Source of the DNA: a candidate division KSB3 bacterium
GTDB taxonomy: Bacteria; Moduliflexota; Moduliflexia; Moduliflexales; Moduliflexaceae
Reading direction: 5' to 3'
Assembly (NCBI GenBank): GCA_002748425.1
Contig: PDSJ01000019.1
Coordinates: 1 to 64,000, forward strand
Length of the DNA: 64,000 nt
Shown piece after piece: positions 1 through 64,000 of this stretch. The notes under the pieces are model-generated. The model had not been told where the DNA came from. It did not search any database and saw only the letters and a list, made by a program, of their open reading frames with translations. Made by a program: the position numbers and the translations under genes. The stretch's first letter is position 1; the number at the start of each line of letters is the position of its first letter.

Positions 1-1
1 G

Positions 2-82
2 CAGATTGTGTTTGGCACATTGGTCGTCTTTGCGGTGTACCTGAACGCTGAAAAAGGCGGAAAAGGCATCATCGTGAAATAA
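2..82 (+). CDS. C-terminal end of a membrane protein, possibly a sugar ABC transporter permease (truncated by window edge)
   Basis: Open frame from window start: QIVFGTLVVFAVYLNAEKGGKGIIVK*; hydrophobic segment with basic tail. Confidence 0.45.
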   Translation, partial: QIVFGTLVVFAVYLNAEKGGKGIIVK

Positions 83-229
83 CACGCTCTGCTGACGGAA
101 CAGAAGCGGGCTCTCCCTTCACATCAATCAGAGACTTCTACAGCGGGAACACGTTGAGAAACAGCATCGGCGAATCACTGCTCGCGTATGATACATGAGA
201 GGAAATTCTGAAGGATAAACATCACAAAA

Positions 230-264
230 AAACCCTGCAAAGTATTTGAGGCTTCGCAGGGTTT
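230..264 (-). terminator. Intrinsic terminator downstream of rpsD
   Basis: Inverted repeat aaaccctgcaaag ... cttcgcagggttt just 3' of the rpsD stop, followed on the minus strand by a T-rich tract. Confidence 0.75.
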
Positions 265-276
265 GTATGTGGAGGA

Positions 277-891
277 TTAGCGGGAATAAAACTCGACGAT
301 GAGTTGTTCGTCCGCAAAGTCAGGGAGTTCTTGACGGACTGGGAAACGCTGCACCTGACCGCTCAGATTTTCCTGTGAAAATGAAAGCCATTCCGGCACA
401 GCGCGATGTTTGTTTTCGGCCAAAAAGGTTTTGAGCAGTTTTTGGCTTTTTGAGGATGTTTTAGGGCTGATGACTGCTGATGGCTTGACGCGATACGAGG
501 GACTTGTCACTTTACGTCCATTAACCATAATATGCCCGTGAATGACGATTTGGCGGGCTTGTGAACGGCTGGAGGCCATGCCGAGACGATACACAACATT
601 GTCGAGTCGCCGTTCGAGCAGCACGAGCAGATTCTCTCCGGTCACGCCTTTCATCTTTTTAGCTTTCATGAAAGTATTTTTAAATTGAGTTTCGCTCATG
701 CCATAGGCAAAACGTAATTTTTGTTTTTCCCGCAGGTGGTTTCCATACTCAGTTTCTTTCGAGCGTTTTGCGCCGTGATCTCCGGGTGGGGTCGGGCGCC
801 TTTCCAGCAAGCGATCGTATTTCGAATTTCCAAAAATATTGACCCCGAAGCGGCGGACAATCTTCCCTTTTGCAGTCGTGTTTCGCGCCAT
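277..891 (-). CDS. rpsD: 30S ribosomal protein S4
   Basis: 204 aa; S4 family with S4 RNA-binding region ([34 protein letters not shown]). Confidence 0.97.
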
Positions 892-1155
892 ATCGTTCTT
901 ATGTTCCTCTCATCAGCTTTTTTTGTCAAGTTTACGTGTCAAACGTGGGTCGTATGTTCTTCAGACCGGTGCACATTCGCCGTGGATCTCTTTCTACGCA
1001 TAACGCAGCAAACAGGACAAAATAGACACTGAGATATATCGCAAGAGCATCGTTCCAGAAAGCCTTGCACGATGAATTTGTAGTTACAGATGTTTAGGAA
1101 CATCACTCCATATTTTCTTGTCTGAAGTCAGACACCCATGCTATCCAAATTTAGA

Positions 1156-1185
1156 ATAATATTAATATCGACAAAAATGTGTCAA
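1156..1185 (-). promoter_or_regulatory. Sigma70-type promoter for rpsD
   Basis: Minus strand TTGACA-N18-TATTAT; predicts a leader of about 260 nt before rpsD. Confidence 0.5.
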
Positions 1186-1436
1186 GTATTTTTTTGAGTC
1201 AGAAAATATTTCCACGTAGAACTCACAAGTATGAACGTGAAGTCATTGTGAGCGATGAGTACAGGATTAATGAAATAATAAATTGGATCAGGTAGATACT
1301 ATCAGGACTCTTTTCTGTTGATCCGGCAAAATAGGCAAGACATTTTTAGGCTTCGCAAGGCTGCTTGGTCAGAGACGTTCAGCAAGCTATGGGCATCAGC
1401 ACAGTGTGCTGAGTCAATCCCATGGCTCCGGAGAGG

Positions 1437-3083
1437 TCATTGTCTTTTCGGCGATTCAGGAAAAAGATGCGGAAACATCGTTGCAATCGAGTCTTTAACG
1501 TGTTTGGGCAGGTAGTCGTTCGACAGAAAACAGCGGAGATCCCGTTCGGAGATCGAGCGCAGGAGCACGTCCGTCACGCGTTGTGGAGTTCTGGGGTTTG
1601 AAAGCAGGGCAAACTTCATGGGCATACTGGAGCGGAAAGGCGTGGTGTTCGCGATAAATGTAAGAATTTCAGGTGGTGTCAGCTTCCAGCGGCAGATATT
1701 GCTGAGAATATCACTTCTGTCCTGAAAGGTTCCGATCGTATTGATCAGAAATGAGGGCAGGTTAAAGCGGACCGTATCAAGCAGTTTAAACACTTCACCG
1801 GATGTGGCGTCAAGCAAGGCGATTTTTTCCTGGAAAGACAGCGAATGGAAAATTTCCTGGATGCGCTGTTTGGCCTGGATACGAATCTCGGCGGCAATGG
1901 TCTTTTTATGAAACAGGGCTGCCAGATCTTTGAAACTGAGGCGTTGAAGCAGCGGGAGCGCATCGTTCGGCAGTGTCTGCGGGTTCAGGAGAATCGCCAT
2001 TTGAATGCTGCGCAGGACGCCCCATTTGCGATGCTGCGAGATGTCACGCAGAATATCCGATATGTGGGAGACTTGAGCCATCACCAGGACATCATCTGCT
2101 GTGATATTGGGATTGTCGAGCAAGACTTCGGCGATGCGGATATGATTATCGTAGAGAAAATCGTAGAGACTTTCGCTGTCGGCCTGTTTAGCCATGCTCA
2201 CCCGTTCTCCCAAGGCAATACCTTCTGAGGCCAGTCGTTTATAGGTCTGGGCCAGCGCTTTTTCTTCCTGGGCTTTACGGCGTCTTTCGAAGAAGCGTTT
2301 TTCTCTGAGAATGATGTCATTGACGAATTCCTCGAAATATGTCCCGTTCAGTAAAGGATAAAAAGTATTTTCCATGCGAAGATCGTTGATGATCTCTTCA
2401 ATGGCGGAATACGGGACTTGCGCGAAGAACTTCGAGAGTTCTGAGATCGTTTGATAGAGATCAGTATAACGGATGACGATAAACTCATGCCGGAACTGTT
2501 GAGGAATACGCTGGATGATCGGAAGCGCGTGCTCTGTCAGGCCGTTCCGATAGATGATAATGCTGAGATTGAGATAGCCCTCAAGAAAATTGGGAAAGAC
2601 TCGTAAGAGGCTCTTGTACAGCCGAATACTTTGTTCCGTCTGCCGGCTCTCAAGATAGAGATCGGCTTGTCGCCGGAAATCTTGCATCACCAGGGTGACG
2701 ATTAAAGCATCTTCGGGAATGTGTTCTTGCAGGGAAGGCCAGTACTGCACGGCGAGCAGCGGATTTCCGCCGCATTGCTGGCAGAGTGCGCGATACAAGG
2801 TCTGCGCGACTCTCTTTTCATCATCGTTTAAGGCCAGGTGATAGCTGTGATAAAGGCGCGTAAACGAGCGTTGTGCCTGAGTTCGAACCTTGGGGGGCAA
2901 GGCTTCATGCTCGCTCAGACGAAGGAATTCGTCGAGAATTTCGTTATGGATTTGGATTTCCCTGGGAAGAAGTTTGAGCAGATTTTCCCAATACGCAAGA
3001 GCCAGTGGGATATTTCCATCTTGCTGATGCGCCAGAGCCAGCTGCAGCTGTTGAAACAGATCGTGGCGGGCTGCTGTTTTCAT
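1437..3083 (-). CDS. Helical-repeat protein (TPR-like N-terminus, LRV/HEAT-like repeats in C-terminus)
   Basis: 548 aa; starts 15 bp after gatB; repeated L..NP.T.....LL motifs in the C-terminal half. Confidence 0.6.
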   Translation of the reverse strand: MKTAARHDLFQQLQLALAHQQDGNIPLALAYWENLLKLLPREIQIHNEILDEFLRLSEHEALPPKVRTQAQRSFTRLYHSYHLALNDDEKRVAQTLYRALCQQCGGNPLLAVQYWPSLQEHIPEDALIVTLVMQDFRRQADLYLESRQTEQSIRLYKSLLRVFPNFLEGYLNLSIIIYRNGLTEHALPIIQRIPQQFRHEFIVIRYTDLYQTISELSKFFAQVPYSAIEEIINDLRMENTFYPLLNGTYFEEFVNDIILREKRFFERRRKAQEEKALAQTYKRLASEGIALGERVSMAKQADSESLYDFLYDNHIRIAEVLLDNPNITADDVLVMAQVSHISDILRDISQHRKWGVLRSIQMAILLNPQTLPNDALPLLQRLSFKDLAALFHKKTIAAEIRIQAKQRIQEIFHSLSFQEKIALLDATSGEVFKLLDTVRFNLPSFLINTIGTFQDRSDILSNICRWKLTPPEILTFIANTTPFRSSMPMKFALLSNPRTPQRVTDVLLRSISERDLRCFLSNDYLPKHVKDSIATMFPHLFPESPKRQ

Positions 3084-3098
3084 CGTTTTTTGTGACTG

Positions 3099-4556
3099 TC
3101 AAGCCTGGCGCCGCTCTTCCAGCTTTTTCTTGAGCATGCTGTTGGCAAGCTGCGGGTTGGCTCTGCCTTGTGTGGCTTTCATCACTTGCCCGACAAGAAA
3201 GCCGAGAGTCTTGGCGTTTCCGTCGCAATACTGCGCGACCGGGCCGGGGTGATCGGCCATGACCTTCAGGATGATTTCCTCGAGCTGTCCCTCGTTGCTG
3301 ATCTGGACCAGACCCCGTTCTTTCACGATTTCTGCGGCCCGTTTCCCGGTGGTGAACATGTCTTCAAAGACGGTTTTGGCAATTTTTCCGCTGATCGTCT
3401 TTTTCTCGATCAAGGCCAGCATCTCGGCAAGATGCGCCGGCGTCACCGGACAGTCGCGGATCTCCAGGTTCCGTTGTCGTAATGCTCGCAGAATATCGCC
3501 CATCACCCAGTTGCCGACCATTTTGGCCTGCGGAAAAATGCTGACGCATTCTTCGAAATAGTGAGCCAGATGTTTGGAGGAGGTCAGGACGTCGGCGTCG
3601 TACTCCGGAAGCTTGTAGTCTTCAATGAAACGCTGTTTTTTGTCGTCAGCGAGTTCAGGCAGCTCGTTGCGCGTCTCGGCGATCCACTCGTCAGACACGA
3701 TCACAGGCAGTAAATCCGGATCGGGAAAATAGCGGTAGTCGTGGGCCTCTTCTTTGCTGCGCATCGAGAATGTCATTCCCTGATCCGCATTCCAGAGCCG
3801 GGTTTCCTGCTCGATTTTTTCGCCGGACTCCAGCAGCAGAGTCTGACGGTCGATCTCATACTCCAGCGCTCGTTGAACATTGCGGAATGAATTCATGTTT
3901 TTGATCTCAACCTTTGTGCCGAATTCACTCGTGCCCACTGGCCGCAGCGAAATGTTGGCATCACAGCGCAGGCTGCCTTCTTCCATATTGCAGTCGGAGA
4001 CTTCAAGGTATTCGAGGGTGGTTTTCAATTTCACCAGATACTCCCGCGCTTCTTCAGGGCTGCGCATATCCGGTTCACTCACAATTTCCAACAACGGCAC
4101 ACCGCAGCGGTTAAAATCGACAAAACTATACTTGCCGGCTGGTTCTTCAGGAAGTTCATGCAGGAGTTTACCGGCGTCTTCTTCCATGTGGATACGCGTG
4201 ATACCAATGCGTTTAACCGTGTCATGCACCCTGATATCGATCCAGCCGTGTTCAGCGATCGGCAATTCGTATTGCGAGATTTGGTAGGCTTTGGGCAGGT
4301 CAGGATAAAAATAATTTTTCCGAGCCAGAACACTTTGCTGTGTAATCGAACAATTGGTCGCCAGGCCGCTGCGGATGGCGAAGGCCACGACCTGTTTATT
4401 GAGGACCGGAAGCACTCCGGGCAGACCTTCGCAGATCGGGCAGGTGTTGCTGTTCGGTGCGGCGCCGAATTTCGTGCTGCAGGAGCAGAAAATTTTCGAC
4501 TGGGTCATTAATTGGCTGTGCACTTCCAGGCCAATCACTACTTCGTATGCTGCCAT
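3099..4556 (-). CDS. gatB: Asp-tRNA(Asn)/Glu-tRNA(Gln) amidotransferase subunit B
   Basis: 485 aa; [29 protein letters not shown]-like motif, C-terminal YqeY-like domain. Confidence 0.97.
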
Positions 4557-4596
4557 GTCGTTGTATGACGCGTCATGCGTGAAGATGGATCACAGC

Positions 4597-6066
4597 TTAG
4601 CGCGTCACCTGAGCTTGTTGTTTATGAAAGTCTGTATGTTCCTGAAAGGCGTAAGCCGTGCGCAGGAGTTTTTCCTCTTCAAAATGCCCGCCAATGAGCT
4701 GAAGGCCGATCGGCAAACCGTCTCCCGTGAAACCGCAGGGAATCGAGATCCCTGTCACACCGGTCAGGTTGACGGGGATCGTATAGATGTCACCCAGGTA
4801 CATCGTGAGAGGATCGTCAGCCATTTCTCCGATTGTAAATGGTGGTGTCGGACTAATCGGGGTCGCCAGCACGTCAACGTCTTTGAAGACATGTTCGTAA
4901 TCCTGTCGAACCAGAGTGCGCACTTTTTGGGCTTTCAGATAATAGGCGTCATAATATCCGGAACTAAGGGTATAAGTTCCTAGCATGATTCTCCGAATGA
5001 CTTCCGAGCCGAAGCCTTGTGCCCGAGTTTTACCGTACATATCTTTCAGATCGACATACTCTGTTGCGCGGTAGCCGTATTTCACACCGTCATAGCGGGC
5101 CAGGTTCGAACTTGCTTCCGAGGGAGCGATGATGTAATAGGTGGCGACTCCGGCATCGGTGTGTGGCAAAGAGACTTCGCGGCATGTGGCGCCGAGCCGC
5201 TCATAGACTGTCAGTGCGTTGCGTACCGCGTGTTCGATTTCCGGAGCAATACCTTCGGCAAAAAATTCGTGCGGGATCCCGATTGTCATCCCGTGAACGT
5301 CAGGGACGAGCGCGGCAGTATAATCAGGAACAGGCATATCGATTGACGTGGAATCCTGAGGATCGTGCCCACTGATCGCCTGGAGCATCACAGCGGCGTC
5401 AAACACGTCCTTGGTGAGCGGGCCGGCTTGATCCAGAGACGAGGCATAGGCGACCAGTCCATAGCGGGAGACTCTGCCGTACGTTGGTTTAAGGCCGGTC
5501 ACGCTGCAAAAGGCCGCTGGCTGCCGTATCGAACCGCCAGTATCGGTGCCCAGGGCAGCGATCGCTTCTCCGGCAGCGATTGCCGCCGCAGACCCACCGC
5601 TCGATCCACCGGGAACCCGGCTGATATCCCACGGGTTACGGGTCACACCATAAGCTGAATGTTCAGTCGAACTCCCCATCGCAAACTCATCCATATTCGT
5701 CTTGCCGATGATGATCGCGTGCTGGGTTTTGAGCTTGCGAATCACGGTCGCATCGTAGGGCGGTATAAAATGCTCCAACATTTTTGATCCGCAGGTCGTG
5801 GCCACGCCTTTTGTGCAGAACACATCTTTTATGGCAATCGGGATTCCGGTGAGATAGTTGAGTTCGATGTCGCCTTTTCTGAGCTGCTCGTCAACATTGT
5901 CAGCTTGCGCCAGCGCGTCATCTTTCAGTACGCGGATATAGGCATGCAGGACCGGTTCGACCTCATCGATGCGCGCCAGCACAGACTCGGTAATTTCGCG
6001 TGAGCTGACTTCGCCGCTGCGTAATTTATCATGTAACTCTCGTATGGTACAGGTATATAAATCCAT
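4597..6066 (-). CDS. gatA: Asp-tRNA(Asn)/Glu-tRNA(Gln) amidotransferase subunit A
   Basis: Amidase signature [14 protein letters not shown]; start placed at [11 protein letters not shown] rather than the ORF-track start at 6165, which overlaps gatC. Confidence 0.97.
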
Positions 6067-6088
6067 GAATTTTTTCCTCATCTGCGTA

Positions 6089-6376
6089 TTATTCAAGAAT
6101 TTTGGGAACCCGGTAAAACGCTCCGGCACGGTCAGGAGCATTACGCAGGGCCTCATCCTGCGCAAGAGACGCTTTGACCTCGTCTTCCCGGAAAACCGTT
6201 TCCAGCTTTCCGATGTGGGAGCTTGGCGAAACGCCGCTGGTGTCGATTTCGTTGAGCGTATCCATGTAGAGTAAAATTGTGCTTAAACTCTCGGAGATCT
6301 CGTGGAGCTGGACGTCTTCCAATTCTACACAGGCGAGTTGAGCTACGTGGCGGACTTGGTCTTCCGATATCTTCAT
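6089..6376 (-). CDS. gatC: Asp-tRNA(Asn)/Glu-tRNA(Gln) amidotransferase subunit C
   Basis: 95 aa; [19 protein letters not shown]..., typical GatC, 22 bp upstream of gatA. Confidence 0.96.
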
Positions 6377-6563
6377 AGGATGTCTTTTGGACAGTCTTCA
6401 GGCAATGTTATGTGAAACTGTCTGACTGCTGAAACGCCCAAATTTTGTATACTGAATCTAAATCATAACACCTTGTGATGAGATACCATACGTCAATATT
6501 TTAAATTTGCGTGCCTGGTCAAGACATTTTCATGAGAATCATAGGGAAAAGCAACAAATTTTA

Positions 6564-6594
6564 TTGACAGGAATCTCACCACGAGTAATATAAT
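6564..6594 (+). promoter_or_regulatory. Sigma70-like promoter
   Basis: TTGACA-N19-TATAAT upstream of the HTH gene. Confidence 0.55.
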
Positions 6595-6665
6595 ATCTGA
6601 TTCTGAAAGCGCGTTGTGTTCTGTCGATGATCGACGGTAATCACACGAAGTGGAGTTTCTTGCTG

Positions 6666-7046
6666 ATGAAATTTGGCGAATCCTTACGTAAAGAACGGGA
6701 ATTGCGAGGCATCACTCTTGAAGAAATTTCAGCACAAAGCAAAGTGCATATCCGTTTTCTGGAAGCGATCGAGCAGGACGATTTCAGCGAACTTCCGGCA
6801 AAAGCCTTTACAAAGGGGTTCCTGCGTTCATATGCTCGTATGATCGATGTCGATGAAGAGCTTGTGCTGAGCAATTTTGAATACATCCAGCACGCTTCGC
6901 AGACCAGGCGCGAGAACCAGACGCGAGAGAAGATACGTTCCAGAACCTCCGGGCGTTTCGTGTTGAAGATGCTGTTTACGGTGATTCTCCTCTTGCTCCT
7001 GGTGGTGTTTCTATACAATCAAGGCTATATCTATATCCGACTCTAG
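6666..7046 (+). CDS. RodZ-like helix-turn-helix membrane protein
   Basis: N-terminal HTH (GESLRKERELRGITLEEISAQSKVHIRFLEAIEQDDFSELPAKAFTKGFLRSYARMI) and one C-terminal TM segment; lacks a long periplasmic domain. Confidence 0.8.
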   Translation: MKFGESLRKERELRGITLEEISAQSKVHIRFLEAIEQDDFSELPAKAFTKGFLRSYARMIDVDEELVLSNFEYIQHASQTRRENQTREKIRSRTSGRFVLKMLFTVILLLLLVVFLYNQGYIYIRL

Positions 7047-7091
7047 TCGTTTCCATCCCTCAGCCTTACTGACGGGAGTAAAAATCGGTTC

Positions 7092-8408
7092 ATGAGAAAC
7101 TCAAATCCCTTACATGACATTGCGGCAAATTTTGGGATCACGCCAAAAGTTTTTACGCAGCTGGCAACAGGGGACGACCTGGAATTTCGTGAGCTAGTGC
7201 GCGGCATCTTGAGCATTCTCCCAGAGCATGAACTCATTCAGGTGGCGAGCGACTCCGCCATTAACCCGGAATTTTTGGATTATCTGTGTCATTTATTTGA
7301 CACAAACGACGAGGTGCTTTTGACGCTTCTCCAGAATCCATCGTCTTCCAAAACGACAAAGCATTATATTTTAGAGCACTTAGCGGAGGGAACGCTGACG
7401 ACGCTTCTCCAGCAGGCAGATACGATACCCGAAGTTCTTCAGATCGTGAATCAGCTTTCAAAGGCTGACGGAGCGAAGATGAATACTTCTGCCCAGTCAG
7501 CGGAGTTCCGGATCAAGATGAAAGTCTCGAAATTGCTGAACGATATCGAGGCGAATTTAGGAGTGACGATTGAGGCGTTTTTACACATTCGTTCCAAAGA
7601 CGACGAACAATCCCGCGAATTCGTCCGGGAGGTCTACGATGCTCTCCCTGAGGACAATGTGCTTCTCGTAGGACGTGACGTCAATGCCAGTCCGAAGATT
7701 CTGGATTATCTTGCCCGGCTCTTCGATACAAATTTCAAGGTGCTTCTGACAATCTTACATAATCCATCGGCCGACGACCCGACGCGGCAGTTTATTTTGC
7801 AGCATCTCCCTGAGAACGTCGCGGTTTTACTGGCTGAAAGTCCGAATACCCCGCCCAAAATTCTTCAATTGCTTAGCGAGCACTTTCGCAACTCCAAAGA
7901 CGTGCTGATGGTGTTGCTGGCGAATGCATTGACGCCGCCCGGTGTAAAAAAGGTCATTCAGGCTCAGTGTGAGGAAGTTCCGGTTTTTACTGTGATGCCG
8001 GAAGCTGTCGGCATTGACAGTGTTCTCGACACGTCGGATGAGACAATTTTAGAACTCGGGACTCTCGATCAGGTGCAGGTTGAACAGACGACGGACTTTG
8101 ACGACATTGAGGCAAAAGTTTCTTTGTGTGCGGATAAGCTTTACGAGATCAATGCTGAAATTGTTGCGGAGTTTATTGCGCAGGCCCACTCAGAGATCGC
8201 GACGCGTCTTGAGCAGATTGCAAAAGCGAATCGCCTGATTTTAAAGACAGTTGTGCGTGTTCCGAATCTTTCGATTGAAGATCTGGAGGCCATAAATATG
8301 GGCAGCTTTGTGTCATTACTGCATGATCTTCCCTCAGAGCCCGACGTTGAAAGCATAGTACAGCTTATCCAACAGTCGAAAGAGTGTTCACGTTCCACGT
8401 TATTATAA
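7092..8408 (+). CDS. Uncharacterised helical-repeat protein with internal duplication
   Basis: 438 aa; two copies of (A)NxGxTxxxF...EFREVR...LPE...LDYLxxLFDTNxxVLLTxLxNPS...YIL/FILxHLxE. Confidence 0.65.
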   Translation: MRNSNPLHDIAANFGITPKVFTQLATGDDLEFRELVRGILSILPEHELIQVASDSAINPEFLDYLCHLFDTNDEVLLTLLQNPSSSKTTKHYILEHLAEGTLTTLLQQADTIPEVLQIVNQLSKADGAKMNTSAQSAEFRIKMKVSKLLNDIEANLGVTIEAFLHIRSKDDEQSREFVREVYDALPEDNVLLVGRDVNASPKILDYLARLFDTNFKVLLTILHNPSADDPTRQFILQHLPENVAVLLAESPNTPPKILQLLSEHFRNSKDVLMVLLANALTPPGVKKVIQAQCEEVPVFTVMPEAVGIDSVLDTSDETILELGTLDQVQVEQTTDFDDIEAKVSLCADKLYEINAEIVAEFIAQAHSEIATRLEQIAKANRLILKTVVRVPNLSIEDLEAINMGSFVSLLHDLPSEPDVESIVQLIQQSKECSRSTLL

Positions 8409-8427
8409 CTGTCTGAGGAAATACGCT

Positions 8428-8646
8428 ATGCCAATTTATGAATATCATTGTACAGAGTGCGGGTGTGATTTTGAAAAGCTCGTGTTCAAGCGTTCCGAGC
8501 CTGTTGCATGTCCATCCTGCCAGGCCTGGGAGGTTCAAAAAAAATTTTCAACGTTTGGTATGAAAAGCGGAGAGAAGGTTGTCTCATCGTCAGCTTCCTC
8601 TTGTGGATCCTGTTCCTCTCATTCATGCGCAACATGTCAGCATTAA
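8428..8646 (+). CDS. FmdB-family zinc ribbon protein
   Basis: MPIYEYHCTECGCDFEKLVFKRSEPVACPSC. Confidence 0.93.
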   Translation: MPIYEYHCTECGCDFEKLVFKRSEPVACPSCQAWEVQKKFSTFGMKSGEKVVSSSASSCGSCSSHSCATCQH

Positions 8647-8680
8647 CTTAATCGCGGGCCTTAAAAGAACTTCTTGCTTT

Positions 8681-9133
8681 ATGATTGTACAAATTACGAA
8701 AGTCCATAACGATGCGGTTCTGCCGCACTACGCTCATCCCGGGGATGCGGGAATGGATCTGTATTGCATTGACGAGATGACGATCGAAGCCGGAGACACG
8801 GCCTTAGCACGAACTGGACTGAAAATCGCCGTACCCGAAGGCTATGAAGCACAAGTTCGCCCAAAAAGCGGTCTGGCACTCAAATATGCCGTCAGTCTGG
8901 CAAATGCCCCCGGAACCATTGACAGCGGTTATCGAGGCGAAGTGCAGGTGATTCTGATCAATCACGGACGCGAGCCGTTTCACGTGGGCCGGCAGACGAA
9001 GATCGCTCAGATGGTGATTTGTCCTGTCATGCGTGTCGAAGTGGTCGAAGTCGAGCAATTAGACGAGACGAGTCGAGGTGAAGGCGGTTTCGGATCAACC
9101 GGTGTGCAATATCGAAGGGAAGGACAGCGCTGA
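8681..9133 (+). CDS. dut: dUTP diphosphatase
   Basis: HPGDAGMDLY, RPKSGLALK, GTIDSGYRGEV, RGEGGFGSTG motifs; start moved to MIVQITK. Confidence 0.95.
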   Translation: MIVQITKVHNDAVLPHYAHPGDAGMDLYCIDEMTIEAGDTALARTGLKIAVPEGYEAQVRPKSGLALKYAVSLANAPGTIDSGYRGEVQVILINHGREPFHVGRQTKIAQMVICPVMRVEVVEVEQLDETSRGEGGFGSTGVQYRREGQR

Positions 9134-9235
9134 ATGCTGAAAGATTCTGTGCTCACGATCAAAAGGTCTTCGTTCATTATGTAACGCAACTCCCTATGTG
9201 CAGAATGACGCTGATATGGAGAAAGGAGAGAATTC

Positions 9236-10603
9236 ATGAAATCGATTGTCTTGGATTATACACATCTTGCTGAGCTGTTGTCTGAAGAGGCGCTGACTGA
9301 TATCCAGGCTGAAGTCACTCAGGCCTTTCAGGCTGTTCTGCAGAAAAGCGGACCCGGGAATGATTTTCTCGGTTGGGTTGATCTGCCTCATCAGATCAAG
9401 GAGACGCTTGTGCAGGACATTCAGGAATGTGCAGATGGACTGCGGGCAAAGAGCGATCGCATCATCTCTGTTGGGATCGGAGGGTCCTACCTTGGCGCAA
9501 AAGCTGTTATCGAGGCACTTAAAGGTCCTTTCGGCGATCGTGTCGACGGAAGCGTTCCGCTGCTGTTTGCCGGCCAGAATATCAGCTCATGGTATATGAA
9601 GGATTTACTGGCTCTGCTGGACGGGAAAGATTTCAGTGTTGTGGTCATCTCCAAATCCGGAACGACCACTGAACCTGGTCTCGCGTTTCGCATTTTAAAA
9701 GATGCGCTTGAGAAAAAGTATGGTAAACGCGGCGCTCGGACGCGAATTGTCGCGATTACTGATAAAAGCAGGGGAGCCTTGAAACAATTGGCAGATGATG
9801 AAGGCTATAAAAGTTATGTGATCCCCGATGATGTTGGAGGACGTTTTTCCGTATTGACTCCGGTCGGTTTGCTGCCGATCGCATGTGCCGGACTTGATAT
9901 TCAGGACTTTGTCAACGGTTTCAGGAGCATGGCGATGATGCTGAAAGAGGAAGAGAATCTGAGGAGCAATCCGGCTTTGGCCTACGCTGCCATGCGGACC
10001 CTGCTGTATCGCCAGGGAAAAAAGATTGAAGTCCTCGTCAATTTCGAGCCAGCGCTGCACTATATCTCTGAATGGTGGAAGCAGTTATTCGGCGAAAGCG
10101 AAGGAAAAGACGGTAAAGGTCTTTTCCCGGCCAGTGCGGATTTTACAACGGATTTACATTCGATGGGACAACTGATCCAGGATGGCGAACGAAGCCTTTT
10201 TGAGAGTTTTCTGATCGTCGGGAAGAACCATCATGAACTGTGTGTGCCGCACGATGACGGGAATCTTGATGGCCTGAACTACCTCGAAGGCAAAAACCTG
10301 GATGCGATCAATTTTTCAGCCTGTCAAGGCACAGCCCTCGCTCATCGGGATGGTGGCGTACCGAGTATGACCATCGAACTGCCGGAATTGACGCCGTATT
10401 ACCTGGGACAATTGCTCTACTTTTATGAAATTGCGGTAGCGGTCAGTGGATATCTGCTGCAGGTGAATCCTTTTGATCAGCCTGGCGTCGAAGCCTACAA
10501 GAGCAATATGTTTGCCTTGCTGGGCAAGCCCGGGCTTGAAGCCGAACATGCCGCTATTACTGCGAGAATCAGCACTATGCTTCCAAAACGGATCGTCGTA
10601 TAG
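9236..10603 (+). CDS. pgi: Glucose-6-phosphate isomerase
   Basis: 455 aa; GIGGSYLGAKA, SKSGTTTEP, DLHSMGQ motifs. Confidence 0.95.
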   Translation: MKSIVLDYTHLAELLSEEALTDIQAEVTQAFQAVLQKSGPGNDFLGWVDLPHQIKETLVQDIQECADGLRAKSDRIISVGIGGSYLGAKAVIEALKGPFGDRVDGSVPLLFAGQNISSWYMKDLLALLDGKDFSVVVISKSGTTTEPGLAFRILKDALEKKYGKRGARTRIVAITDKSRGALKQLADDEGYKSYVIPDDVGGRFSVLTPVGLLPIACAGLDIQDFVNGFRSMAMMLKEEENLRSNPALAYAAMRTLLYRQGKKIEVLVNFEPALHYISEWWKQLFGESEGKDGKGLFPASADFTTDLHSMGQLIQDGERSLFESFLIVGKNHHELCVPHDDGNLDGLNYLEGKNLDAINFSACQGTALAHRDGGVPSMTIELPELTPYYLGQLLYFYEIAVAVSGYLLQVNPFDQPGVEAYKSNMFALLGKPGLEAEHAAITARISTMLPKRIVV

Positions 10604-10789
10604 TGGAGAGCATGGGGGAAATGAAGGACCTTCCATCATGTTGTACGTTCTGAGGATTTTTACTCTTGACACGAACGGAAATATATGGAAGGGGTAGATA
10701 ATAACTCTCCTGAGAAGTCCAGATCATTCCGCCTCGCTATCCGTAGTGCGTATTGTAAGGTGCTGGACCTGTGAAGCACATGAACACGG

Positions 10790-10834
10790 CTTGAGAATCG
10801 CGAACAGTTCAGTAACAGTTTTCGTGTTCTCAAG
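10790..10834 (+). terminator. Hairpin followed by T-run, in leader of STAS gene
   Basis: cttgagaatcgcgaa ... ttcgtgttctcaag followed by cgttttttc, ending about 20 bp before the STAS start codon. Confidence 0.55.
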
Positions 10835-10862
10835 CGTTTTTTCTGAAAAGGTTAATGACGCA

Positions 10863-11213
10863 ATGGTGAATAATCGTTTTGAATATTCGAAAGATCTTCG
10901 TGATGGTGTTATCGTGTTTACCCTGGCAGGCAGCCTCGATATTGGGACTGTGTCCACAATGAAGACCGAGCTTGATGCTGTGCTGTCTTCCAGTCAGCAT
11001 AAGGTGTTGTTCGATCTCTACGATCTGGAACAAATAGATAGTTCCGGAATCGGGGCGTTTGTCGCCTTGTTCAAACGCGTGCGTTCGAACAAAGGTGAGG
11101 TCAAAATTTCCAGGCTGATCGGTCAGCCGAAAGAAATCTTCACTCTGCTGCGTCTGGATCGGGTCTTCGAAATTCATGATGATTTCGAACAAGCCTTGCA
11201 GAGTTTTCTGTAA
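10863..11213 (+). CDS. STAS-domain anti-sigma factor antagonist
   Basis: FTLAGSLDIGTVSTMKTEL...LFDLYDLEQIDSSGIGAFVALFKR with conserved DSSG. Confidence 0.88.
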   Translation: MVNNRFEYSKDLRDGVIVFTLAGSLDIGTVSTMKTELDAVLSSSQHKVLFDLYDLEQIDSSGIGAFVALFKRVRSNKGEVKISRLIGQPKEIFTLLRLDRVFEIHDDFEQALQSFL

Positions 11214-11279
11214 AGAACAGGCATCGGAAAACTGCGTGGCAGTGAACGCAGAGGGACGATACTGAGGGAATACGCTCTC

Positions 11280-12530
11280 ATGTTAACGTCGGAGATACGA
11301 GCATTTTTGCTGAATGAAGCCAGGGAACGTTTTTTGCGCTACGTACGGATCGAGACGACATCCGATGAGAATTCCGGACGTCATCCTTCGTCAGCGGGCC
11401 AATGGAATCTGGCCAGGCTTCTGCAACAAGAACTTGAAGAACTCAGCGTGGACCAGGTCCTGCTGGATGACTCTTGCTATGTGTACGCAAGGTTGCCGGC
11501 ATCACAAGGCGTCACTGCGCCCTCGATCACGTTTTGTTCCCATATCGATACATCGCCCTCTGAGTCTGGACAAGGGGTCGAGCCGTTGATTCATGAAGAG
11601 TATGAGGGTGGACCCCTTTATTTTCCCAATGCAGCGGACTTAACGCTCTCTCCCGATGATTCTCCGGAGCTCAAAAATTACATGGGACAGAACATTATCA
11701 CGGCGTCCGGAGACACGCTGCTGGGAGCCGATGATAAGGCCGGAGTCGCTGAAATTATGGCTGCGCTGGCAGCCTTGCAGCATTTTCACGACTTGCCCCA
11801 TCCGGAATTACGCATTGTCTTTACTCCTGACGAAGAAATCGGCGAAGGCAGTGATCGGATCGATCTGAAAAAACTCGGACAATATGGTTACACTGTTGAC
11901 GGCGGTGAAATGGGAGAGTTGGAAGATGAGTGTTTCGACGCTGTTCAGGCTGATTTGATCTTCAAGGGGATCAACGTGCATCCGGGGCAGGCCAAGGATC
12001 GCATGATCAATGCCGCCGCTGTTGCTGCCCGCTTTACCGCGTCTCTGCCGGAATATGACAGTCCCGAGCACACTGAGAAGCGTGAAGGGTTTTTCCATCT
12101 TACGAAAATGGAGGGAGAAGAGAATCAGGCTGGGCTTTCCTTTATTCTGAGAGATTTCGACCGAACAAACAACCTCCGGCGAATTGACTTGCTTAAGCAG
12201 CTCATTCAGACGTTCGAATTACGATACCCCGGGCTGAAGATCGAGCTCGAACTGAAAGATCAATATCGAAATATGCGGGAAATCCTGCAAAATTATCCCG
12301 ATGTCATACACAAAGCCGAAGAGGCGATCAGGATGACGGGCCTTCCGCTCATCCGGCAGGCAATTCGCGGTGGTACTGACGGCGCTTGTCTGTGTTTCAA
12401 AGGCATGCCTTGTCCGAATATTTTTACTGGTGGCATGCTTTTTCATTCCAAAAAAGAATGGATTCCTGAAATTGCCCTGCAAAAAGCCGCAGAGACAATC
12501 CTTCAACTCTGTGCCCTCTGGACTGTCTGA
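11280..12530 (+). CDS. pepT: Peptidase T (tripeptide aminopeptidase)
   Basis: 416 aa M20 family; SHIDTSP, LLGADDKAGVAEIM, TPDEEIGEGSDRID, RGGTDGACLCFKGMPCPN. Confidence 0.95.
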   Translation: MLTSEIRAFLLNEARERFLRYVRIETTSDENSGRHPSSAGQWNLARLLQQELEELSVDQVLLDDSCYVYARLPASQGVTAPSITFCSHIDTSPSESGQGVEPLIHEEYEGGPLYFPNAADLTLSPDDSPELKNYMGQNIITASGDTLLGADDKAGVAEIMAALAALQHFHDLPHPELRIVFTPDEEIGEGSDRIDLKKLGQYGYTVDGGEMGELEDECFDAVQADLIFKGINVHPGQAKDRMINAAAVAARFTASLPEYDSPEHTEKREGFFHLTKMEGEENQAGLSFILRDFDRTNNLRRIDLLKQLIQTFELRYPGLKIELELKDQYRNMREILQNYPDVIHKAEEAIRMTGLPLIRQAIRGGTDGACLCFKGMPCPNIFTGGMLFHSKKEWIPEIALQKAAETILQLCALWTV

Positions 12531-12631
12531 GGCCGAGAGAAGCCTTCCCGCCAATCCTCCGTTTCAATACTGCAGGGAGCAGCTGTTATTTCAGACCTTT
12601 AAACTTGAGCTGCCCGTCGGACCTGATCGTT

Positions 12632-13561
12632 TCAGGCCTTTCTGCGGGCAAAGATGATGAATAAACAACCCAAGATTCCGGGAACAACCGAAGATAGCAG
12701 GTTTGCTGACAGTGAAACGGCGATCGCCATGGTGGAATCGATGCCAATCATGTGAAAAAAATAGGTCGTGGCGACCTCTGGGGGACCCACAGCGTTTATC
12801 GTGAAAGGAAAAAGCCGGGCGATGGTCATCGTCGGCATCATCAGAATGATATACGCTAAACTGACTTTGACCGGGAAGGCCCGAGAGACTAAATAGAAAA
12901 AGAGACTGGCCGAGAGCCAGACCGCGAATGACAGCCCCATGACCACGACTTTTCGACATGTTGAGAGCTGAAAGGTCTCCAGAAATTTTTCCTGGTCCAG
13001 CGAGATATTGAGCCAGGCTAAAAGCGTATTGACCATGCTCCAGGGCAGCAGAGTGGGAAACAGCAGAGGAATTCCGCTGAATATGGCGCAGAACAGAGAA
13101 GTCACGGCTAAGCCGGCAGAGCCCATGATGAAGCCTGAAAGCGTTCCGATCAGAAATAATGAGCAGAGCGCGAAGATTTTATCCAGCAGTGAGCTTGAAA
13201 ACATTTCTTCTCTGATGCCGTAAATTTTGTAGCCATAGTATGATCGAGCAATGTCGCCAAGCGTGGCAGGGATGAAGAGATTCAGGGCAAAGCCGATCAG
13301 GGTGATCGCAGAGGCATCTTTCATGCTGATCCGTTGTGTGCGACCATTCAGGATGAGCTGTAAGCGATATGAGCGGATAGCGATCGTGAGGCAGTAGGAG
13401 AGCATTGCGAGCAAAAGGACTTCCGGTTGAATCTGCGGGAATGCCTCTTTGAGGCGCTGCCATTCAATGAAACGGCTCAGGACAAGCAGGAAAATTCCGA
13501 AAACGAGAGCACGGAGAAGCTGCTGACGTCTAAGTTCAGGCACACGGAGAAGCCGCTGCAA
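12632..13561 (-). CDS. Flippase-like (UPF0104/AglD-LPG synthase TM domain) membrane protein
   Basis: 309 aa polytopic protein with LNLFIPATLGDIARSYYGYK. Confidence 0.8.
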   Translation of the reverse strand: MQRLLRVPELRRQQLLRALVFGIFLLVLSRFIEWQRLKEAFPQIQPEVLLLAMLSYCLTIAIRSYRLQLILNGRTQRISMKDASAITLIGFALNLFIPATLGDIARSYYGYKIYGIREEMFSSSLLDKIFALCSLFLIGTLSGFIMGSAGLAVTSLFCAIFSGIPLLFPTLLPWSMVNTLLAWLNISLDQEKFLETFQLSTCRKVVVMGLSFAVWLSASLFFYLVSRAFPVKVSLAYIILMMPTMTIARLFPFTINAVGPPEVATTYFFHMIGIDSTMAIAVSLSANLLSSVVPGILGCLFIIFARRKA

Positions 13562-13615
13562 AGCAGGGAACGCAAAAAAATTACGTCCCTGCTTCCGCGC
13601 GTATGGTTCGAGCGT

Positions 13616-14674
13616 TCAGCGTGGAATCAGATCAGTGCTGGCTGACAGGGAGCGTACAAAAGCAGCGATCAATTTGACAGAGTTCTCCACATCGTTGAGA
13701 TCGATCATCTCATTCGGGCTGTGCAGATAGCGGCAGGGAATCGAGACCACTGCTGCTGCCACACCGCCGCGACTGCTGTGAAGTTGGTCTGCGTCGGTTC
13801 CGGTGCGCCTCGGAGCAATTTGAACGGCATAAGGTATGTTCTCCGCTTCCGCAATTTTCACCAACATATCGAAGAGTACCGGACTATTTGCCGAACCACG
13901 TGAGAGCACCGGGCCGCCGCCAAGTTGAACGTCGCCGTTCTGCGTTTTGTCTGAATTCGGATGATCAGTGGTGAAGGTCACGTCCACGGCAATCGCGACT
14001 TGCGGATCGAAGCTGAACGCACTGGTTTTAGCGCCCGCCATCGTGATTTCCTCCTGACAGGTGGCTACAGCGGCGGTTGTCGCTTCCGGACGATTGTGTG
14101 ATAAGAGGCGTAAGGTTTCGAGCACGGTAAACGCCCCGATTCGATCGTCATGTCCCCGGGCCACAAGCCGCTTATTCGGCAGGGCCACGACATCGCTGTC
14201 GATGATACCGCTTGTACCAATGCGCACGAGTGCTTCGGCCTCTTGACGGTCTTTTACACCAAGGTCGATCCAGAGATTTCTGATCTCAACCCCTTTTTTT
14301 CGTTCACCTGCTTCGAGCAGATGGATTGGTTTTTTTCCGATCACGCCGGTGACGACGCCTTGTTTTCCGAGCAGACGGACACGCTGCCCGACCAGAACCT
14401 GCGCATCCCATCCTCCGATACCGGAGAATGAGAGAAAACCATTGTCATCGATATAGCTGACCATCACGCCGATCTCATCAATATGGCCTGCCAGCAGAAC
14501 ACGCGGGGCGCCGCCGTTCAGAACAGCGAAAGAGTTGCCCCGCACATCAGGGCGGACTTCATCGGCAAAGCCTTCAGCCTCTTGACGCCAGAGTCTGCCT
14601 GCGGCCGCTTCATCACCCGATGGACTGGGAGTCGCAAGAAGTGTGTGTAAAAAATTGAGACTACGGGGTTCCAT
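13616..14674 (-). CDS. M42 family metallopeptidase (glutamyl aminopeptidase/FrvX-like)
   Basis: LLAGHIDEIGVMVSYID, GHDDRIGAFTVLE, TCQEEITMAGA, GTDADQLHSSRGGV. Confidence 0.93.
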   Translation of the reverse strand: MEPRSLNFLHTLLATPSPSGDEAAAGRLWRQEAEGFADEVRPDVRGNSFAVLNGGAPRVLLAGHIDEIGVMVSYIDDNGFLSFSGIGGWDAQVLVGQRVRLLGKQGVVTGVIGKKPIHLLEAGERKKGVEIRNLWIDLGVKDRQEAEALVRIGTSGIIDSDVVALPNKRLVARGHDDRIGAFTVLETLRLLSHNRPEATTAAVATCQEEITMAGAKTSAFSFDPQVAIAVDVTFTTDHPNSDKTQNGDVQLGGGPVLSRGSANSPVLFDMLVKIAEAENIPYAVQIAPRRTGTDADQLHSSRGGVAAAVVSIPCRYLHSPNEMIDLNDVENSVKLIAAFVRSLSASTDLIPR

Positions 14675-14813
14675 ATACTTCCTCCAATGAACGTGCTAAA
14701 AGCATCTAAGTGTCGATGGGTTGCTGAATAAGGACAAGCTGCAGAGCAGAACAAGCGTGTCAAGCTGAAAGCATCGGAGCTGTTTTGCCTTGCTTGCAAG
14801 GCTTTTCTACGAG

Positions 14814-16166
14814 TTATTTCATTAAATTGACCACTGTTTCAATGTGGTATGTGTGTGGAAACATATCGATCGGCTGGATTTCACGGATCGTGTAACCGCC
14901 GTTGAGAATCATCGCCACATCGCGCGCGAGCGTGGCCGGATTGCACGAGACGTAAATGATTTGACGGGGATCGGCTTTGAGTATATGTCCCACGACTTTT
15001 TTTGATAAGCCTGCTCGAGGCGGATCTGCTACCATCACGTTAGGCTGCTCGAAACCGAGCGTCGGCATCACGTTCTGCACTTCTCCGCAATGAAATTCGA
15101 CATTTTCGATGTTGTTCAGTTCGGCATTTTTTCGGGCGTTCAAAATGGAATCTTCCACTAATTCGATTCCATACACCATTCCAGCCTGTGACGCAACGTG
15201 CAGAGCGATTGAACCGGTTCCGCAGTAGAGATCCACGACAGTGCCGCCTTGCGGCACCTCGGCCATACGTTGGATCGTCTGATACAGAATCTCCGTTTGC
15301 CGGCTGTTTGTCTGAAAGAAACTCTGAGCGGAAATGTTAAAAGAGAGTCCGTTGATATTTTCCCGAATCGTTGCTTCGCCGTAGAGTAAGATTTCTTCCT
15401 GGCCTTGGCTGCTCTGCCCTTTGCGGCGGTTAATCGTATGAACAATACTCTTGATTCTCGGCATGCCAGCTGTCAGGTAGCGGACAAAACGATCCAGCTG
15501 GGGGAAATACTCTCCGGAGGTCACGATATGCACCATGATGTCACCGGTATGTTTTCCTTCTCTGACGATCAGGTGGCGCAGCAACCCTTCTTCCGTGTCT
15601 GATGAGAACACTGTGAGCTGCTGTCTTCGAGCAAAATCGCGGCAGAGCGCAAAAATGTCAACGCTGTCCTTCGATTGCAGGTAGCAATTCCGTATATCGA
15701 TCTTTTTGTCCCAGCGTCCGGCATAGTGCTGTCCGAGAATCAATCCGTCTTCTTCATCCTGTCCAAAGGAAAACTCCATCTTGTTGCGATAATACCAGGG
15801 AAATTCCATGCCGATAATATCGTTGACGTCGATTTCCCGAAGCTGTCCGATATGCCGGAAGGCTTCGATGACCTGCTGCTGTTTGAATCTCAATTGATCC
15901 TCGTAGTTCAGGTACTGCCATTTACAGCCGCCGCAGCGTCCGAAGTTTTCACAGCGCGCTTCGATGCGTATGGGGGACGGCTCTAAAAGTTCCACGAGTG
16001 TTCCGGTGGCAAATTTCCGTTTGCGTTTAACGATTTCCACAATGCCCCGATCCCCAGGGATACCGCCCCGGACAAATACCACCAGGCCTTTGTCGATGCG
16101 GGCGATGGCTTCCCCGCCTAAGGCAAGAGTCTCAAGCGTTAGTTCGATTCGATCTCCGATGTGCAT
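14814..16166 (-). CDS. rlmD: 23S rRNA (uracil-5-)-methyltransferase RumA/RlmD family
   Basis: TRAM domain, C..FGRCGGCKWQ 4Fe-4S motif, QTNSRQTE, DLYCGTGSIAL, ADPPRAGL, YVSCNPATLARD. Confidence 0.92.
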   Translation of the reverse strand: MHIGDRIELTLETLALGGEAIARIDKGLVVFVRGGIPGDRGIVEIVKRKRKFATGTLVELLEPSPIRIEARCENFGRCGGCKWQYLNYEDQLRFKQQQVIEAFRHIGQLREIDVNDIIGMEFPWYYRNKMEFSFGQDEEDGLILGQHYAGRWDKKIDIRNCYLQSKDSVDIFALCRDFARRQQLTVFSSDTEEGLLRHLIVREGKHTGDIMVHIVTSGEYFPQLDRFVRYLTAGMPRIKSIVHTINRRKGQSSQGQEEILLYGEATIRENINGLSFNISAQSFFQTNSRQTEILYQTIQRMAEVPQGGTVVDLYCGTGSIALHVASQAGMVYGIELVEDSILNARKNAELNNIENVEFHCGEVQNVMPTLGFEQPNVMVADPPRAGLSKKVVGHILKADPRQIIYVSCNPATLARDVAMILNGGYTIREIQPIDMFPHTYHIETVVNLMK

Positions 16167-16322
16167 AGTTCTTCATTCTCATCCAGCCTTATCACTCAGG
16201 ACTACGGCACTCAGAACCGTGACCGTGCAGTGGCTTTTATTCTTGAATCACGCTGTTACACGTGGATTGCTCTGATGAAGTGGATCTCTATCATGTCCAA
16301 ATTTGCCGGAACTTCTCTGCTG

Positions 16323-16883
16323 TCAAGGCATTTCTTTGTCCGCGATGCGCTTGAGCCATTTCCTCACCATGCGCAGCATTGATTCTTCCTGGCTGAATTG
16401 CTGCACCTTCTGAAGATCCACCCAGGCCAGATCGTGTGATTCGTCGCTTAGCTGAAACGCTTCCGAATCTGTTGTGTGAACTGCAAAGCGGATGTCATAA
16501 TGCGAGTGTTCGGCTTCGCCGTTATGTGGAGGAATCGCATGGATATCAATGTCGAAAATGTCTTCGGAAACCGGGAGAAGGCCCACGATTCCGGATTCCT
16601 CTTCCGCTTCCCGAAGAGCGGCCTCTAACACATTCGGATTGCCATCAACATGGCCTCCGGGCTGGATCCATTTGTTGAGTTTTTTATGATGTGTGAGCAG
16701 CGTATGCGTGCCGGCTTGATTGACCAGCCAGGCAGAACCGGTGAGATGGCCGATCTTCAGAGAGCGCTCAAAGCAGCTTGGGTGCTCCTGGACAAAATTC
16801 TGCAGAGCTTCAATAACGCTCGATTCTTCAGGATAGCGCCGCTGATACTCCTTTAACAGCAAGAGTAATCCTGTTCTATACAT
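16323..16883 (-). CDS. NUDIX hydrolase
   Basis: Nudix box GHVDGNPNVLEAALREAEEESGI. Confidence 0.92.
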   Translation of the reverse strand: MYRTGLLLLLKEYQRRYPEESSVIEALQNFVQEHPSCFERSLKIGHLTGSAWLVNQAGTHTLLTHHKKLNKWIQPGGHVDGNPNVLEAALREAEEESGIVGLLPVSEDIFDIDIHAIPPHNGEAEHSHYDIRFAVHTTDSEAFQLSDESHDLAWVDLQKVQQFSQEESMLRMVRKWLKRIADKEMP

Positions 16884-16907
16884 ATTCCACTCAGTGTCTC
16901 CAGGCTC

Positions 16908-17558
16908 TTATACAGAACGTTCCATGTCCTGATACGCAATGGAAAAGCCGTCCGCTGTTTCAAGTGCGCAGGCGGCGGAAACCGGGCGCTCCAGATCGGC
17001 AAACACACCTTGCCCGAGAATGTAATTGCACGCCTCTTCAGCGGAATCAATATGAAAATCGTTGTCAGCGAATGTGTCCGACGGTTCATTATGCTCGTAC
17101 GTGGCCACGTAAACAGCCTGACCAGCCTTGAGCGGAAAGGATTTCACAATAATGGCGTCATGACGAATGATCCCCAGCGTTGCGCACCGCGCTCTGGTAT
17201 CGATAACGGCCGTAATACGCGGCGTATTATACGTATCATGTTCGTAATCCATCGCGTGTAACACTGTAATCACGGCATCGCGGACACTCATGCCGCTGCC
17301 GAGTTTTTCCGCGATCGGATCGCTATGACTTCCGTTCGCCGCAACAGCGTATGATCCCGTCAGCCGCAGGCAATTATATGAAATATAAGGATTGTCATAA
17401 CCATCTCGTTCAAAACCCTCTTTCGGCACAATTGCGATTGCCTCACCGATCTGCTTCGATTGCCGATTCGGGAACGACCGTGAGGAAACACGGTACATAG
17501 CCGTTAATCTCCCGAACTTGTTTTTTCCTGCTGCGACAATTCTGCCGACATACATCAT
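16908..17558 (-). CDS. PurO-type IMP cyclohydrolase-like protein
   Basis: 216 aa; YVGRIVAAG..., MYRVSSRSFPNR, GSHSDPIAEKL, AYQDMERSV. Confidence 0.78.
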   Translation of the reverse strand: MMYVGRIVAAGKNKFGRLTAMYRVSSRSFPNRQSKQIGEAIAIVPKEGFERDGYDNPYISYNCLRLTGSYAVAANGSHSDPIAEKLGSGMSVRDAVITVLHAMDYEHDTYNTPRITAVIDTRARCATLGIIRHDAIIVKSFPLKAGQAVYVATYEHNEPSDTFADNDFHIDSAEEACNYILGQGVFADLERPVSAACALETADGFSIAYQDMERSV

Positions 17559-17767
17559 CTCTCTCCTCTCGAGCTATGATCTTCCTGCGGCCTGCACACG
17601 TTCATCCTGCCGCTGAGTTGCAATTGCTGTTAAACCATCTTTTCTCTTGCAGGCTTGCGCGTCAAGGTGAAAGCGGCTGATTTTTTAACTTGTCTTTTCC
17701 TGCCTCTCCAGGAAGAATAAACCCGTTGAAAATGGCTCCAACAGTGAAATGAGAATGGGAGGAGAAA

Positions 17768-18865
17768 ATGCAGTATAGAAACTATGGAAATTCCGGAACA
17801 GAGGTTTCAGCGCTCGGTTTTGGCGGAATGCGTTTTGAGGATCCGAACGATCATGAGAAATCGGTCGCAACAGTCTTACATGCATTTGACAAGGGGATCA
17901 CGTATTTTGACACCGCACCGAGCTATTGTCATGAACAGTCCGAGATTATCATGGGCAAGGCAATTCTGGAGATGAAAAAACTCGGCCGCCCCTTTTGGAT
18001 TTCGACAAAATCCAATAAAAAGACCGGAGCTGAGCTGCGCCGTGATTTGGAGAAGTCCTTAATGCGTCTGAATGTCGATGTGATCGATTTTTACAACTGC
18101 TGGTACGTCCTAAGCACTGAAGATTGGGCGCTTCGAAAATCAGGCGGCGCAGTGCAGGAGATTCTGAAGGCGAAAGAAGAAGGCTTGATTCGCCACGCTG
18201 TCTTTTCAACGCATCTGCCAGGAGCTGATATTCGCAAGGTGATTGAAGAAGGATATTTTGAAGGAGTCACGCTGGGCTACTCAGCGATTAATTTCCCGTA
18301 TCGGCAGGATGGTGTGAATGCGGCTGCAGAACGCGGTATGGGGGTCGTCGTCATGAATCCTCTGGGCGGTGGAACCATTGTCTCCAATGAGGAAGCCTTC
18401 AATTTTATCAAGGTTCATGAGAGGCAGTCCATATTGGAAGCAGCACTGCATTTTCTGCTTGCACAGCAGGAGATTAGTGTGTCGCTGCTTGGATTCAGAA
18501 ACAGCGCTGATGTCGATAGCGCGGTTGCTGCGCTGGAAAATTACAGACCTTACCGTCCGGAAGAATTCGAACACATGAGACGACGTGTTCAGGGAGAGTT
18601 TAACGATCTTTGTACTTCCTGCATGTATTGCAAAGGCTGCCCCGAAGATATTCCGGTCTGGATGTTGATGGAGACCTGTAATCACTTATTGCTTAAAGGC
18701 GGTGACAATATCCTGAATCGTTTAAAAAATCACTGGGGAACCGATATTTCCGAACTTGAGCGTTGTACCGAATGCAGACAGTGTGAAGCTGCCTGTACCC
18801 AGCACCTTCCGATTCTGGAACGTTTCAAGATGCTGAAAGACGCTGTGGCGCAGCTCGTTTCCTGA
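17768..18865 (+). CDS. Aldo/keto reductase with C-terminal 4Fe-4S cluster-binding domain
   Basis: GFGGMRFEDPN, FDTAPSY; C-terminal CTSCMYCKGCPEDIPVW and CTECRQCEAACTQHLPI. Confidence 0.94.
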   Translation: MQYRNYGNSGTEVSALGFGGMRFEDPNDHEKSVATVLHAFDKGITYFDTAPSYCHEQSEIIMGKAILEMKKLGRPFWISTKSNKKTGAELRRDLEKSLMRLNVDVIDFYNCWYVLSTEDWALRKSGGAVQEILKAKEEGLIRHAVFSTHLPGADIRKVIEEGYFEGVTLGYSAINFPYRQDGVNAAAERGMGVVVMNPLGGGTIVSNEEAFNFIKVHERQSILEAALHFLLAQQEISVSLLGFRNSADVDSAVAALENYRPYRPEEFEHMRRRVQGEFNDLCTSCMYCKGCPEDIPVWMLMETCNHLLLKGGDNILNRLKNHWGTDISELERCTECRQCEAACTQHLPILERFKMLKDAVAQLVS

Positions 18866-18922
18866 AGATTCCTCCAGGAGCTAACACTATCGCGTTGTAA
18901 AAATTCACCGCTTGTGACCCAT

Positions 18923-18950
18923 GTGAAGCGGAGGGGGAACTCCGCTTCAC
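18923..18950. terminator. Intrinsic terminator between convergent aldo/keto reductase and glgC
   Basis: gtgaagcggag-ggggaa-ctccgcttcac followed by ggctttt. Confidence 0.75.
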
Positions 18951-19054
18951 GGCTTTTCCTGCGGCTACACATGCTGCTGAAAAATTGCGTGACGGCCTGT
19001 TCGGGCAGTTCTTCTTGATGAGCCCTCAACAGATCAACTGCGGCGTTGCTGCCT

Positions 19055-20332
19055 TTACACGTCGAGCTTCCCGACGATTTTACCGCTCGTGACGATACTG
19101 CCGGGGTAGTCTTCTGCGCTCACGTCCGGACAGATGATGCAGTTGTGTTCGATCGTGACATTCTCGGGCACCATGGCACCTTTACCGAAAATCGAAATAC
19201 CGGTGTGAAGATATCCGGGATACTTTTCGTTCGCGGTGTTTTCGCCGCTCACCCCCACTTTGCAGCCTTTGCCGAACACAACGTCTTTATCACTGACGAC
19301 ATTCTCGATCACAGCGCCCTCTCCGATGATACAGTCGTGCATGATTACAGCATTTTTTAGCACAGCACCTTTTTTGACAATCACGCCGGGAGAGAGAACG
19401 CACTGTTCGACTGTTCCGTCGATGATGCCGCCTCGGGAAACGACCGAATTCGACACTTTGGCATCGCGCAGGAATTTTGTCGGCGGTCGGTCCGCGACAT
19501 GGCGCTCCTCAAGATTCGTCCTGGTTTCCCAGGTGGCGATATCAAGCCCGGAATCAGGTCTCAGCATGTCCATATTAGCGTCCAGATAGGACTGGATCGT
19601 TCCGACGTCTTTCCAGTACCCGTCAAACACGTAGTTATAGACATTCTGTTCGGTGATCATCGCCGGAATGATATTTCCACCGAAATCATGCTTACTGTCG
19701 GGATCCTTGGCGTCAGCCTCCAGCCTGGCGATCAACGTCTCAGCGTCGAAGACGTAGACCCCCATTGAGGCCAGCGTACTTTCAGGCTCTGCCGGTTTTT
19801 CCTGAAAACGGATGATTCGATTTTCTTGATTGATGGTCATGATACCGAAGCGATGGGCTTCCTCAATATCAACTTGCATCGTGGCGATGGTGAGCGCAGC
19901 GCCTTTTCGATTGTGGTATTCGATCATCTTCCAGTAATCCATGTTATAAATATGATCGCCCGATAAAATCAGCACATTTTTCGGTGTGTAGCGTTTGATA
20001 TACCACAGGTTCTGATAAATGGCATCTGCCGTGCCTTTATACCAGTCTGATCTGCTGGTTCCTGTGTAGGGTGGAAGCACTTTGATTTCGTGCTTGCGCC
20101 CGATTAAATCCCAGGGGGCTCCGGTTTTTAAGTGGTCCATCAAGGAACTCGGCCGATATTGCGTCAACACGCCGACGACGTTGATCCCGGCCTGAGCCGC
20201 GTTACTTAACGAGAAATCGATAATACGGTAAATGCCGCCAAAAGGGACTGCCGGTTTCGCCCGTGAACTTGAGAAGATCGTTAAGCGACTGCCTTGTCCC
20301 CCCGCCAGTATCATAGCAATTGTTTCGTTCAT
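19055..20332 (-). CDS. glgC: Glucose-1-phosphate adenylyltransferase
   Basis: MNETIAMILAGGQGSRL, YRIIDFSLSNAAQAGI, LSGDHIYNMDY; start moved from the 20548 ORF start, which overlaps ruvB. Confidence 0.95.
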   Translation of the reverse strand: MNETIAMILAGGQGSRLTIFSSSRAKPAVPFGGIYRIIDFSLSNAAQAGINVVGVLTQYRPSSLMDHLKTGAPWDLIGRKHEIKVLPPYTGTSRSDWYKGTADAIYQNLWYIKRYTPKNVLILSGDHIYNMDYWKMIEYHNRKGAALTIATMQVDIEEAHRFGIMTINQENRIIRFQEKPAEPESTLASMGVYVFDAETLIARLEADAKDPDSKHDFGGNIIPAMITEQNVYNYVFDGYWKDVGTIQSYLDANMDMLRPDSGLDIATWETRTNLEERHVADRPPTKFLRDAKVSNSVVSRGGIIDGTVEQCVLSPGVIVKKGAVLKNAVIMHDCIIGEGAVIENVVSDKDVVFGKGCKVGVSGENTANEKYPGYLHTGISIFGKGAMVPENVTIEHNCIICPDVSAEDYPGSIVTSGKIVGKLDV

Positions 20333-20421
20333 ACTCTCCTCCTTCTGCTTGCCTGCCGGGCCTGACAGGTACTGAGCAGCGCTGTCAGGCGGTCTTAAAA
20401 TTGGGAATGCTCTCGTATGTG

Positions 20422-21468
20422 TTACCACAAATTCCGCTGAACCTGCTCTACGGATTTTCCTCGATGCTGCCCTGCTGGTATGCCAAAATGCTGATAGGCT
20501 GAATTGGTCGCTTTTCGTCCTCGCGGAGTCCGTTCCAGATACCCGCATTGGATCAGAAACGGCTCATACACATCTTCAATGGTGTCTTTTTCTTCGCTGA
20601 TGGCGGCTGCCAGCGTATCCAGACCGACCGGCCCTCCATCGAATTTTTCGATAATCGCCAGTAAGAGGCTGCGATCCATATAATCGAGTCCGCGTTCATC
20701 GACTTCCAGCATTTGCAGTCCCACCTTGGCGACATCAAGGGTGATGACGTTATCCGCCTTAACCTGCGCATAATCGCGGATTCGCCGCAAGAGGCGATTG
20801 GCAATGCGGGGTGTGCCCCGCGAGCGGCGCGCGATTTCAAAAGCGCCTTGCAGTTCAATCTCGATGTCCAAAATTTTTGCCGAGCGGAGCACGATTTTTT
20901 GCAGATCTTCCGGCCGATAAAACTCCAGACGCTGAATAATCCCAAAACGATCGCGTAAAGGCGATGTCAGCAGTCCGACACGGGTCGTCGCACCAACCAT
21001 GGTGAACTGGGGCACATTCAATTTGATCGAACGTGCACTCGGCCCTTGTCCAACGATCAGATCCAACTGAAAATCTTCCATTGCCGGATAGAGGTTCTCT
21101 TCGACCACTCGGTTCATACGATGGATTTCATCGACAAAGAACACGTCTTTGTCGGCAAGATTGGTCAGGATCCCCGACAATTCTCCGGCATGCTCGATCA
21201 CCGGCCCTGAAGTCGTTTTAATGTTGACGTTCAGTTCGTGAGCAATAATATGAGCCAGTGTAGTTTTTCCGAGTCCCGGGGGACCGTAAAACAGCGCGTG
21301 ATCCAGTGCTTCACCACGCTCTTTAGCGGCCTGAATAAAAATTTTCAGGTTCTCTTTGACCTTGTGCTGACCGATATAATCCTCGATCCGTTGAGGACGC
21401 AAGCTTTGTTCAGCGTCGAAATCCCCGGGGGTGGTCTCTGGATTGACTAAACGATTATCAGCTTCCAC
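20422..21468 (-). CDS. ruvB: Holliday junction branch migration helicase RuvB
   Basis: [60 protein letters not shown]. Confidence 0.97.
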
Positions 21469-21521
21469 AAATGGCTACTCCGCTTTGCTCGTAACGCACA
21501 ACAGCGGGCACATCATGCGCC

Positions 21522-22115
21522 TTACGCCGAGACATATTTCAAGGACAGACGGATGATTTCTTCCAGCGCGCCGTCGCGACCGGCTTCGTTGATGGCCCGC
21601 TTAACAGCTTTTTCGGAGTGGGCCCGTTTGTAGCCCAGATTGAGTAATGCAGACAGGGCATCATCCAGCAGTCCGCCCGCCAGACTGGACAAATCCTGAT
21701 CAGCAGCCTGAGCTGTCGGCACTTTCTCTCTTAACTCCAGAATCATCCGCTCAGCCGTCTTTTTTCCGATCCCTGGAATTGAGTTTAATTTGAGAACATC
21801 GCCAGTCGCGATCGCCATAGTCAGCTCATCGGGTGAAATGCCGGAGAGAATGGCCAGCGAGAGTTTCGGGCCGACCTTCGAGACGCTCAGCAAGAGCTTG
21901 AACAGCTCCTTTTCTTGCATCGTCAGAAAACCGTACAATTCGATCGCATTCTCCCGCGTGGCAGTGAAAATGTGCAGCGCCAGGAGATCGCCAGATTCCG
22001 GAAGCTCGTAAAAGGTCGAGATCGGAATAAAAATTTCGTATCCAACGCCGGAAACGTCAAGAACGATTCGATCGGGATTTTTCACTGCAAGTTGTCCGCG
22101 TAAGCGTGCGATCAT
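21522..22115 (-). CDS. ruvA: Holliday junction DNA helicase subunit RuvA
   Basis: MIARLRGQLAVKNPDRIVLDVSGVGYEI; HhH SIPGIGKKTAERMILELR. Confidence 0.96.
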   Translation of the reverse strand: MIARLRGQLAVKNPDRIVLDVSGVGYEIFIPISTFYELPESGDLLALHIFTATRENAIELYGFLTMQEKELFKLLLSVSKVGPKLSLAILSGISPDELTMAIATGDVLKLNSIPGIGKKTAERMILELREKVPTAQAADQDLSSLAGGLLDDALSALLNLGYKRAHSEKAVKRAINEAGRDGALEEIIRLSLKYVSA

Positions 22116-22127
22116 AATATCTGTGTG

Positions 22128-22622
22128 TCAAACGCCCTTTAGCTGGGTGCACATTTTCATTGAGTGATGATGGCAAATCGCGACAGCCAAAGCATCGGCA
22201 GCATCATCAGGCTGAGGAATTTCCTGCAAGCTGAGCAAGACTTTTACCATCTGCTGAACCTGGCTTTTGTCGGCCCGGCCATAACCGACGACTGATTGTT
22301 TGACTTCCAGAGGCGTGTATTCAGCAACGTTCAGCCCGGCCTGAGCAGCAGTCAGAAGAACCGCGCCTCTGGCTTGACCGAGCGTTAAAGAAGATTTCGC
22401 ATTTTTGGCGACAAAAACATCTTCAACGGCAAATTCGTCCGGCTGATAAGTCTGAATCAGCTCTTGCAGACGCGTACTGATTGTCAGAAGGCGTTGGGCA
22501 AGCGGGGTCTTTGGATCTGTTCGGATGACTCCGTACGCAATCGCGATCAGTGTCGCCTCGTGTCTGTCAATAATACCGAAACCACTTTTCAGCGAGCCGG
22601 GATCGATACCGCATACCCGCAT
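22128..22622 (-). CDS. ruvC: Crossover junction endodeoxyribonuclease RuvC
   Basis: MRVCGIDPGSLKSGFGII; FAVEDVFVAKNAKSSLTLGQARG; DDAADALAVAICHHH. Confidence 0.96.
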   Translation of the reverse strand: MRVCGIDPGSLKSGFGIIDRHEATLIAIAYGVIRTDPKTPLAQRLLTISTRLQELIQTYQPDEFAVEDVFVAKNAKSSLTLGQARGAVLLTAAQAGLNVAEYTPLEVKQSVVGYGRADKSQVQQMVKVLLSLQEIPQPDDAADALAVAICHHHSMKMCTQLKGV

Positions 22623-23372
22623 TTACTGTTCCAATTGCTCCAGAATGTCTTCCGATATATCGAAGTTCGCGTAGATATTCTGGACGTCGTCCTGGTTTTC
22701 CAGAGCATCCATGAGTTTCAGGACTTTTGGTGCATCTTTTTCACTGAGCTCTACGGTATTTTCGGGAATCCTGCTGATTTCAGCACTTGACATGTCAATG
22801 TCTTTGCCTTCAATCGCGCTGCGGACGTCTTCGAAGGCCGTCAAATCTGTCGTGATCTGATATGTGCCATCTTCGATGCTGAAGTCTTCTGCTCCGGCTT
22901 CGAGAGCAATTTCCATGAGTTCGTCTTCATCCACAGCGTCAGCCTCGATTGTGATAATCCCTTTCGTGTTGAACATCCAGGCCACACAGCCATTGGCGCC
23001 GAGATTACCGCCGTGTTTGCCCATTATGTGGCGGATTTCTGCGACCGTCCGGTTTTTGTTATCCGTCATCGTATCGATCATAATCGCCACGCCAGCCGGG
23101 CCATAGCCTTCATAGGTGATTTCTTCATACGTGACGCCGGGGAGTTCGCCGGTGCCTTTTTTGATGGCGCGATCGATGTTGTCCGCCGGCATATTTGCGG
23201 CCTTTGCAGTCGCCATCGCAGTGCGCAGGCGCGCATTGGCTTCCGGATCGCCGCCGCCCATTCTGGCCGCCACCGTTAATTCTTTAATCAAACGAGTAAA
23301 AATTTTTCCTCGCTGGGCATCCACTTTGGCCTTTTTATGACGGATAGAATGCCATTTTGAATGTCCTGACAT
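22623..23372 (-). CDS. yebC: YebC/PmpR family regulator/translation factor
   Basis: MSGHSKWHSIRHKKAKVDAQRGKIFTRL... Confidence 0.96.
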   Translation of the reverse strand: MSGHSKWHSIRHKKAKVDAQRGKIFTRLIKELTVAARMGGGDPEANARLRTAMATAKAANMPADNIDRAIKKGTGELPGVTYEEITYEGYGPAGVAIMIDTMTDNKNRTVAEIRHIMGKHGGNLGANGCVAWMFNTKGIITIEADAVDEDELMEIALEAGAEDFSIEDGTYQITTDLTAFEDVRSAIEGKDIDMSSAEISRIPENTVELSEKDAPKVLKLMDALENQDDVQNIYANFDISEDILEQLEQ

Positions 23373-23584
23373 AAAACGCTCTCCTCTCTAAAATAAAACG
23401 CTGATTCTTTGATGCTGTTTCAAATAGACATGCGACGATATGTAACAAAAATGTTTTGTAAAACACTCATCAACAGAAGTAAAAGGAAAGTCAAGAATTA
23501 AAAGCGAAAAGTTCTGTTCCCGGGATCGCAAGTGAAGCACGTGAATGACACGCGAGACGAAAAAAGAGAAAAATTATCTAAGTT

Positions 23585-24844
23585 CTATCTCGTGCCCAAA
23601 AGACTCTTGACTGAGATGACTCTGCCCTGCTTTATATATACTCGCGGGACACGTTTTCCGATGAGACAGGTGATTTCGTAGTTGATCGTTTCCAGGGCCG
23701 CTGCCATCATATCTGTGTGAATCATCTCATCTCCCTGCTGCCCCAGCAGGACAACCTCGTCATTGATTTCAACGCCGTCAATATCCGTGACGTCGATCAT
23801 GCACATATCCATGCAGATGCGTCCGATAAGCGGGGCGCGTTGGCCACGCACCAGAACCTGCCACTGTCTGGCCCACAGGCCTCGCCGAAAGCCGTCTGCA
23901 TAGCCCAACGGCAGCGTGGCGACTGTGGTCCGGCGCTGGGTGATAAACTTCCCGCCGTAGCTGACAGCTTCGCCAGAAGGCAGCTCTTTCAGATGCGTGA
24001 TGCGTGCTTTCCACTGCAGTACAGTTTTGAGGCGTACAATTGTACGGTCGACGTCATGAGAAGGATAGAGTCCATACATGCCAATCCCGATGCGCACCAT
24101 ATCGACATGCGTGGTGTTCGGCGGGTCCATCGCAGCGGCGCTATTGCAAAGATAGCGATATTGCGGTCGAAAGCCGGCCTCATGAATCATCGTGAGGCAG
24201 TCCTGAAAGCGGTCGCACTGCTTCTGAGAATACGATCTATCGCGTTCATCTGCTTTGGAAAAGTGGCTGAATACGCCTTGCAACTCAAGCTGTGGAAGGG
24301 CTTTGACAGCATCCAGAAATGCTTGAAGCTGTTCGGGACGGACACCAATGCGTCCCATGCCGGTGTCGATTTTCAGATGAAAGGGCAGCGTCTTGCCGTG
24401 AGATGTCGCACATTCCGCAAAGCGCTGCGCTGATTCGATCGTGAAAATATTCGGGCAAAGATCGTTCGCGATAATGGCCGCTTCCGTGCCCGGTGGCGAG
24501 CTGCCCAGCAGCAAGATCGGCGCGGCAATGCCCTGTCGGCGTAACAGCACTCCCTCTTCAGGCAGTGCAATCGCCAGCCACGAGGCGCCGCTCTCCAGAG
24601 CGGTCTGGGCGATCTCTACGGCCCCGTGCCCGTACGCGTCGGCTTTAAGCACTGCCATGATCAGGGTGCTTGGGGGCAGAATCCGTTGAAATTCGCGAAG
24701 ATTATGCGCGACGCAGTCTAAATCGATCTCCGCCCAGACTGGACGGTGGTTCTGGAAAAAATATGTTTCAATAGTATGATACTGTATAAGAAGAACCACG
24801 CATGTATTGCAATGCTGCCAGCTCATCGTTATCTGTATGCGCAA
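23585..24844 (-). CDS. alr: Alanine racemase (start uncertain)
   Basis: WAEIDLDCVAHNLREF, VLKADAYGHG, HLKIDTGMGRIGV, GRICMDMCMIDVT. Confidence 0.94.
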   Translation of the reverse strand: MRIQITMSWQHCNTCVVLLIQYHTIETYFFQNHRPVWAEIDLDCVAHNLREFQRILPPSTLIMAVLKADAYGHGAVEIAQTALESGASWLAIALPEEGVLLRRQGIAAPILLLGSSPPGTEAAIIANDLCPNIFTIESAQRFAECATSHGKTLPFHLKIDTGMGRIGVRPEQLQAFLDAVKALPQLELQGVFSHFSKADERDRSYSQKQCDRFQDCLTMIHEAGFRPQYRYLCNSAAAMDPPNTTHVDMVRIGIGMYGLYPSHDVDRTIVRLKTVLQWKARITHLKELPSGEAVSYGGKFITQRRTTVATLPLGYADGFRRGLWARQWQVLVRGQRAPLIGRICMDMCMIDVTDIDGVEINDEVVLLGQQGDEMIHTDMMAAALETINYEITCLIGKRVPRVYIKQGRVISVKSLLGTR

Positions 24845-24856
24845 CAGAATGCCTTC

Positions 24857-25759
24857 TTAAGAATTTTTCAGGTACTCATACAGCTCTGAGCCAGACGCCG
24901 GCACGATCTCTCCGGCAGCGTTGAGCTCTGCCTGAATGATCTCATAGCCCGTATAGGCCGGCTGCTCAAGCAGGGTATAATAAAACACGAAATCCGTGTT
25001 GAGCTTGCGTTTCATCTCAGGGATCGCGTTCCGCCACCACCTCAGATGCTTTGAGGGGTTCGAACTGCCGGTTTCCGTGATCATGATCGGATTCTCGGTG
25101 GCCAGGCGGAACTCGGACCAGGAATAGACGATATCTTCCTCAAAATAGATATGTACGCCGCGATAGTCACAGTAGTCATCTGCTCCGGCTAGCGACATTT
25201 GCGCGAAATCCACGAGACCGCTGTATTGTCCGATCGGCGCAGCGGACACAATGTTGACATGCGGAAATTCCCGGCGGATCAGGTCGTGAGCGACTTTCAA
25301 ATAATTCCGGACATACTCGGTGTTTGACATATCATAAAAAATTTCCGGCTCATTTAAAATTTGGAAATAGCGGATGCCCGGATAACGCTGAATCACTGTC
25401 CGTAGCATATCAGGCCAATCACGCTGATCGATGCTGGTGTGGGTATAATCTCCGATGAGACCCAGCACGTTGATACCCGGGGGCGCAGCATACGCTCCGG
25501 CGATGTCATTCGGAAGCCCCAGGGTCGTTCTGATCCAGGTCGCGCCAATCGCCTGCAAGGCCTTCAGCTGAAGAGTGTACAGTCCATTGTAAGGATGGAC
25601 GTTAAAAGCCAAAAAGTCTGTACTGCCGCCTCCGGATGGCCCGGTGGGAGAGGAAGACGAGCAGCCTCCTAACGCCAGGAGACCGCCCGCGGCCAAGCCC
25701 ATGCGCAAGATGTCTCGGCGGGTATATGTCTGTACGGCATTCATCGTCATGTTTGTCAC
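24857..25759 (-). CDS. Tat-exported lipoprotein with glycoside-hydrolase-like TIM barrel
   Basis: TRRDILRMGLAAGGLLALGGCSSS (twin-Arg plus lipobox); FQILNEPEIFY and MITETGSS resemble clan GH-A acid/base and nucleophile strands. Confidence 0.7.
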   Translation of the reverse strand: MTNMTMNAVQTYTRRDILRMGLAAGGLLALGGCSSSSPTGPSGGGSTDFLAFNVHPYNGLYTLQLKALQAIGATWIRTTLGLPNDIAGAYAAPPGINVLGLIGDYTHTSIDQRDWPDMLRTVIQRYPGIRYFQILNEPEIFYDMSNTEYVRNYLKVAHDLIRREFPHVNIVSAAPIGQYSGLVDFAQMSLAGADDYCDYRGVHIYFEEDIVYSWSEFRLATENPIMITETGSSNPSKHLRWWRNAIPEMKRKLNTDFVFYYTLLEQPAYTGYEIIQAELNAAGEIVPASGSELYEYLKNS

Positions 25760-25953
25760 TGTTTAATGTTACAGCTGCGAAGTATTCTGTCTCTGAAACA
25801 TCTCCTGTTTGCATGAAAAAATTCCTTTGTGGCAGATAAAACGGAATATGGAGGAAGGAGCTTGGCAGCCACAACTTACAGAAAGCTTCATCAGGGCCTG
25901 AGACTGAGAGTCAAAGCTCAGTGAAAAATCAAGCCCGGCATTGTACTATCGAT

Positions 25954-25996
25954 GCATGGCGTCTTCCAGGATCAATACGCTTGGAAGACGCCATGC
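25954..25996 (-). terminator. Strong hairpin downstream of 2-hydroxyacid dehydrogenase gene
   Basis: 15-bp perfect stem gcatggcgtcttcca ... tggaagacgccatgc. Confidence 0.75.
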
Positions 25997-26006
25997 CGTA
26001 ACGAAA

Positions 26007-26984
26007 TTACTGCGTGTACACATCAGGATTGATACAGCTGGGAGCTTTCTCCCCTTTCAGCATTGCCAGGATATTTTCTGCAGCGATGCGCGCCATGCCT
26101 CCACGAGAGGATTTGGTGGCAGACGCCGTATGCGGAGTGAGGACGACATTGTCCAATTCTGCAAGACCTTCCACCATGAGTGGTTCCTTTTCATACACGT
26201 CCAAACCAGCTCCGGCGATTTCTCCAGTTTGTAGAGCCTGAACCAGTTCTGTTTCATTCACGATTGGCCCGCGCGCCGTATTAATCAGGTAAGCCGTCTT
26301 TTTCATGAGTTGGAACTCTTTTTTGCCAAAGAGATGACGGGTTTCTGGCATTAAGGGGACGTGGATACTGACAAAATCAGACGCTTGCAGCAATTCCTCA
26401 AGCCCGACCTTTCTGGCTCCTAATTCCTTTTCCAGCGTTTCGTTGCAGAACGCATCGCTATAAAGCACTTTCATCCTGAATCCTCTGGATTTCAGAGCCA
26501 TCGCCGTTCCAATCCGTCCTGCCCCGACAATTCCTAATGTCGCGCCCGTGACATCGCCGCCAATGAATTGCATCGGGCCCCAGCCTTTCCATTGTCCCGA
26601 ACGCATCACAGCATCGGACTCGACCATTCGACGCCCTGCTGCAAACAGCAGCGCCCAGGCCATCTCAGCTGTGGCATCAGTGAGTACACCCGGCGTATTG
26701 GACACTGGGATGCCGCGTTTTGTGGCTTCCGGGACATCAATATTGTCGTAACCCACTGCGTAATTTGCAACGCCTTTTATGCCGGCGGCAGCCTCATAGA
26801 CTTCAGCATCAATTCTATCCGTCAACAAGCAAAGTACTGCATCACGCCCTCTGACGTTTTCCAGTAACTCTTGGCGCGTAAGCGGACGGTCGTCAGGATT
26901 GATTTCTACATCACAGGAGGCTTGTAATACCTCAATGCCTTCTTGTGGAATTTGACGAGTCACGTAGACCTTAGGCCTGGCCAT
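26007..26984 (-). CDS. D-isomer 2-hydroxyacid dehydrogenase (glyoxylate/hydroxypyruvate reductase-like)
   Basis: GATLGIVGAGRIGTAMA, TAYLINTARGPIVNE, LDVYEKEP, LTPHTASAT. Confidence 0.92.
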   Translation of the reverse strand: MARPKVYVTRQIPQEGIEVLQASCDVEINPDDRPLTRQELLENVRGRDAVLCLLTDRIDAEVYEAAAGIKGVANYAVGYDNIDVPEATKRGIPVSNTPGVLTDATAEMAWALLFAAGRRMVESDAVMRSGQWKGWGPMQFIGGDVTGATLGIVGAGRIGTAMALKSRGFRMKVLYSDAFCNETLEKELGARKVGLEELLQASDFVSIHVPLMPETRHLFGKKEFQLMKKTAYLINTARGPIVNETELVQALQTGEIAGAGLDVYEKEPLMVEGLAELDNVVLTPHTASATKSSRGGMARIAAENILAMLKGEKAPSCINPDVYTQ

Positions 26985-27319
26985 TGCATCTCTCCTTTTT
27001 TCACGAAGTTAGTATAACGCGAAAGCCGTGAATTTATAGAGCATAGCTTTCCAAGATGATCTTCTCTTCATTAGACTCCAGCATTTGCCGAACCGGTCCA
27101 AAAGTCAATAAAAAATTTGAATTTCTTTGGGTGATGGATAGCGAAACAGAACAAAATTCACAAAGTGATCTGTTCATCTGAATGTCCTTCACAAGAGCTC
27201 GAGAGAAACAATGTAAAGTAGCTTATGATGCCTACGTAGAGCAGTTCGAGTCTGGAGAGCGTGCTCTTGAGTTCTTACTGGATGAAACATGCTCGGAGAT
27301 TGTCTGAAACTTTTATTTA

Positions 27320-27348
27320 TTGACAGCGCCGCTTTTATGAGGCATACT
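27320..27348 (+). promoter_or_regulatory. Candidate sigma70 promoter
   Basis: TTGACA-N17-CATACT upstream of the NlpC/P60 gene. Confidence 0.4.
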
Positions 27349-27409
27349 CTATGATAAAATATATACGCTATCGACAACGCTATGTAACACGACACCGCGA
27401 CGAAACATC

Positions 27410-28474
27410 ATGAAACATAAAGATCAATCTCGGCAGCGCCTCTTGTTCAGAGGCATTTTGGGGCTTCTCGCAGCCTGCTCTCTGCTTTGTCAGAGCTGCT
27501 CAAGGCCCCCTCGGTCACTCCATTCCGAACATTCTTTGGACCAAGGCTCGACATCATTCCGTTTTGGCGCAGTGCGCCATACCCTGGCTGATGTCTATGT
27601 GGAGCCGGATATGACTTCCAAACGTCTTAGTCAGTGCATATACGGTGATGTCGTCCGCCTTGAACGTGAGACAGAGTGGTGGTATTACGTGAAGGTCGGC
27701 CCATATCCCGAACTTGCCGGCTGGATACCGAAAACCTTTGTCACTCCTCTTGATGCCGACGCTCTTTATTTGAAAGAGCGTAAAATCACGACGATTGTCA
27801 TACGCCGGAAGCACAGTGATGTGTTTGTCTGGCCCAGTCAGACTCTGCCTCTTGCTATGGGCACTGAACTGCCTTTTCTCGGGGAAGCAGCGCAATGGTA
27901 CCTTGTCCGTCTGCCGACCAATGATATTGGCCGTATCGCTAAATTGGCGGTCAAACCCAGGAACAATCCTAATGCGTTGCGGGAACAGCCGTTGATTCAG
28001 ACAAAGAACGTTCCTGATCGCCCTGCCTCTCAAGGAAGGCAGGAGCTTTCGAAGAAGCCGTTGCCCATGATCTCTGTCCATCAGGAAGCCCCTGGACAGC
28101 GCCAGGATATTATCAGCACGGCAGAACAGTTTCTGGGGAAAACCTATATCTGGGGTGGTACTACGCCGCGCGGTTTCGATTGTTCAGGTCTGACGTATTT
28201 TGTCTATAAACTCAATGGTATCGAACTGCCGCGAGTGTCCTGGCTGCAATACCGTACGAAACTCGGAAAAAAGGTCCGGAAGAATCGTCTTATTCAGGGC
28301 GATCTTGTTTTTTTCGAGACCTATAAACCCGGGCCTTCGCATGTCGGGATTTATATCGGTAACAATAAATTCATTCATGCGTCCCCCAGGCACGGCGTCA
28401 GTATCAGCAGCCTGGATGAGCCCTATTTCAAGAGCCGTTACCTGGGCGCGAAAACCGTCTTGTCCAGAACGTAG
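27410..28474 (+). CDS. Lipoprotein with SH3-like domains and NlpC/P60 peptidase domain
   Basis: Lipobox LLCQSC; YIWGGTTPRGFDCSGLTYFVY ... GPSHVGIYIGNNKFIHASPRHGV. Confidence 0.9.
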   Translation: MKHKDQSRQRLLFRGILGLLAACSLLCQSCSRPPRSLHSEHSLDQGSTSFRFGAVRHTLADVYVEPDMTSKRLSQCIYGDVVRLERETEWWYYVKVGPYPELAGWIPKTFVTPLDADALYLKERKITTIVIRRKHSDVFVWPSQTLPLAMGTELPFLGEAAQWYLVRLPTNDIGRIAKLAVKPRNNPNALREQPLIQTKNVPDRPASQGRQELSKKPLPMISVHQEAPGQRQDIISTAEQFLGKTYIWGGTTPRGFDCSGLTYFVYKLNGIELPRVSWLQYRTKLGKKVRKNRLIQGDLVFFETYKPGPSHVGIYIGNNKFIHASPRHGVSISSLDEPYFKSRYLGAKTVLSRT

Positions 28475-28717
28475 CGCCTGAATCGGTAGGATCTTTGAGG
28501 GCTGGACCAGCTGTGCTGTCTGCCTTCTCACGATCGACGATCTAACGGTCGACTGTCCTGATCTGCTCCTGGTGCAGCTCTCCGATCTCATTTTTCCCGG
28601 CATTCTTTTATTGACAACAGGCCCCCCAGTTGAAAGGAATATCCTGAAAATTTTCACCTTTTCAAGAATCTTCGCGCAGGCCGTGATTCTCTGGCATGCG
28701 TACAATGATATTTCAGA

Positions 28718-29728
28718 ATGAGGAGGAGCGTAGTACATATGTATCAGGATATCCGAGTCATCAATGAAATGGTTCAGGCGGAGAGTGCTTTTGTCGACAC
28801 TCTGAAAGCTGAAATCGCCAAAGTGATTGTCGGGCAGGAGTATATGGTGGATCGCCTCTTGATCGGCTTACTGTCGAACGGTCACATTCTGCTGGAAGGT
28901 GTCCCCGGTCTGGCGAAAACCTTGACGGTAAAAACGCTTTCCGAATGTATTCATACGCAATTTCAGCGTATTCAGTTTACCCCGGATCTTCTGCCTGCCG
29001 ATCTGATCGGCACGATGGTGTATCATCAGAAAGACGGGACCTTTGTGCCAAAAAAAGGCCCCATTTTTACCAATATCGTCCTGGCAGATGAAATCAACCG
29101 CGCACCGGCGAAAGTGCAGAGTGGCCTTTTAGAAGCGATGCAGGAACGTCAGGTGACGATCGGCGATACAAGCTATCCCCTGGAAGAGCCTTTTTTAGTG
29201 CTCGCGACCCAAAATCCGATCGAACAGGAAGGAACCTATCCGCTGCCGGAAGCGCAAGTCGATCGTTTCATGCTGAAAATTACTATCAGCTATCCGACCC
29301 GTCAGGAAGAATTACAGATTACAGAACGTATGGCCGGCAGCACAGGGGTAAGCCCCAGACAAATCATCACGCCGGACGATATTCTCAAAGCCCGTTCCGT
29401 GGTGGATCAGGTCTATATTGATGAGAAGATTAAAGAGTATATCATCGACATTGTTTTCAGCACTCGCGAACCGCAGAACTTCGCTTTACCAGAGCTGGAA
29501 GACATGATCGAATACGGTGCCTCACCGCGCGCGTCGATCTATCTGCATAAAGCGGCGCGGGCCCATGCGTTTCTCCGCCGGCGCGGCTATGTGACTCCGG
29601 AAGACGTCAAAGCTGTAGGACTCGATATCTTACGGCATCGTGTCATTCTCAGTTACGAAGCTGAAGCCGAAGAACGGACAGCGGAAGATATTATTCGGCA
29701 AATTTTCGACACGATCGAAGTGCCGTAA
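28718..29728 (+). CDS. MoxR-family AAA+ ATPase
   Basis: LLEGVPGLAKTLTVKTL; FVLADEINRAPAKVQSGLLEAMQE; LATQNPIEQEGTYPLPEAQ; likely start at 28739 (MYQDIRV). Confidence 0.95.
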   Translation: MRRSVVHMYQDIRVINEMVQAESAFVDTLKAEIAKVIVGQEYMVDRLLIGLLSNGHILLEGVPGLAKTLTVKTLSECIHTQFQRIQFTPDLLPADLIGTMVYHQKDGTFVPKKGPIFTNIVLADEINRAPAKVQSGLLEAMQERQVTIGDTSYPLEEPFLVLATQNPIEQEGTYPLPEAQVDRFMLKITISYPTRQEELQITERMAGSTGVSPRQIITPDDILKARSVVDQVYIDEKIKEYIIDIVFSTREPQNFALPELEDMIEYGASPRASIYLHKAARAHAFLRRRGYVTPEDVKAVGLDILRHRVILSYEAEAEERTAEDIIRQIFDTIEVP

Positions 29729-29832
29729 TGCTCTGCGCGTTTTCCCAGTATAGCCTGGACTATACCTAAAATGCTCTCCTGAACAAGGACAGGAACAGTA
29801 TTTTGTGAGAGTAGAAGCCCATAAATAAGCCT

Positions 29833-30708
29833 ATGATCCCGAAAGAAATCCTCAAGAAAGTCCGAGAAATCGAATTTTACACTAACCGGCTGGTCAGTGA
29901 TTCGCTGGCCGGGGAATATCACAGTGTCTTTAAGGGACGCGGTATGGAGTTCTCCGAAGTGCGCGAGTATCAGCCGGGCGACGATATTCGGCTGATCGAC
30001 TGGAACGTCACCGCCCGCATGGGACATCCCTATGTCAAGCTTCATGTTGAAGAACGTGAGTTGACCGTCATTTTTCTGGTTGATGCCAGTGCCTCCGGCA
30101 GCTTTGGCACGGTCGATCAGATGAAGGGGGAGCTGGCTGTCGAGCTCTGCGCGGTGCTAGCGTTTTCCGCTATTCGGAATAACGATAAGGTCGGTTTAAT
30201 TACGTTTACAGACGATGTTGAGAAATATATTCCTGCTAAAAAAGGGCGCAACCACGTCTTGCGGGTCATTCGGGAGCTGCTCTATTTCAAACCGCAGCGT
30301 GCAGGCACGAATATCCAGTCAGCCCTGGACTATCTCAACAAAGTCATCACACGCAAGGCTGTCATCTTTCTGGTGTCGGATTTTATGGACGATAGCTATG
30401 AGCAAGCCCTGCGAGTGACCAGCCGTAAGCACGATGTGATCCCGATTAGCATCACTGATCCGCGCGAAGAAGAGCTTCCGTCGGTCGGCTTGCTGGACTT
30501 GGAGGACGCCGAAAGCGGCGAGCGCCTGCTGGTGGACAGTTTCGATCCGAAAGTCAGAGACGCTTATAAAGCCATTGCGCGCCGGGAAGCAGCCAAGCGT
30601 GACCGTCTGTTTCGTTCGATGAAATTAGACCGCATCGAGCTACGCACGGATCGGCCTTATATGCAGACGCTGATAGCATTTTTTCGGCGACGCGCGAAAC
30701 GATATTAA
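29833..30708 (+). CDS. DUF58 domain protein
   Basis: GRGMEFSEVREYQPGDDIRLIDWNVTARMGHPYVKLHVEERELTV. Confidence 0.94.
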   Translation: MIPKEILKKVREIEFYTNRLVSDSLAGEYHSVFKGRGMEFSEVREYQPGDDIRLIDWNVTARMGHPYVKLHVEERELTVIFLVDASASGSFGTVDQMKGELAVELCAVLAFSAIRNNDKVGLITFTDDVEKYIPAKKGRNHVLRVIRELLYFKPQRAGTNIQSALDYLNKVITRKAVIFLVSDFMDDSYEQALRVTSRKHDVIPISITDPREEELPSVGLLDLEDAESGERLLVDSFDPKVRDAYKAIARREAAKRDRLFRSMKLDRIELRTDRPYMQTLIAFFRRRAKRY

Positions 30709-30874
30709 ATATGACTGCTGTGCTGAAATTGTCGAAGAAAGACCAATATTTGTCTGCGCACAGAAATGTCAACGCGCAGCATTGACCGTGAACGTTAAGA
30801 CGTCTGATACAGACTGTGATGAGGAGTGTACACAGTGTGCTTTTGCGCGTAGTTGACGCATCATATAACGAGCT

Positions 30875-32329
30875 ATGAATCGAGAAATGTTTTCAGTGAA
30901 ACGCATCATTGAATCTGTTGCAATAGGAGTCTTGTTGTTGGCGGCCCAGGCTCAGGGAGCCTCTGCAGAAAGTCCGCCAGCAGACCAGAATGTGACGATT
31001 CTGGAATCGCGGTTTTCTACGACAACGCCTGTGGTGGGAGATTCGTTTCAGTATTCTCTGAAGTTTGATTATCGTAAGGGGCTTCGCGTAGACCCTGAAG
31101 AGCATTTTGATGAACAGAACGTGACGATTCTCGAACGCCGTGAGCGCGATGCACAAGAGTTTGAAGGCCGGATCATCGAGCAGTATGAATATCGCTTGAA
31201 AGCTTCGACGCCCGGACAATTTCAGTTCAGTCCGGTCTCGATAAATTACAGCGGGCCTCGTGTGAATTCGACAGCAGCTGTTGCCGATCCGGTTCAGCTC
31301 TCGGTGTCTGCGGTACTCGAACTTCGGGTGCTGACCAACAGCCCTTTGATGCTCGGTGAAGCGCTCGAACTGAGTCTGGAAGTGATTAAACGCAAGCCCG
31401 TGATGATTTCGGCCATGCCCCAAGAACTGAAAGCCGCTGTGCCGAAGCTGAAGCCTTTCGAACTGCTGGAACAACAAGCGCTGAAAAAGGCTGAGAGTGA
31501 AGATCCAGGGAACACTCCGACACCAGCGCCGGAGCCCCTGCTGTTTACCCTGGATCAGTCACAAGAGATTGCATCCCAACAGGTCGACGGCGGGACCATC
31601 GAACACTATCGCTACCACCCCAGCACACAAGCAGTGCAGGCCGGAGAATATGTCATCCCGTCGTTTACGGTCAGCTACCGGACAGCGAGCGGCGAAGACA
31701 TTGAGCAGCGAGTTGAAGAAACGAAGATTTTCGTGTTGAATCCCAGTTCTGCGAATCAGGAGATTGCAACAGATTACCGTTTTTTCACAGGACCGGCAAT
31801 TGTCGCAGTGGCTGTGCTGATCGGGGGGCTGTTCGTCTTTTTCTTCGTAAAATATCGTCAAGCGCGTAGAAGCGAGGAAGACTATGTCCCAGCGCCGCTG
31901 CCGCCCGGAGAAATCGCCCATCGGGAACTGACCGAACTTCAGGCAATGAACCTTCCGGCCAAAGGGGAGTTTAAGCAATATTACTTTTTGCTCTCGGACT
32001 CTGTGAGAAAGTTTTTGGGGGCGGAATATCGTTTTCACGTGTTAGAACGCACGACAGAGGAAATTCTGCACGACATCCGGCAGCAAGACATTCCAGAGCC
32101 GATCGCAGCTCGCATCAGCAGCTTTCTCCCGGAATCTGATATGGTCAAATTTGCGAAATACATCCCAAAACTGGAGCAGGCTGATGACGCTATGCAGCAG
32201 GCCTGGAAGATCGTGGACGAGAGTCTGGCTTATCACAATCTTTCAGAGGAAACTCCTCGCGTATCTGATCGTGATCCTTCAGAGGGTGCGGCTGAAGAAG
32301 CTCAGGGGACTCATGAAGGCTCTTCCTGA
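30875..32329 (+). CDS. BatD/DUF4381-like membrane protein
   Basis: Signal peptide, Ig-like BatD-type region, TM segment (IVAVAVLIGGLFVFFFVKY), cytoplasmic helical tail; downstream of MoxR-DUF58. Confidence 0.75.
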   Translation: MNREMFSVKRIIESVAIGVLLLAAQAQGASAESPPADQNVTILESRFSTTTPVVGDSFQYSLKFDYRKGLRVDPEEHFDEQNVTILERRERDAQEFEGRIIEQYEYRLKASTPGQFQFSPVSINYSGPRVNSTAAVADPVQLSVSAVLELRVLTNSPLMLGEALELSLEVIKRKPVMISAMPQELKAAVPKLKPFELLEQQALKKAESEDPGNTPTPAPEPLLFTLDQSQEIASQQVDGGTIEHYRYHPSTQAVQAGEYVIPSFTVSYRTASGEDIEQRVEETKIFVLNPSSANQEIATDYRFFTGPAIVAVAVLIGGLFVFFFVKYRQARRSEEDYVPAPLPPGEIAHRELTELQAMNLPAKGEFKQYYFLLSDSVRKFLGAEYRFHVLERTTEEILHDIRQQDIPEPIAARISSFLPESDMVKFAKYIPKLEQADDAMQQAWKIVDESLAYHNLSEETPRVSDRDPSEGAAEEAQGTHEGSS

Positions 32330-32391
32330 TGGGAAACAGCCCCCACCAGGTATCAGCTTTCAGGACGTATCGTTGCAGAAGGAGGACAAGT

Positions 32392-32557
32392 ATGGATTTG
32401 AGCAATCTGCTGGCTGGCAGAACGCAGACAATGGGCGTGAACATTATCCGTTTAAGAAGGTCGCGAAAGCAGGCGTTTGAATTTTACGATGAGCAGTGAA
32501 ACGGAAATCGATCGTGCCATAAATATCCTCGCAAAGGTGATCAGAGAGAAGATTTGA
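32392..32557 (+). pseudogene. Remnant of a PLP-dependent class I/II aminotransferase with massive internal deletion
   Basis: AAGGAGG RBS then MDLSNLLAGRTQTMGVNIIR (aminotransferase N-terminus-like), then in another frame GRESRRLNFTMSSETEIDRAINILAKVIREKI* (aminotransferase C-terminus-like). Confidence 0.6.
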
Positions 32558-32602
32558 ACATGTTGATTACGCAATACACTGTCGTTCATGGAGGAACGAC
32601 GT

Positions 32603-33091
32603 ATGGATATGCTGGTTAAACTGTACGAGCTGCCTGCAGCGCCGCCTCTTGACATCGGCGGGATCCGAATTCGACGCATTATGGGGCCCGACAAACAAGC
32701 TCTCCTGGAGTGGCTGCGGGGACATTTTTCCTCTGTGTGGGCCGCTGAGTGCGAGATCGCGTTCTCCCGGCAGCCTGTTTCCTGCTTCATTGCCAGCAAC
32801 GCAGGGAAAATACGTGGCTTTTCTGTGTACGATGTGACGGCCAAAGGAATTTTTGGCCCGATGGGCGTCGCAGAAGAGTACCGTAGCAGGGGGATTGGGA
32901 AAAGCCTGCTGCTGACTGCATTACACGATATGCGCCATCAGGGCTATGCCTATGCAGTGATCGGCTGGGCCGGTCCGACGCGGTTTTACGAAAAATACGT
33001 CGGCGCAAAAGTGATCGAAGCTTCACAAGCGGAACGCGGCATGTATTCCGATCTGTTGCGGCACGATCCGAAGGTGAGCGCTAAGGGCTGA
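32603..33091 (+). CDS. GNAT family N-acetyltransferase
   Basis: GPMGVAEEYRSRGIGKSLLLTALHDMRHQGYAYAVIGW; GGAGG RBS precedes ATG at 32603. Confidence 0.88.
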   Translation: MDMLVKLYELPAAPPLDIGGIRIRRIMGPDKQALLEWLRGHFSSVWAAECEIAFSRQPVSCFIASNAGKIRGFSVYDVTAKGIFGPMGVAEEYRSRGIGKSLLLTALHDMRHQGYAYAVIGWAGPTRFYEKYVGAKVIEASQAERGMYSDLLRHDPKVSAKG

Positions 33092-33198
33092 ATTGACAAA
33101 CATGAAAGTGGCGCGCAGTTCGTTGACGAAAATTTTTTCCAGACAACGCGTCTGGGGCGAGAGCGCAGGTCATTTTACGAGAGGACTGGGAACACAAT

Positions 33199-33840
33199 AT
33201 GGCACAGATTAAAATCGACCTTCATGTGCATACATGCGAGCGTTCCGCGTGCGCGAGTTTGAGTGCGGAAGAACAGATTCAGGCCGCAATCCAGGCGGGC
33301 CTCGATGCTGTTGGTTTTGCTGATCACGATATACTCTGGCCAAAGGACCTGCTGCAAGACTTGAACCAGATGTACGCGCCGTTCAGAATTTTCAGCGGAA
33401 TCGAGGTCTCGGTGATCGGTGGCGAGCATATACTGGTCTACGGCATTGACGATAGACGCCTGGAAGAATATGCCTGGCATTATCCGGATTTATACGATCT
33501 GGTGCAGGAAGGCCAGGGATTTATGGCGCTCAACCATCCCTATCGTTTTACTCCGAATATTGAAATCGATTATCGCAATTATCCACCGCATGCGCTTGAG
33601 GCATATTCCAATCATATTGTGCCGCATTGCCAAAAACGTATTCTCTCGCTTGCAGAGCAATTTAATTTCAAGGTGATGAGTAATTCCGACGGGCATCATA
33701 GAGGTCAGATCGGTAAATACTATAACGTTTTTGAAGAGCTTCCGGAGAACGAACACGACTTGGCACAGCTCTTGAGACACGGAGACTTTCAGTGTGTCTC
33801 GCCTCAGTCCAAATCGGAATGCAGAGCATATACACGATGA
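33199..33840 (+). CDS. PHP domain metal-dependent phosphoesterase
   Basis: KIDLHVHTCERSACASLS; GFADHD; ALNHPYRF; SNSDGHH. Confidence 0.88.
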   Translation: MAQIKIDLHVHTCERSACASLSAEEQIQAAIQAGLDAVGFADHDILWPKDLLQDLNQMYAPFRIFSGIEVSVIGGEHILVYGIDDRRLEEYAWHYPDLYDLVQEGQGFMALNHPYRFTPNIEIDYRNYPPHALEAYSNHIVPHCQKRILSLAEQFNFKVMSNSDGHHRGQIGKYYNVFEELPENEHDLAQLLRHGDFQCVSPQSKSECRAYTR

Positions 33841-34997
33841 AAAATGTATTCATATATTCAAACGAGTTTGAGAAATTTGCCTATGACTCTTCGCACCCTC
33901 TGCAACCCTTGCGCTTTAAACTGACCTATGAGCTGGCAAAGTCTTACGGGCTCTTCAAATCTTCTCAAGAACGTGTTGTTAAGCCGAAACCCTGTGCAGT
34001 CGATGATTTGCTCAGCGTCCATTCGATCGATTACATCGAAGCTGTCGAACATTATAATCCGGATATGCCGGAATGGGACATGCAGGCTTATGGTTTGAAT
34101 ACGCTGGATAATCCTGTCTTTCCACAAGTCTATACATGGTCGCTTCTCTCTGTAGGAGCGAGCTTGCAGGCCACAAAACTTGTTGAGTCCGGGGAGGCTG
34201 AAGTTGCCTTTAATATCGGCGGCGGGCAGCATCATGCCTTTCGTAATCGCGCATCTGGTTTCTGCTATTTTAATGATATTGCGATTGCAGTTCAATATCT
34301 GCTGGACAAAGGCTATCGGGTTGCCTATGTGGACATCGACGCTCATCATGGTGATGGCGTGCAAAGTATTTTTTATCGCAGTGACAGAGTGTTGACAATC
34401 TCTCTGCACCAAAGCGGATTTTATGCTTTTCCTGGCACTGGCTTTGAGCGGGAAATCGGTGAGGAAGAGGGCGAAGGCTACACAGTTAATATTCCTCTCT
34501 TACAAGGCAGCGACGATGAGGTCTTCTATTACGCATTTTATGAGATCGTCCCTTTGCTGCTAAGGGCGTTTCAGCCGGATGTTCTGCTAACGCAACTGGG
34601 AGCCGACAGTTTGCGCACTGATCCGCTGGCGTCGCTGGACGTGACTACGAGAGGATTCTGCCGGGTGGTGGAAGGCTTGAAAGAGCTGTCTCCGGGAAAA
34701 TGGATCGCCTTTGGCGGTGGCGGCTATGATGTCTTTAACGTACCAAGAGCCTGGACCTTAGCCTGGGGCATTATGAATGAGACCGAACTGCCGGACAGCC
34801 TGCCGCGCCATTATAAAAAAGTGTTGCGGAAACTCGGAATTATTGAGGAGAAAAAGCCGCGCCTGCCCTATGAGCATCTGCAGGATAAGCACTATCAGAG
34901 TGATCTCAAAACTAAGATCCACATGTTGATCGAACTGGAGAAAACGATTAATTACATCAAGAATCATCAATTGGCACTCATAAGTGGGAAGAGCTAG
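33837..34997 (+). CDS. Histone deacetylase/AcuC family protein
   Basis: NIGGGQHHAFRNRASGFCYFNDIAIAVQYLL; VDIDAHHGDGVQSIFY; ATGA overlap with upstream PHP gene. Confidence 0.92.
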   Translation: MKNVFIYSNEFEKFAYDSSHPLQPLRFKLTYELAKSYGLFKSSQERVVKPKPCAVDDLLSVHSIDYIEAVEHYNPDMPEWDMQAYGLNTLDNPVFPQVYTWSLLSVGASLQATKLVESGEAEVAFNIGGGQHHAFRNRASGFCYFNDIAIAVQYLLDKGYRVAYVDIDAHHGDGVQSIFYRSDRVLTISLHQSGFYAFPGTGFEREIGEEEGEGYTVNIPLLQGSDDEVFYYAFYEIVPLLLRAFQPDVLLTQLGADSLRTDPLASLDVTTRGFCRVVEGLKELSPGKWIAFGGGGYDVFNVPRAWTLAWGIMNETELPDSLPRHYKKVLRKLGIIEEKKPRLPYEHLQDKHYQSDLKTKIHMLIELEKTINYIKNHQLALISGKS

Positions 34998-35017
34998 CTC
35001 AGGGACGTTGTCTGTTT

Positions 35018-35944
35018 ATGCAGAATTATATTATACGCCGTCTCTTATTGACGGTTCCGGTGATGCTCGGCGTCGTAACGCTGGTATTTCTGTTTATCCA
35101 TTTTATCCCCGGTGATCCTGTACAGGTCATGCTGGGAGAAAGCGCCGCTTCGGCCAATATGGAGGAATTGCGCGAAGGGCTGGGGCTCAATAACCCGCTC
35201 GGAGAGCAGTATCTCTCGTTTCTGAAAGGGTTGTTCACCGGCGATCTCGGCGTTTCGATCCATACAGGTCAGCCGATCGTCTCCAGCATCCTGGAACGTG
35301 TTCCCGCCACGCTGGAATTAACGATCTCCTCGTTGATCGTAGCGTTACTGATTTCGATTCCCTTAGGGGTGATTTCTGCGTCTAGACAATACTCTGTTCT
35401 CGACAACGGTTCGATGTTTTTCGCGCTGATTGGGATTTCTATGCCGAATTTTTGGCTGGGGCCTTTGCTGATTATTCTGTTTTCCGTGAATTTAGGCTGG
35501 CTGCCGGTGTCGGGACGAGGTGGGATCGCACATTTGATTCTGCCTGCGATGACGCTTGGGACTGCCCTTGCGGCCAAACTGACCCGGATGACCCGCTCGA
35601 GTATGCTGGAAATTCTGCATGAAGACTACATCACGACCAGCCGTGCAAAAGGACTCAGAGAAGGCTTCATTATGTTCAAACACGGCCTGCGAAACGCGCT
35701 GCTCCCTGTGATTACGGTATTTGGTATTCAATTCGGTGCACTCCTCTCAGGTGCGTTAATCACCGAAACCATTTTCGCTTGGCCCGGCATCGGGCGCTTG
35801 ACGATCAGCGCCATTCAGAAGCGCGATTATCCTCTTGTACAAGGCTGTGTGCTGTTCATCGCCTTTGGCTATGTTTTCGCCAATTTACTTACCGACCTGG
35901 CTTATGCTCTGGCCGATCCCCGCATCCGTTTTGAGAAAAGATAA
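35018..35944 (+). CDS. ABC transporter permease, DppB/OppB family
   Basis: MQNYIIRRLLLTVPVMLGVVTLVFLFIHFIPGDPV; EDYITTSRAKGLREGFIMFKHGLRNALLPVIT. Confidence 0.95.
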   Translation: MQNYIIRRLLLTVPVMLGVVTLVFLFIHFIPGDPVQVMLGESAASANMEELREGLGLNNPLGEQYLSFLKGLFTGDLGVSIHTGQPIVSSILERVPATLELTISSLIVALLISIPLGVISASRQYSVLDNGSMFFALIGISMPNFWLGPLLIILFSVNLGWLPVSGRGGIAHLILPAMTLGTALAAKLTRMTRSSMLEILHEDYITTSRAKGLREGFIMFKHGLRNALLPVITVFGIQFGALLSGALITETIFAWPGIGRLTISAIQKRDYPLVQGCVLFIAFGYVFANLLTDLAYALADPRIRFEKR

Positions 35945-35956
35945 GACAGTTCCAGG

Positions 35957-35997
35957 AAATCCCGGCAATGGGCTATGACGCATCATCGCCGGGATTT
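35957..35997. terminator. Intrinsic terminator between ABC permease and convergent M50 gene
   Basis: aaatcccggc ... gccgggattt, followed by cttct. Confidence 0.75.
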
Positions 35998-36043
35998 CTT
36001 CAGCAGCCAGATCTGTTTGGCCGCGATCCATATATGCCAGGAA

Positions 36044-37048
36044 TCATAACACCCCAAAAGGAGCTGGGGTAAAGGTGAGAATGAAAATGATTACAGCAAT
36101 CCATCCGATAATTTTCCGGCGTGGATCCAGCGCTTGATGCTCATCGCACGTTGGAGGATGAGCCGTCCCGATCAGGAAGCGGAGAATCGCAAACCACAGC
36201 AGCCAGCCGGGCCAGCCGAAACGTCCGATGAACTGCATCCATTCCGGGGGCATTGTGTCGAATCTGGCGTAATACATGAGCTGCGGGATCGGCAGGAGTC
36301 CTAATATCAAAAGGATCGGCAGCACAGATGACGCAATCTTCCGATGGAGTGCAGGTCCTAACACCGCGTAGGTCACATGCCCTCCGTCCAGTTGGCCGAC
36401 CGGCATCAAGTTCAGCATTGTTACCAGCATCCCGATCCAACCGGCAAAGGCTATCGGATGAAGCAGCAGATCGTATCCCGGCGGAGTTGCCCCGGCAATA
36501 AGACGGGATAAGGCGGAAAAGATCAGCGATGAGCCCAGTGAAACGGGTCCGCCGCCGGGAGCCGTCTCTTCAGGAACCGGAATAAAATCAGACAGCATCA
36601 GCCCCAGAATGATCGCAGGCAGGGCAATAGCGACTCCGGCCAGCGGGCCGGCCACACCAATGTCGAAGAGCGCACGCTTTGATCTGACTGCTGAGCGCAT
36701 TTTGATCACTGCGCCAAACGTGCCCACCAGGATCGGGATTCCGGGAATAAAATAGGGCAGCGACGCATTGACGTGATGTTTTCTGGCCATCAGATAATGG
36801 CCGAATTCATGGAAAAGTAAAATCGTCAATAACGTGCCTGAAAAGGCCAGAGCTGTGGCCCAGGTCCCTCGTAAAAAGAAGCCGGCGATCGTTGTCGTGC
36901 AAACCGTCGAGAGAAAAAGAATGATGTGGATAAAGGGGATCTTCCGGCCCTGCGATGATTGCCTGTGAGAAGAGTCAGCAGACGCTTTGCAGACGGGATC
37001 ACTGAAAGTCGTCACAGGGTTCGGCTCAGATGACAATCGTTCGTTCAT
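36044..37048 (-). CDS. Site-2 protease (M50) family membrane metallopeptidase
   Basis: LLFHEFGHYLMARKHHV (HExxH), LNLMPVGQLDGGHV. Confidence 0.93.
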   Translation of the reverse strand: MNERLSSEPNPVTTFSDPVCKASADSSHRQSSQGRKIPFIHIILFLSTVCTTTIAGFFLRGTWATALAFSGTLLTILLFHEFGHYLMARKHHVNASLPYFIPGIPILVGTFGAVIKMRSAVRSKRALFDIGVAGPLAGVAIALPAIILGLMLSDFIPVPEETAPGGGPVSLGSSLIFSALSRLIAGATPPGYDLLLHPIAFAGWIGMLVTMLNLMPVGQLDGGHVTYAVLGPALHRKIASSVLPILLILGLLPIPQLMYYARFDTMPPEWMQFIGRFGWPGWLLWFAILRFLIGTAHPPTCDEHQALDPRRKIIGWIAVIIFILTFTPAPFGVL

Positions 37049-37331
37049 AGCATTTTGTTCTCAGCAGGGGTTTTTCAGAATCGTTCATCTGCAGAAGAAA
37101 ACTACGCTAAGTATACAGGTCTTTCACGTTGCGTCAAGGCTTTTCTCAGCTTTTTGAGGATTTCTGTCTTTCTTTGATCTCAGCAGGACCAGAATAATTT
37201 TCGCTGATACGTAAGTTCCTTGACAGATTTTCTCTGAGCAGTGATCGATGTAACACGTTACTACTATAGCATGTACTCTGTAAGAGCTTTGGAATATTTT
37301 ACGATATGAAATCAAGAAAGGGGACGTTGCC

Positions 37332-39371
37332 GTGACTGCAAAATTACATGCTGAATTTGACACACAGGAGATGCGAGAACGGAGCCGGGCGCGTATTGAT
37401 TGGCTGACGCTTGCGTTCTGGGGAATCGTGGCCGTGGCGTTTGCCCTGCGATTTTACGACTTGGCGAACATGCCGCTGCATCATGATGAGAGTCTGTATG
37501 GAGTCTATTGCTGGCGGTTTTTCAACGGAGAGGGCTACAACTACGATCCGATGATGCACGGCCCGTTCATGTTCCATTTCCAGTTATTGATTTTTTTTCT
37601 CTTTGGCGTGGGGGATTTTACGCTCAGGATTGCGCCGGCGTTTTTAGGAACCTTGCTGATCGCCAGTACCTGGCTTCTCAAAGACTGGATTGGGAAAGTC
37701 GGCATCGTATTGCTGGCGCTGCTCTTGACCCTTTCTCCAACACATCTTTACTTCAGCCGCTTTATGCGTCATGACAGCTATATGGCCTTTTTCACCTATC
37801 TTTCGGTCATCTTCGGCCTTCTCTACTATCGTCATCGACGGAAGCGGGATCTCTATCTGGGCTCGGCCGCACTGGCACTGATGTTTTGTGTCAAAGAAAA
37901 CGCCTATATCCATGCCTTTATTTTTATGAGCTTTATCTTCTTGAAAGATCTTCTGGCAGGGCTGTCGAAAAGCGCCGATGCTGTTTTTCGGAGGAAAATG
38001 CTGCTCGCCTGGTTCGCAATCATCCTGGTGGTCTTGCTGTGCATTGCGCCGATTGTTCTCTTTGAGAAAGCGCCGCATCCTGCCTGGCTCGATGCTCTTC
38101 AGCAGAACATGACAGATGGAAGCCTGATTGGGATCGCGCGTATGCTGATCGTAGTGGCGACACTTGCCGTTGGAATCTGGGTGGTGATCTATTTCTGGAA
38201 GGAAGATCGCTACTTGGCAAGACAGGCGCCTGAAAAACAGTCATCGCCGTATCCTGTGATTTTTGCGGCCTTCCTCTTTTTCTGGATTTATCTTCTGTTG
38301 TATACGAGTGTTTTCACGAACAGGGCCGGTTTATGGGACGGTCTCTCCCATTCCTGGATCTACTGGTGGGAGCAGCACAGCATTCAACGTATTAAAGGTC
38401 CGTTCCATTACTATGTCCCTTTTTTCGTGCTCTATGAACTGCCGGTCGTCTTGATTGCACTGGGAGGAGTCTTGTATAAGCTTTCCACGACCGTGAATCG
38501 GCTGATCCTGTCGATCTGGGCGACAGTGTTTTCTGGAATCCTGATTGTGTTCTACGGCAGGCAGGCGTTGCCGTCCTGGTTTGGACCGACGCACATGGAA
38601 AATCGTTGTGATCTGATTCTGACCTGCTATGTGCTCTGTATCGGCTTGTGGGCGACGATCGATTTTCTTAACAGGGGAGAGCGATTTACGGCCTTGTTCA
38701 CATATTGGTCGGCGATCGGCTTTTTAATCTATTCTTATGCCGGAGAAAAAGTGCCCTGGCTGTTTTTACACATCATGCTCCCGATAACTGTCCTGGCGGG
38801 GATTTTCCTGCGGGAATTATCTGAAGCACAACTCTGGCGGGAGCAGGGAATCCGCCCGAGAATGCTCAAGCTGGCTGCCATCAGCATTGGCGGCCTGTTC
38901 AGTCTTTACACACTGCATACTACCATCGTCTTGAATTATCATAATCGCGCGAATCCGGTTGAACGCATGGTCTATACGCAGACTTCGACTGATGTCTTGA
39001 AATTAATGAAACTGGTTGAGGATGTACAATTCGGTATTGGATCGGAAGACGCTCAAAGACCGTTGATCGCTGTACAGGGCAATGCGGTCTGGCCCCTGCA
39101 CTGGTATTTACGCGATTATGAAGGGTGGTATTATCCCGGAGAGCTGAAGGACATGACACGTCCGCTGGTCGTGATCGACTGGGAAGAGCGGGAAACGTAT
39201 CATGAGCTCTTTCAGAATGATTATCAGGAAATTCGCGTTAAGCTGAGGGAGTGGTGGATTCCCGGAGAAGGAGGCACAGTGAAAGACTGGTGGAACTATT
39301 TCCTGTATCGAAAGGTCTATTCTCCAACCGGTTCTTCCGATGTCCTGCTCTACGTCAGAAAAACGTTGTAG
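37332..39371 (+). CDS. TIGR03663/Agl23-like GT-C-fold membrane protein
   Basis: 679 aa polytopic; LANMPLHHDESLYGVYCWRFFNGEGYNYDPMMHGPFMFH; SRFMRHDSYMAF. Confidence 0.85.
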   Translation: MTAKLHAEFDTQEMRERSRARIDWLTLAFWGIVAVAFALRFYDLANMPLHHDESLYGVYCWRFFNGEGYNYDPMMHGPFMFHFQLLIFFLFGVGDFTLRIAPAFLGTLLIASTWLLKDWIGKVGIVLLALLLTLSPTHLYFSRFMRHDSYMAFFTYLSVIFGLLYYRHRRKRDLYLGSAALALMFCVKENAYIHAFIFMSFIFLKDLLAGLSKSADAVFRRKMLLAWFAIILVVLLCIAPIVLFEKAPHPAWLDALQQNMTDGSLIGIARMLIVVATLAVGIWVVIYFWKEDRYLARQAPEKQSSPYPVIFAAFLFFWIYLLLYTSVFTNRAGLWDGLSHSWIYWWEQHSIQRIKGPFHYYVPFFVLYELPVVLIALGGVLYKLSTTVNRLILSIWATVFSGILIVFYGRQALPSWFGPTHMENRCDLILTCYVLCIGLWATIDFLNRGERFTALFTYWSAIGFLIYSYAGEKVPWLFLHIMLPITVLAGIFLRELSEAQLWREQGIRPRMLKLAAISIGGLFSLYTLHTTIVLNYHNRANPVERMVYTQTSTDVLKLMKLVEDVQFGIGSEDAQRPLIAVQGNAVWPLHWYLRDYEGWYYPGELKDMTRPLVVIDWEERETYHELFQNDYQEIRVKLREWWIPGEGGTVKDWWNYFLYRKVYSPTGSSDVLLYVRKTL

Positions 39372-39430
39372 CACTTTTGGGCGCGCTTGCCGCCGACGTG
39401 AGCAACAATCCTGTGAGGAGACAAAGAAAA

Positions 39431-39465
39431 GAGCTGTCAGACAGGTTCAAATCGACTGACAGCTC
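39431..39465. terminator. Bidirectional intrinsic terminator
   Basis: gagctgtcag ... ctgacagctc between convergent genes. Confidence 0.7.
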
Positions 39466-39484
39466 AGAGCGGCACCGTAAGCTT

Positions 39485-39967
39485 CTAGAAAAATAAAGTC
39501 ATTCCGCCATAAATGCGTTCCATGTCTTCTGCATCGCCGTCTTCACTGGTGAAAAACGCCCGAAAATCGGCACGAAGGGCGACGTTGTACGCCAGAAAGA
39601 TTTTTGCTCCCAGCCCTGCATTGACGGCAATCTCGGTTCCGCCGTCAGCAAGGATGCCCCCGCCGCCGATAACGTATGGAACAATTGCTGTGACTCCGGT
39701 GCCGAAGTTCAGGACAATATTCATACTGGCATTGAACAAGGTGTCTTCGGCAAAAACTGCGCCGACTTCCCCCTCAAGACCCAAGCGGGGAGACGTATTA
39801 AAGGTCAACGCAACCCCTCCCAACGCATCATTCTCGTCCGGCCCGAACAACATGCCTCCGAATCCGGTAATTTCCCGATATACGATTTGCTGCTCCGCAG
39901 ACGCTGTGACGACTCCTGCAAGAAAAGAGAGACCAAGTACCAGACAGATCGTAATAGATGTTTTCAT
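39485..39967 (-). CDS. Small outer-membrane beta-barrel protein
   Basis: Signal peptide MKTSITICLVLGLSFLAGVVTASA; amphipathic strands, C-terminal aromatic GGMTLFF. Confidence 0.7.
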   Translation of the reverse strand: MKTSITICLVLGLSFLAGVVTASAEQQIVYREITGFGGMLFGPDENDALGGVALTFNTSPRLGLEGEVGAVFAEDTLFNASMNIVLNFGTGVTAIVPYVIGGGGILADGGTEIAVNAGLGAKIFLAYNVALRADFRAFFTSEDGDAEDMERIYGGMTLFF

Positions 39968-40088
39968 GTCTTACCTCAATGTTGTAACGTGGTGAAGTGA
40001 TAGAGCACGAAGACCCTTGTGCCTTACAGGGTATTAAGACTCTATCATGCTGTTATTGATAAATGTGTTGATAAGGCGTTTGTGTTGT

Positions 40089-40607
40089 TCAGCCGAGCTT
40101 GCTCTTTTGACGAGCCTTTTTTTTGAGTTTCCTGCGAATTAAATCACGTTTTAAGCGTCCAATATGCTCAATAAACAGTATACCGTCAAGATGATCGATC
40201 TCATGTTGAAGCACTGTGGCAAGAAAAGTCTCATCCTCAATGCGAAGCGGATGTCCCTGCTCGTCAAAGGCCTTGAGACAGATTTTCGCCGGGCGTACGA
40301 CTTCAGATGTAAAACCGGGCACACTGAGGCAGCCCTCTTCGCAGACAGATCTTCCTTCAGCATGCACGATGACAGGATTCACGAGTTTCAGGAGTCTGCT
40401 GTCTTCCACTTGCCGTCCAACGTCAACCACAATTGCCCGCAATGAAGCCCCAACTTGGGGGGCAGCCAGCCCGACGCCGGGGGCATCGTACATTGTGTCA
40501 ACCATGTCGTCTAATAAACGACGCAGCGTCTTATCGAAATTCTCGACCGGCGCTGCCTTACAGGCTAATATCGGATCCGGATAGGTTTTAATGTCTAAGA
40601 TTGCCAT
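40089..40607 (-). CDS. def: Peptide deformylase
   Basis: GVGLAAPQVG, EEGCLSVPG, LQHEIDHLDGILF. Confidence 0.96.
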   Translation of the reverse strand: MAILDIKTYPDPILACKAAPVENFDKTLRRLLDDMVDTMYDAPGVGLAAPQVGASLRAIVVDVGRQVEDSRLLKLVNPVIVHAEGRSVCEEGCLSVPGFTSEVVRPAKICLKAFDEQGHPLRIEDETFLATVLQHEIDHLDGILFIEHIGRLKRDLIRRKLKKKARQKSKLG

Positions 40608-40631
40608 ACCTGATATGATGAGAGTTGTTTC

Positions 40632-42740
40632 TTATCTGCCTGCTTCACGGGGAAGCACTGGAGAAAGCTTCGAAAAATCAATTGTCAGAAAATCATCTGC
40701 CAGCGTACTGAGGAAACGTTCGCTGATACGCGCAGCGATCTCACATTCTTCATCATCCGGATATGTCGTCTCAAGCTGAATGCGATGTTTCAGTCCTACA
40801 ATGTTATTGATCAGTGAGTTTGAGCCGGCGATCTCTTTGCCGGTCTCCTCCTCAATACTCTGGAGGGTCATGTGAAATGACGCAATTTTCGGGTTGCAGG
40901 ATTCATATTTTGACGCAACGGCTTTTAACGCGCTTTCGACAGCAGTGTAATACATGCTTACCGCCAGGATATTGTCACCGACCGTATGCTGGGCGCGGAA
41001 CTGCTCACCTCGGTGATAAAAGTATTTTGCGAGAACGAGCAGGCGGATCCATTCATCGGAAATGCTCTGGAATGCCTCCTCCTCAGCATGCTCCGAGACC
41101 TCAGGCTGAAATTCATCCTCAGGTCTCACGTCGTTTCCCGGAAATCCTTCCTCGGATAACTCTTCCAACTGCTGTTCAAAGGGCGTGACTGTGGAAATAT
41201 CTTCTCCGACCTGCATCTCGAAACGAACGCTGTCGGTAATTCTGAAGCCGTCATCCCCGTCACGTTCATCCAGTGCCCCAATGCCGGAGGCCAGATCGAA
41301 ATCGCTTTCACCGAAATTCAGGGAAGCAAGTTCATTGGAAGCGGACAGGTCAAAATTCTCATTGTCGAGCGTGAAGGATGCGAACTCGTCGTGTTCGCCA
41401 AGGCCGTCGCTCTCAGAGGCGTTCTCATCGTCATTGAGGTCATTCAGACTGAATGCCTGCAGTTCATCCTGATCGTCCTGGTCTTCTTCATTGCCAAAGG
41501 CAAGGTCTAATTCACTATCATCAATATCAAGAGTCTGGATGTCGCCTTTTGCAACGTTCTCTCCGTCTTCTGCCAGGGTGAGATCAGCAAACACAGACGC
41601 TTCGGAAACGTCTGCAGTTTCCAGCTCAAAGTTCAGGTCCACGTCGTTGTCTGTGCCGTCTTCATCCTGTGAGAATGAAAACATCTGCGCGTCATTCGAT
41701 ACCTGTTCTTCTTCGTTCAGGGAGAAATCAAGCAGATCACGACCGACTTCTGCGTGATCAGCACTGACTTCGATGTCGTCGTTCATGTCAAATGACAAAG
41801 CCGTCTCATCATCCGGAAATGCTGCTTCGGCATCAGGGACATCGGCCCCGTCAACAAAATCATTCAGGTCGCGCAGAGCCTGTTCTTCAATCTCTTTTAA
41901 ATTGAAAAATTCCGATTCTTGAAAGGTTCCGGTCTGCGCAATATCATCGTCATTAATTTCAAGTTCCTCAATAACGACACCTTCATCATAACCAATTGGC
42001 TTTGATTCAAGTAAGGAGTCAAGTTCATCTTCCGAGAAAGAGAGCTCGCCCCCCCCTGATGTCAGATCAATAAAGTCATCAGGGTCTTCGTCCATCATCC
42101 GTAAAAGTTCATCCTCCTCCTCATCATCGAGACTTTGTCCGCTTTCATCTGGTTTCAGACGCTGTTCCAAATCCTGAAGCGTGAACTTCGAGATCGCCTC
42201 AAGCGTTTCCATGACGCCGACCCCTTTAGTCGCAATGGTAGGAAAGTACGGGAGGTTTCTCGGGTTGAGATCGGCATTTAAATCCTCAATGGAGAGAATG
42301 TTATTCATGTCCCGCTTATTAAATTCATAGACCAGCGGAAGTTCTTCGAGAGAGCGGTTCTGTTCCTGAAGATTGTCCTGAAGGTTTTTGTAGCTTTGGA
42401 TGTTGGCCTCGCGCCGGCCCATCTGGGAGTCGGCGACGAATACGACCGCGTCAGCCCCTTGCAGCACCAATTTGCGGGTTTTGTTATATTTGACCTGACC
42501 TGGGACCGTATAGAGCTGAAACCGAAGCTTAAAGCCGCCGATCTCTCCGAGTTTTAATGGAAGCAGGTCAAAGAAAATCGTCCGATCCTTTTCAGTCGCC
42601 AGTGAAAGAAGCCGCCCTCGCTGAACTGGAGCAATGCGTTCGTGAATATATTGAAGCGAGGTGGTTTTCCCACACACTCCAGGACCATAATACACTATTT
42701 TCGCTGTAATTTCACGGTTTGCATAGTTAAAAAGTGCCAT
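40632..42740 (-). CDS. MglA-like small GTPase fused to acidic low-complexity linker and C-terminal helical (possibly HEPN-like) domain
   Basis: MALFNYANREITAKIVYYGPGVCGKTTSLQYIHERI (P-loop), TVPGQV, FNKRD; residues ~210-560 rich in D/E/S with F-[SD]-L motifs; C-terminal WIRLLVLAKYFYHRGEQFRAQ...AVSMYYTAVESALKAVASKYE. Confidence 0.8.
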   Translation of the reverse strand: MALFNYANREITAKIVYYGPGVCGKTTSLQYIHERIAPVQRGRLLSLATEKDRTIFFDLLPLKLGEIGGFKLRFQLYTVPGQVKYNKTRKLVLQGADAVVFVADSQMGRREANIQSYKNLQDNLQEQNRSLEELPLVYEFNKRDMNNILSIEDLNADLNPRNLPYFPTIATKGVGVMETLEAISKFTLQDLEQRLKPDESGQSLDDEEEDELLRMMDEDPDDFIDLTSGGGELSFSEDELDSLLESKPIGYDEGVVIEELEINDDDIAQTGTFQESEFFNLKEIEEQALRDLNDFVDGADVPDAEAAFPDDETALSFDMNDDIEVSADHAEVGRDLLDFSLNEEEQVSNDAQMFSFSQDEDGTDNDVDLNFELETADVSEASVFADLTLAEDGENVAKGDIQTLDIDDSELDLAFGNEEDQDDQDELQAFSLNDLNDDENASESDGLGEHDEFASFTLDNENFDLSASNELASLNFGESDFDLASGIGALDERDGDDGFRITDSVRFEMQVGEDISTVTPFEQQLEELSEEGFPGNDVRPEDEFQPEVSEHAEEEAFQSISDEWIRLLVLAKYFYHRGEQFRAQHTVGDNILAVSMYYTAVESALKAVASKYESCNPKIASFHMTLQSIEEETGKEIAGSNSLINNIVGLKHRIQLETTYPDDEECEIAARISERFLSTLADDFLTIDFSKLSPVLPREAGR

Positions 42741-42756
42741 AATTATTCCTCAACAT

Positions 42757-44745
42757 TTATTGAGCTTTTCCGCCGCAGTAAATACAGAATGTCTGATCAG
42801 CGGGAGTCCGGCGTCCACATTTTTTACAGGACAGTTCGGTATCGTGTGCTGCTTTCTGAAGTTTTCCACCACAGTAAGTGCAAAATTTTTCTGCGGCAGC
42901 TGTCTGACGCCCACAGAGCTTGCAGACAATCATTGTCTCCTCTTCTTCATCGTCGAATGCAGGCAAATCGCCGAGGGCAAAATCGCCCTCTTCAAGGTCT
43001 TCATCCATCAAAAACTGATTGTCAAGCTCTTCGCCGCCTGTCATAAAAGAATCGTCAGGGGACGGCCCGCGTGCGCTCTCATATTCATGAGCTGAGACCG
43101 TCTCAGCTGTCGGCTCAGAAAGGCTGCCTGCCGTTTCTTCAGCAAGCTCTTCAGTCCAGAAGCCTTCCTGGGCTGCTCCGGGCTCAGGGGCAAGACCGCT
43201 CTGTGCGTCTTCTGGCAGCGCTGCTTCAGAAGATGATTCATCAGCGCTGTCTCTGAGAGGGTTGAGGGATTTCTCAGCATCGAGAGAGGCCTGATAACGA
43301 TTGATAAAGGCGTTAATTTTTTCTGTTTTTTCGCTCCATAAGGCGATTTCCGAATTCTGAGAACGTTGTTTCTGGCTCAGCGTCGCTTCGTCATACTCCC
43401 CGACCAAATTTCGGACCTTAATTTCTTCCAGCTCTTCGTTTAAACGCTCGACCATCTCCACAATCTCTGCGCGTTTGTGGAGCATGTGCTCAAGATCGTC
43501 CTGGACATCAGTTAAAAGAGCGCTAAAGGCTTCTGAGTTGAAAATCACTGTTTTACGTGCGACGTATTCTTTCTGAAGTTTCTCATAGATGCGTTCGCTG
43601 ACCTCCCCACGATGCTCTTCGAGTCCGTTGAGATAGGCTTGAAGGGTTTCAGCTTCACGGATCTTTGCTTCGAATTCTCTAAGCTCTTTGTCGTTCAATC
43701 GTAAGTCTAACCCTAAAAAGTCCCGGACATCCATGCTCTCCTGAGAGGAGGCTTCTGCGGATTCAGCTTCTGCAGATCCCGGCAGTTCATCGTCGTGTGC
43801 ACCAAGCCTCTTTTGGAGAGTTTCCGGAGACAGCTCTTCTGCGACAACGGGTCCGCCAGCGTTTTGAACGGGAACGTCATTGCTCTCTTGTTCCAAATCG
43901 ATTGCGATATCTTCGAGGGAGGCCATCAGCTCTCCATCGTCGTCTTCAATATCAGGAGGAGATGGAATTTGTTCGACCGTCACGCCGTCCGGAGTGGCGT
44001 GGCGTTGCTCGCGGACAGCCACAGGCTGCTCTTGTGTGAGATACTCTTCGTCGCCCAGGTCGATGACTTCGTCATCTCCAACAGTGATAACGGCTTTTCC
44101 CGAGATCTGCTCTGCCCCGCTGACTGGGTCCTGATGGTCGTCAAGGCTGATATCCTGGCCTAAATCAGCAAAATCCTCGCTGATTTCAACTCCTTCTATC
44201 CCTAAATCAAGCTCTGAAAAATCGTCTTCATTATTGGAAAAGCTCCCGAGATCCAGGCCATCGTTTTCATCATCAGGATGATCATCTTTGTCGAAATTGA
44301 ACGTCAAGGTTGGAGCCGAAGACATGTCAAAATCCTCATCAGCGTCAAGATCCAGCTCGCTGTCTGAAAGTTCTTTATCAAGGTCGAGAACAAAAGAATC
44401 CTCTCCTGGAGCCGCTTGAATTTCTTTGACAAGATCGTCTTTCAGCGATCCATCCAGATCGAAGTTCGCTTCGTGGATCAGGTCTTGCTCCAGGTCCTCC
44501 CTCAGACTGTCATCAAAGCTGAAACTGCTTTCCACGTCTGGAGCTTCATCGCCAAAGCTCAGATCGTCATTATCTGAATTCAGATCGATACTCTCATGAA
44601 ACATGCTGGAACGATCCTGGCTGGATCGAGGCCGGGGACGATTCCGCTCTAATCTTTCGAAGGCGTTAAGGATTTCAGATTCCGGATCTTCTTCATTGGA
44701 AAAATGTATATCCTTTCGCTGAGTTTTCTTCTCATCATCTTTCAT
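42757..44745 (-). CDS. Acidic coiled-coil protein with two C-terminal zinc ribbons
   Basis: 662 aa; DLDLD-rich N-terminal half, heptad-like central region, CKLCGRQTAAAEKFCTYCGGK and CKKCGRRTPADQTFCIYCGGK. Confidence 0.75.
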   Translation of the reverse strand: MKDDEKKTQRKDIHFSNEEDPESEILNAFERLERNRPRPRSSQDRSSMFHESIDLNSDNDDLSFGDEAPDVESSFSFDDSLREDLEQDLIHEANFDLDGSLKDDLVKEIQAAPGEDSFVLDLDKELSDSELDLDADEDFDMSSAPTLTFNFDKDDHPDDENDGLDLGSFSNNEDDFSELDLGIEGVEISEDFADLGQDISLDDHQDPVSGAEQISGKAVITVGDDEVIDLGDEEYLTQEQPVAVREQRHATPDGVTVEQIPSPPDIEDDDGELMASLEDIAIDLEQESNDVPVQNAGGPVVAEELSPETLQKRLGAHDDELPGSAEAESAEASSQESMDVRDFLGLDLRLNDKELREFEAKIREAETLQAYLNGLEEHRGEVSERIYEKLQKEYVARKTVIFNSEAFSALLTDVQDDLEHMLHKRAEIVEMVERLNEELEEIKVRNLVGEYDEATLSQKQRSQNSEIALWSEKTEKINAFINRYQASLDAEKSLNPLRDSADESSSEAALPEDAQSGLAPEPGAAQEGFWTEELAEETAGSLSEPTAETVSAHEYESARGPSPDDSFMTGGEELDNQFLMDEDLEEGDFALGDLPAFDDEEEETMIVCKLCGRQTAAAEKFCTYCGGKLQKAAHDTELSCKKCGRRTPADQTFCIYCGGKAQ

Positions 44746-44810
44746 AATTTTTTCACTCCCACTGGATCGACGGATTTAAAGAGGGGGAATTTTTTATATG
44801 TTCTCTAAAA

Positions 44811-44839
44811 TTTATAGCAGTTCTTGTTTTTATTGTCAA
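44811..44839 (-). promoter_or_regulatory. Near-consensus sigma70 promoter for the acidic/GTPase operon
   Basis: Minus strand TTGACA-N17-TATAAA. Confidence 0.7.
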
Positions 44840-44996
44840 GAAAAAATTTCCACGCGCCCTTGTATGAAAAAGAAGCGAAAACAGCGATTCTTAGAGAAGT
44901 CCTTCACTGTTCTTGCTTAACATTCCTGCCTGTGGATGCTCTTTTTCGGCCCCGGGCAATTCGCGATGCTGGGCGCGATAAGAGCGACGGATACTG

Positions 44997-45770
44997 TTAA
45001 AACTGTAGTTCAAGATTATCGCAGGCAAACGCAACGTGTGGCGGAAGAAATCTCTGGGCATCGGCATGCTTTATATCGTGCGTCATGTGGACAAGATAGG
45101 CTCGTTCCGGCTGGACCTCCCGGATTAAATCCAGAGTCTGATCAAGGTGAAAATGCGTTGGGTGCGGCGCATAGCGCAGTGCGTTGACCACCAGAAGCGG
45201 CGTGTAGCGAATGCGTTCCAGCGTGTCTGCAGGCAGAGAACTGGCATCGGTAATATAGCTCAGGCCTTCGATCTGAAAGCCTGAAATGGGCAGTGCTCCG
45301 TGCATCACCGCCAGGGGGTGAACCGTCCATCCTTTCAATGAAAAAGCCTGCCCGGGCTCGCTTTGATGCAAGGCGAGCCGAGGTTTGCCGCCGCCTTCCT
45401 GAGTAGTGTTGAAGATATAATTGAAACGTGTCTGAATCTCCCTCAGTGTCAGGGCATTGCCGTAGATGTCGATTTCTCGTTTCATTAAAAAGTTCAATTG
45501 ACGCAACTCATCGAGACCGCCGATATGATCGTGATGACTATGGGTAATGAGAATACCGTCAAGGTGCTCGATGCGGTGCCGCAAGGCCTGTTGGCGGAAA
45601 TCCGGGCCAACGTCGATCACGATCCGGCTTCCGTCGGCCATACAGAGATACGCGCTGGTACGAAGACGCGCGTCACGCGGATCGTCAGACACGCAGGTCG
45701 GGCAGCGGCAGCCTAAGATCGGGACGCCGCTGGATGTTCCGGTTCCTAAAAAGCAGAGGGTATGCTGCAT
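44997..45770 (-). CDS. MBL-fold metallo-hydrolase (PhnP-like)
   Basis: FLGTGTSSGVPILGCRCPTC; ILITHSHHDHIGGLDELR; YLVHMTHDIKH. Confidence 0.92.
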   Translation of the reverse strand: MQHTLCFLGTGTSSGVPILGCRCPTCVSDDPRDARLRTSAYLCMADGSRIVIDVGPDFRQQALRHRIEHLDGILITHSHHDHIGGLDELRQLNFLMKREIDIYGNALTLREIQTRFNYIFNTTQEGGGKPRLALHQSEPGQAFSLKGWTVHPLAVMHGALPISGFQIEGLSYITDASSLPADTLERIRYTPLLVVNALRYAPHPTHFHLDQTLDLIREVQPERAYLVHMTHDIKHADAQRFLPPHVAFACDNLELQF

Positions 45771-45794
45771 AAGAATCCTTAGAGAGAATTTCGA

Positions 45795-45829
45795 TAAAAA
45801 AAAAGAGCTTGATCAGCGTTTGAAAGCTC
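45795..45829 (-). terminator. Minus-strand hairpin plus T-tract in the MBL gene leader
   Basis: Minus strand gagctt-N13-aagctc followed by about ten T residues, about 25 nt before the MBL start. Confidence 0.6.
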
Positions 45830-45842
45830 AATGCGTTAAGCA

Positions 45843-45873
45843 AGTATAGTTCTTTGATGGTCGAAAAAGTCAA
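45843..45873 (-). promoter_or_regulatory. Candidate promoter of MBL gene
   Basis: Minus strand TTGACT-N19-TATACT. Confidence 0.4.
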
Positions 45874-46258
45874 GGGTTTTGTCTGAACGTCTACGTCCGC
45901 GACAGCAGTCAACGCTACTCAACGAGCTAGATTGCGGCTAGCGCAGACAGACGATTGTATTCAAAAAGCTTTGATAAAGCGATACTCTATCATAACGCGT
46001 AATAAGAAGCTTACTAACGTTGCGAAAAAACTATCTGTTGTTGCTTCTTAAAAGCGATCTATTTAACTGTTTTTTTAATTTTTTAGAAAAAAGCTTTGAC
46101 AAGAATCTCTCTAAGATTATTCCTGATCTAGTCGTAAAGCGTACTGTTACTGTAGAGTGATTTTAAGCTATCTGAACAATGCATTTGTTATGTTGATAGA
46201 GAAAAAAACATTACGATACTAAGTTCTATAACACAAAGTTTATCTGGAGGAAAGAAGA

Positions 46259-46750
46259 ATGCTGAAGAAATATATCAGTGAATTGGAGAATAAGTTGTCG
46301 GTTCTTTTGGATGAGGCTCGGTCCAAGAAAGAGCGTACGAAAAAACTGAAAAGCAAATACTATTTTGACGGCCAAAGCGATGCCTTTGGACAAATATTAC
46401 TGGATTTGAAAAAACTGCAGTACGAGTTTGAATTTCACGCTGATGATGATGCTGAAAGTGTAGAGAAAAACGCAACAACTAAAAGAACGCGAAGGCCGCG
46501 ACGCAGCAAAGAAAACGTCGAATCTCCCGAAGACAAGTATCCTCAGGAAGCGGAGTTACTGAAAGAGGCTAAAGCAGGCGGCCTGATCGTCCAGAAATCT
46601 TCGCACTACTTTTATGAAGCCTTTACGAGCGGCAAGCAGCCCGGGCACGTTCAGGGAAGGATTAACGTCTTGAAAGAACTTGCCAATGAGGAAGTTGCAC
46701 AAAAGATCAGAGAAAAACTTGCCGAGCTTTCTCAGGCTCAAGTAAGCTAA
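46259..46750 (+). CDS. Uncharacterised charged protein
   Basis: 163 aa, RBS ggagg at about 46246; coiled-coil N-terminus, basic middle (KRTRRPRRSKE), helical C-terminus. Confidence 0.75.
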   Translation: MLKKYISELENKLSVLLDEARSKKERTKKLKSKYYFDGQSDAFGQILLDLKKLQYEFEFHADDDAESVEKNATTKRTRRPRRSKENVESPEDKYPQEAELLKEAKAGGLIVQKSSHYFYEAFTSGKQPGHVQGRINVLKELANEEVAQKIREKLAELSQAQVS

Positions 46751-46906
46751 GAGACAGGAACACCTTGCCTGGTGTCGGGTACAAAGACCGTATGGCTATG
46801 ACTATATGACGAGGGCGGAGTGTTTTTACAGACAACACGCTGCTCAAGCTCTGCAGCGAGTCTTTTTTTTATCGATCTCAGCGGCCGAGCAGAGCAGCGT
46901 TCAGGC

Positions 46907-47302
46907 TTAGCGCATGAACCTGAAATCGATGTGTTCAGTTGTGTTCCAGCGGTCGAATTTCTTACGAAGCCAACGCTTGAAAAAGAAGCGCACCCGGGGA
47001 ATGAGCAGCAGCAGCCCGGCGCTGTCAGTAAGAAAGCCCGGAGTCAGTAACATGATCCCGGCCACGAGAATAATCAGAGCATCGATCATTTCTTCGGCAG
47101 GCATACGGCCTTGCTGCAGGTTCTGCTGAATTTTCAGAAACGTATGCCAGCCTTCCAGCCGGGCTAAAAAGGCTCCGACAACCCCGGTCAGCAGGATGAC
47201 CAGCAGCGTATTCCACGCACCGATCGCAGCGCCGAGATAAATCAAAAGATAAATTTCCAGTGCTGGAATGAGGGTAAATGCTAAAAAAAGTTTTACTGCC
47301 AT
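46907..47302 (-). CDS. FxsA family membrane protein
   Basis: LFLAFTLIPALEIYLLIYLGAAIGAWNTLLVILLTGVVGAFLARLEG. Confidence 0.9.
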   Translation of the reverse strand: MAVKLFLAFTLIPALEIYLLIYLGAAIGAWNTLLVILLTGVVGAFLARLEGWHTFLKIQQNLQQGRMPAEEMIDALIILVAGIMLLTPGFLTDSAGLLLLIPRVRFFFKRWLRKKFDRWNTTEHIDFRFMR

Positions 47303-47386
47303 TGCGTCTTGTCCCTGCTATCACGTAGTATCTTGTGACGCGCTTTGTGTGTCAGGCCCCAGCAGATCTGCTCTTCTGTGTACAAG

Positions 47387-50062
47387 CTATCTATAGTCCT
47401 GACGCAGTTGTTCTATCCGGCGCAGCATGTCCTGCACGGGCGCATGAAGCTCTGGCGGGCACTTGTGATAGTTGACGTCCCCGAGCAGCGAAAGCAGCGC
47501 GTAGTATAAAGGCTGATAACGTTCATGCAGCTTCAGACCAGGGGTCTCGAAATAGTCAACAAGCTGCTGCTCGCCGTGTTTTGCACATAATAACATCAAA
47601 TACAACAAAATGTCCTCTTCCAGGTCCTGATAGGCTTCCTGTGAGTACATGAATTCCCCGGCCGTCTGAATCGCATCCTCGATGAGATTATTCCAGAGAA
47701 AGATGCAGGCCGCAGTGTGGGCGGTATAGATATTCTTTTCAAGGCCGATGACATGCCGGCTAAACGCCAGGGCCTGCTCTTTCTGACGCTTCTGCTCGAA
47801 ATATAGCCAGGCCAGACCGTTCATGGCGTTCATCTCACCGCGTTCAGCCGCCATGCGATAATATGTTTCCGCACGATCGACCTTTTTCAGAACCTCATGA
47901 TACAGAAGCGCCAGCTTGACCATCGCTGTCACGTTTCCGTGCTGGATCGCCCTGAGGTATGCGTTCTCTGCTTTCGGATAGTCGTGATCGCGATAATTGT
48001 ACAGATCTGCTAGGGTCAGTGCAGCTTTGGCATGACCGCTTTCAGCGGCCTTCTGATAATAGCGTTCAGCCTCGGCAGCTCTGTTCGAGTCGCGACTGTA
48101 TAACGCCGCGAGCTGAAACAGAGCTTCGGCGGCAGTCTGGGCGAGCAGCTTCACGTAATTTTCCTTAACCCCCGGAAAATCCTGACGCTGATAACAGTCA
48201 GACTCTTCTGCTGTCCCTTTGATGGCTGTTATCAGGTAATTCTTCAAGCCTTTGAGAGAAATTCCTCTGGCCTTGAGCAGGTTTGAGCGGTCCTGGCTTT
48301 CTTTGACTGCCTGGAGATAGTGTTGTTCCGCAGCCTCCGGCTTATGCATGCTGTAATGATAGAGGTTTCCGAGATAGAGCATGGCGTCTGTTCGTCCATG
48401 CTCGATGGCGCGCTGATAACAGGTCTCAGCCTCGTCAACATTTTGAAACTGATGATGATAGATCTGTCCCAGAGAAATCAGCGCATCAGGATGTCCCTGT
48501 TCGGCAGCTATGCTGAAGGCCTTGACAGCCCTGGAATAATCGCCGATCCGGCTGGAGGCGTAGCCGATCCGGAAATTGAGGTGCTGTGTCTTCTGCCTGA
48601 TCTGTGAAAATGCATTCAGCGCGTCTTCATACGCTTCCTGCTGATAGGCCCTTTCGCCTTTGGAAAACAGGTCCCGGTCCGAAGGCGAGAGGGCAGCAGC
48701 CAGGTCAGCAGCATTCTCTTTGAGCAGAGTTCTGGCTGTGTGAATCATGCGGTGCTCGGTGTCCTGGTCTAATTGAGCCGATTGCGTAAACGCTTCAGTC
48801 AGGTAGTACGCTGCTCTGGAATGATAGCGGCCCTGAGATAAGGCCTGGAGATGGCGTCCGGCGTGCTGTTGAAGTTCGCTGGCGCTATACCAGTTTTCAA
48901 GGAAATGAACCAGCCAGACCACCCGTGAGGGCGCATTGCCGGGGCTGAGACGCATTAAGTACCAGATATTGAAAAAACGTTCTTTTAGACGATACAACGG
49001 CGCTGCAGCCTCAGAAGCGATGGCTTCAATGATAAATACATTTTTCAGATCCTCTAAAACCCTGGCAGTCTTGTTCAGGTCGAAACGAGCGCTCTGCGCG
49101 ATCTCTTCGAGCGTCATCGCTTCCCATTGCAAGGCCAGCGTATTGACAACCGTGCGCTGCAACGGCTTCAGATCGTCCATACGGCTTTTATAGAGCGGAG
49201 TGAGCCGATCCAGGACCATGTCCAGATCATCGAGGGTCCTGCCGTCTTCCCGATCGCAAAAGACCTCAAAGAGCAGGACCATGGTTCTGATGACCCCGCC
49301 GGTGAGAATCCGAAGACTTTCGATGCGGCCCGGCTGCTGTGAGACAATGCGCCGGATGCGTTCTTCCTGCTTGCTGGCCCGTCCCAGCTGCAAGAGCAGA
49401 GCCTCGGTCTCCTTTGGGCCTAAGCCTTGCAGATGGATGACTTCGAAGAGCGCCAAGACAGAGGCGGAGATGTCCTCACAGGCCCGCAGAGCCGTGGCTG
49501 TGGCCCCGACAAGAATCAGATAGGGGCTTCTTTGCAGCAGATTACCAAGGCGCTTCTGGTCCTCGGGCGTAAAATTACGCAGCAGTTCCCCAAGATTGTC
49601 CACAAACAGCAGCAGACGTTTTCCCTGGCGCCGCAAGGCATTTCGAAGGAGCTCAAAACAGCGGCGTTCATAGTCGCTGTCCTCGTGAGAGACAGCAGCC
49701 ATTTGCCCGGAAAGCCTGGCAAAGCCCTGATCTTTTCCCGCAAGCTCGCAGGCAATGCTCTCCCAGAGCTGGACAAGCTGCTGGATAGCATAATAGGCTT
49801 CTTCCTTGAGCGCGATCGGCAGCAGAGTGTGCTGACCGGCATTGCGCTCGATTTCATAACAGAGACGCAGCAAGATCGTGGTCTTGCCCATTCCCCGCTG
49901 CCCTTCGATCAGATAGTGCTGAAGCGGAGCCTTGTCCGGCGACTGCTGCAGGCGCTGGGAGAGCTCCTCGAACAGGTTTTGCCGCACGGCAAAGTGTTCG
50001 ATTAATTCTTCCTTGCTCTGCTCGTGGGGATTATATATGCTCGTGCTTAAACGTGTCTGCAT
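47387..50062 (-). CDS. P-loop ATPase with Sel1/TPR repeats (STAND-like)
   Basis: 891 aa; YLIEGQRGMGKTTILLRLCYEI (Walker A), KRLLLFVDNLGELL (Walker B), winged-helix-like region, multiple ALISLGQIYHHQFQNVDEAETCYQRAIEHG-type Sel1 repeats. Confidence 0.85.
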   Translation of the reverse strand: MQTRLSTSIYNPHEQSKEELIEHFAVRQNLFEELSQRLQQSPDKAPLQHYLIEGQRGMGKTTILLRLCYEIERNAGQHTLLPIALKEEAYYAIQQLVQLWESIACELAGKDQGFARLSGQMAAVSHEDSDYERRCFELLRNALRRQGKRLLLFVDNLGELLRNFTPEDQKRLGNLLQRSPYLILVGATATALRACEDISASVLALFEVIHLQGLGPKETEALLLQLGRASKQEERIRRIVSQQPGRIESLRILTGGVIRTMVLLFEVFCDREDGRTLDDLDMVLDRLTPLYKSRMDDLKPLQRTVVNTLALQWEAMTLEEIAQSARFDLNKTARVLEDLKNVFIIEAIASEAAAPLYRLKERFFNIWYLMRLSPGNAPSRVVWLVHFLENWYSASELQQHAGRHLQALSQGRYHSRAAYYLTEAFTQSAQLDQDTEHRMIHTARTLLKENAADLAAALSPSDRDLFSKGERAYQQEAYEDALNAFSQIRQKTQHLNFRIGYASSRIGDYSRAVKAFSIAAEQGHPDALISLGQIYHHQFQNVDEAETCYQRAIEHGRTDAMLYLGNLYHYSMHKPEAAEQHYLQAVKESQDRSNLLKARGISLKGLKNYLITAIKGTAEESDCYQRQDFPGVKENYVKLLAQTAAEALFQLAALYSRDSNRAAEAERYYQKAAESGHAKAALTLADLYNYRDHDYPKAENAYLRAIQHGNVTAMVKLALLYHEVLKKVDRAETYYRMAAERGEMNAMNGLAWLYFEQKRQKEQALAFSRHVIGLEKNIYTAHTAACIFLWNNLIEDAIQTAGEFMYSQEAYQDLEEDILLYLMLLCAKHGEQQLVDYFETPGLKLHERYQPLYYALLSLLGDVNYHKCPPELHAPVQDMLRRIEQLRQDYR

Positions 50063-50094
50063 AATGCTTGCGTTCCTGAGTCTCCTGTGAAATA

Positions 50095-51234
50095 TCAGCG
50101 GCAGAGCCTGCCGGTATCGCCGTAATACACCAGCGAAATATGAGCGGTCTGGGCGCAGATGTCCTGGCGGATGCTGCGCTGCAGGATGTCGCGCTGCTGC
50201 TGAGTCTGCCCGCGTGCATGATACCAGCCTTGCAGAAGCTGGGTCAGGAAATTCCCTTTGTCTGAGCGGGAGCGCACGAATTGATAATCATCGCCAACGC
50301 CGGCCTGTTCAGCCAGCTTGGCAAGAGCATCCGGCTGGTTCAGCGTGCCGTCGATCAGGCCGAGCTCTTCAGCGCTTTTGTTATCGAAGATCTGGGCCCC
50401 CATCTGTTCACGGATCATTGCAGCGTCAATATGGCGGTTTTCAGCCACATGTTGCACAAAATCCTGATATTCGTTCTCCAGATTGTTCTGCCAGTGCTGC
50501 AGTTCCTCTGCACTGACGCGCCGGAAAGGATTGCCTAAATCCTTGCCTTTGCCGGCAAAAACAGTGGTCTGCTCAATGCCGCCTTCGGTGTGCACGCCTG
50601 AACCGAGCAAGCCGCCGTCAAAAGCGATCGCTTTATTATAATACAGGAAGCTCGGCCCGATCACACCGATGCTTCCGATGAGGCTGCCGTAATCGGCATA
50701 AATCGCATCTGCCCCGACCATCGCCATGACCGCGCCTGAGGCAGACAACCCTTCGATATAGGCCAGCACTGGTTTCTGACTTATCTCGCGGTAAGCCCGA
50801 ATACCATCAAAAATCGCCTGCGCTCCGTAAATCGTCCCTCCTGGGGATTGAATATGCAGAAAGATGCCTTTGATCGACGCATCTTCAGCGCTTGCTTTCA
50901 AAACCTCCTGCAGAGTATAGCCATACGTCACCCAGGGACTGAAAAACGGCGACTGCGGAAGATTGGCCGGAGGACTGCCCAGGATGATGCCCTGAAGTGT
51001 CAGCTGGAGCAGACGGTTTTCGCTGTCTGGGTTGCCGGAGAGAAAACTGTAGTCCGGCTGCTCGCTTTCGGCAGTGAGCCCCAGACCGCTGCGGCTGCCC
51101 TGCATCCCAATACCGATCCCGATGGCCGTGACCAACAGGCTGAGCAAGAGCAGCATCACAATAAAACTCAGCACTGCGAACAGCGCTTTGCCAAAGATCG
51201 AAAGAAGACCTTTTACGATCGATGTAAGTCTCAT
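50095..51234 (-). CDS. S49 family (SppA-like) signal peptide peptidase
   Basis: GIFLHIQSPGGTIYGAQAIFDGIRAYREISQKPVLAYIEGLSASGAVMAMVGADAIYADYGSLIGSIGVI. Confidence 0.93.
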   Translation of the reverse strand: MRLTSIVKGLLSIFGKALFAVLSFIVMLLLLSLLVTAIGIGIGMQGSRSGLGLTAESEQPDYSFLSGNPDSENRLLQLTLQGIILGSPPANLPQSPFFSPWVTYGYTLQEVLKASAEDASIKGIFLHIQSPGGTIYGAQAIFDGIRAYREISQKPVLAYIEGLSASGAVMAMVGADAIYADYGSLIGSIGVIGPSFLYYNKAIAFDGGLLGSGVHTEGGIEQTTVFAGKGKDLGNPFRRVSAEELQHWQNNLENEYQDFVQHVAENRHIDAAMIREQMGAQIFDNKSAEELGLIDGTLNQPDALAKLAEQAGVGDDYQFVRSRSDKGNFLTQLLQGWYHARGQTQQQRDILQRSIRQDICAQTAHISLVYYGDTGRLCR

Positions 51235-51334
51235 AACTTCGTGTCCTTTGTGTGAATGTCAGCGCAGACGCCCAAACGCCGAAACGGCTGAACGCGCGCG
51301 ACAACGATGAAGACGAGGGGTAGACGTCTTTGAT

Positions 51335-52684
51335 TTATGATAAATAGCAAGGCGAGGCCAGAATTTCTTCAACGCATTCTTCCAGCAAGCCCGTTTCATA
51401 CGCAAGATCGAGAATCGTGTAGCGGTTCCGAATCATTTGGGCAAGCCTGAACGTTTCCCGGAAACGTTCGCGGCTCAGATGAATCTGCTGCGGCGTGACT
51501 GGACAGGCGGCCGCTGCCAGCATGGCTCTGAACTCCGCATAAGGAAAGAGCTGGGCCTGCACTCTGGCGCGCATCTCGTCCCATTTGGACACGAGCCGAG
51601 TCAGCCGCGCGCGTAATTCTTCGTGATCCGCAAATTTTGCGCGGCTTTCCTCAATGGCCCGCTGGCTGATCGCATTTTCTCCAAAGGCTTTCAGAATGTC
51701 AGCTGCGCGCGCGTCCCAGGATTGCCGCTTTCTGCACACAGCATCGATATCGAGCTTGGGAATGTCTTTGGCAAAAAAGCGTTCCATGAGCGCGATGCTG
51801 GCCAGAGAACCGAGCGCGACCTGAAAGCCGTGCGAGACGCTGTGTCCTTGAGCGTCGCGATGATACTGCATGTCCCAGATATGACTGAGCAGGTGATCCG
51901 CCCCTGAAGCAGGTCGTGATTTGCGGATCGCCTGCATGGCAAAACCGCTCATGGTCAAGCCTTCAAACAAGGCTTCAAAAGCCTGCGCATCGCCCTGCTG
52001 CAATTGCTCAGGAGCGCCGACCCAGCGCCGCAGCCCGGCTTGAACCATGTCCCAGGCCACTGGCTCAATCGGATCAAGATCCAGTAAATCTGCGAGAATC
52101 CAGTCTGCTCCGGCAGGAATTTTGCTCATTAAGTCTGCATAGCCGGCGGCGCTCATCTCTGGCGGCGCATCCCGCAGGACTTCACTGTCCGCAACGATCA
52201 CCAGCGGCGCTGGACAGTCCATAGTTTTTTTAAAGCCTTGTTGCACAATAGGCGCTCCAAAAGACGAATATCCGTCCACTGATGCAGCGGTTGCAAGAAC
52301 CAGATAGCGCCGCTCAAGCTCAAAAACCGTTCGTTTGACAAGATCGTTAATTGTGCCGGATCCAACAGCCAGAGGGATAAGGTCCGGCGACGCGCTCAAG
52401 ACCTCCCGCAGGCGTTCGACATGCTCGTAGTCTGCGTGCAGGGTCGGCTCGCCTGGAAACACAAAGGGCTCAACGCTCGCGACTTCGGATGCCTGCAGGG
52501 CTGCCTGCACAGTCCTGCCGGCTGCTGCAAAGGTTTTGTCGTCGGCAATGATGATCGCGACCTTGCCGGGAAAGCAGCGTTGAAAGACTGCGGGGATCTT
52601 GAAGCGGCAACCGGCGCCCAGAAGAAAGTCCCCGGTTTCAGGGGCGCGTTCCAAGGCTCGTTGCATACTCATCGTCTGTGTCAT
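51335..52684 (-). CDS. sn-glycerol-1-phosphate dehydrogenase/AraM-type iron-containing alcohol dehydrogenase
   Basis: AVGSGTINDLVKRTVFELERRYLVLATAASVDGYSSFGAPIVQQGFKKTMDCPAPLVIVADSEVL; SHIWDMQYHRDAQGHSVSHGFQV. Confidence 0.88.
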   Translation of the reverse strand: MTQTMSMQRALERAPETGDFLLGAGCRFKIPAVFQRCFPGKVAIIIADDKTFAAAGRTVQAALQASEVASVEPFVFPGEPTLHADYEHVERLREVLSASPDLIPLAVGSGTINDLVKRTVFELERRYLVLATAASVDGYSSFGAPIVQQGFKKTMDCPAPLVIVADSEVLRDAPPEMSAAGYADLMSKIPAGADWILADLLDLDPIEPVAWDMVQAGLRRWVGAPEQLQQGDAQAFEALFEGLTMSGFAMQAIRKSRPASGADHLLSHIWDMQYHRDAQGHSVSHGFQVALGSLASIALMERFFAKDIPKLDIDAVCRKRQSWDARAADILKAFGENAISQRAIEESRAKFADHEELRARLTRLVSKWDEMRARVQAQLFPYAEFRAMLAAAACPVTPQQIHLSRERFRETFRLAQMIRNRYTILDLAYETGLLEECVEEILASPCYLS

Positions 52685-52861
52685 GCTGATTCTCCTGAGG
52701 TCCTGAAAAATTCTGAGGGACATGCCTCTTTGCTGACGCGACTCTGTTCCGATCATGAACAGCTCGTGAATTTTGTCAAGAACTCCTGTGAAAATGAGCG
52801 CTATTTTCCGGGGAACACTTGCCCAAGGCGCGCGCAGCTCGTAAAATCATCATCAAAGTCG

Positions 52862-52890
52862 TTGACAGTTTCTGCGGCAGTATCTAGACT
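52862..52890 (+). promoter_or_regulatory. Sigma70 promoter for NUDIX-ROCO genes
   Basis: TTGACA-N17-TAGACT. Confidence 0.6.
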
Positions 52891-52997
52891 GAGCACTCAT
52901 ACTTTTCAGCCCGAGTTGAGCCCGGGACAGGCCGATTCTGCAGGCATCTGCGCAGAGTCTGGGCTGAGGAACAAAGCGGAATCACAAGGAGCAGGTC

Positions 52998-53549
52998 ATG
53001 AAGCCGTGGAAAATTCTGCGTTCGCGCAAGGCTTTTGAGCATCGCTGGTACACAGTGCGGCAGGATTGCGTGGAACTGCCTGATGGCCGCATTCTCGATG
53101 ATTATTTTGTGTCTGTGCGTCCGGATGTTGTGCTGGTCCTGGCTGTGACCGAAGAGCACAGGGTGCCGCTGGTGCGGCAGTATAAACACGGTGTGCAAAA
53201 GCTGCTGCTGGAACTGCCCGGCGGCTTTATCGAAGCTGGCGAAGGCCCGGTTGAGGCTGCAAGGCGCGAACTGGCCGAGGAAACCGGTTATACGGCCGCG
53301 GAATTCCACCTTTTAGGCAAAATTCACGATAATCCGACCAAGGACACAAACACTGATTTTCTTTTTCTGGCAGCGCCAGCCGCCGCAACCGGCCGACAGT
53401 GTCTGGACCAATACGAAAATATTGCAGTGGAACTGCGGCCGCTGCACGAGCTGGCAGAGCTGATCATCAGCGGCGAGATTTGCGTCGGCAATTCTATCTC
53501 AACGATCTTTCTGGCCCTGGAATGCTTGAAGCGGCGTCAGATCGCCTGA
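52998..53549 (+). CDS. NUDIX hydrolase (ADP-ribose pyrophosphatase-like)
   Basis: ELPGGFIEAGEGPVEAARRELAEETGY. Confidence 0.93.
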   Translation: MKPWKILRSRKAFEHRWYTVRQDCVELPDGRILDDYFVSVRPDVVLVLAVTEEHRVPLVRQYKHGVQKLLLELPGGFIEAGEGPVEAARRELAEETGYTAAEFHLLGKIHDNPTKDTNTDFLFLAAPAAATGRQCLDQYENIAVELRPLHELAELIISGEICVGNSISTIFLALECLKRRQIA

Positions 53550-53592
53550 TGGATATATATGTAAAACATACGCTGCACACGGAGGAAGCGCG

Positions 53593-56500
53593 ATGACAGC
53601 AAAAGAGCTGCTGCAACGCATTGAAGAAGCTGCTGCCAATGGCAGGATTTACCTCGATCTCTCTGGAAAACAGCTGACTGAATTGCCGCCGGAGATTGCC
53701 AACCTGAGCACCTTGGAGCGCTTAGACCTCAGAGAGAACCAGTTGACTGCGCTGCCGCCAGAGTTCGGTCAACTGAGCGCCTTGCAGGTCTTAGATCTCA
53801 GACAGAATCAGTTGACTGCGCTGCCGCCAGAGTTCGGTCAACTGAGCGCCTTGCAGGTCTTAGATCTCAGACAGAATCAGTTGACTGCGCTGCCCCCGGA
53901 GCTCGGGCAGCTGCGCGCCTTGAAGAAATTAAGCCTCTGGGGGAATCAGCTGACTGCGCTGCCCCCGGAATTCGGGCAGTTGCGCGCCTTGCAGTATTTA
54001 TTACTCAGCCAGAATCAGCTGACTGCGCTGCCGCAGGAGTTCGGGCAGTTGCGTGCCTTGCAGCACTTAGAGCTCATCCAGAATCAGTTGACTGCGCTGC
54101 CGCCGGAGCTCGGGCAGCTGCGCGCCTTGCAGTATTTAAACCTCAGACAGAATCAGCTGACTGCGCTGCCCCCGGAGCTCGGGCAGCTGCGCGCCTTGAA
54201 GAAATTAAGCCTCTGGGGGAATCAGCTGACTGCGCTGCCGCCGGAGTTCGGGCAGTTGCGCGCCTTGCAGCACTTAGACCTCAGCCAGAACCAGCTGATT
54301 GCGCTGCCGCCAGAGTTCGGTCAACTGAGTGCTTTGCAGGACTTATACCTCGGTGGGAATCGGCTGACTGCGCTGCCCCCTGAGTTCGGGCGGTTGCGCG
54401 CCTTGGAGCTCTTAGACCTCAGCCAGAATCAGTTGACTGCGCTGCCGCCGGACCTCGGCCAGTTGCGCCCCTTGCTGGACTTAGACCTCAGTAAGAATCA
54501 GTTGACTGGGCTGCCCCTGGACCTCGGCCGCCTGCATCAGCTTTGGCGCTTGGGCCTTGCTGGAAATCCCCTTGCTTGTCCGCCTCCTGAAATTCTTCAG
54601 CAGGGCTGTCAGGGGATTCTGGCTTTTCTGCAGGAATTGCAGGATGGCAGCAGCCAGCAGTGGCGTTCCAAGCTGATCCTGGTTGGCGAAGGCGGGGTTG
54701 GGAAAACATCCCTGCTGCGAGCCTTAAAGCACGAGCCTTTTGTGGAAGGGCTGGACACAACCCACGGGATTCAGACCAGCATGCTGAACGTGCCGCATCC
54801 TGAGAACGACGCTGTCAGCATGCACTTACAGAGCTGGGATTTTGGCGGACAGGAGATTTACCATGCAACCCATCAGTTCTTTCTGACCGATCGCTCGCTT
54901 TTCGTGCTGGTCTGGAATGCCAGGCATGGCTATGAACAGGGCAAAATCTATTACTGGCTCGATCAGATTCAGGCCCGCGCTCCGCAGTCGCCGGTCTTGA
55001 TTGCAGCGACTCATCTTGATCAACGCCCTGCCGATCTGCCCAAAGATGAATTACGAGCCAAATATCCTCAGATCGTTGCTTTTTACAGTGTCAGCAGCAA
55101 AAAGCACTGCGGGATTGAAGAGATTCGCAAGGCGATTGCCCTTGAAGCAGCGCGCTTGCCGCTGATGGGGCAGAAGTGGCCCTCCAACTGGCTCAAGGCC
55201 GCAGAGGATATTCGGGCAAGTGCCAAAAAGCACATCCGGCCCAGGCAGCTCTATGAGATGATGAAAGCCCGGCATGTCTCCGCGTACAAGGTCCTGGCCC
55301 GCTGGCTGCACGAATTGGGAGATATTCTCTATTTTGACGACGATGAGGACCTTCAGAATCTTGTGATTCTTGCTCCGCAGTGGGTGACGGAATATATCAG
55401 CAAGGTTCTGGAAAGCGAGGACGTCAGCGCACAAAACGGCATTTTTACCCGTGAACACGAACAGCAGCTCTGGAGCGATATTGCCCCGGAAATGCAGGAT
55501 CATTTTCTGCGCCTGATGGAAAAATTCGATCTGTCCTATCGCACACTGGAGAACCGCGACATCAGTCTGGTGGTCGAACGCCTTGCTCTGGACCCGCCTG
55601 ACTACGCAGAGCGCTGGGACAGCCTCAAATCCTGCGAGCCGTTTTCGGAAATGACTCTGATCTACCGGCTCAGCACCCTGCCGGCCGGCATCCCGACCTG
55701 GTTCATTGCCCGCACGCATCGTTTCACAACGCACACGCACTGGCGCAGCGGCGCGATCTTTGGCGACGATCGCGAGCAGCCGAAACATTTGGCCCTGCTG
55801 CGCGCTTTTGCCCATGATCGCTGCCTGAGCTTGACAGTGCGCGGTCCCAGCCCGCACAATTTTTTTACGCTGCTCAAAGACGGAATCGAGGAGACCCTGA
55901 AGCGTTACCCGGGCCTGGAGATCAAGCGTTTTATGCCCTGTCCCGGGCACAACGGCCAAGCCTGCAAGCAGGAATTCAACTATGCCCAGCTTCAGAAGGC
56001 TCTTGAACAGAGACCGCCTGTCACGATGATGCAGTGTTCGGAAACATTCGAAATGGTGTCTGTGCCGGGTCTGCTTTTTGGCGTGGACTGGAATACGCAG
56101 GACGCCGTGTTGAAGCGGCTCAGCACGCTGGAAGCTACGATGACCGAAGAGCATGCCAGGCAGTCCGAAGAGCTGCGCAATTTACGCGAACTCACGCAGC
56201 GGCAGTTTCTCAACAGCTTTCGGCAGCTGCAGTCAGACATTGATTCGGCATGCCCGAACGTCTTTGTGCTGCGTCCCTGCAACTCTTCAGGCTGGCAAAA
56301 GACCGTGTTGGGCCAACGCTTCTGGCTGCAGCTCTACTGCCAGCAGCCCGGGTCCTGGCATCCGACCGAAGAAGGCGGCTGCTACGAGATCAGGCTCTCC
56401 GCTGAATGGATCAACGCTCTTGGGCCCTACCTGCGGAACGTGGTACAGGTTTTGAAATTTATCAGTCCTCTTGTTGGACCATGGATGTCCATGTCTGCCC

Positions 56501-56778
56501 CGGACTATAAAGCGCTCCTGAAAGAGGATGTGAGCATGATGACAGCCTTAGTCAAAACACTGCCGGACCTCGGCAGCGAGTCAGACCCTGACCTGAGCGA
56601 TCTTCCGAGAGCTGAGCGCAGCCCGGAACGCGCTGCTGGCGCAGCACTGCGGGCCTTGCGCCAGCTTTTGGAAGAAAAGGATCCGCAGCAGCACTGGGGC
56701 GGCCTGAAAAAAGTGCTTACCCCTGAAGGGCATTATCTCTGGCTGTGCAGACATCATGCTCAGGACTATGCGCGCTAG
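53593..56778 (+). CDS. LRR-Roc-COR (ROCO family) GTPase
   Basis: 1061 aa; 13 LRRs, then KLILVGEGGVGKTSLLRAL, WDFGGQEIYHATHQFFL, ATHLDQ, COR-like region and unknown C-terminal domain. Confidence 0.92.
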   Translation: MTAKELLQRIEEAAANGRIYLDLSGKQLTELPPEIANLSTLERLDLRENQLTALPPEFGQLSALQVLDLRQNQLTALPPEFGQLSALQVLDLRQNQLTALPPELGQLRALKKLSLWGNQLTALPPEFGQLRALQYLLLSQNQLTALPQEFGQLRALQHLELIQNQLTALPPELGQLRALQYLNLRQNQLTALPPELGQLRALKKLSLWGNQLTALPPEFGQLRALQHLDLSQNQLIALPPEFGQLSALQDLYLGGNRLTALPPEFGRLRALELLDLSQNQLTALPPDLGQLRPLLDLDLSKNQLTGLPLDLGRLHQLWRLGLAGNPLACPPPEILQQGCQGILAFLQELQDGSSQQWRSKLILVGEGGVGKTSLLRALKHEPFVEGLDTTHGIQTSMLNVPHPENDAVSMHLQSWDFGGQEIYHATHQFFLTDRSLFVLVWNARHGYEQGKIYYWLDQIQARAPQSPVLIAATHLDQRPADLPKDELRAKYPQIVAFYSVSSKKHCGIEEIRKAIALEAARLPLMGQKWPSNWLKAAEDIRASAKKHIRPRQLYEMMKARHVSAYKVLARWLHELGDILYFDDDEDLQNLVILAPQWVTEYISKVLESEDVSAQNGIFTREHEQQLWSDIAPEMQDHFLRLMEKFDLSYRTLENRDISLVVERLALDPPDYAERWDSLKSCEPFSEMTLIYRLSTLPAGIPTWFIARTHRFTTHTHWRSGAIFGDDREQPKHLALLRAFAHDRCLSLTVRGPSPHNFFTLLKDGIEETLKRYPGLEIKRFMPCPGHNGQACKQEFNYAQLQKALEQRPPVTMMQCSETFEMVSVPGLLFGVDWNTQDAVLKRLSTLEATMTEEHARQSEELRNLRELTQRQFLNSFRQLQSDIDSACPNVFVLRPCNSSGWQKTVLGQRFWLQLYCQQPGSWHPTEEGGCYEIRLSAEWINALGPYLRNVVQVLKFISPLVGPWMSMSAPDYKALLKEDVSMMTALVKTLPDLGSESDPDLSDLPRAERSPERAAGAALRALRQLLEEKDPQQHWGGLKKVLTPEGHYLWLCRHHAQDYAR
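53692..54588 (+). repeat. Tandem 69-bp (23-aa) LRR-encoding repeats, about 13 copies
   Basis: Copies 53761-53829 and 53830-53898 almost identical; 53899 and 54175 copies (276 bp apart = 4 x 69) almost identical. Confidence 0.9.
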
Positions 56779-56794
56779 GATTCTGCTGGACAGA

Positions 56795-58117
56795 TCAAAA
56801 TGTGCGGTGGATCAGGAAGCGGCTTTTGCCGGCTTGCAGGTCGAGTTTGTGGTAACGGGCCTGCTGAACGAGACGGCCGTTGTGATCCTTGAAGCAAAGT
56901 TCAAGATCTGCTTTGCCTGGGGGCAGCAGCAGTTGGGTGATCTGTATTTCAGCCGGCAGCAGCGACCAGTGGCGCAGGTCAGCGCCTTGGCTCAGCTCAG
57001 CAGCGCCAGCGAAAATCCAGCCCCAGATCCAATGCACGTCCTCCAGAGCCTGTTCGGCCGTGCATGAGATGATATTGCGGCTGCTGGCCTGCATAATGCT
57101 GCGCAGGCGGCGATCTTCAAGATTCTTCCGGGCGATGTCTGCCAGTTCTTCAGCAAGTTCTAAGTTCCAGTTGTGTCCATTCACCCTGACAACAGCCTGT
57201 GCAAGCCGCTCGACGCGCGGCCGCAGCTCGGGAAAGGCGAATCTGATGACACAGCCGGGCTGTTTGAGCCCGTCTCCACCGATTCTCCAGCGGAATACGC
57301 TTTGGACCTTGGCGGGAATGAAGCCCTTGTTCCAGATCACGATCAGCCGCGCAGACTTGCGGAATTCCTCCTGCGTGTTCCAGCGGATTTCGGGAAACTG
57401 CTGCTGATAGTCCTGAAATTCCTCAGCAAAGCCCAGCCCTGCACTGGTCCGCAGCAATTGTTCCGGGAGCTGCAAAGGCAGTGGCGTGGCGTAATATTCG
57501 GCATAGTCGCTGCTGTAAATCTCAAAGGCGTGACGATAGTCGATCAAGGCGTCGTTCAGCTCGCCCATGGCATCGTAAATCAGCCCGGAAAGATAGAGCA
57601 TGAAGGCATCGCTTTTATAGACGGATTTCTGCTCATAGCGATCATTGAAGCGCTGCAGCAGCGTGTTACAGCGGCGGCATTCCACCAGCGCCTCTGGCAG
57701 CCGCTCCATCATCAGATAGTTGAGGGCCATATAATAATGCGCCAGAACCCGTTCGTAATCTTCGCCCCAGTAAGGATGGAATCTTTCGCTGAAGATCCAC
57801 TCTGCGGCCAGCCCGGACAGACGGACCGCATCCTGGGCTTCCATCAGGGCCACGGCCTGCTCCAGGCGCTGGTTGCTTTCAGCATAGTCGCCGTTGAGAT
57901 GGTCTAAGACGCCCAGTTCCAGATCGTAGAGGAGCGCATTGCGCGTTTTTTTGAGTGCCGGGATTTTTTCGATCGACTGCTTGGCCTGCTCAAGGTCGCC
58001 GCTCTGCACTGCCTGCTGAACAGTGCGCATGCTGACAGAGTAATTGTGCGCGTAACAGCCGCCCAGGGCAAGCGTCAGCGCGAGGACAATCCAGAAAAGG
58101 GCTTGTGATGGCTTCAT
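56795..58117 (-). CDS. COG3014-like TPR lipoprotein
   Basis: Signal/lipobox ALTLALGGC; TPR-like region; C-terminal LRHWSLLPAEIQITQLLLPPGKADLEL. Confidence 0.8.
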   Translation of the reverse strand: MKPSQALFWIVLALTLALGGCYAHNYSVSMRTVQQAVQSGDLEQAKQSIEKIPALKKTRNALLYDLELGVLDHLNGDYAESNQRLEQAVALMEAQDAVRLSGLAAEWIFSERFHPYWGEDYERVLAHYYMALNYLMMERLPEALVECRRCNTLLQRFNDRYEQKSVYKSDAFMLYLSGLIYDAMGELNDALIDYRHAFEIYSSDYAEYYATPLPLQLPEQLLRTSAGLGFAEEFQDYQQQFPEIRWNTQEEFRKSARLIVIWNKGFIPAKVQSVFRWRIGGDGLKQPGCVIRFAFPELRPRVERLAQAVVRVNGHNWNLELAEELADIARKNLEDRRLRSIMQASSRNIISCTAEQALEDVHWIWGWIFAGAAELSQGADLRHWSLLPAEIQITQLLLPPGKADLELCFKDHNGRLVQQARYHKLDLQAGKSRFLIHRTF

Positions 58118-58201
58118 GCGTCTGCTGCAACGGACTGCAGTCCAGGACAGGAGCGCACCACTCACTGTCCGACTGCTTCCGTGATCCGGGGGCTCAGGGC
58201 T

Positions 58202-58810
58202 TCAGAAGCCGTATCTGGGCCGTTCAACGTATTTTTTGATCTTCTTCCGGCCGATCCAGACTTTTTCCACTGTTTCGATGTCGATCAGTTCAAGCTCTAC
58301 CTGATAGAACAGAAGTTCGCGGCGGGCATCAATATCCGCGATTTTGTTGATCTTGCCCTGCATGATAAAGTTTGCGCCATATTCACGCAGAAAACGCCGC
58401 GTCTCCGGAGCAGTGAAGGCAAGCTGACTCTGGCGGATCGCGCGAATTTCATCCAGGGCTGCGCCGCTCTGGATCACTTTGGCTCGCCGGCTTTCGATGA
58501 AGGCTTGTTCCAGGTCGCTGATCAGCAAATCCGAGCTGATGTGCTCGTCGGTCTTGTTATAAATCGAGCCGACCAGCACGACCGGCAGTTTCCCGGCAGC
58601 TGTCGTAAATTCTTCAGCCCAGGAGTCGTTCATGCAGGCTGCGATCATCTCCTCAGAGACCATTTGCGAGTCGCTATCGTTCCATCTTCCGCTGAGATCG
58701 ATCGGCTTTTCAGGATCAATCCGATAGACTTTTGACCGCAGCGGGCCGCAGCCTGCCAGGAATACGACTGTTGCGATACAGACAATGAGATCGCGCTGAA
58801 TATTTTTCAT
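58202..58810 (-). CDS. LpoB-like penicillin-binding protein activator lipoprotein
   Basis: Lipobox VVFLAGCG; VLVGSIYNKTDEHISSDLLISDLEQAFIESRRAKVIQ; ANFIMQGKI. Confidence 0.85.
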   Translation of the reverse strand: MKNIQRDLIVCIATVVFLAGCGPLRSKVYRIDPEKPIDLSGRWNDSDSQMVSEEMIAACMNDSWAEEFTTAAGKLPVVLVGSIYNKTDEHISSDLLISDLEQAFIESRRAKVIQSGAALDEIRAIRQSQLAFTAPETRRFLREYGANFIMQGKINKIADIDARRELLFYQVELELIDIETVEKVWIGRKKIKKYVERPRYGF

Positions 58811-58990
58811 GGTGAAATCCTCCGTCGGAAATTGCTATTCTGCTTTTTCAGAACTCCTGATACCTCTTAGGCTGCTTTTTGCAACAGCAGGTCCATCAGC
58901 AAAAAGGCTGCGATCGGGACCCGAGGTCGAGAACAGCACGACTGAGTAAGTAGACTTGTGTTCTCAGAGCGGGCAGGACGTCTGTTGAGC

Positions 58991-59704
58991 TTACTGATCT
59001 TGGTAAAATGTGATCGCTTGCAGCGTCTTAAACTCGACAACACTTTGATAGGGGATACGCATATCCCGGACGCGCTTGACGATTCTCAGAGTGCTCAGGT
59101 CCAGATCAATGACATTGGACGACTTTTCCTGGACCATGTAGTTCGATGTTTTCAGCGGAATCACCTGATCATCCAGCCTGACTTCACCGAGCGTGATTGC
59201 CAGGGTCGCGCCATTTCGTCTTTGCTCGGACCTGACAACGCGCCCATTGACCTGCGCCCCCCTGGGAAGCACGGTGACGCCGTTGACCCGGACATCAGAG
59301 TCGAGGCTGCCGTGAAAGACATCGCCTTTGCGGCTGCTGTCAAGCGACAGGCTGTCCAGCATGCGTACAGAGATTTTCGCCCCGGGATCGAGCACAAGTT
59401 CATGCTTGATCTTTGTGTGTGCAGACGCTTCCGGTGTGGGCGTGGCAGCCCGTGAACTCTGGCTCGGAAAGCCTGAAGCGCCTTGCCTGGATTCGGGCTG
59501 GGATGAAAAGGTCAAGGCCAGCACATCCTGCACAGGAAAGACCTTCACCTGCGAGTGGATTTGAAAGCGAATCGAACGCTGGGTTCCGCCGAGATATTGT
59601 CCGTTCAGTAAGCGGCCGTCCTTCATCTCGAGCGTATCCGCCTGTGCTCTGGATGCTGCCGTAACTGTGAGCAGCAATGCTGAGAAGATAACGATTTTTT
59701 TCAT
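58991..59704 (-). CDS. Secreted hypothetical protein
   Basis: Signal peptide MKKIVIFSALLLTVTAASRAQA; start moved to 59704. Confidence 0.7.
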   Translation of the reverse strand: MKKIVIFSALLLTVTAASRAQADTLEMKDGRLLNGQYLGGTQRSIRFQIHSQVKVFPVQDVLALTFSSQPESRQGASGFPSQSSRAATPTPEASAHTKIKHELVLDPGAKISVRMLDSLSLDSSRKGDVFHGSLDSDVRVNGVTVLPRGAQVNGRVVRSEQRRNGATLAITLGEVRLDDQVIPLKTSNYMVQEKSSNVIDLDLSTLRIVKRVRDMRIPYQSVVEFKTLQAITFYQDQ

Positions 59705-59830
59705 GAGACATCCTCCTCTGTTGTTGTCGTTCTGCGCTCTGCTAATCGCTCTTGAGTGACACAGCCCAGCCTTCGGGAGTGTCAAGACCGTCAGCCGTCT
59801 TCTTTCACAGAAGCAAATACTATGCCAGCT

Positions 59831-60040
59831 TCAGGCAATTCCGTGAGCTTTTTTGTAAGCTGCCCAGTTGCGCTTAAGCTCGACAAAGGCCGTAAAATCC
59901 TTTTGAAGCAGAAAAGGGTTGCTTTCACGCTCGCGCCGAATCGTCGATTCCGGAGCCGTGCCGTAATGATGTCCGGGAAAGACACGGGTCTCATCCGGGA
60001 GCTGCATGAGCACCTGATGCAGCGAATCATATGTGAGCGG
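59831..60040 (-). pseudogene. C-terminal remnant of an MBL-fold hydrolase
   Basis: Directly after the TAG stop of the 60041 ORF and in the same frame: [69 protein letters not shown]. Confidence 0.75.
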
Positions 60041-60544
60041 CTATTTCGCCTCCCTGGGCGGAAAATATTCCCAGTCTTCGCATTCTCCCTTTGCAATATC
60101 TCTGCGAATTTCCTCGGCAATGCGCTGTGGCCCGATCGTCGTGAGAACATCTTTGCAGCCCGTATTCAGGCACTCTTCGAGCTGCTCGATAATTTCTATA
60201 CCTGAGGTCTCGGCCGAACGAAAGCCTACCAGACTCCAGTCATGAATAAAAGTCATCGGGACGCTGGTGGTGGCTATGCCGGCTGCCTTGCGGAGCGTAT
60301 CTGCCAGCAGAGCGTATTTCGGATGCCCCCAGACTTCAAACCAGCGCATTTCAATGTTGGGATATTGTTGATAGATCTCTAGCAGAAATTCTTTTTCTTC
60401 TTCACAATGCGGGCAGCCGTCACCCCAGAATAAATACAGTATCGGGGCCTGATCTGCTGCGGCGCACACCGCCTGCGGAAAGAAAAGCGTACTGCACCCG
60501 ATCGAGCTGACAACGAGCAGTGCCACTAAGCCGATAGTTTTCAT
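60041..60544 (-). CDS. Secreted thioredoxin-like protein
   Basis: Signal peptide; LYLFWGDGCPHCEEEKEFLLEIYQQYP (CPHC). Confidence 0.85.
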   Translation of the reverse strand: MKTIGLVALLVVSSIGCSTLFFPQAVCAAADQAPILYLFWGDGCPHCEEEKEFLLEIYQQYPNIEMRWFEVWGHPKYALLADTLRKAAGIATTSVPMTFIHDWSLVGFRSAETSGIEIIEQLEECLNTGCKDVLTTIGPQRIAEEIRRDIAKGECEDWEYFPPREAK

Positions 60545-60743
60545 ATTCTCCTCCTTTGTATGGTAAAGATTCTCTCTACGCCGTGAGGCTTACTCTCGCA
60601 GCAGTGCCTTGCGGCCTGTATGACGGCCCAGACAGGCTGGACCTGAGGTCGTGTTAGTTCTTGCTTATCATCTTATGGCCGGCCTCGTAAAAATCAAGAA
60701 CTTTTCTGTTTTTTTACATTTTTTTGTGTACGATTCCATACGT

Positions 60744-61607
60744 TCAAGTGCTCTGCTGCCTCTTTTGCAGGATCGTGTCGACCGCCTCGCAAAATCCGTC
60801 AGCCGCCTCATGCTCTGTGATATAGCGCGGCGGGTGCTGTAACTCCTCCAGAAAATTTCTGATATTGGCCACCGCAATCGAGTGCCTAAACTCCTTGAAG
60901 ATGGGTTCGTCATTGGGAGAGTCTCCGCTGAATACGATCGTTTCCTGCAGTTGGTCGAGGGTTTTTCCACTCAGATCAAGGAGAAACTGTTTTACACAAC
61001 TGACTTTATCGTAGTTTCCGTACCAGCAATTCACGTGGATGCTCGATACTTTATAGCTGGCTCCCTCTTCGGAGGCGATTCGGCAAATCTGTTCGATCTC
61101 GGGCTTGCTCAGCGGGTCGACATCTTCACAAAAGTCGATTGCAAGGTCTGCAATACGATAGGCCTGATCCGCAGAGATCTTACAGCGCGGCACTTCTTGC
61201 AGCACTCTGCTTTTGATGCGCTCCAGATCCTGACGCCCTTGCGAGCGTTCGGCTTCTCCGAGCAGGAAACGTCTGTGCATTTTACGTTGTGTGCGGTCAT
61301 AGGAAAAATACAACGCGCCGTTTTCGCCGATGACGCCTGCAAGCGGCCACATTCTCGCAAAATAGTCGCACCAGCCAGCAGGACGGCCTGTGACGGCTAC
61401 GACCTGAATGCCGTGTCCTGCCAGTTCCCAAAGGGCTTGAAGAGACTGAAACGGGAGCTGGCCGTCACGAGTCATGGTATCATCAATGTCAGTGAAAAAA
61501 AACTGCAGTTTCCGGCAGAGCTCTGTCGGGATCGTTCGAATATGGGCACTAGGCATTGTGTCGTCTGTCTGTTGTGAGTGCTGACCTGCGGCGATTATGA
61601 TCGACAC
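60744..61607 (-). CDS. HAD-IIB family phosphatase (start uncertain, possibly 61556)
   Basis: FFFTDIDDTMTRDGQLP; VAVTGRPAGWCDYF; FSGDSPNDEPIFKEF. Confidence 0.88.
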   Translation of the reverse strand: MSIIIAAGQHSQQTDDTMPSAHIRTIPTELCRKLQFFFTDIDDTMTRDGQLPFQSLQALWELAGHGIQVVAVTGRPAGWCDYFARMWPLAGVIGENGALYFSYDRTQRKMHRRFLLGEAERSQGRQDLERIKSRVLQEVPRCKISADQAYRIADLAIDFCEDVDPLSKPEIEQICRIASEEGASYKVSSIHVNCWYGNYDKVSCVKQFLLDLSGKTLDQLQETIVFSGDSPNDEPIFKEFRHSIAVANIRNFLEELQHPPRYITEHEAADGFCEAVDTILQKRQQST

Positions 61608-61631
61608 GGCAGGCCGACACTGGCGTTCGCT

Positions 61632-62333
61632 TCAAAGAAATGACGGAAGGGGATAGGCATCGTGGATTTCCTGTAAAAAGGCGAGCCTGACGGTTTCCTG
61701 ATAGACCTGTCGGCTCATGCCCTGCTTATGGGAGCGTATTTTGGCTTCCGCCCTGTTGAAAAGCCGCTCCCGTTCTTCTGCGCAGAGATCTTCTCCCAGT
61801 CTGCTGAACAGTTTTTGTTCTTCAGCCCGAATCTCGCCTTCAATCCGAAATAGGTCGCGCTCTTCCTGCGCTGCTTCGATACGGCTGAGGCAATCAGCAA
61901 TCAGCTGTGCGCTCTTCAGGATGGCTTGCTGAAGGTTCTGGTACTGCGGTTTGGAGGCATAGCCATGCAGTTGCTGGCGTGTGCTGCGAAGTTTTGTAAG
62001 CAGTCGCTGACGCGTCAGCTCAAAAAGCTCATCTTTGTCGGGACCATCATCCTGGGGATGATCCGTTTTCCGGCGGTTCCAGGCTTCTTCGACAGCATGT
62101 TTACAGCGATGGAGCGATGTGATCGTCTGTTGCGAAGCGCTGCCGTGCTGTTCCTCAAAACGCTCGAAGGTCTGGTCGATGCCCTCATATATGACGTCAA
62201 GCGGCAGCTGGCGCTCTTCCCAGGAAGATAAGAGCGGCCAGTCTTTGGGAGAGAGCATGAGAGCGTTGCCGCGTTTTTCCACGAAATAGCGTTCGATCTG
62301 CTGCCAGTAACTCTGTTGGTCCATGTGCTGCAT
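61632..62333 (-). CDS. Uncharacterised protein
   Basis: 233 aa; YWQQIERYFVEKRGNALMLSPKDWPLLSSWEERQLPLDVIYEGIDQTFERFE; closely spaced with birA. Confidence 0.7.
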   Translation of the reverse strand: MQHMDQQSYWQQIERYFVEKRGNALMLSPKDWPLLSSWEERQLPLDVIYEGIDQTFERFEEQHGSASQQTITSLHRCKHAVEEAWNRRKTDHPQDDGPDKDELFELTRQRLLTKLRSTRQQLHGYASKPQYQNLQQAILKSAQLIADCLSRIEAAQEERDLFRIEGEIRAEEQKLFSRLGEDLCAEERERLFNRAEAKIRSHKQGMSRQVYQETVRLAFLQEIHDAYPLPSFL

Positions 62334-62342
62334 ACCGTGTAT

Positions 62343-63371
62343 TTAAATTTTGTTCACCATGGTGACGTCGCCGGCCAGCACTTCGCGCTCTTCTCCGCTG
62401 TCCAGTCTCACGAACAGCGAGCCGTTCAGGCCCATACGGCTGGCTGTTCCGTGCAGCGTTGTGTCACCCAGGTTGACTGTGACGTAACGCCCCAGCGTAC
62501 AGGAGAGTTCGCGCCAGCGTTCAAAAGCACGTTCCGGGCGGAGCCCACAGACAGTCTGATACCAAAATTCAAATGATTCGAGCAGGCGTTGCACGATCTT
62601 GGTCCGTGAGACTGTTTCCTGCAGTTCTAAACACAATGAGGTGGCTTTGTCCTGGAGCTCTTGAGGAAAGCGGGTGCTGTTGACATTGATGCCGATCCCG
62701 ACGATCAGGTGGTGAATTCTGTCCAGCTCGGCGCGGAGTTCGGTCAGGATACCGGCCGCTTTTTTGCCGTGAATCATGATATCGTTCGGCCATTTTATGG
62801 CGGGCTTGAGCTGGCACGATTTTTCCAGCGCTTCAACCACAGAAATCGCTGAAATACAGGTGATGCCCGACGCGTGTCCCGGGGCGAATTCGGGCCGCAG
62901 AATGATCGAAAGCGCAATGTCGGCTTCCGCTTGTGAAAGCCATTCACGTTTCATGCGGCCTCTGCCGTGCTTTTGCGCTTCGCAGAGCACGACCGTGCCT
63001 TCTTCTGCACCTTGCTCAGCCAGGTCCAGGGCCAAGGTATTGGTGGAAGCAAGTTCATAGCTCCAATGGATATGCCGCCCGATAGTCGTTGTCTTCAAAC
63101 CATTGCGTATTTCCAGCGGAAGCAGAAGTCGGGGCGAGGAGAGCAGCTTGTAGCCGACCGAGGTGATCGCCTCAATCTGATAGCCCAGTTTCCGGAGGGT
63201 ATTGATATGTTTCCAGATCGCGGTGCGAGACATGTTCAAGTCATTGCTGAGCCGTTCGCCAGAGATGTAGTCATGCGGTTTCGAGCGCAGTAATTCCAGA
63301 AGTCTGGCTTGGGTACTGTTACTGTCTGTCAGAGTGATTCTTTTCCCTGCTGATCGTGTATTCGTCCGCAT
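62343..63371 (-). CDS. birA: Bifunctional biotin-[acetyl-CoA-carboxylase] ligase/biotin operon repressor
   Basis: N-terminal HTH (SGERLSNDLNMSRTAIWKHINTLRKLGYQIEA), catalytic AQKHGRGRMKREWLS, KWPNDIMIHGKKAAGILTE. Confidence 0.94.
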   Translation of the reverse strand: MRTNTRSAGKRITLTDSNSTQARLLELLRSKPHDYISGERLSNDLNMSRTAIWKHINTLRKLGYQIEAITSVGYKLLSSPRLLLPLEIRNGLKTTTIGRHIHWSYELASTNTLALDLAEQGAEEGTVVLCEAQKHGRGRMKREWLSQAEADIALSIILRPEFAPGHASGITCISAISVVEALEKSCQLKPAIKWPNDIMIHGKKAAGILTELRAELDRIHHLIVGIGINVNSTRFPQELQDKATSLCLELQETVSRTKIVQRLLESFEFWYQTVCGLRPERAFERWRELSCTLGRYVTVNLGDTTLHGTASRMGLNGSLFVRLDSGEEREVLAGDVTMVNKI

Positions 63372-63427
63372 GATGAGCGTTTCCTGTTCGCCTGCTTGCC
63401 TGATAAAAGCTCTCGCAGACAAAGAGG

Positions 63428-63462
63428 CTGCAGCCGCAAGAACAGATTGCAGCCTCTTGACG
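63428..63462 (-). terminator. Intrinsic terminator downstream of valS
   Basis: aagaggctgca ... tgcagcctctt stem in the valS-birA gap. Confidence 0.65.
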
Positions 63463-63499
63463 ATATGGAAAGTCCTTATGGGATTTTCCTGTCGTGTTT

Positions 63500-64000
63500 T
63501 CAGGTCTTCTCCGCGATCTTGGCCTCAATGACCCTGAAGACGCCTTTTGCCATGTTGGGATCTTCTTCTAAGCGATATTGTGTGACATGAACAGCCGCCA
63601 TGACGTCGTCAAGAACCAACCGAAAGGTCTGCAGCGATTCTGGATCTGCACCCAGGGTCAAGTGCTCGATCTCCCTGGCAATTGAGACGCCCTGTTCGGT
63701 TTTATACTTTCTGATTTCCGTGACGCCGGCAATCGCCAGATCAAAGCTGTCCGCAGACTGCGGTGCTTCGAGACCCTCAAAGTCAGCTTCACTCGGCCAG
63801 GCCGCTTTATGAATCTCCGGCCATGCGCTTTCTTTTGCAAAGGCCCATGACCAGATCTCTGCCGTAATATAGGGCAGCATCGGCGCAAAGAGCCGCAACA
63901 GGACGTTCAGGCCAAGCCGTAAGCTGGTGACGGCTGAATTTTTCTGGGCCTCTGTGACGTTGCCTAAGCCTTTGGCACGGTTTTTGACTAATTCAAGATA
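63500..64000 (-). CDS. valS: Valyl-tRNA synthetase, C-terminal part (truncated by window edge)
   Basis: YLELVKNRAKG...SAVTSLRLGLNVLLRLFAPMLPYITAEIWSWAF; frame open to window end. Confidence 0.85.
   Translation of the reverse strand, partial: YLELVKNRAKGLGNVTEAQKNSAVTSLRLGLNVLLRLFAPMLPYITAEIWSWAFAKESAWPEIHKAAWPSEADFEGLEAPQSADSFDLAIAGVTEIRKYKTEQGVSIAREIEHLTLGADPESLQTFRLVLDDVMAAVHVTQYRLEEDPNMAKGVFRVIEAKIAEKT

Follow-up and report, generated by a model that had tools for sequence, protein, structure and literature searches.

The question raised by this locus is what an MglA-type GTPase with a long C-terminal tail might do in a bacterium of a gliding lineage, and whether the zinc-ribbon protein encoded directly in front of it is its partner. 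Where the role of an MglA protein is known, it lies in polarity and motility (PMC4316618). Filaments of Candidatus Moduliflexota, formerly KSB3, glide without flagella in sugar gradients; their pilus gene set is incomplete, the gliding mechanism is described as still to be determined, and MglA is not mentioned in that account (PMC4312070). We analysed a window of 64,000 nucleotides, the whole stretch of DNA considered here, together with four Moduliflexota genomes, that of the window included, from two families, two of the four sharing one genus. The closest named relative of the host is bacterium UASB270, known as Candidatus Vecturithrix granuli; NCBI places the genus Vecturithrix within Candidatus Moduliflexota.

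An earlier note on this DNA had described a 702-residue GTPase and a 662-residue neighbour, 16 bp apart and behind a single promoter, and both reading frames and the gap are present as described. In tandem on the minus strand, the partner gene comes first and the GTPase gene second. The strong promoter-like TTGACA-N17-TATAAA in front of both can be read directly from the minus strand (44839-44811); a generic promoter scan did not report it because the scan accepts only T as the final base of the -10 element. No other protein of the window is as acidic as these two: their maximal net acid per 100 residues is 0.35 and 0.34, the next value being 0.24. No known motility gene was found at the locus.

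Features of the locus, in positions of the window; residue numbers refer to the respective protein
Feature	Position	Strand	Basis or remark
MglA-type GTPase gene, 702 aa	40632..42740	-	ORF; orthologues in 4/4 phylum genomes
C-terminal helical, HEPN-like domain of GTPase (predicted), residues 553-702	40635..41084	-	Pfam HEPN 22.6 bits; alignment; profile; catalytic R-x4-6-H absent
Acidic, low-complexity linker of GTPase, about residues 193-560	41061..42164	-	composition, motif counts, divergence
Linker island 2, residues 276-295 (S.FF.LK..E.QA.R.L..F)	41856..41915	-	identical positions in three lineages
Linker island 1, residues 222-261 (D..DLT, FS...L, PIGY, EE.E)	41958..42077	-	identical positions in three lineages
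MglA G domain, residues 1-192: GPGVCGKTT, Arg53-Thr54, TVPGQ, NKRD	42165..42740	-	6hjh E 1e-68; motifs
Intergenic gap, 16 bp, with AGGA ribosome-binding-like site for GTPase gene	42741..42756	.	read from sequence
Partner gene (662 aa), encoding zinc ribbons at the C-terminus behind an acidic arm and a helical coiled-coil domain	42757..44745	-	ORF; DZR PF12773; orthologue at same place in 4/4 phylum genomes
Two zinc ribbons of partner, about residues 608-660	42766..42924	-	only first conserved in relatives
Helical (coiled-coil hairpin) domain of partner, residues 338-503	43237..43734	-	AF2 pLDDT 92.6; family by profile
Acidic N-terminal arm of partner, residues 1-337	43735..44745	-	poorly conserved except short ED..IL.A motif near residues 19-28
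Sigma-70-type promoter-like TTGACA-N17-TATAAA; TG one base before -10	44811..44839	-	consensus match only, not functional evidence

The G domain claimed for the GTPase is indeed complete. It matches the solved M. xanthus MglA over its whole length, and G1 to G4 are all present, with TVPGQ in G3 and the NKxD motif of G4 in the form NKRD. The arginine finger lies in D52-R53-T54, adjoining the G2 threonine, with the same numbering as in PMC11016934, where Arg53 is catalytic and Thr54 completes the coordination of Mg. Judged by the marks that define the group (PMC4316618), the window GTPase is a Group 1 MglA. The linker behind the G domain is acidic and rich in recurring F-x-L motifs, as had been noted: D and E make up 33% of residues 194-555 and K and R 3%, and F-[SDNT]-[LFM] occurs eight times, compared to 1.5 times in shuffled sequences (0 of 2000 shuffles as high). 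Among relatives the linker is divergent apart from the two islands, and conservation resumes in the C-terminal 150 residues.

The partner contains a helical domain that is predicted with confidence, followed by zinc ribbons (DZR PF12773, E 5.6e-8, residues 608-658). Two ribbons had been claimed; both are there in the window genome, while the three other phylum genomes have one. Searches with Pfam and NCBIfam found the zinc ribbons only, and nothing that resembles roadblock, RomR, RomX or RomY. The partner is not the roadblock or MglB protein that the earlier note had allowed it might turn out to be; compared to the PDB, the ribbons find only weak generic ribbons. The acidic F-x-L style said to be shared by the two proteins is enriched in the window partner, with four F-[SDNT]-[LFM] motifs in its first 330 residues and 0.7 in shuffles (p about 0.006), but by eye it is absent from the partner orthologues of the second family. 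The matched acidic tracts, which had been offered as the argument for pairing, are the weakest part of that interpretation: they diverge fast, and conservation is found instead in the folded domains and in a few islands of the linker.

The best evidence of joint function that we have comes from gene order. The partner gene lies directly upstream of the GTPase gene, in the same order, in four of four phylum genomes, which, given the shared genus, amounts to conservation in three lineages. In one family the pair is flanked by a gene for a Ser/Thr kinase-FHA-GAF-cyclase upstream and by dnaJ downstream, in the other it is followed by def; both flanks differ between the two families, and the partner-GTPase linkage has therefore probably been selected. 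The pair has been kept through these changes, so that the central inference of the earlier note, joint function in an arrangement other than the standard MglAB one, stands up to the survey of co-occurrence that the note had named as a test; the partner and the tailed MglA very probably work together. We regard the pairing as well supported, and from it we infer a function.

The same genomes indicate where this GTPase stands among other MglA proteins. In a tree, the tailed MglAs of the phylum (HEPN-fused, cNMP-binding-fused and short-tailed) form one clade with a support of 95/86, within which the HEPN-fused and cNMP-binding-fused proteins group together (96/94); the canonical MglA of relatives, 194 residues long and encoded downstream of a roadblock gene, is found elsewhere. 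On this tree, the window GTPase sits in a lineage-specific radiation of tailed MglAs, apart from the canonical MglB-MglA operon. A HEPN-fused and a short-tailed MglA are the only MglAs found in the window genome, which is 94% complete. The earlier observation that no MglB is visible stands for the locus, since no roadblock (MglB) gene lies within four genes of the GTPase in any of the four phylum genomes; it does not extend to the genome, which has a single orphan roadblock gene next to a response regulator and away from the locus, or to relatives with their separate roadblock-MglA operon. The roadblock genes of the phylum genomes are either neighbours of the canonical MglA or located on different contigs. 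Tailed MglAs with other C-terminal ends are common in other phyla. Table 1 of PMC4316618 lists 488 MglA-clade sequences, 449 of them shorter than 240 residues, and 404 coupled to MglB, of which 390 are small. The differences leave 39 long sequences, only 14 of them coupled. The long members were set aside in that survey, which was limited to proteins of at most 240 residues, and tailed MglAs have therefore been little studied.

By profile, the helical domain of the partner is a member of a wider, unnamed family in which a coiled coil is combined with a zinc ribbon or an FHA domain. The family spans many bacterial families, carries the signatures [IV][YF]-x-K...[ED]Y and R-x-x-x-GE, and most of its members have zinc ribbons or an FHA domain at the end. 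With strong matches defined as E <1e-10 (matches between 1e-7 and 1e-3 were treated as coiled-coil noise), the domain was found in 22 of 385 genomes, 18 of them outside Moduliflexota. In this first survey the family was confined, outside the phylum, to MglA-bearing genomes: all 18 have MglA, compared to 143 of 381 in the background (hypergeometric 1e-8, or about 1e-6 counted by 14 families, values that shared ancestry may inflate). Within one further phylum, co-occurrence is uninformative because both genes are nearly universal: of 46 genomes, 44 have the domain and 42 have MglA, so that both are core genes there. MglA went undetected in four of the genomes with the domain, and the reverse holds for two genomes; several of these are incomplete. 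Outside Moduliflexota, none of the copies examined adjoins mglA; holA and leuS flank several of them. The top Foldseek match of the domain is a CdvA-like coiled coil (PF18822; 9s9g), and several family members match this profile weakly, those shown at 20.8-20.9 bits with a curated cut-off of 30; no PF18822 match is listed for the window domain. All these matches fall below curated or significance thresholds, and as coiled coils attract such matches we treat the resemblance to CdvA as a lead only.

The C-terminal end of the GTPase is probably a HEPN-like, non-catalytic domain. Pfam HEPN (PF05168) scores 22.6 bits on the isolated window domain, with a curated cut-off of 22, and 15.6 and 16.0 bits on two orthologous domains, both below the cut-off; the UASB270 orthologue gave no match to this profile. 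Only one sequence thus scores over the cut-off, and barely so, and a profile search of the domain against the PDB found no match. The AF2 model, built from two sequences, is unreliable (pLDDT 50) and has no meaningful fold match; we therefore did not use its fold matches, and disregarded the HEPN entry 4nqf at rank 17. These observations would suit a lineage-specific helical bundle that matches HEPN by chance, which we consider possible if somewhat doubtful, as three of the four orthologues match the same HEPN family and a distant, unfused relative found by profile (L132) weakly matches the HEPN-bearing Csx1. This relative also keeps R-x4-H, and RNase toxins often contain HEPN domains, so that the tail might be viewed as an RNase effector under the control of the GTPase, in a defence or toxin system. 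In the alignment of the four MglA-fused copies, however, the catalytic R-x4-6-H motif is not conserved, PADLOC named no defence family for either window protein, and none of the four phylum genomes examined lacks the gene, whereas defence genes have a patchy distribution; we judge such a role extremely unlikely.

For the pair as a whole, we suggest a dedicated GTPase with an effector or scaffold that positions or recruits surface-motility machinery in filamentous gliders, and give this reading a probability of roughly 45%. It draws on the domains, the intact GTPase motifs, the conserved pair, the separate clade of tailed MglAs, the separate canonical roadblock-MglA operon in relatives, the restriction of the partner's domain family to genomes with MglA in the first survey, and the gliding of relatives of the host; a polarity role of the pair is plausible, and the coiled-coil domain alone suggests a scaffold role of the partner. 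Set against it, the locus has no known motility gene, the wider family of the partner is not beside mglA outside Moduliflexota and is often located between holA and leuS, its co-occurrence with MglA may reflect shared ancestry, and a few genomes of one further phylum have the domain with no MglA detected. The neighbours of the pair (the kinase-cyclase gene and dnaJ in one family, def in the other) and the FHA domains in relatives of the partner, often between holA and leuS, might instead point to a signalling relay apart from motility, which passes kinase or nucleotide signals to housekeeping functions such as protein folding and translation. We find this unlikely, since kinase, dnaJ and def are not common to both families and are therefore not part of the fixed unit, and the roles established for MglA proteins are in polarity and motility (PMC4316618). 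Quite improbable, too, is that the partner acts as a GAP or GEF in place of MglB rather than as a downstream effector. A fixed neighbour of MglA is typically its regulator, as the MglB-coupled majority in PMC4316618 illustrates, and a roadblock gene is found in the window genome only as the orphan elsewhere; but none of roadblock, RomR, RomX or RomY was found by Pfam or NCBIfam to resemble the partner, and while a regulator of MglA need only reorient loops because MglA has its own catalytic Arg53, no feature of the partner favours loop reorientation.

In the motility reading, the MglA domain would act as a GTP switch, as in other Group 1 MglA proteins, the acidic linker as a flexible tether bearing a few docking motifs, and the non-catalytic HEPN-like end as a protein- or ligand-binding module. 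The coiled-coil/zinc-ribbon neighbour would be the cognate scaffold or effector of the GTPase; its helical domain may self-associate, and direct contact with the GTPase may be made by either the zinc ribbon or the helical domain. Together they might position or recruit type IV pili or gliding machinery; the four phylum genomes are all rich in PilT-family genes. We can also speculate, as a broader and quite unlikely extension, that the partner polymerises via its coiled-coil domain to form a scaffold gated by the GTPase, and that the adaptor family with its zinc ribbon or FHA ends is an unrecognised general class of MglA partners across phyla, of which this operon would be the version with a fused GTPase. 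The locus matters as a tailed MglA fusion with a fixed partner, found in a phylum of gliding filamentous bacteria, and the coiled-coil family is a candidate class of MglA partners that is open to testing in cultured species.

The system is a variant of the MglA GTPase systems; in the literature searched, we found no report of MglA with HEPN, or of MglA with a zinc ribbon and gliding. A precedent for a zinc-ribbon effector of MglA is GltJ of M. xanthus, in which a cytoplasmic zinc ribbon is involved in MglA binding. Unlike the partner, GltJ is part of the gliding machinery. It is named as an MglA effector in PMC12288465. The HEPN domain (PF05168) may resemble the C-terminus of the GTPase, with its highest profile score in the window protein and weaker ones in orthologues, and differs from it in having the R-x4-6-H motif. 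Long MglA-clade proteins (more than 240 residues) share with the GTPase an MglA domain, a low-complexity linker and an extra C-terminal module; their tails are cNMP-binding, SurA-like, coiled-coil and others, whereas across the 385 genomes the HEPN-like domain is fused to MglA only in Moduliflexota. The roadblock-coupled MglA of the same phylum belongs to a separate clade. With the Group 1 MglA proteins of M. xanthus and T. thermophilus, the window GTPase has in common the G domain, Arg53, Thr54, TVPGQ and NKRD; it differs from them in having no MglB neighbour and in its long acidic tail with a HEPN-like end.

Several kinds of MglA with an added C-terminal module occur in the stretches of DNA examined (L-numbers in the table). 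One is fused to a cyclic-nucleotide-binding domain (cNMP_binding match in L049, E 8e-22) and is preceded by a small conserved gene of ~100 aa; no such fusion was found in the window genome. Another carries a SurA-like domain at its C-terminus (SurA_N_3 match in L097, E 2.4e-12), and by eye small roadblock-like genes lie on both sides of it in L095 and L097. Two MglA genes also stand in tandem, a short one (202 aa) and a long-tailed one (538 aa).

Coordinates of MglA, roadblock and other NTPase genes
Feature	Location
MglA, cyclic-nucleotide-binding fusion	L047:7278-8654; L048:7422-8666; L049:7659-8903
MglA, SurA-like C-terminus	L095:5839-7188; L097:5248-6465
Tandem MglA genes	L082:3639-6139
Canonical MglA (194 aa), flanked by roadblock gene and second small gene	L163:5065-6700; L166:4970-6460; L168:4354-5845
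Orphan roadblock gene with its neighbours, window genome	L046:6873-14464
AAA/STAND-type NTPase (891 aa)	window 47387-50062 (-)
ROCO protein (1061 aa)	window 53593-56778 (+)

The second small gene beside canonical MglA (126-128 aa) has no Pfam match in L163, L166 or L168, and may encode another roadblock protein. A response regulator that contains a DUF4388-like stretch lies ahead of the orphan roadblock gene; after the roadblock gene come long TPR/coiled-coil proteins, one of which has an acidic linker.

Within the window, the AAA/STAND-type NTPase has TPR/Sel1 repeats. The ROCO protein (leucine-rich repeats, Roc GTPase, COR-A/COR-B), encoded 10 kb from the tailed MglA, adds another type of Ras-like GTPase.

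The coiled-coil/zinc-ribbon family adjoins a holA-like gene in L118, L121, L129, L115, L122 and L124, with leuS on the opposite side in several of these, and this neighbourhood recurs across unrelated families; the gene beside the holA-like one is thus placed conserved.
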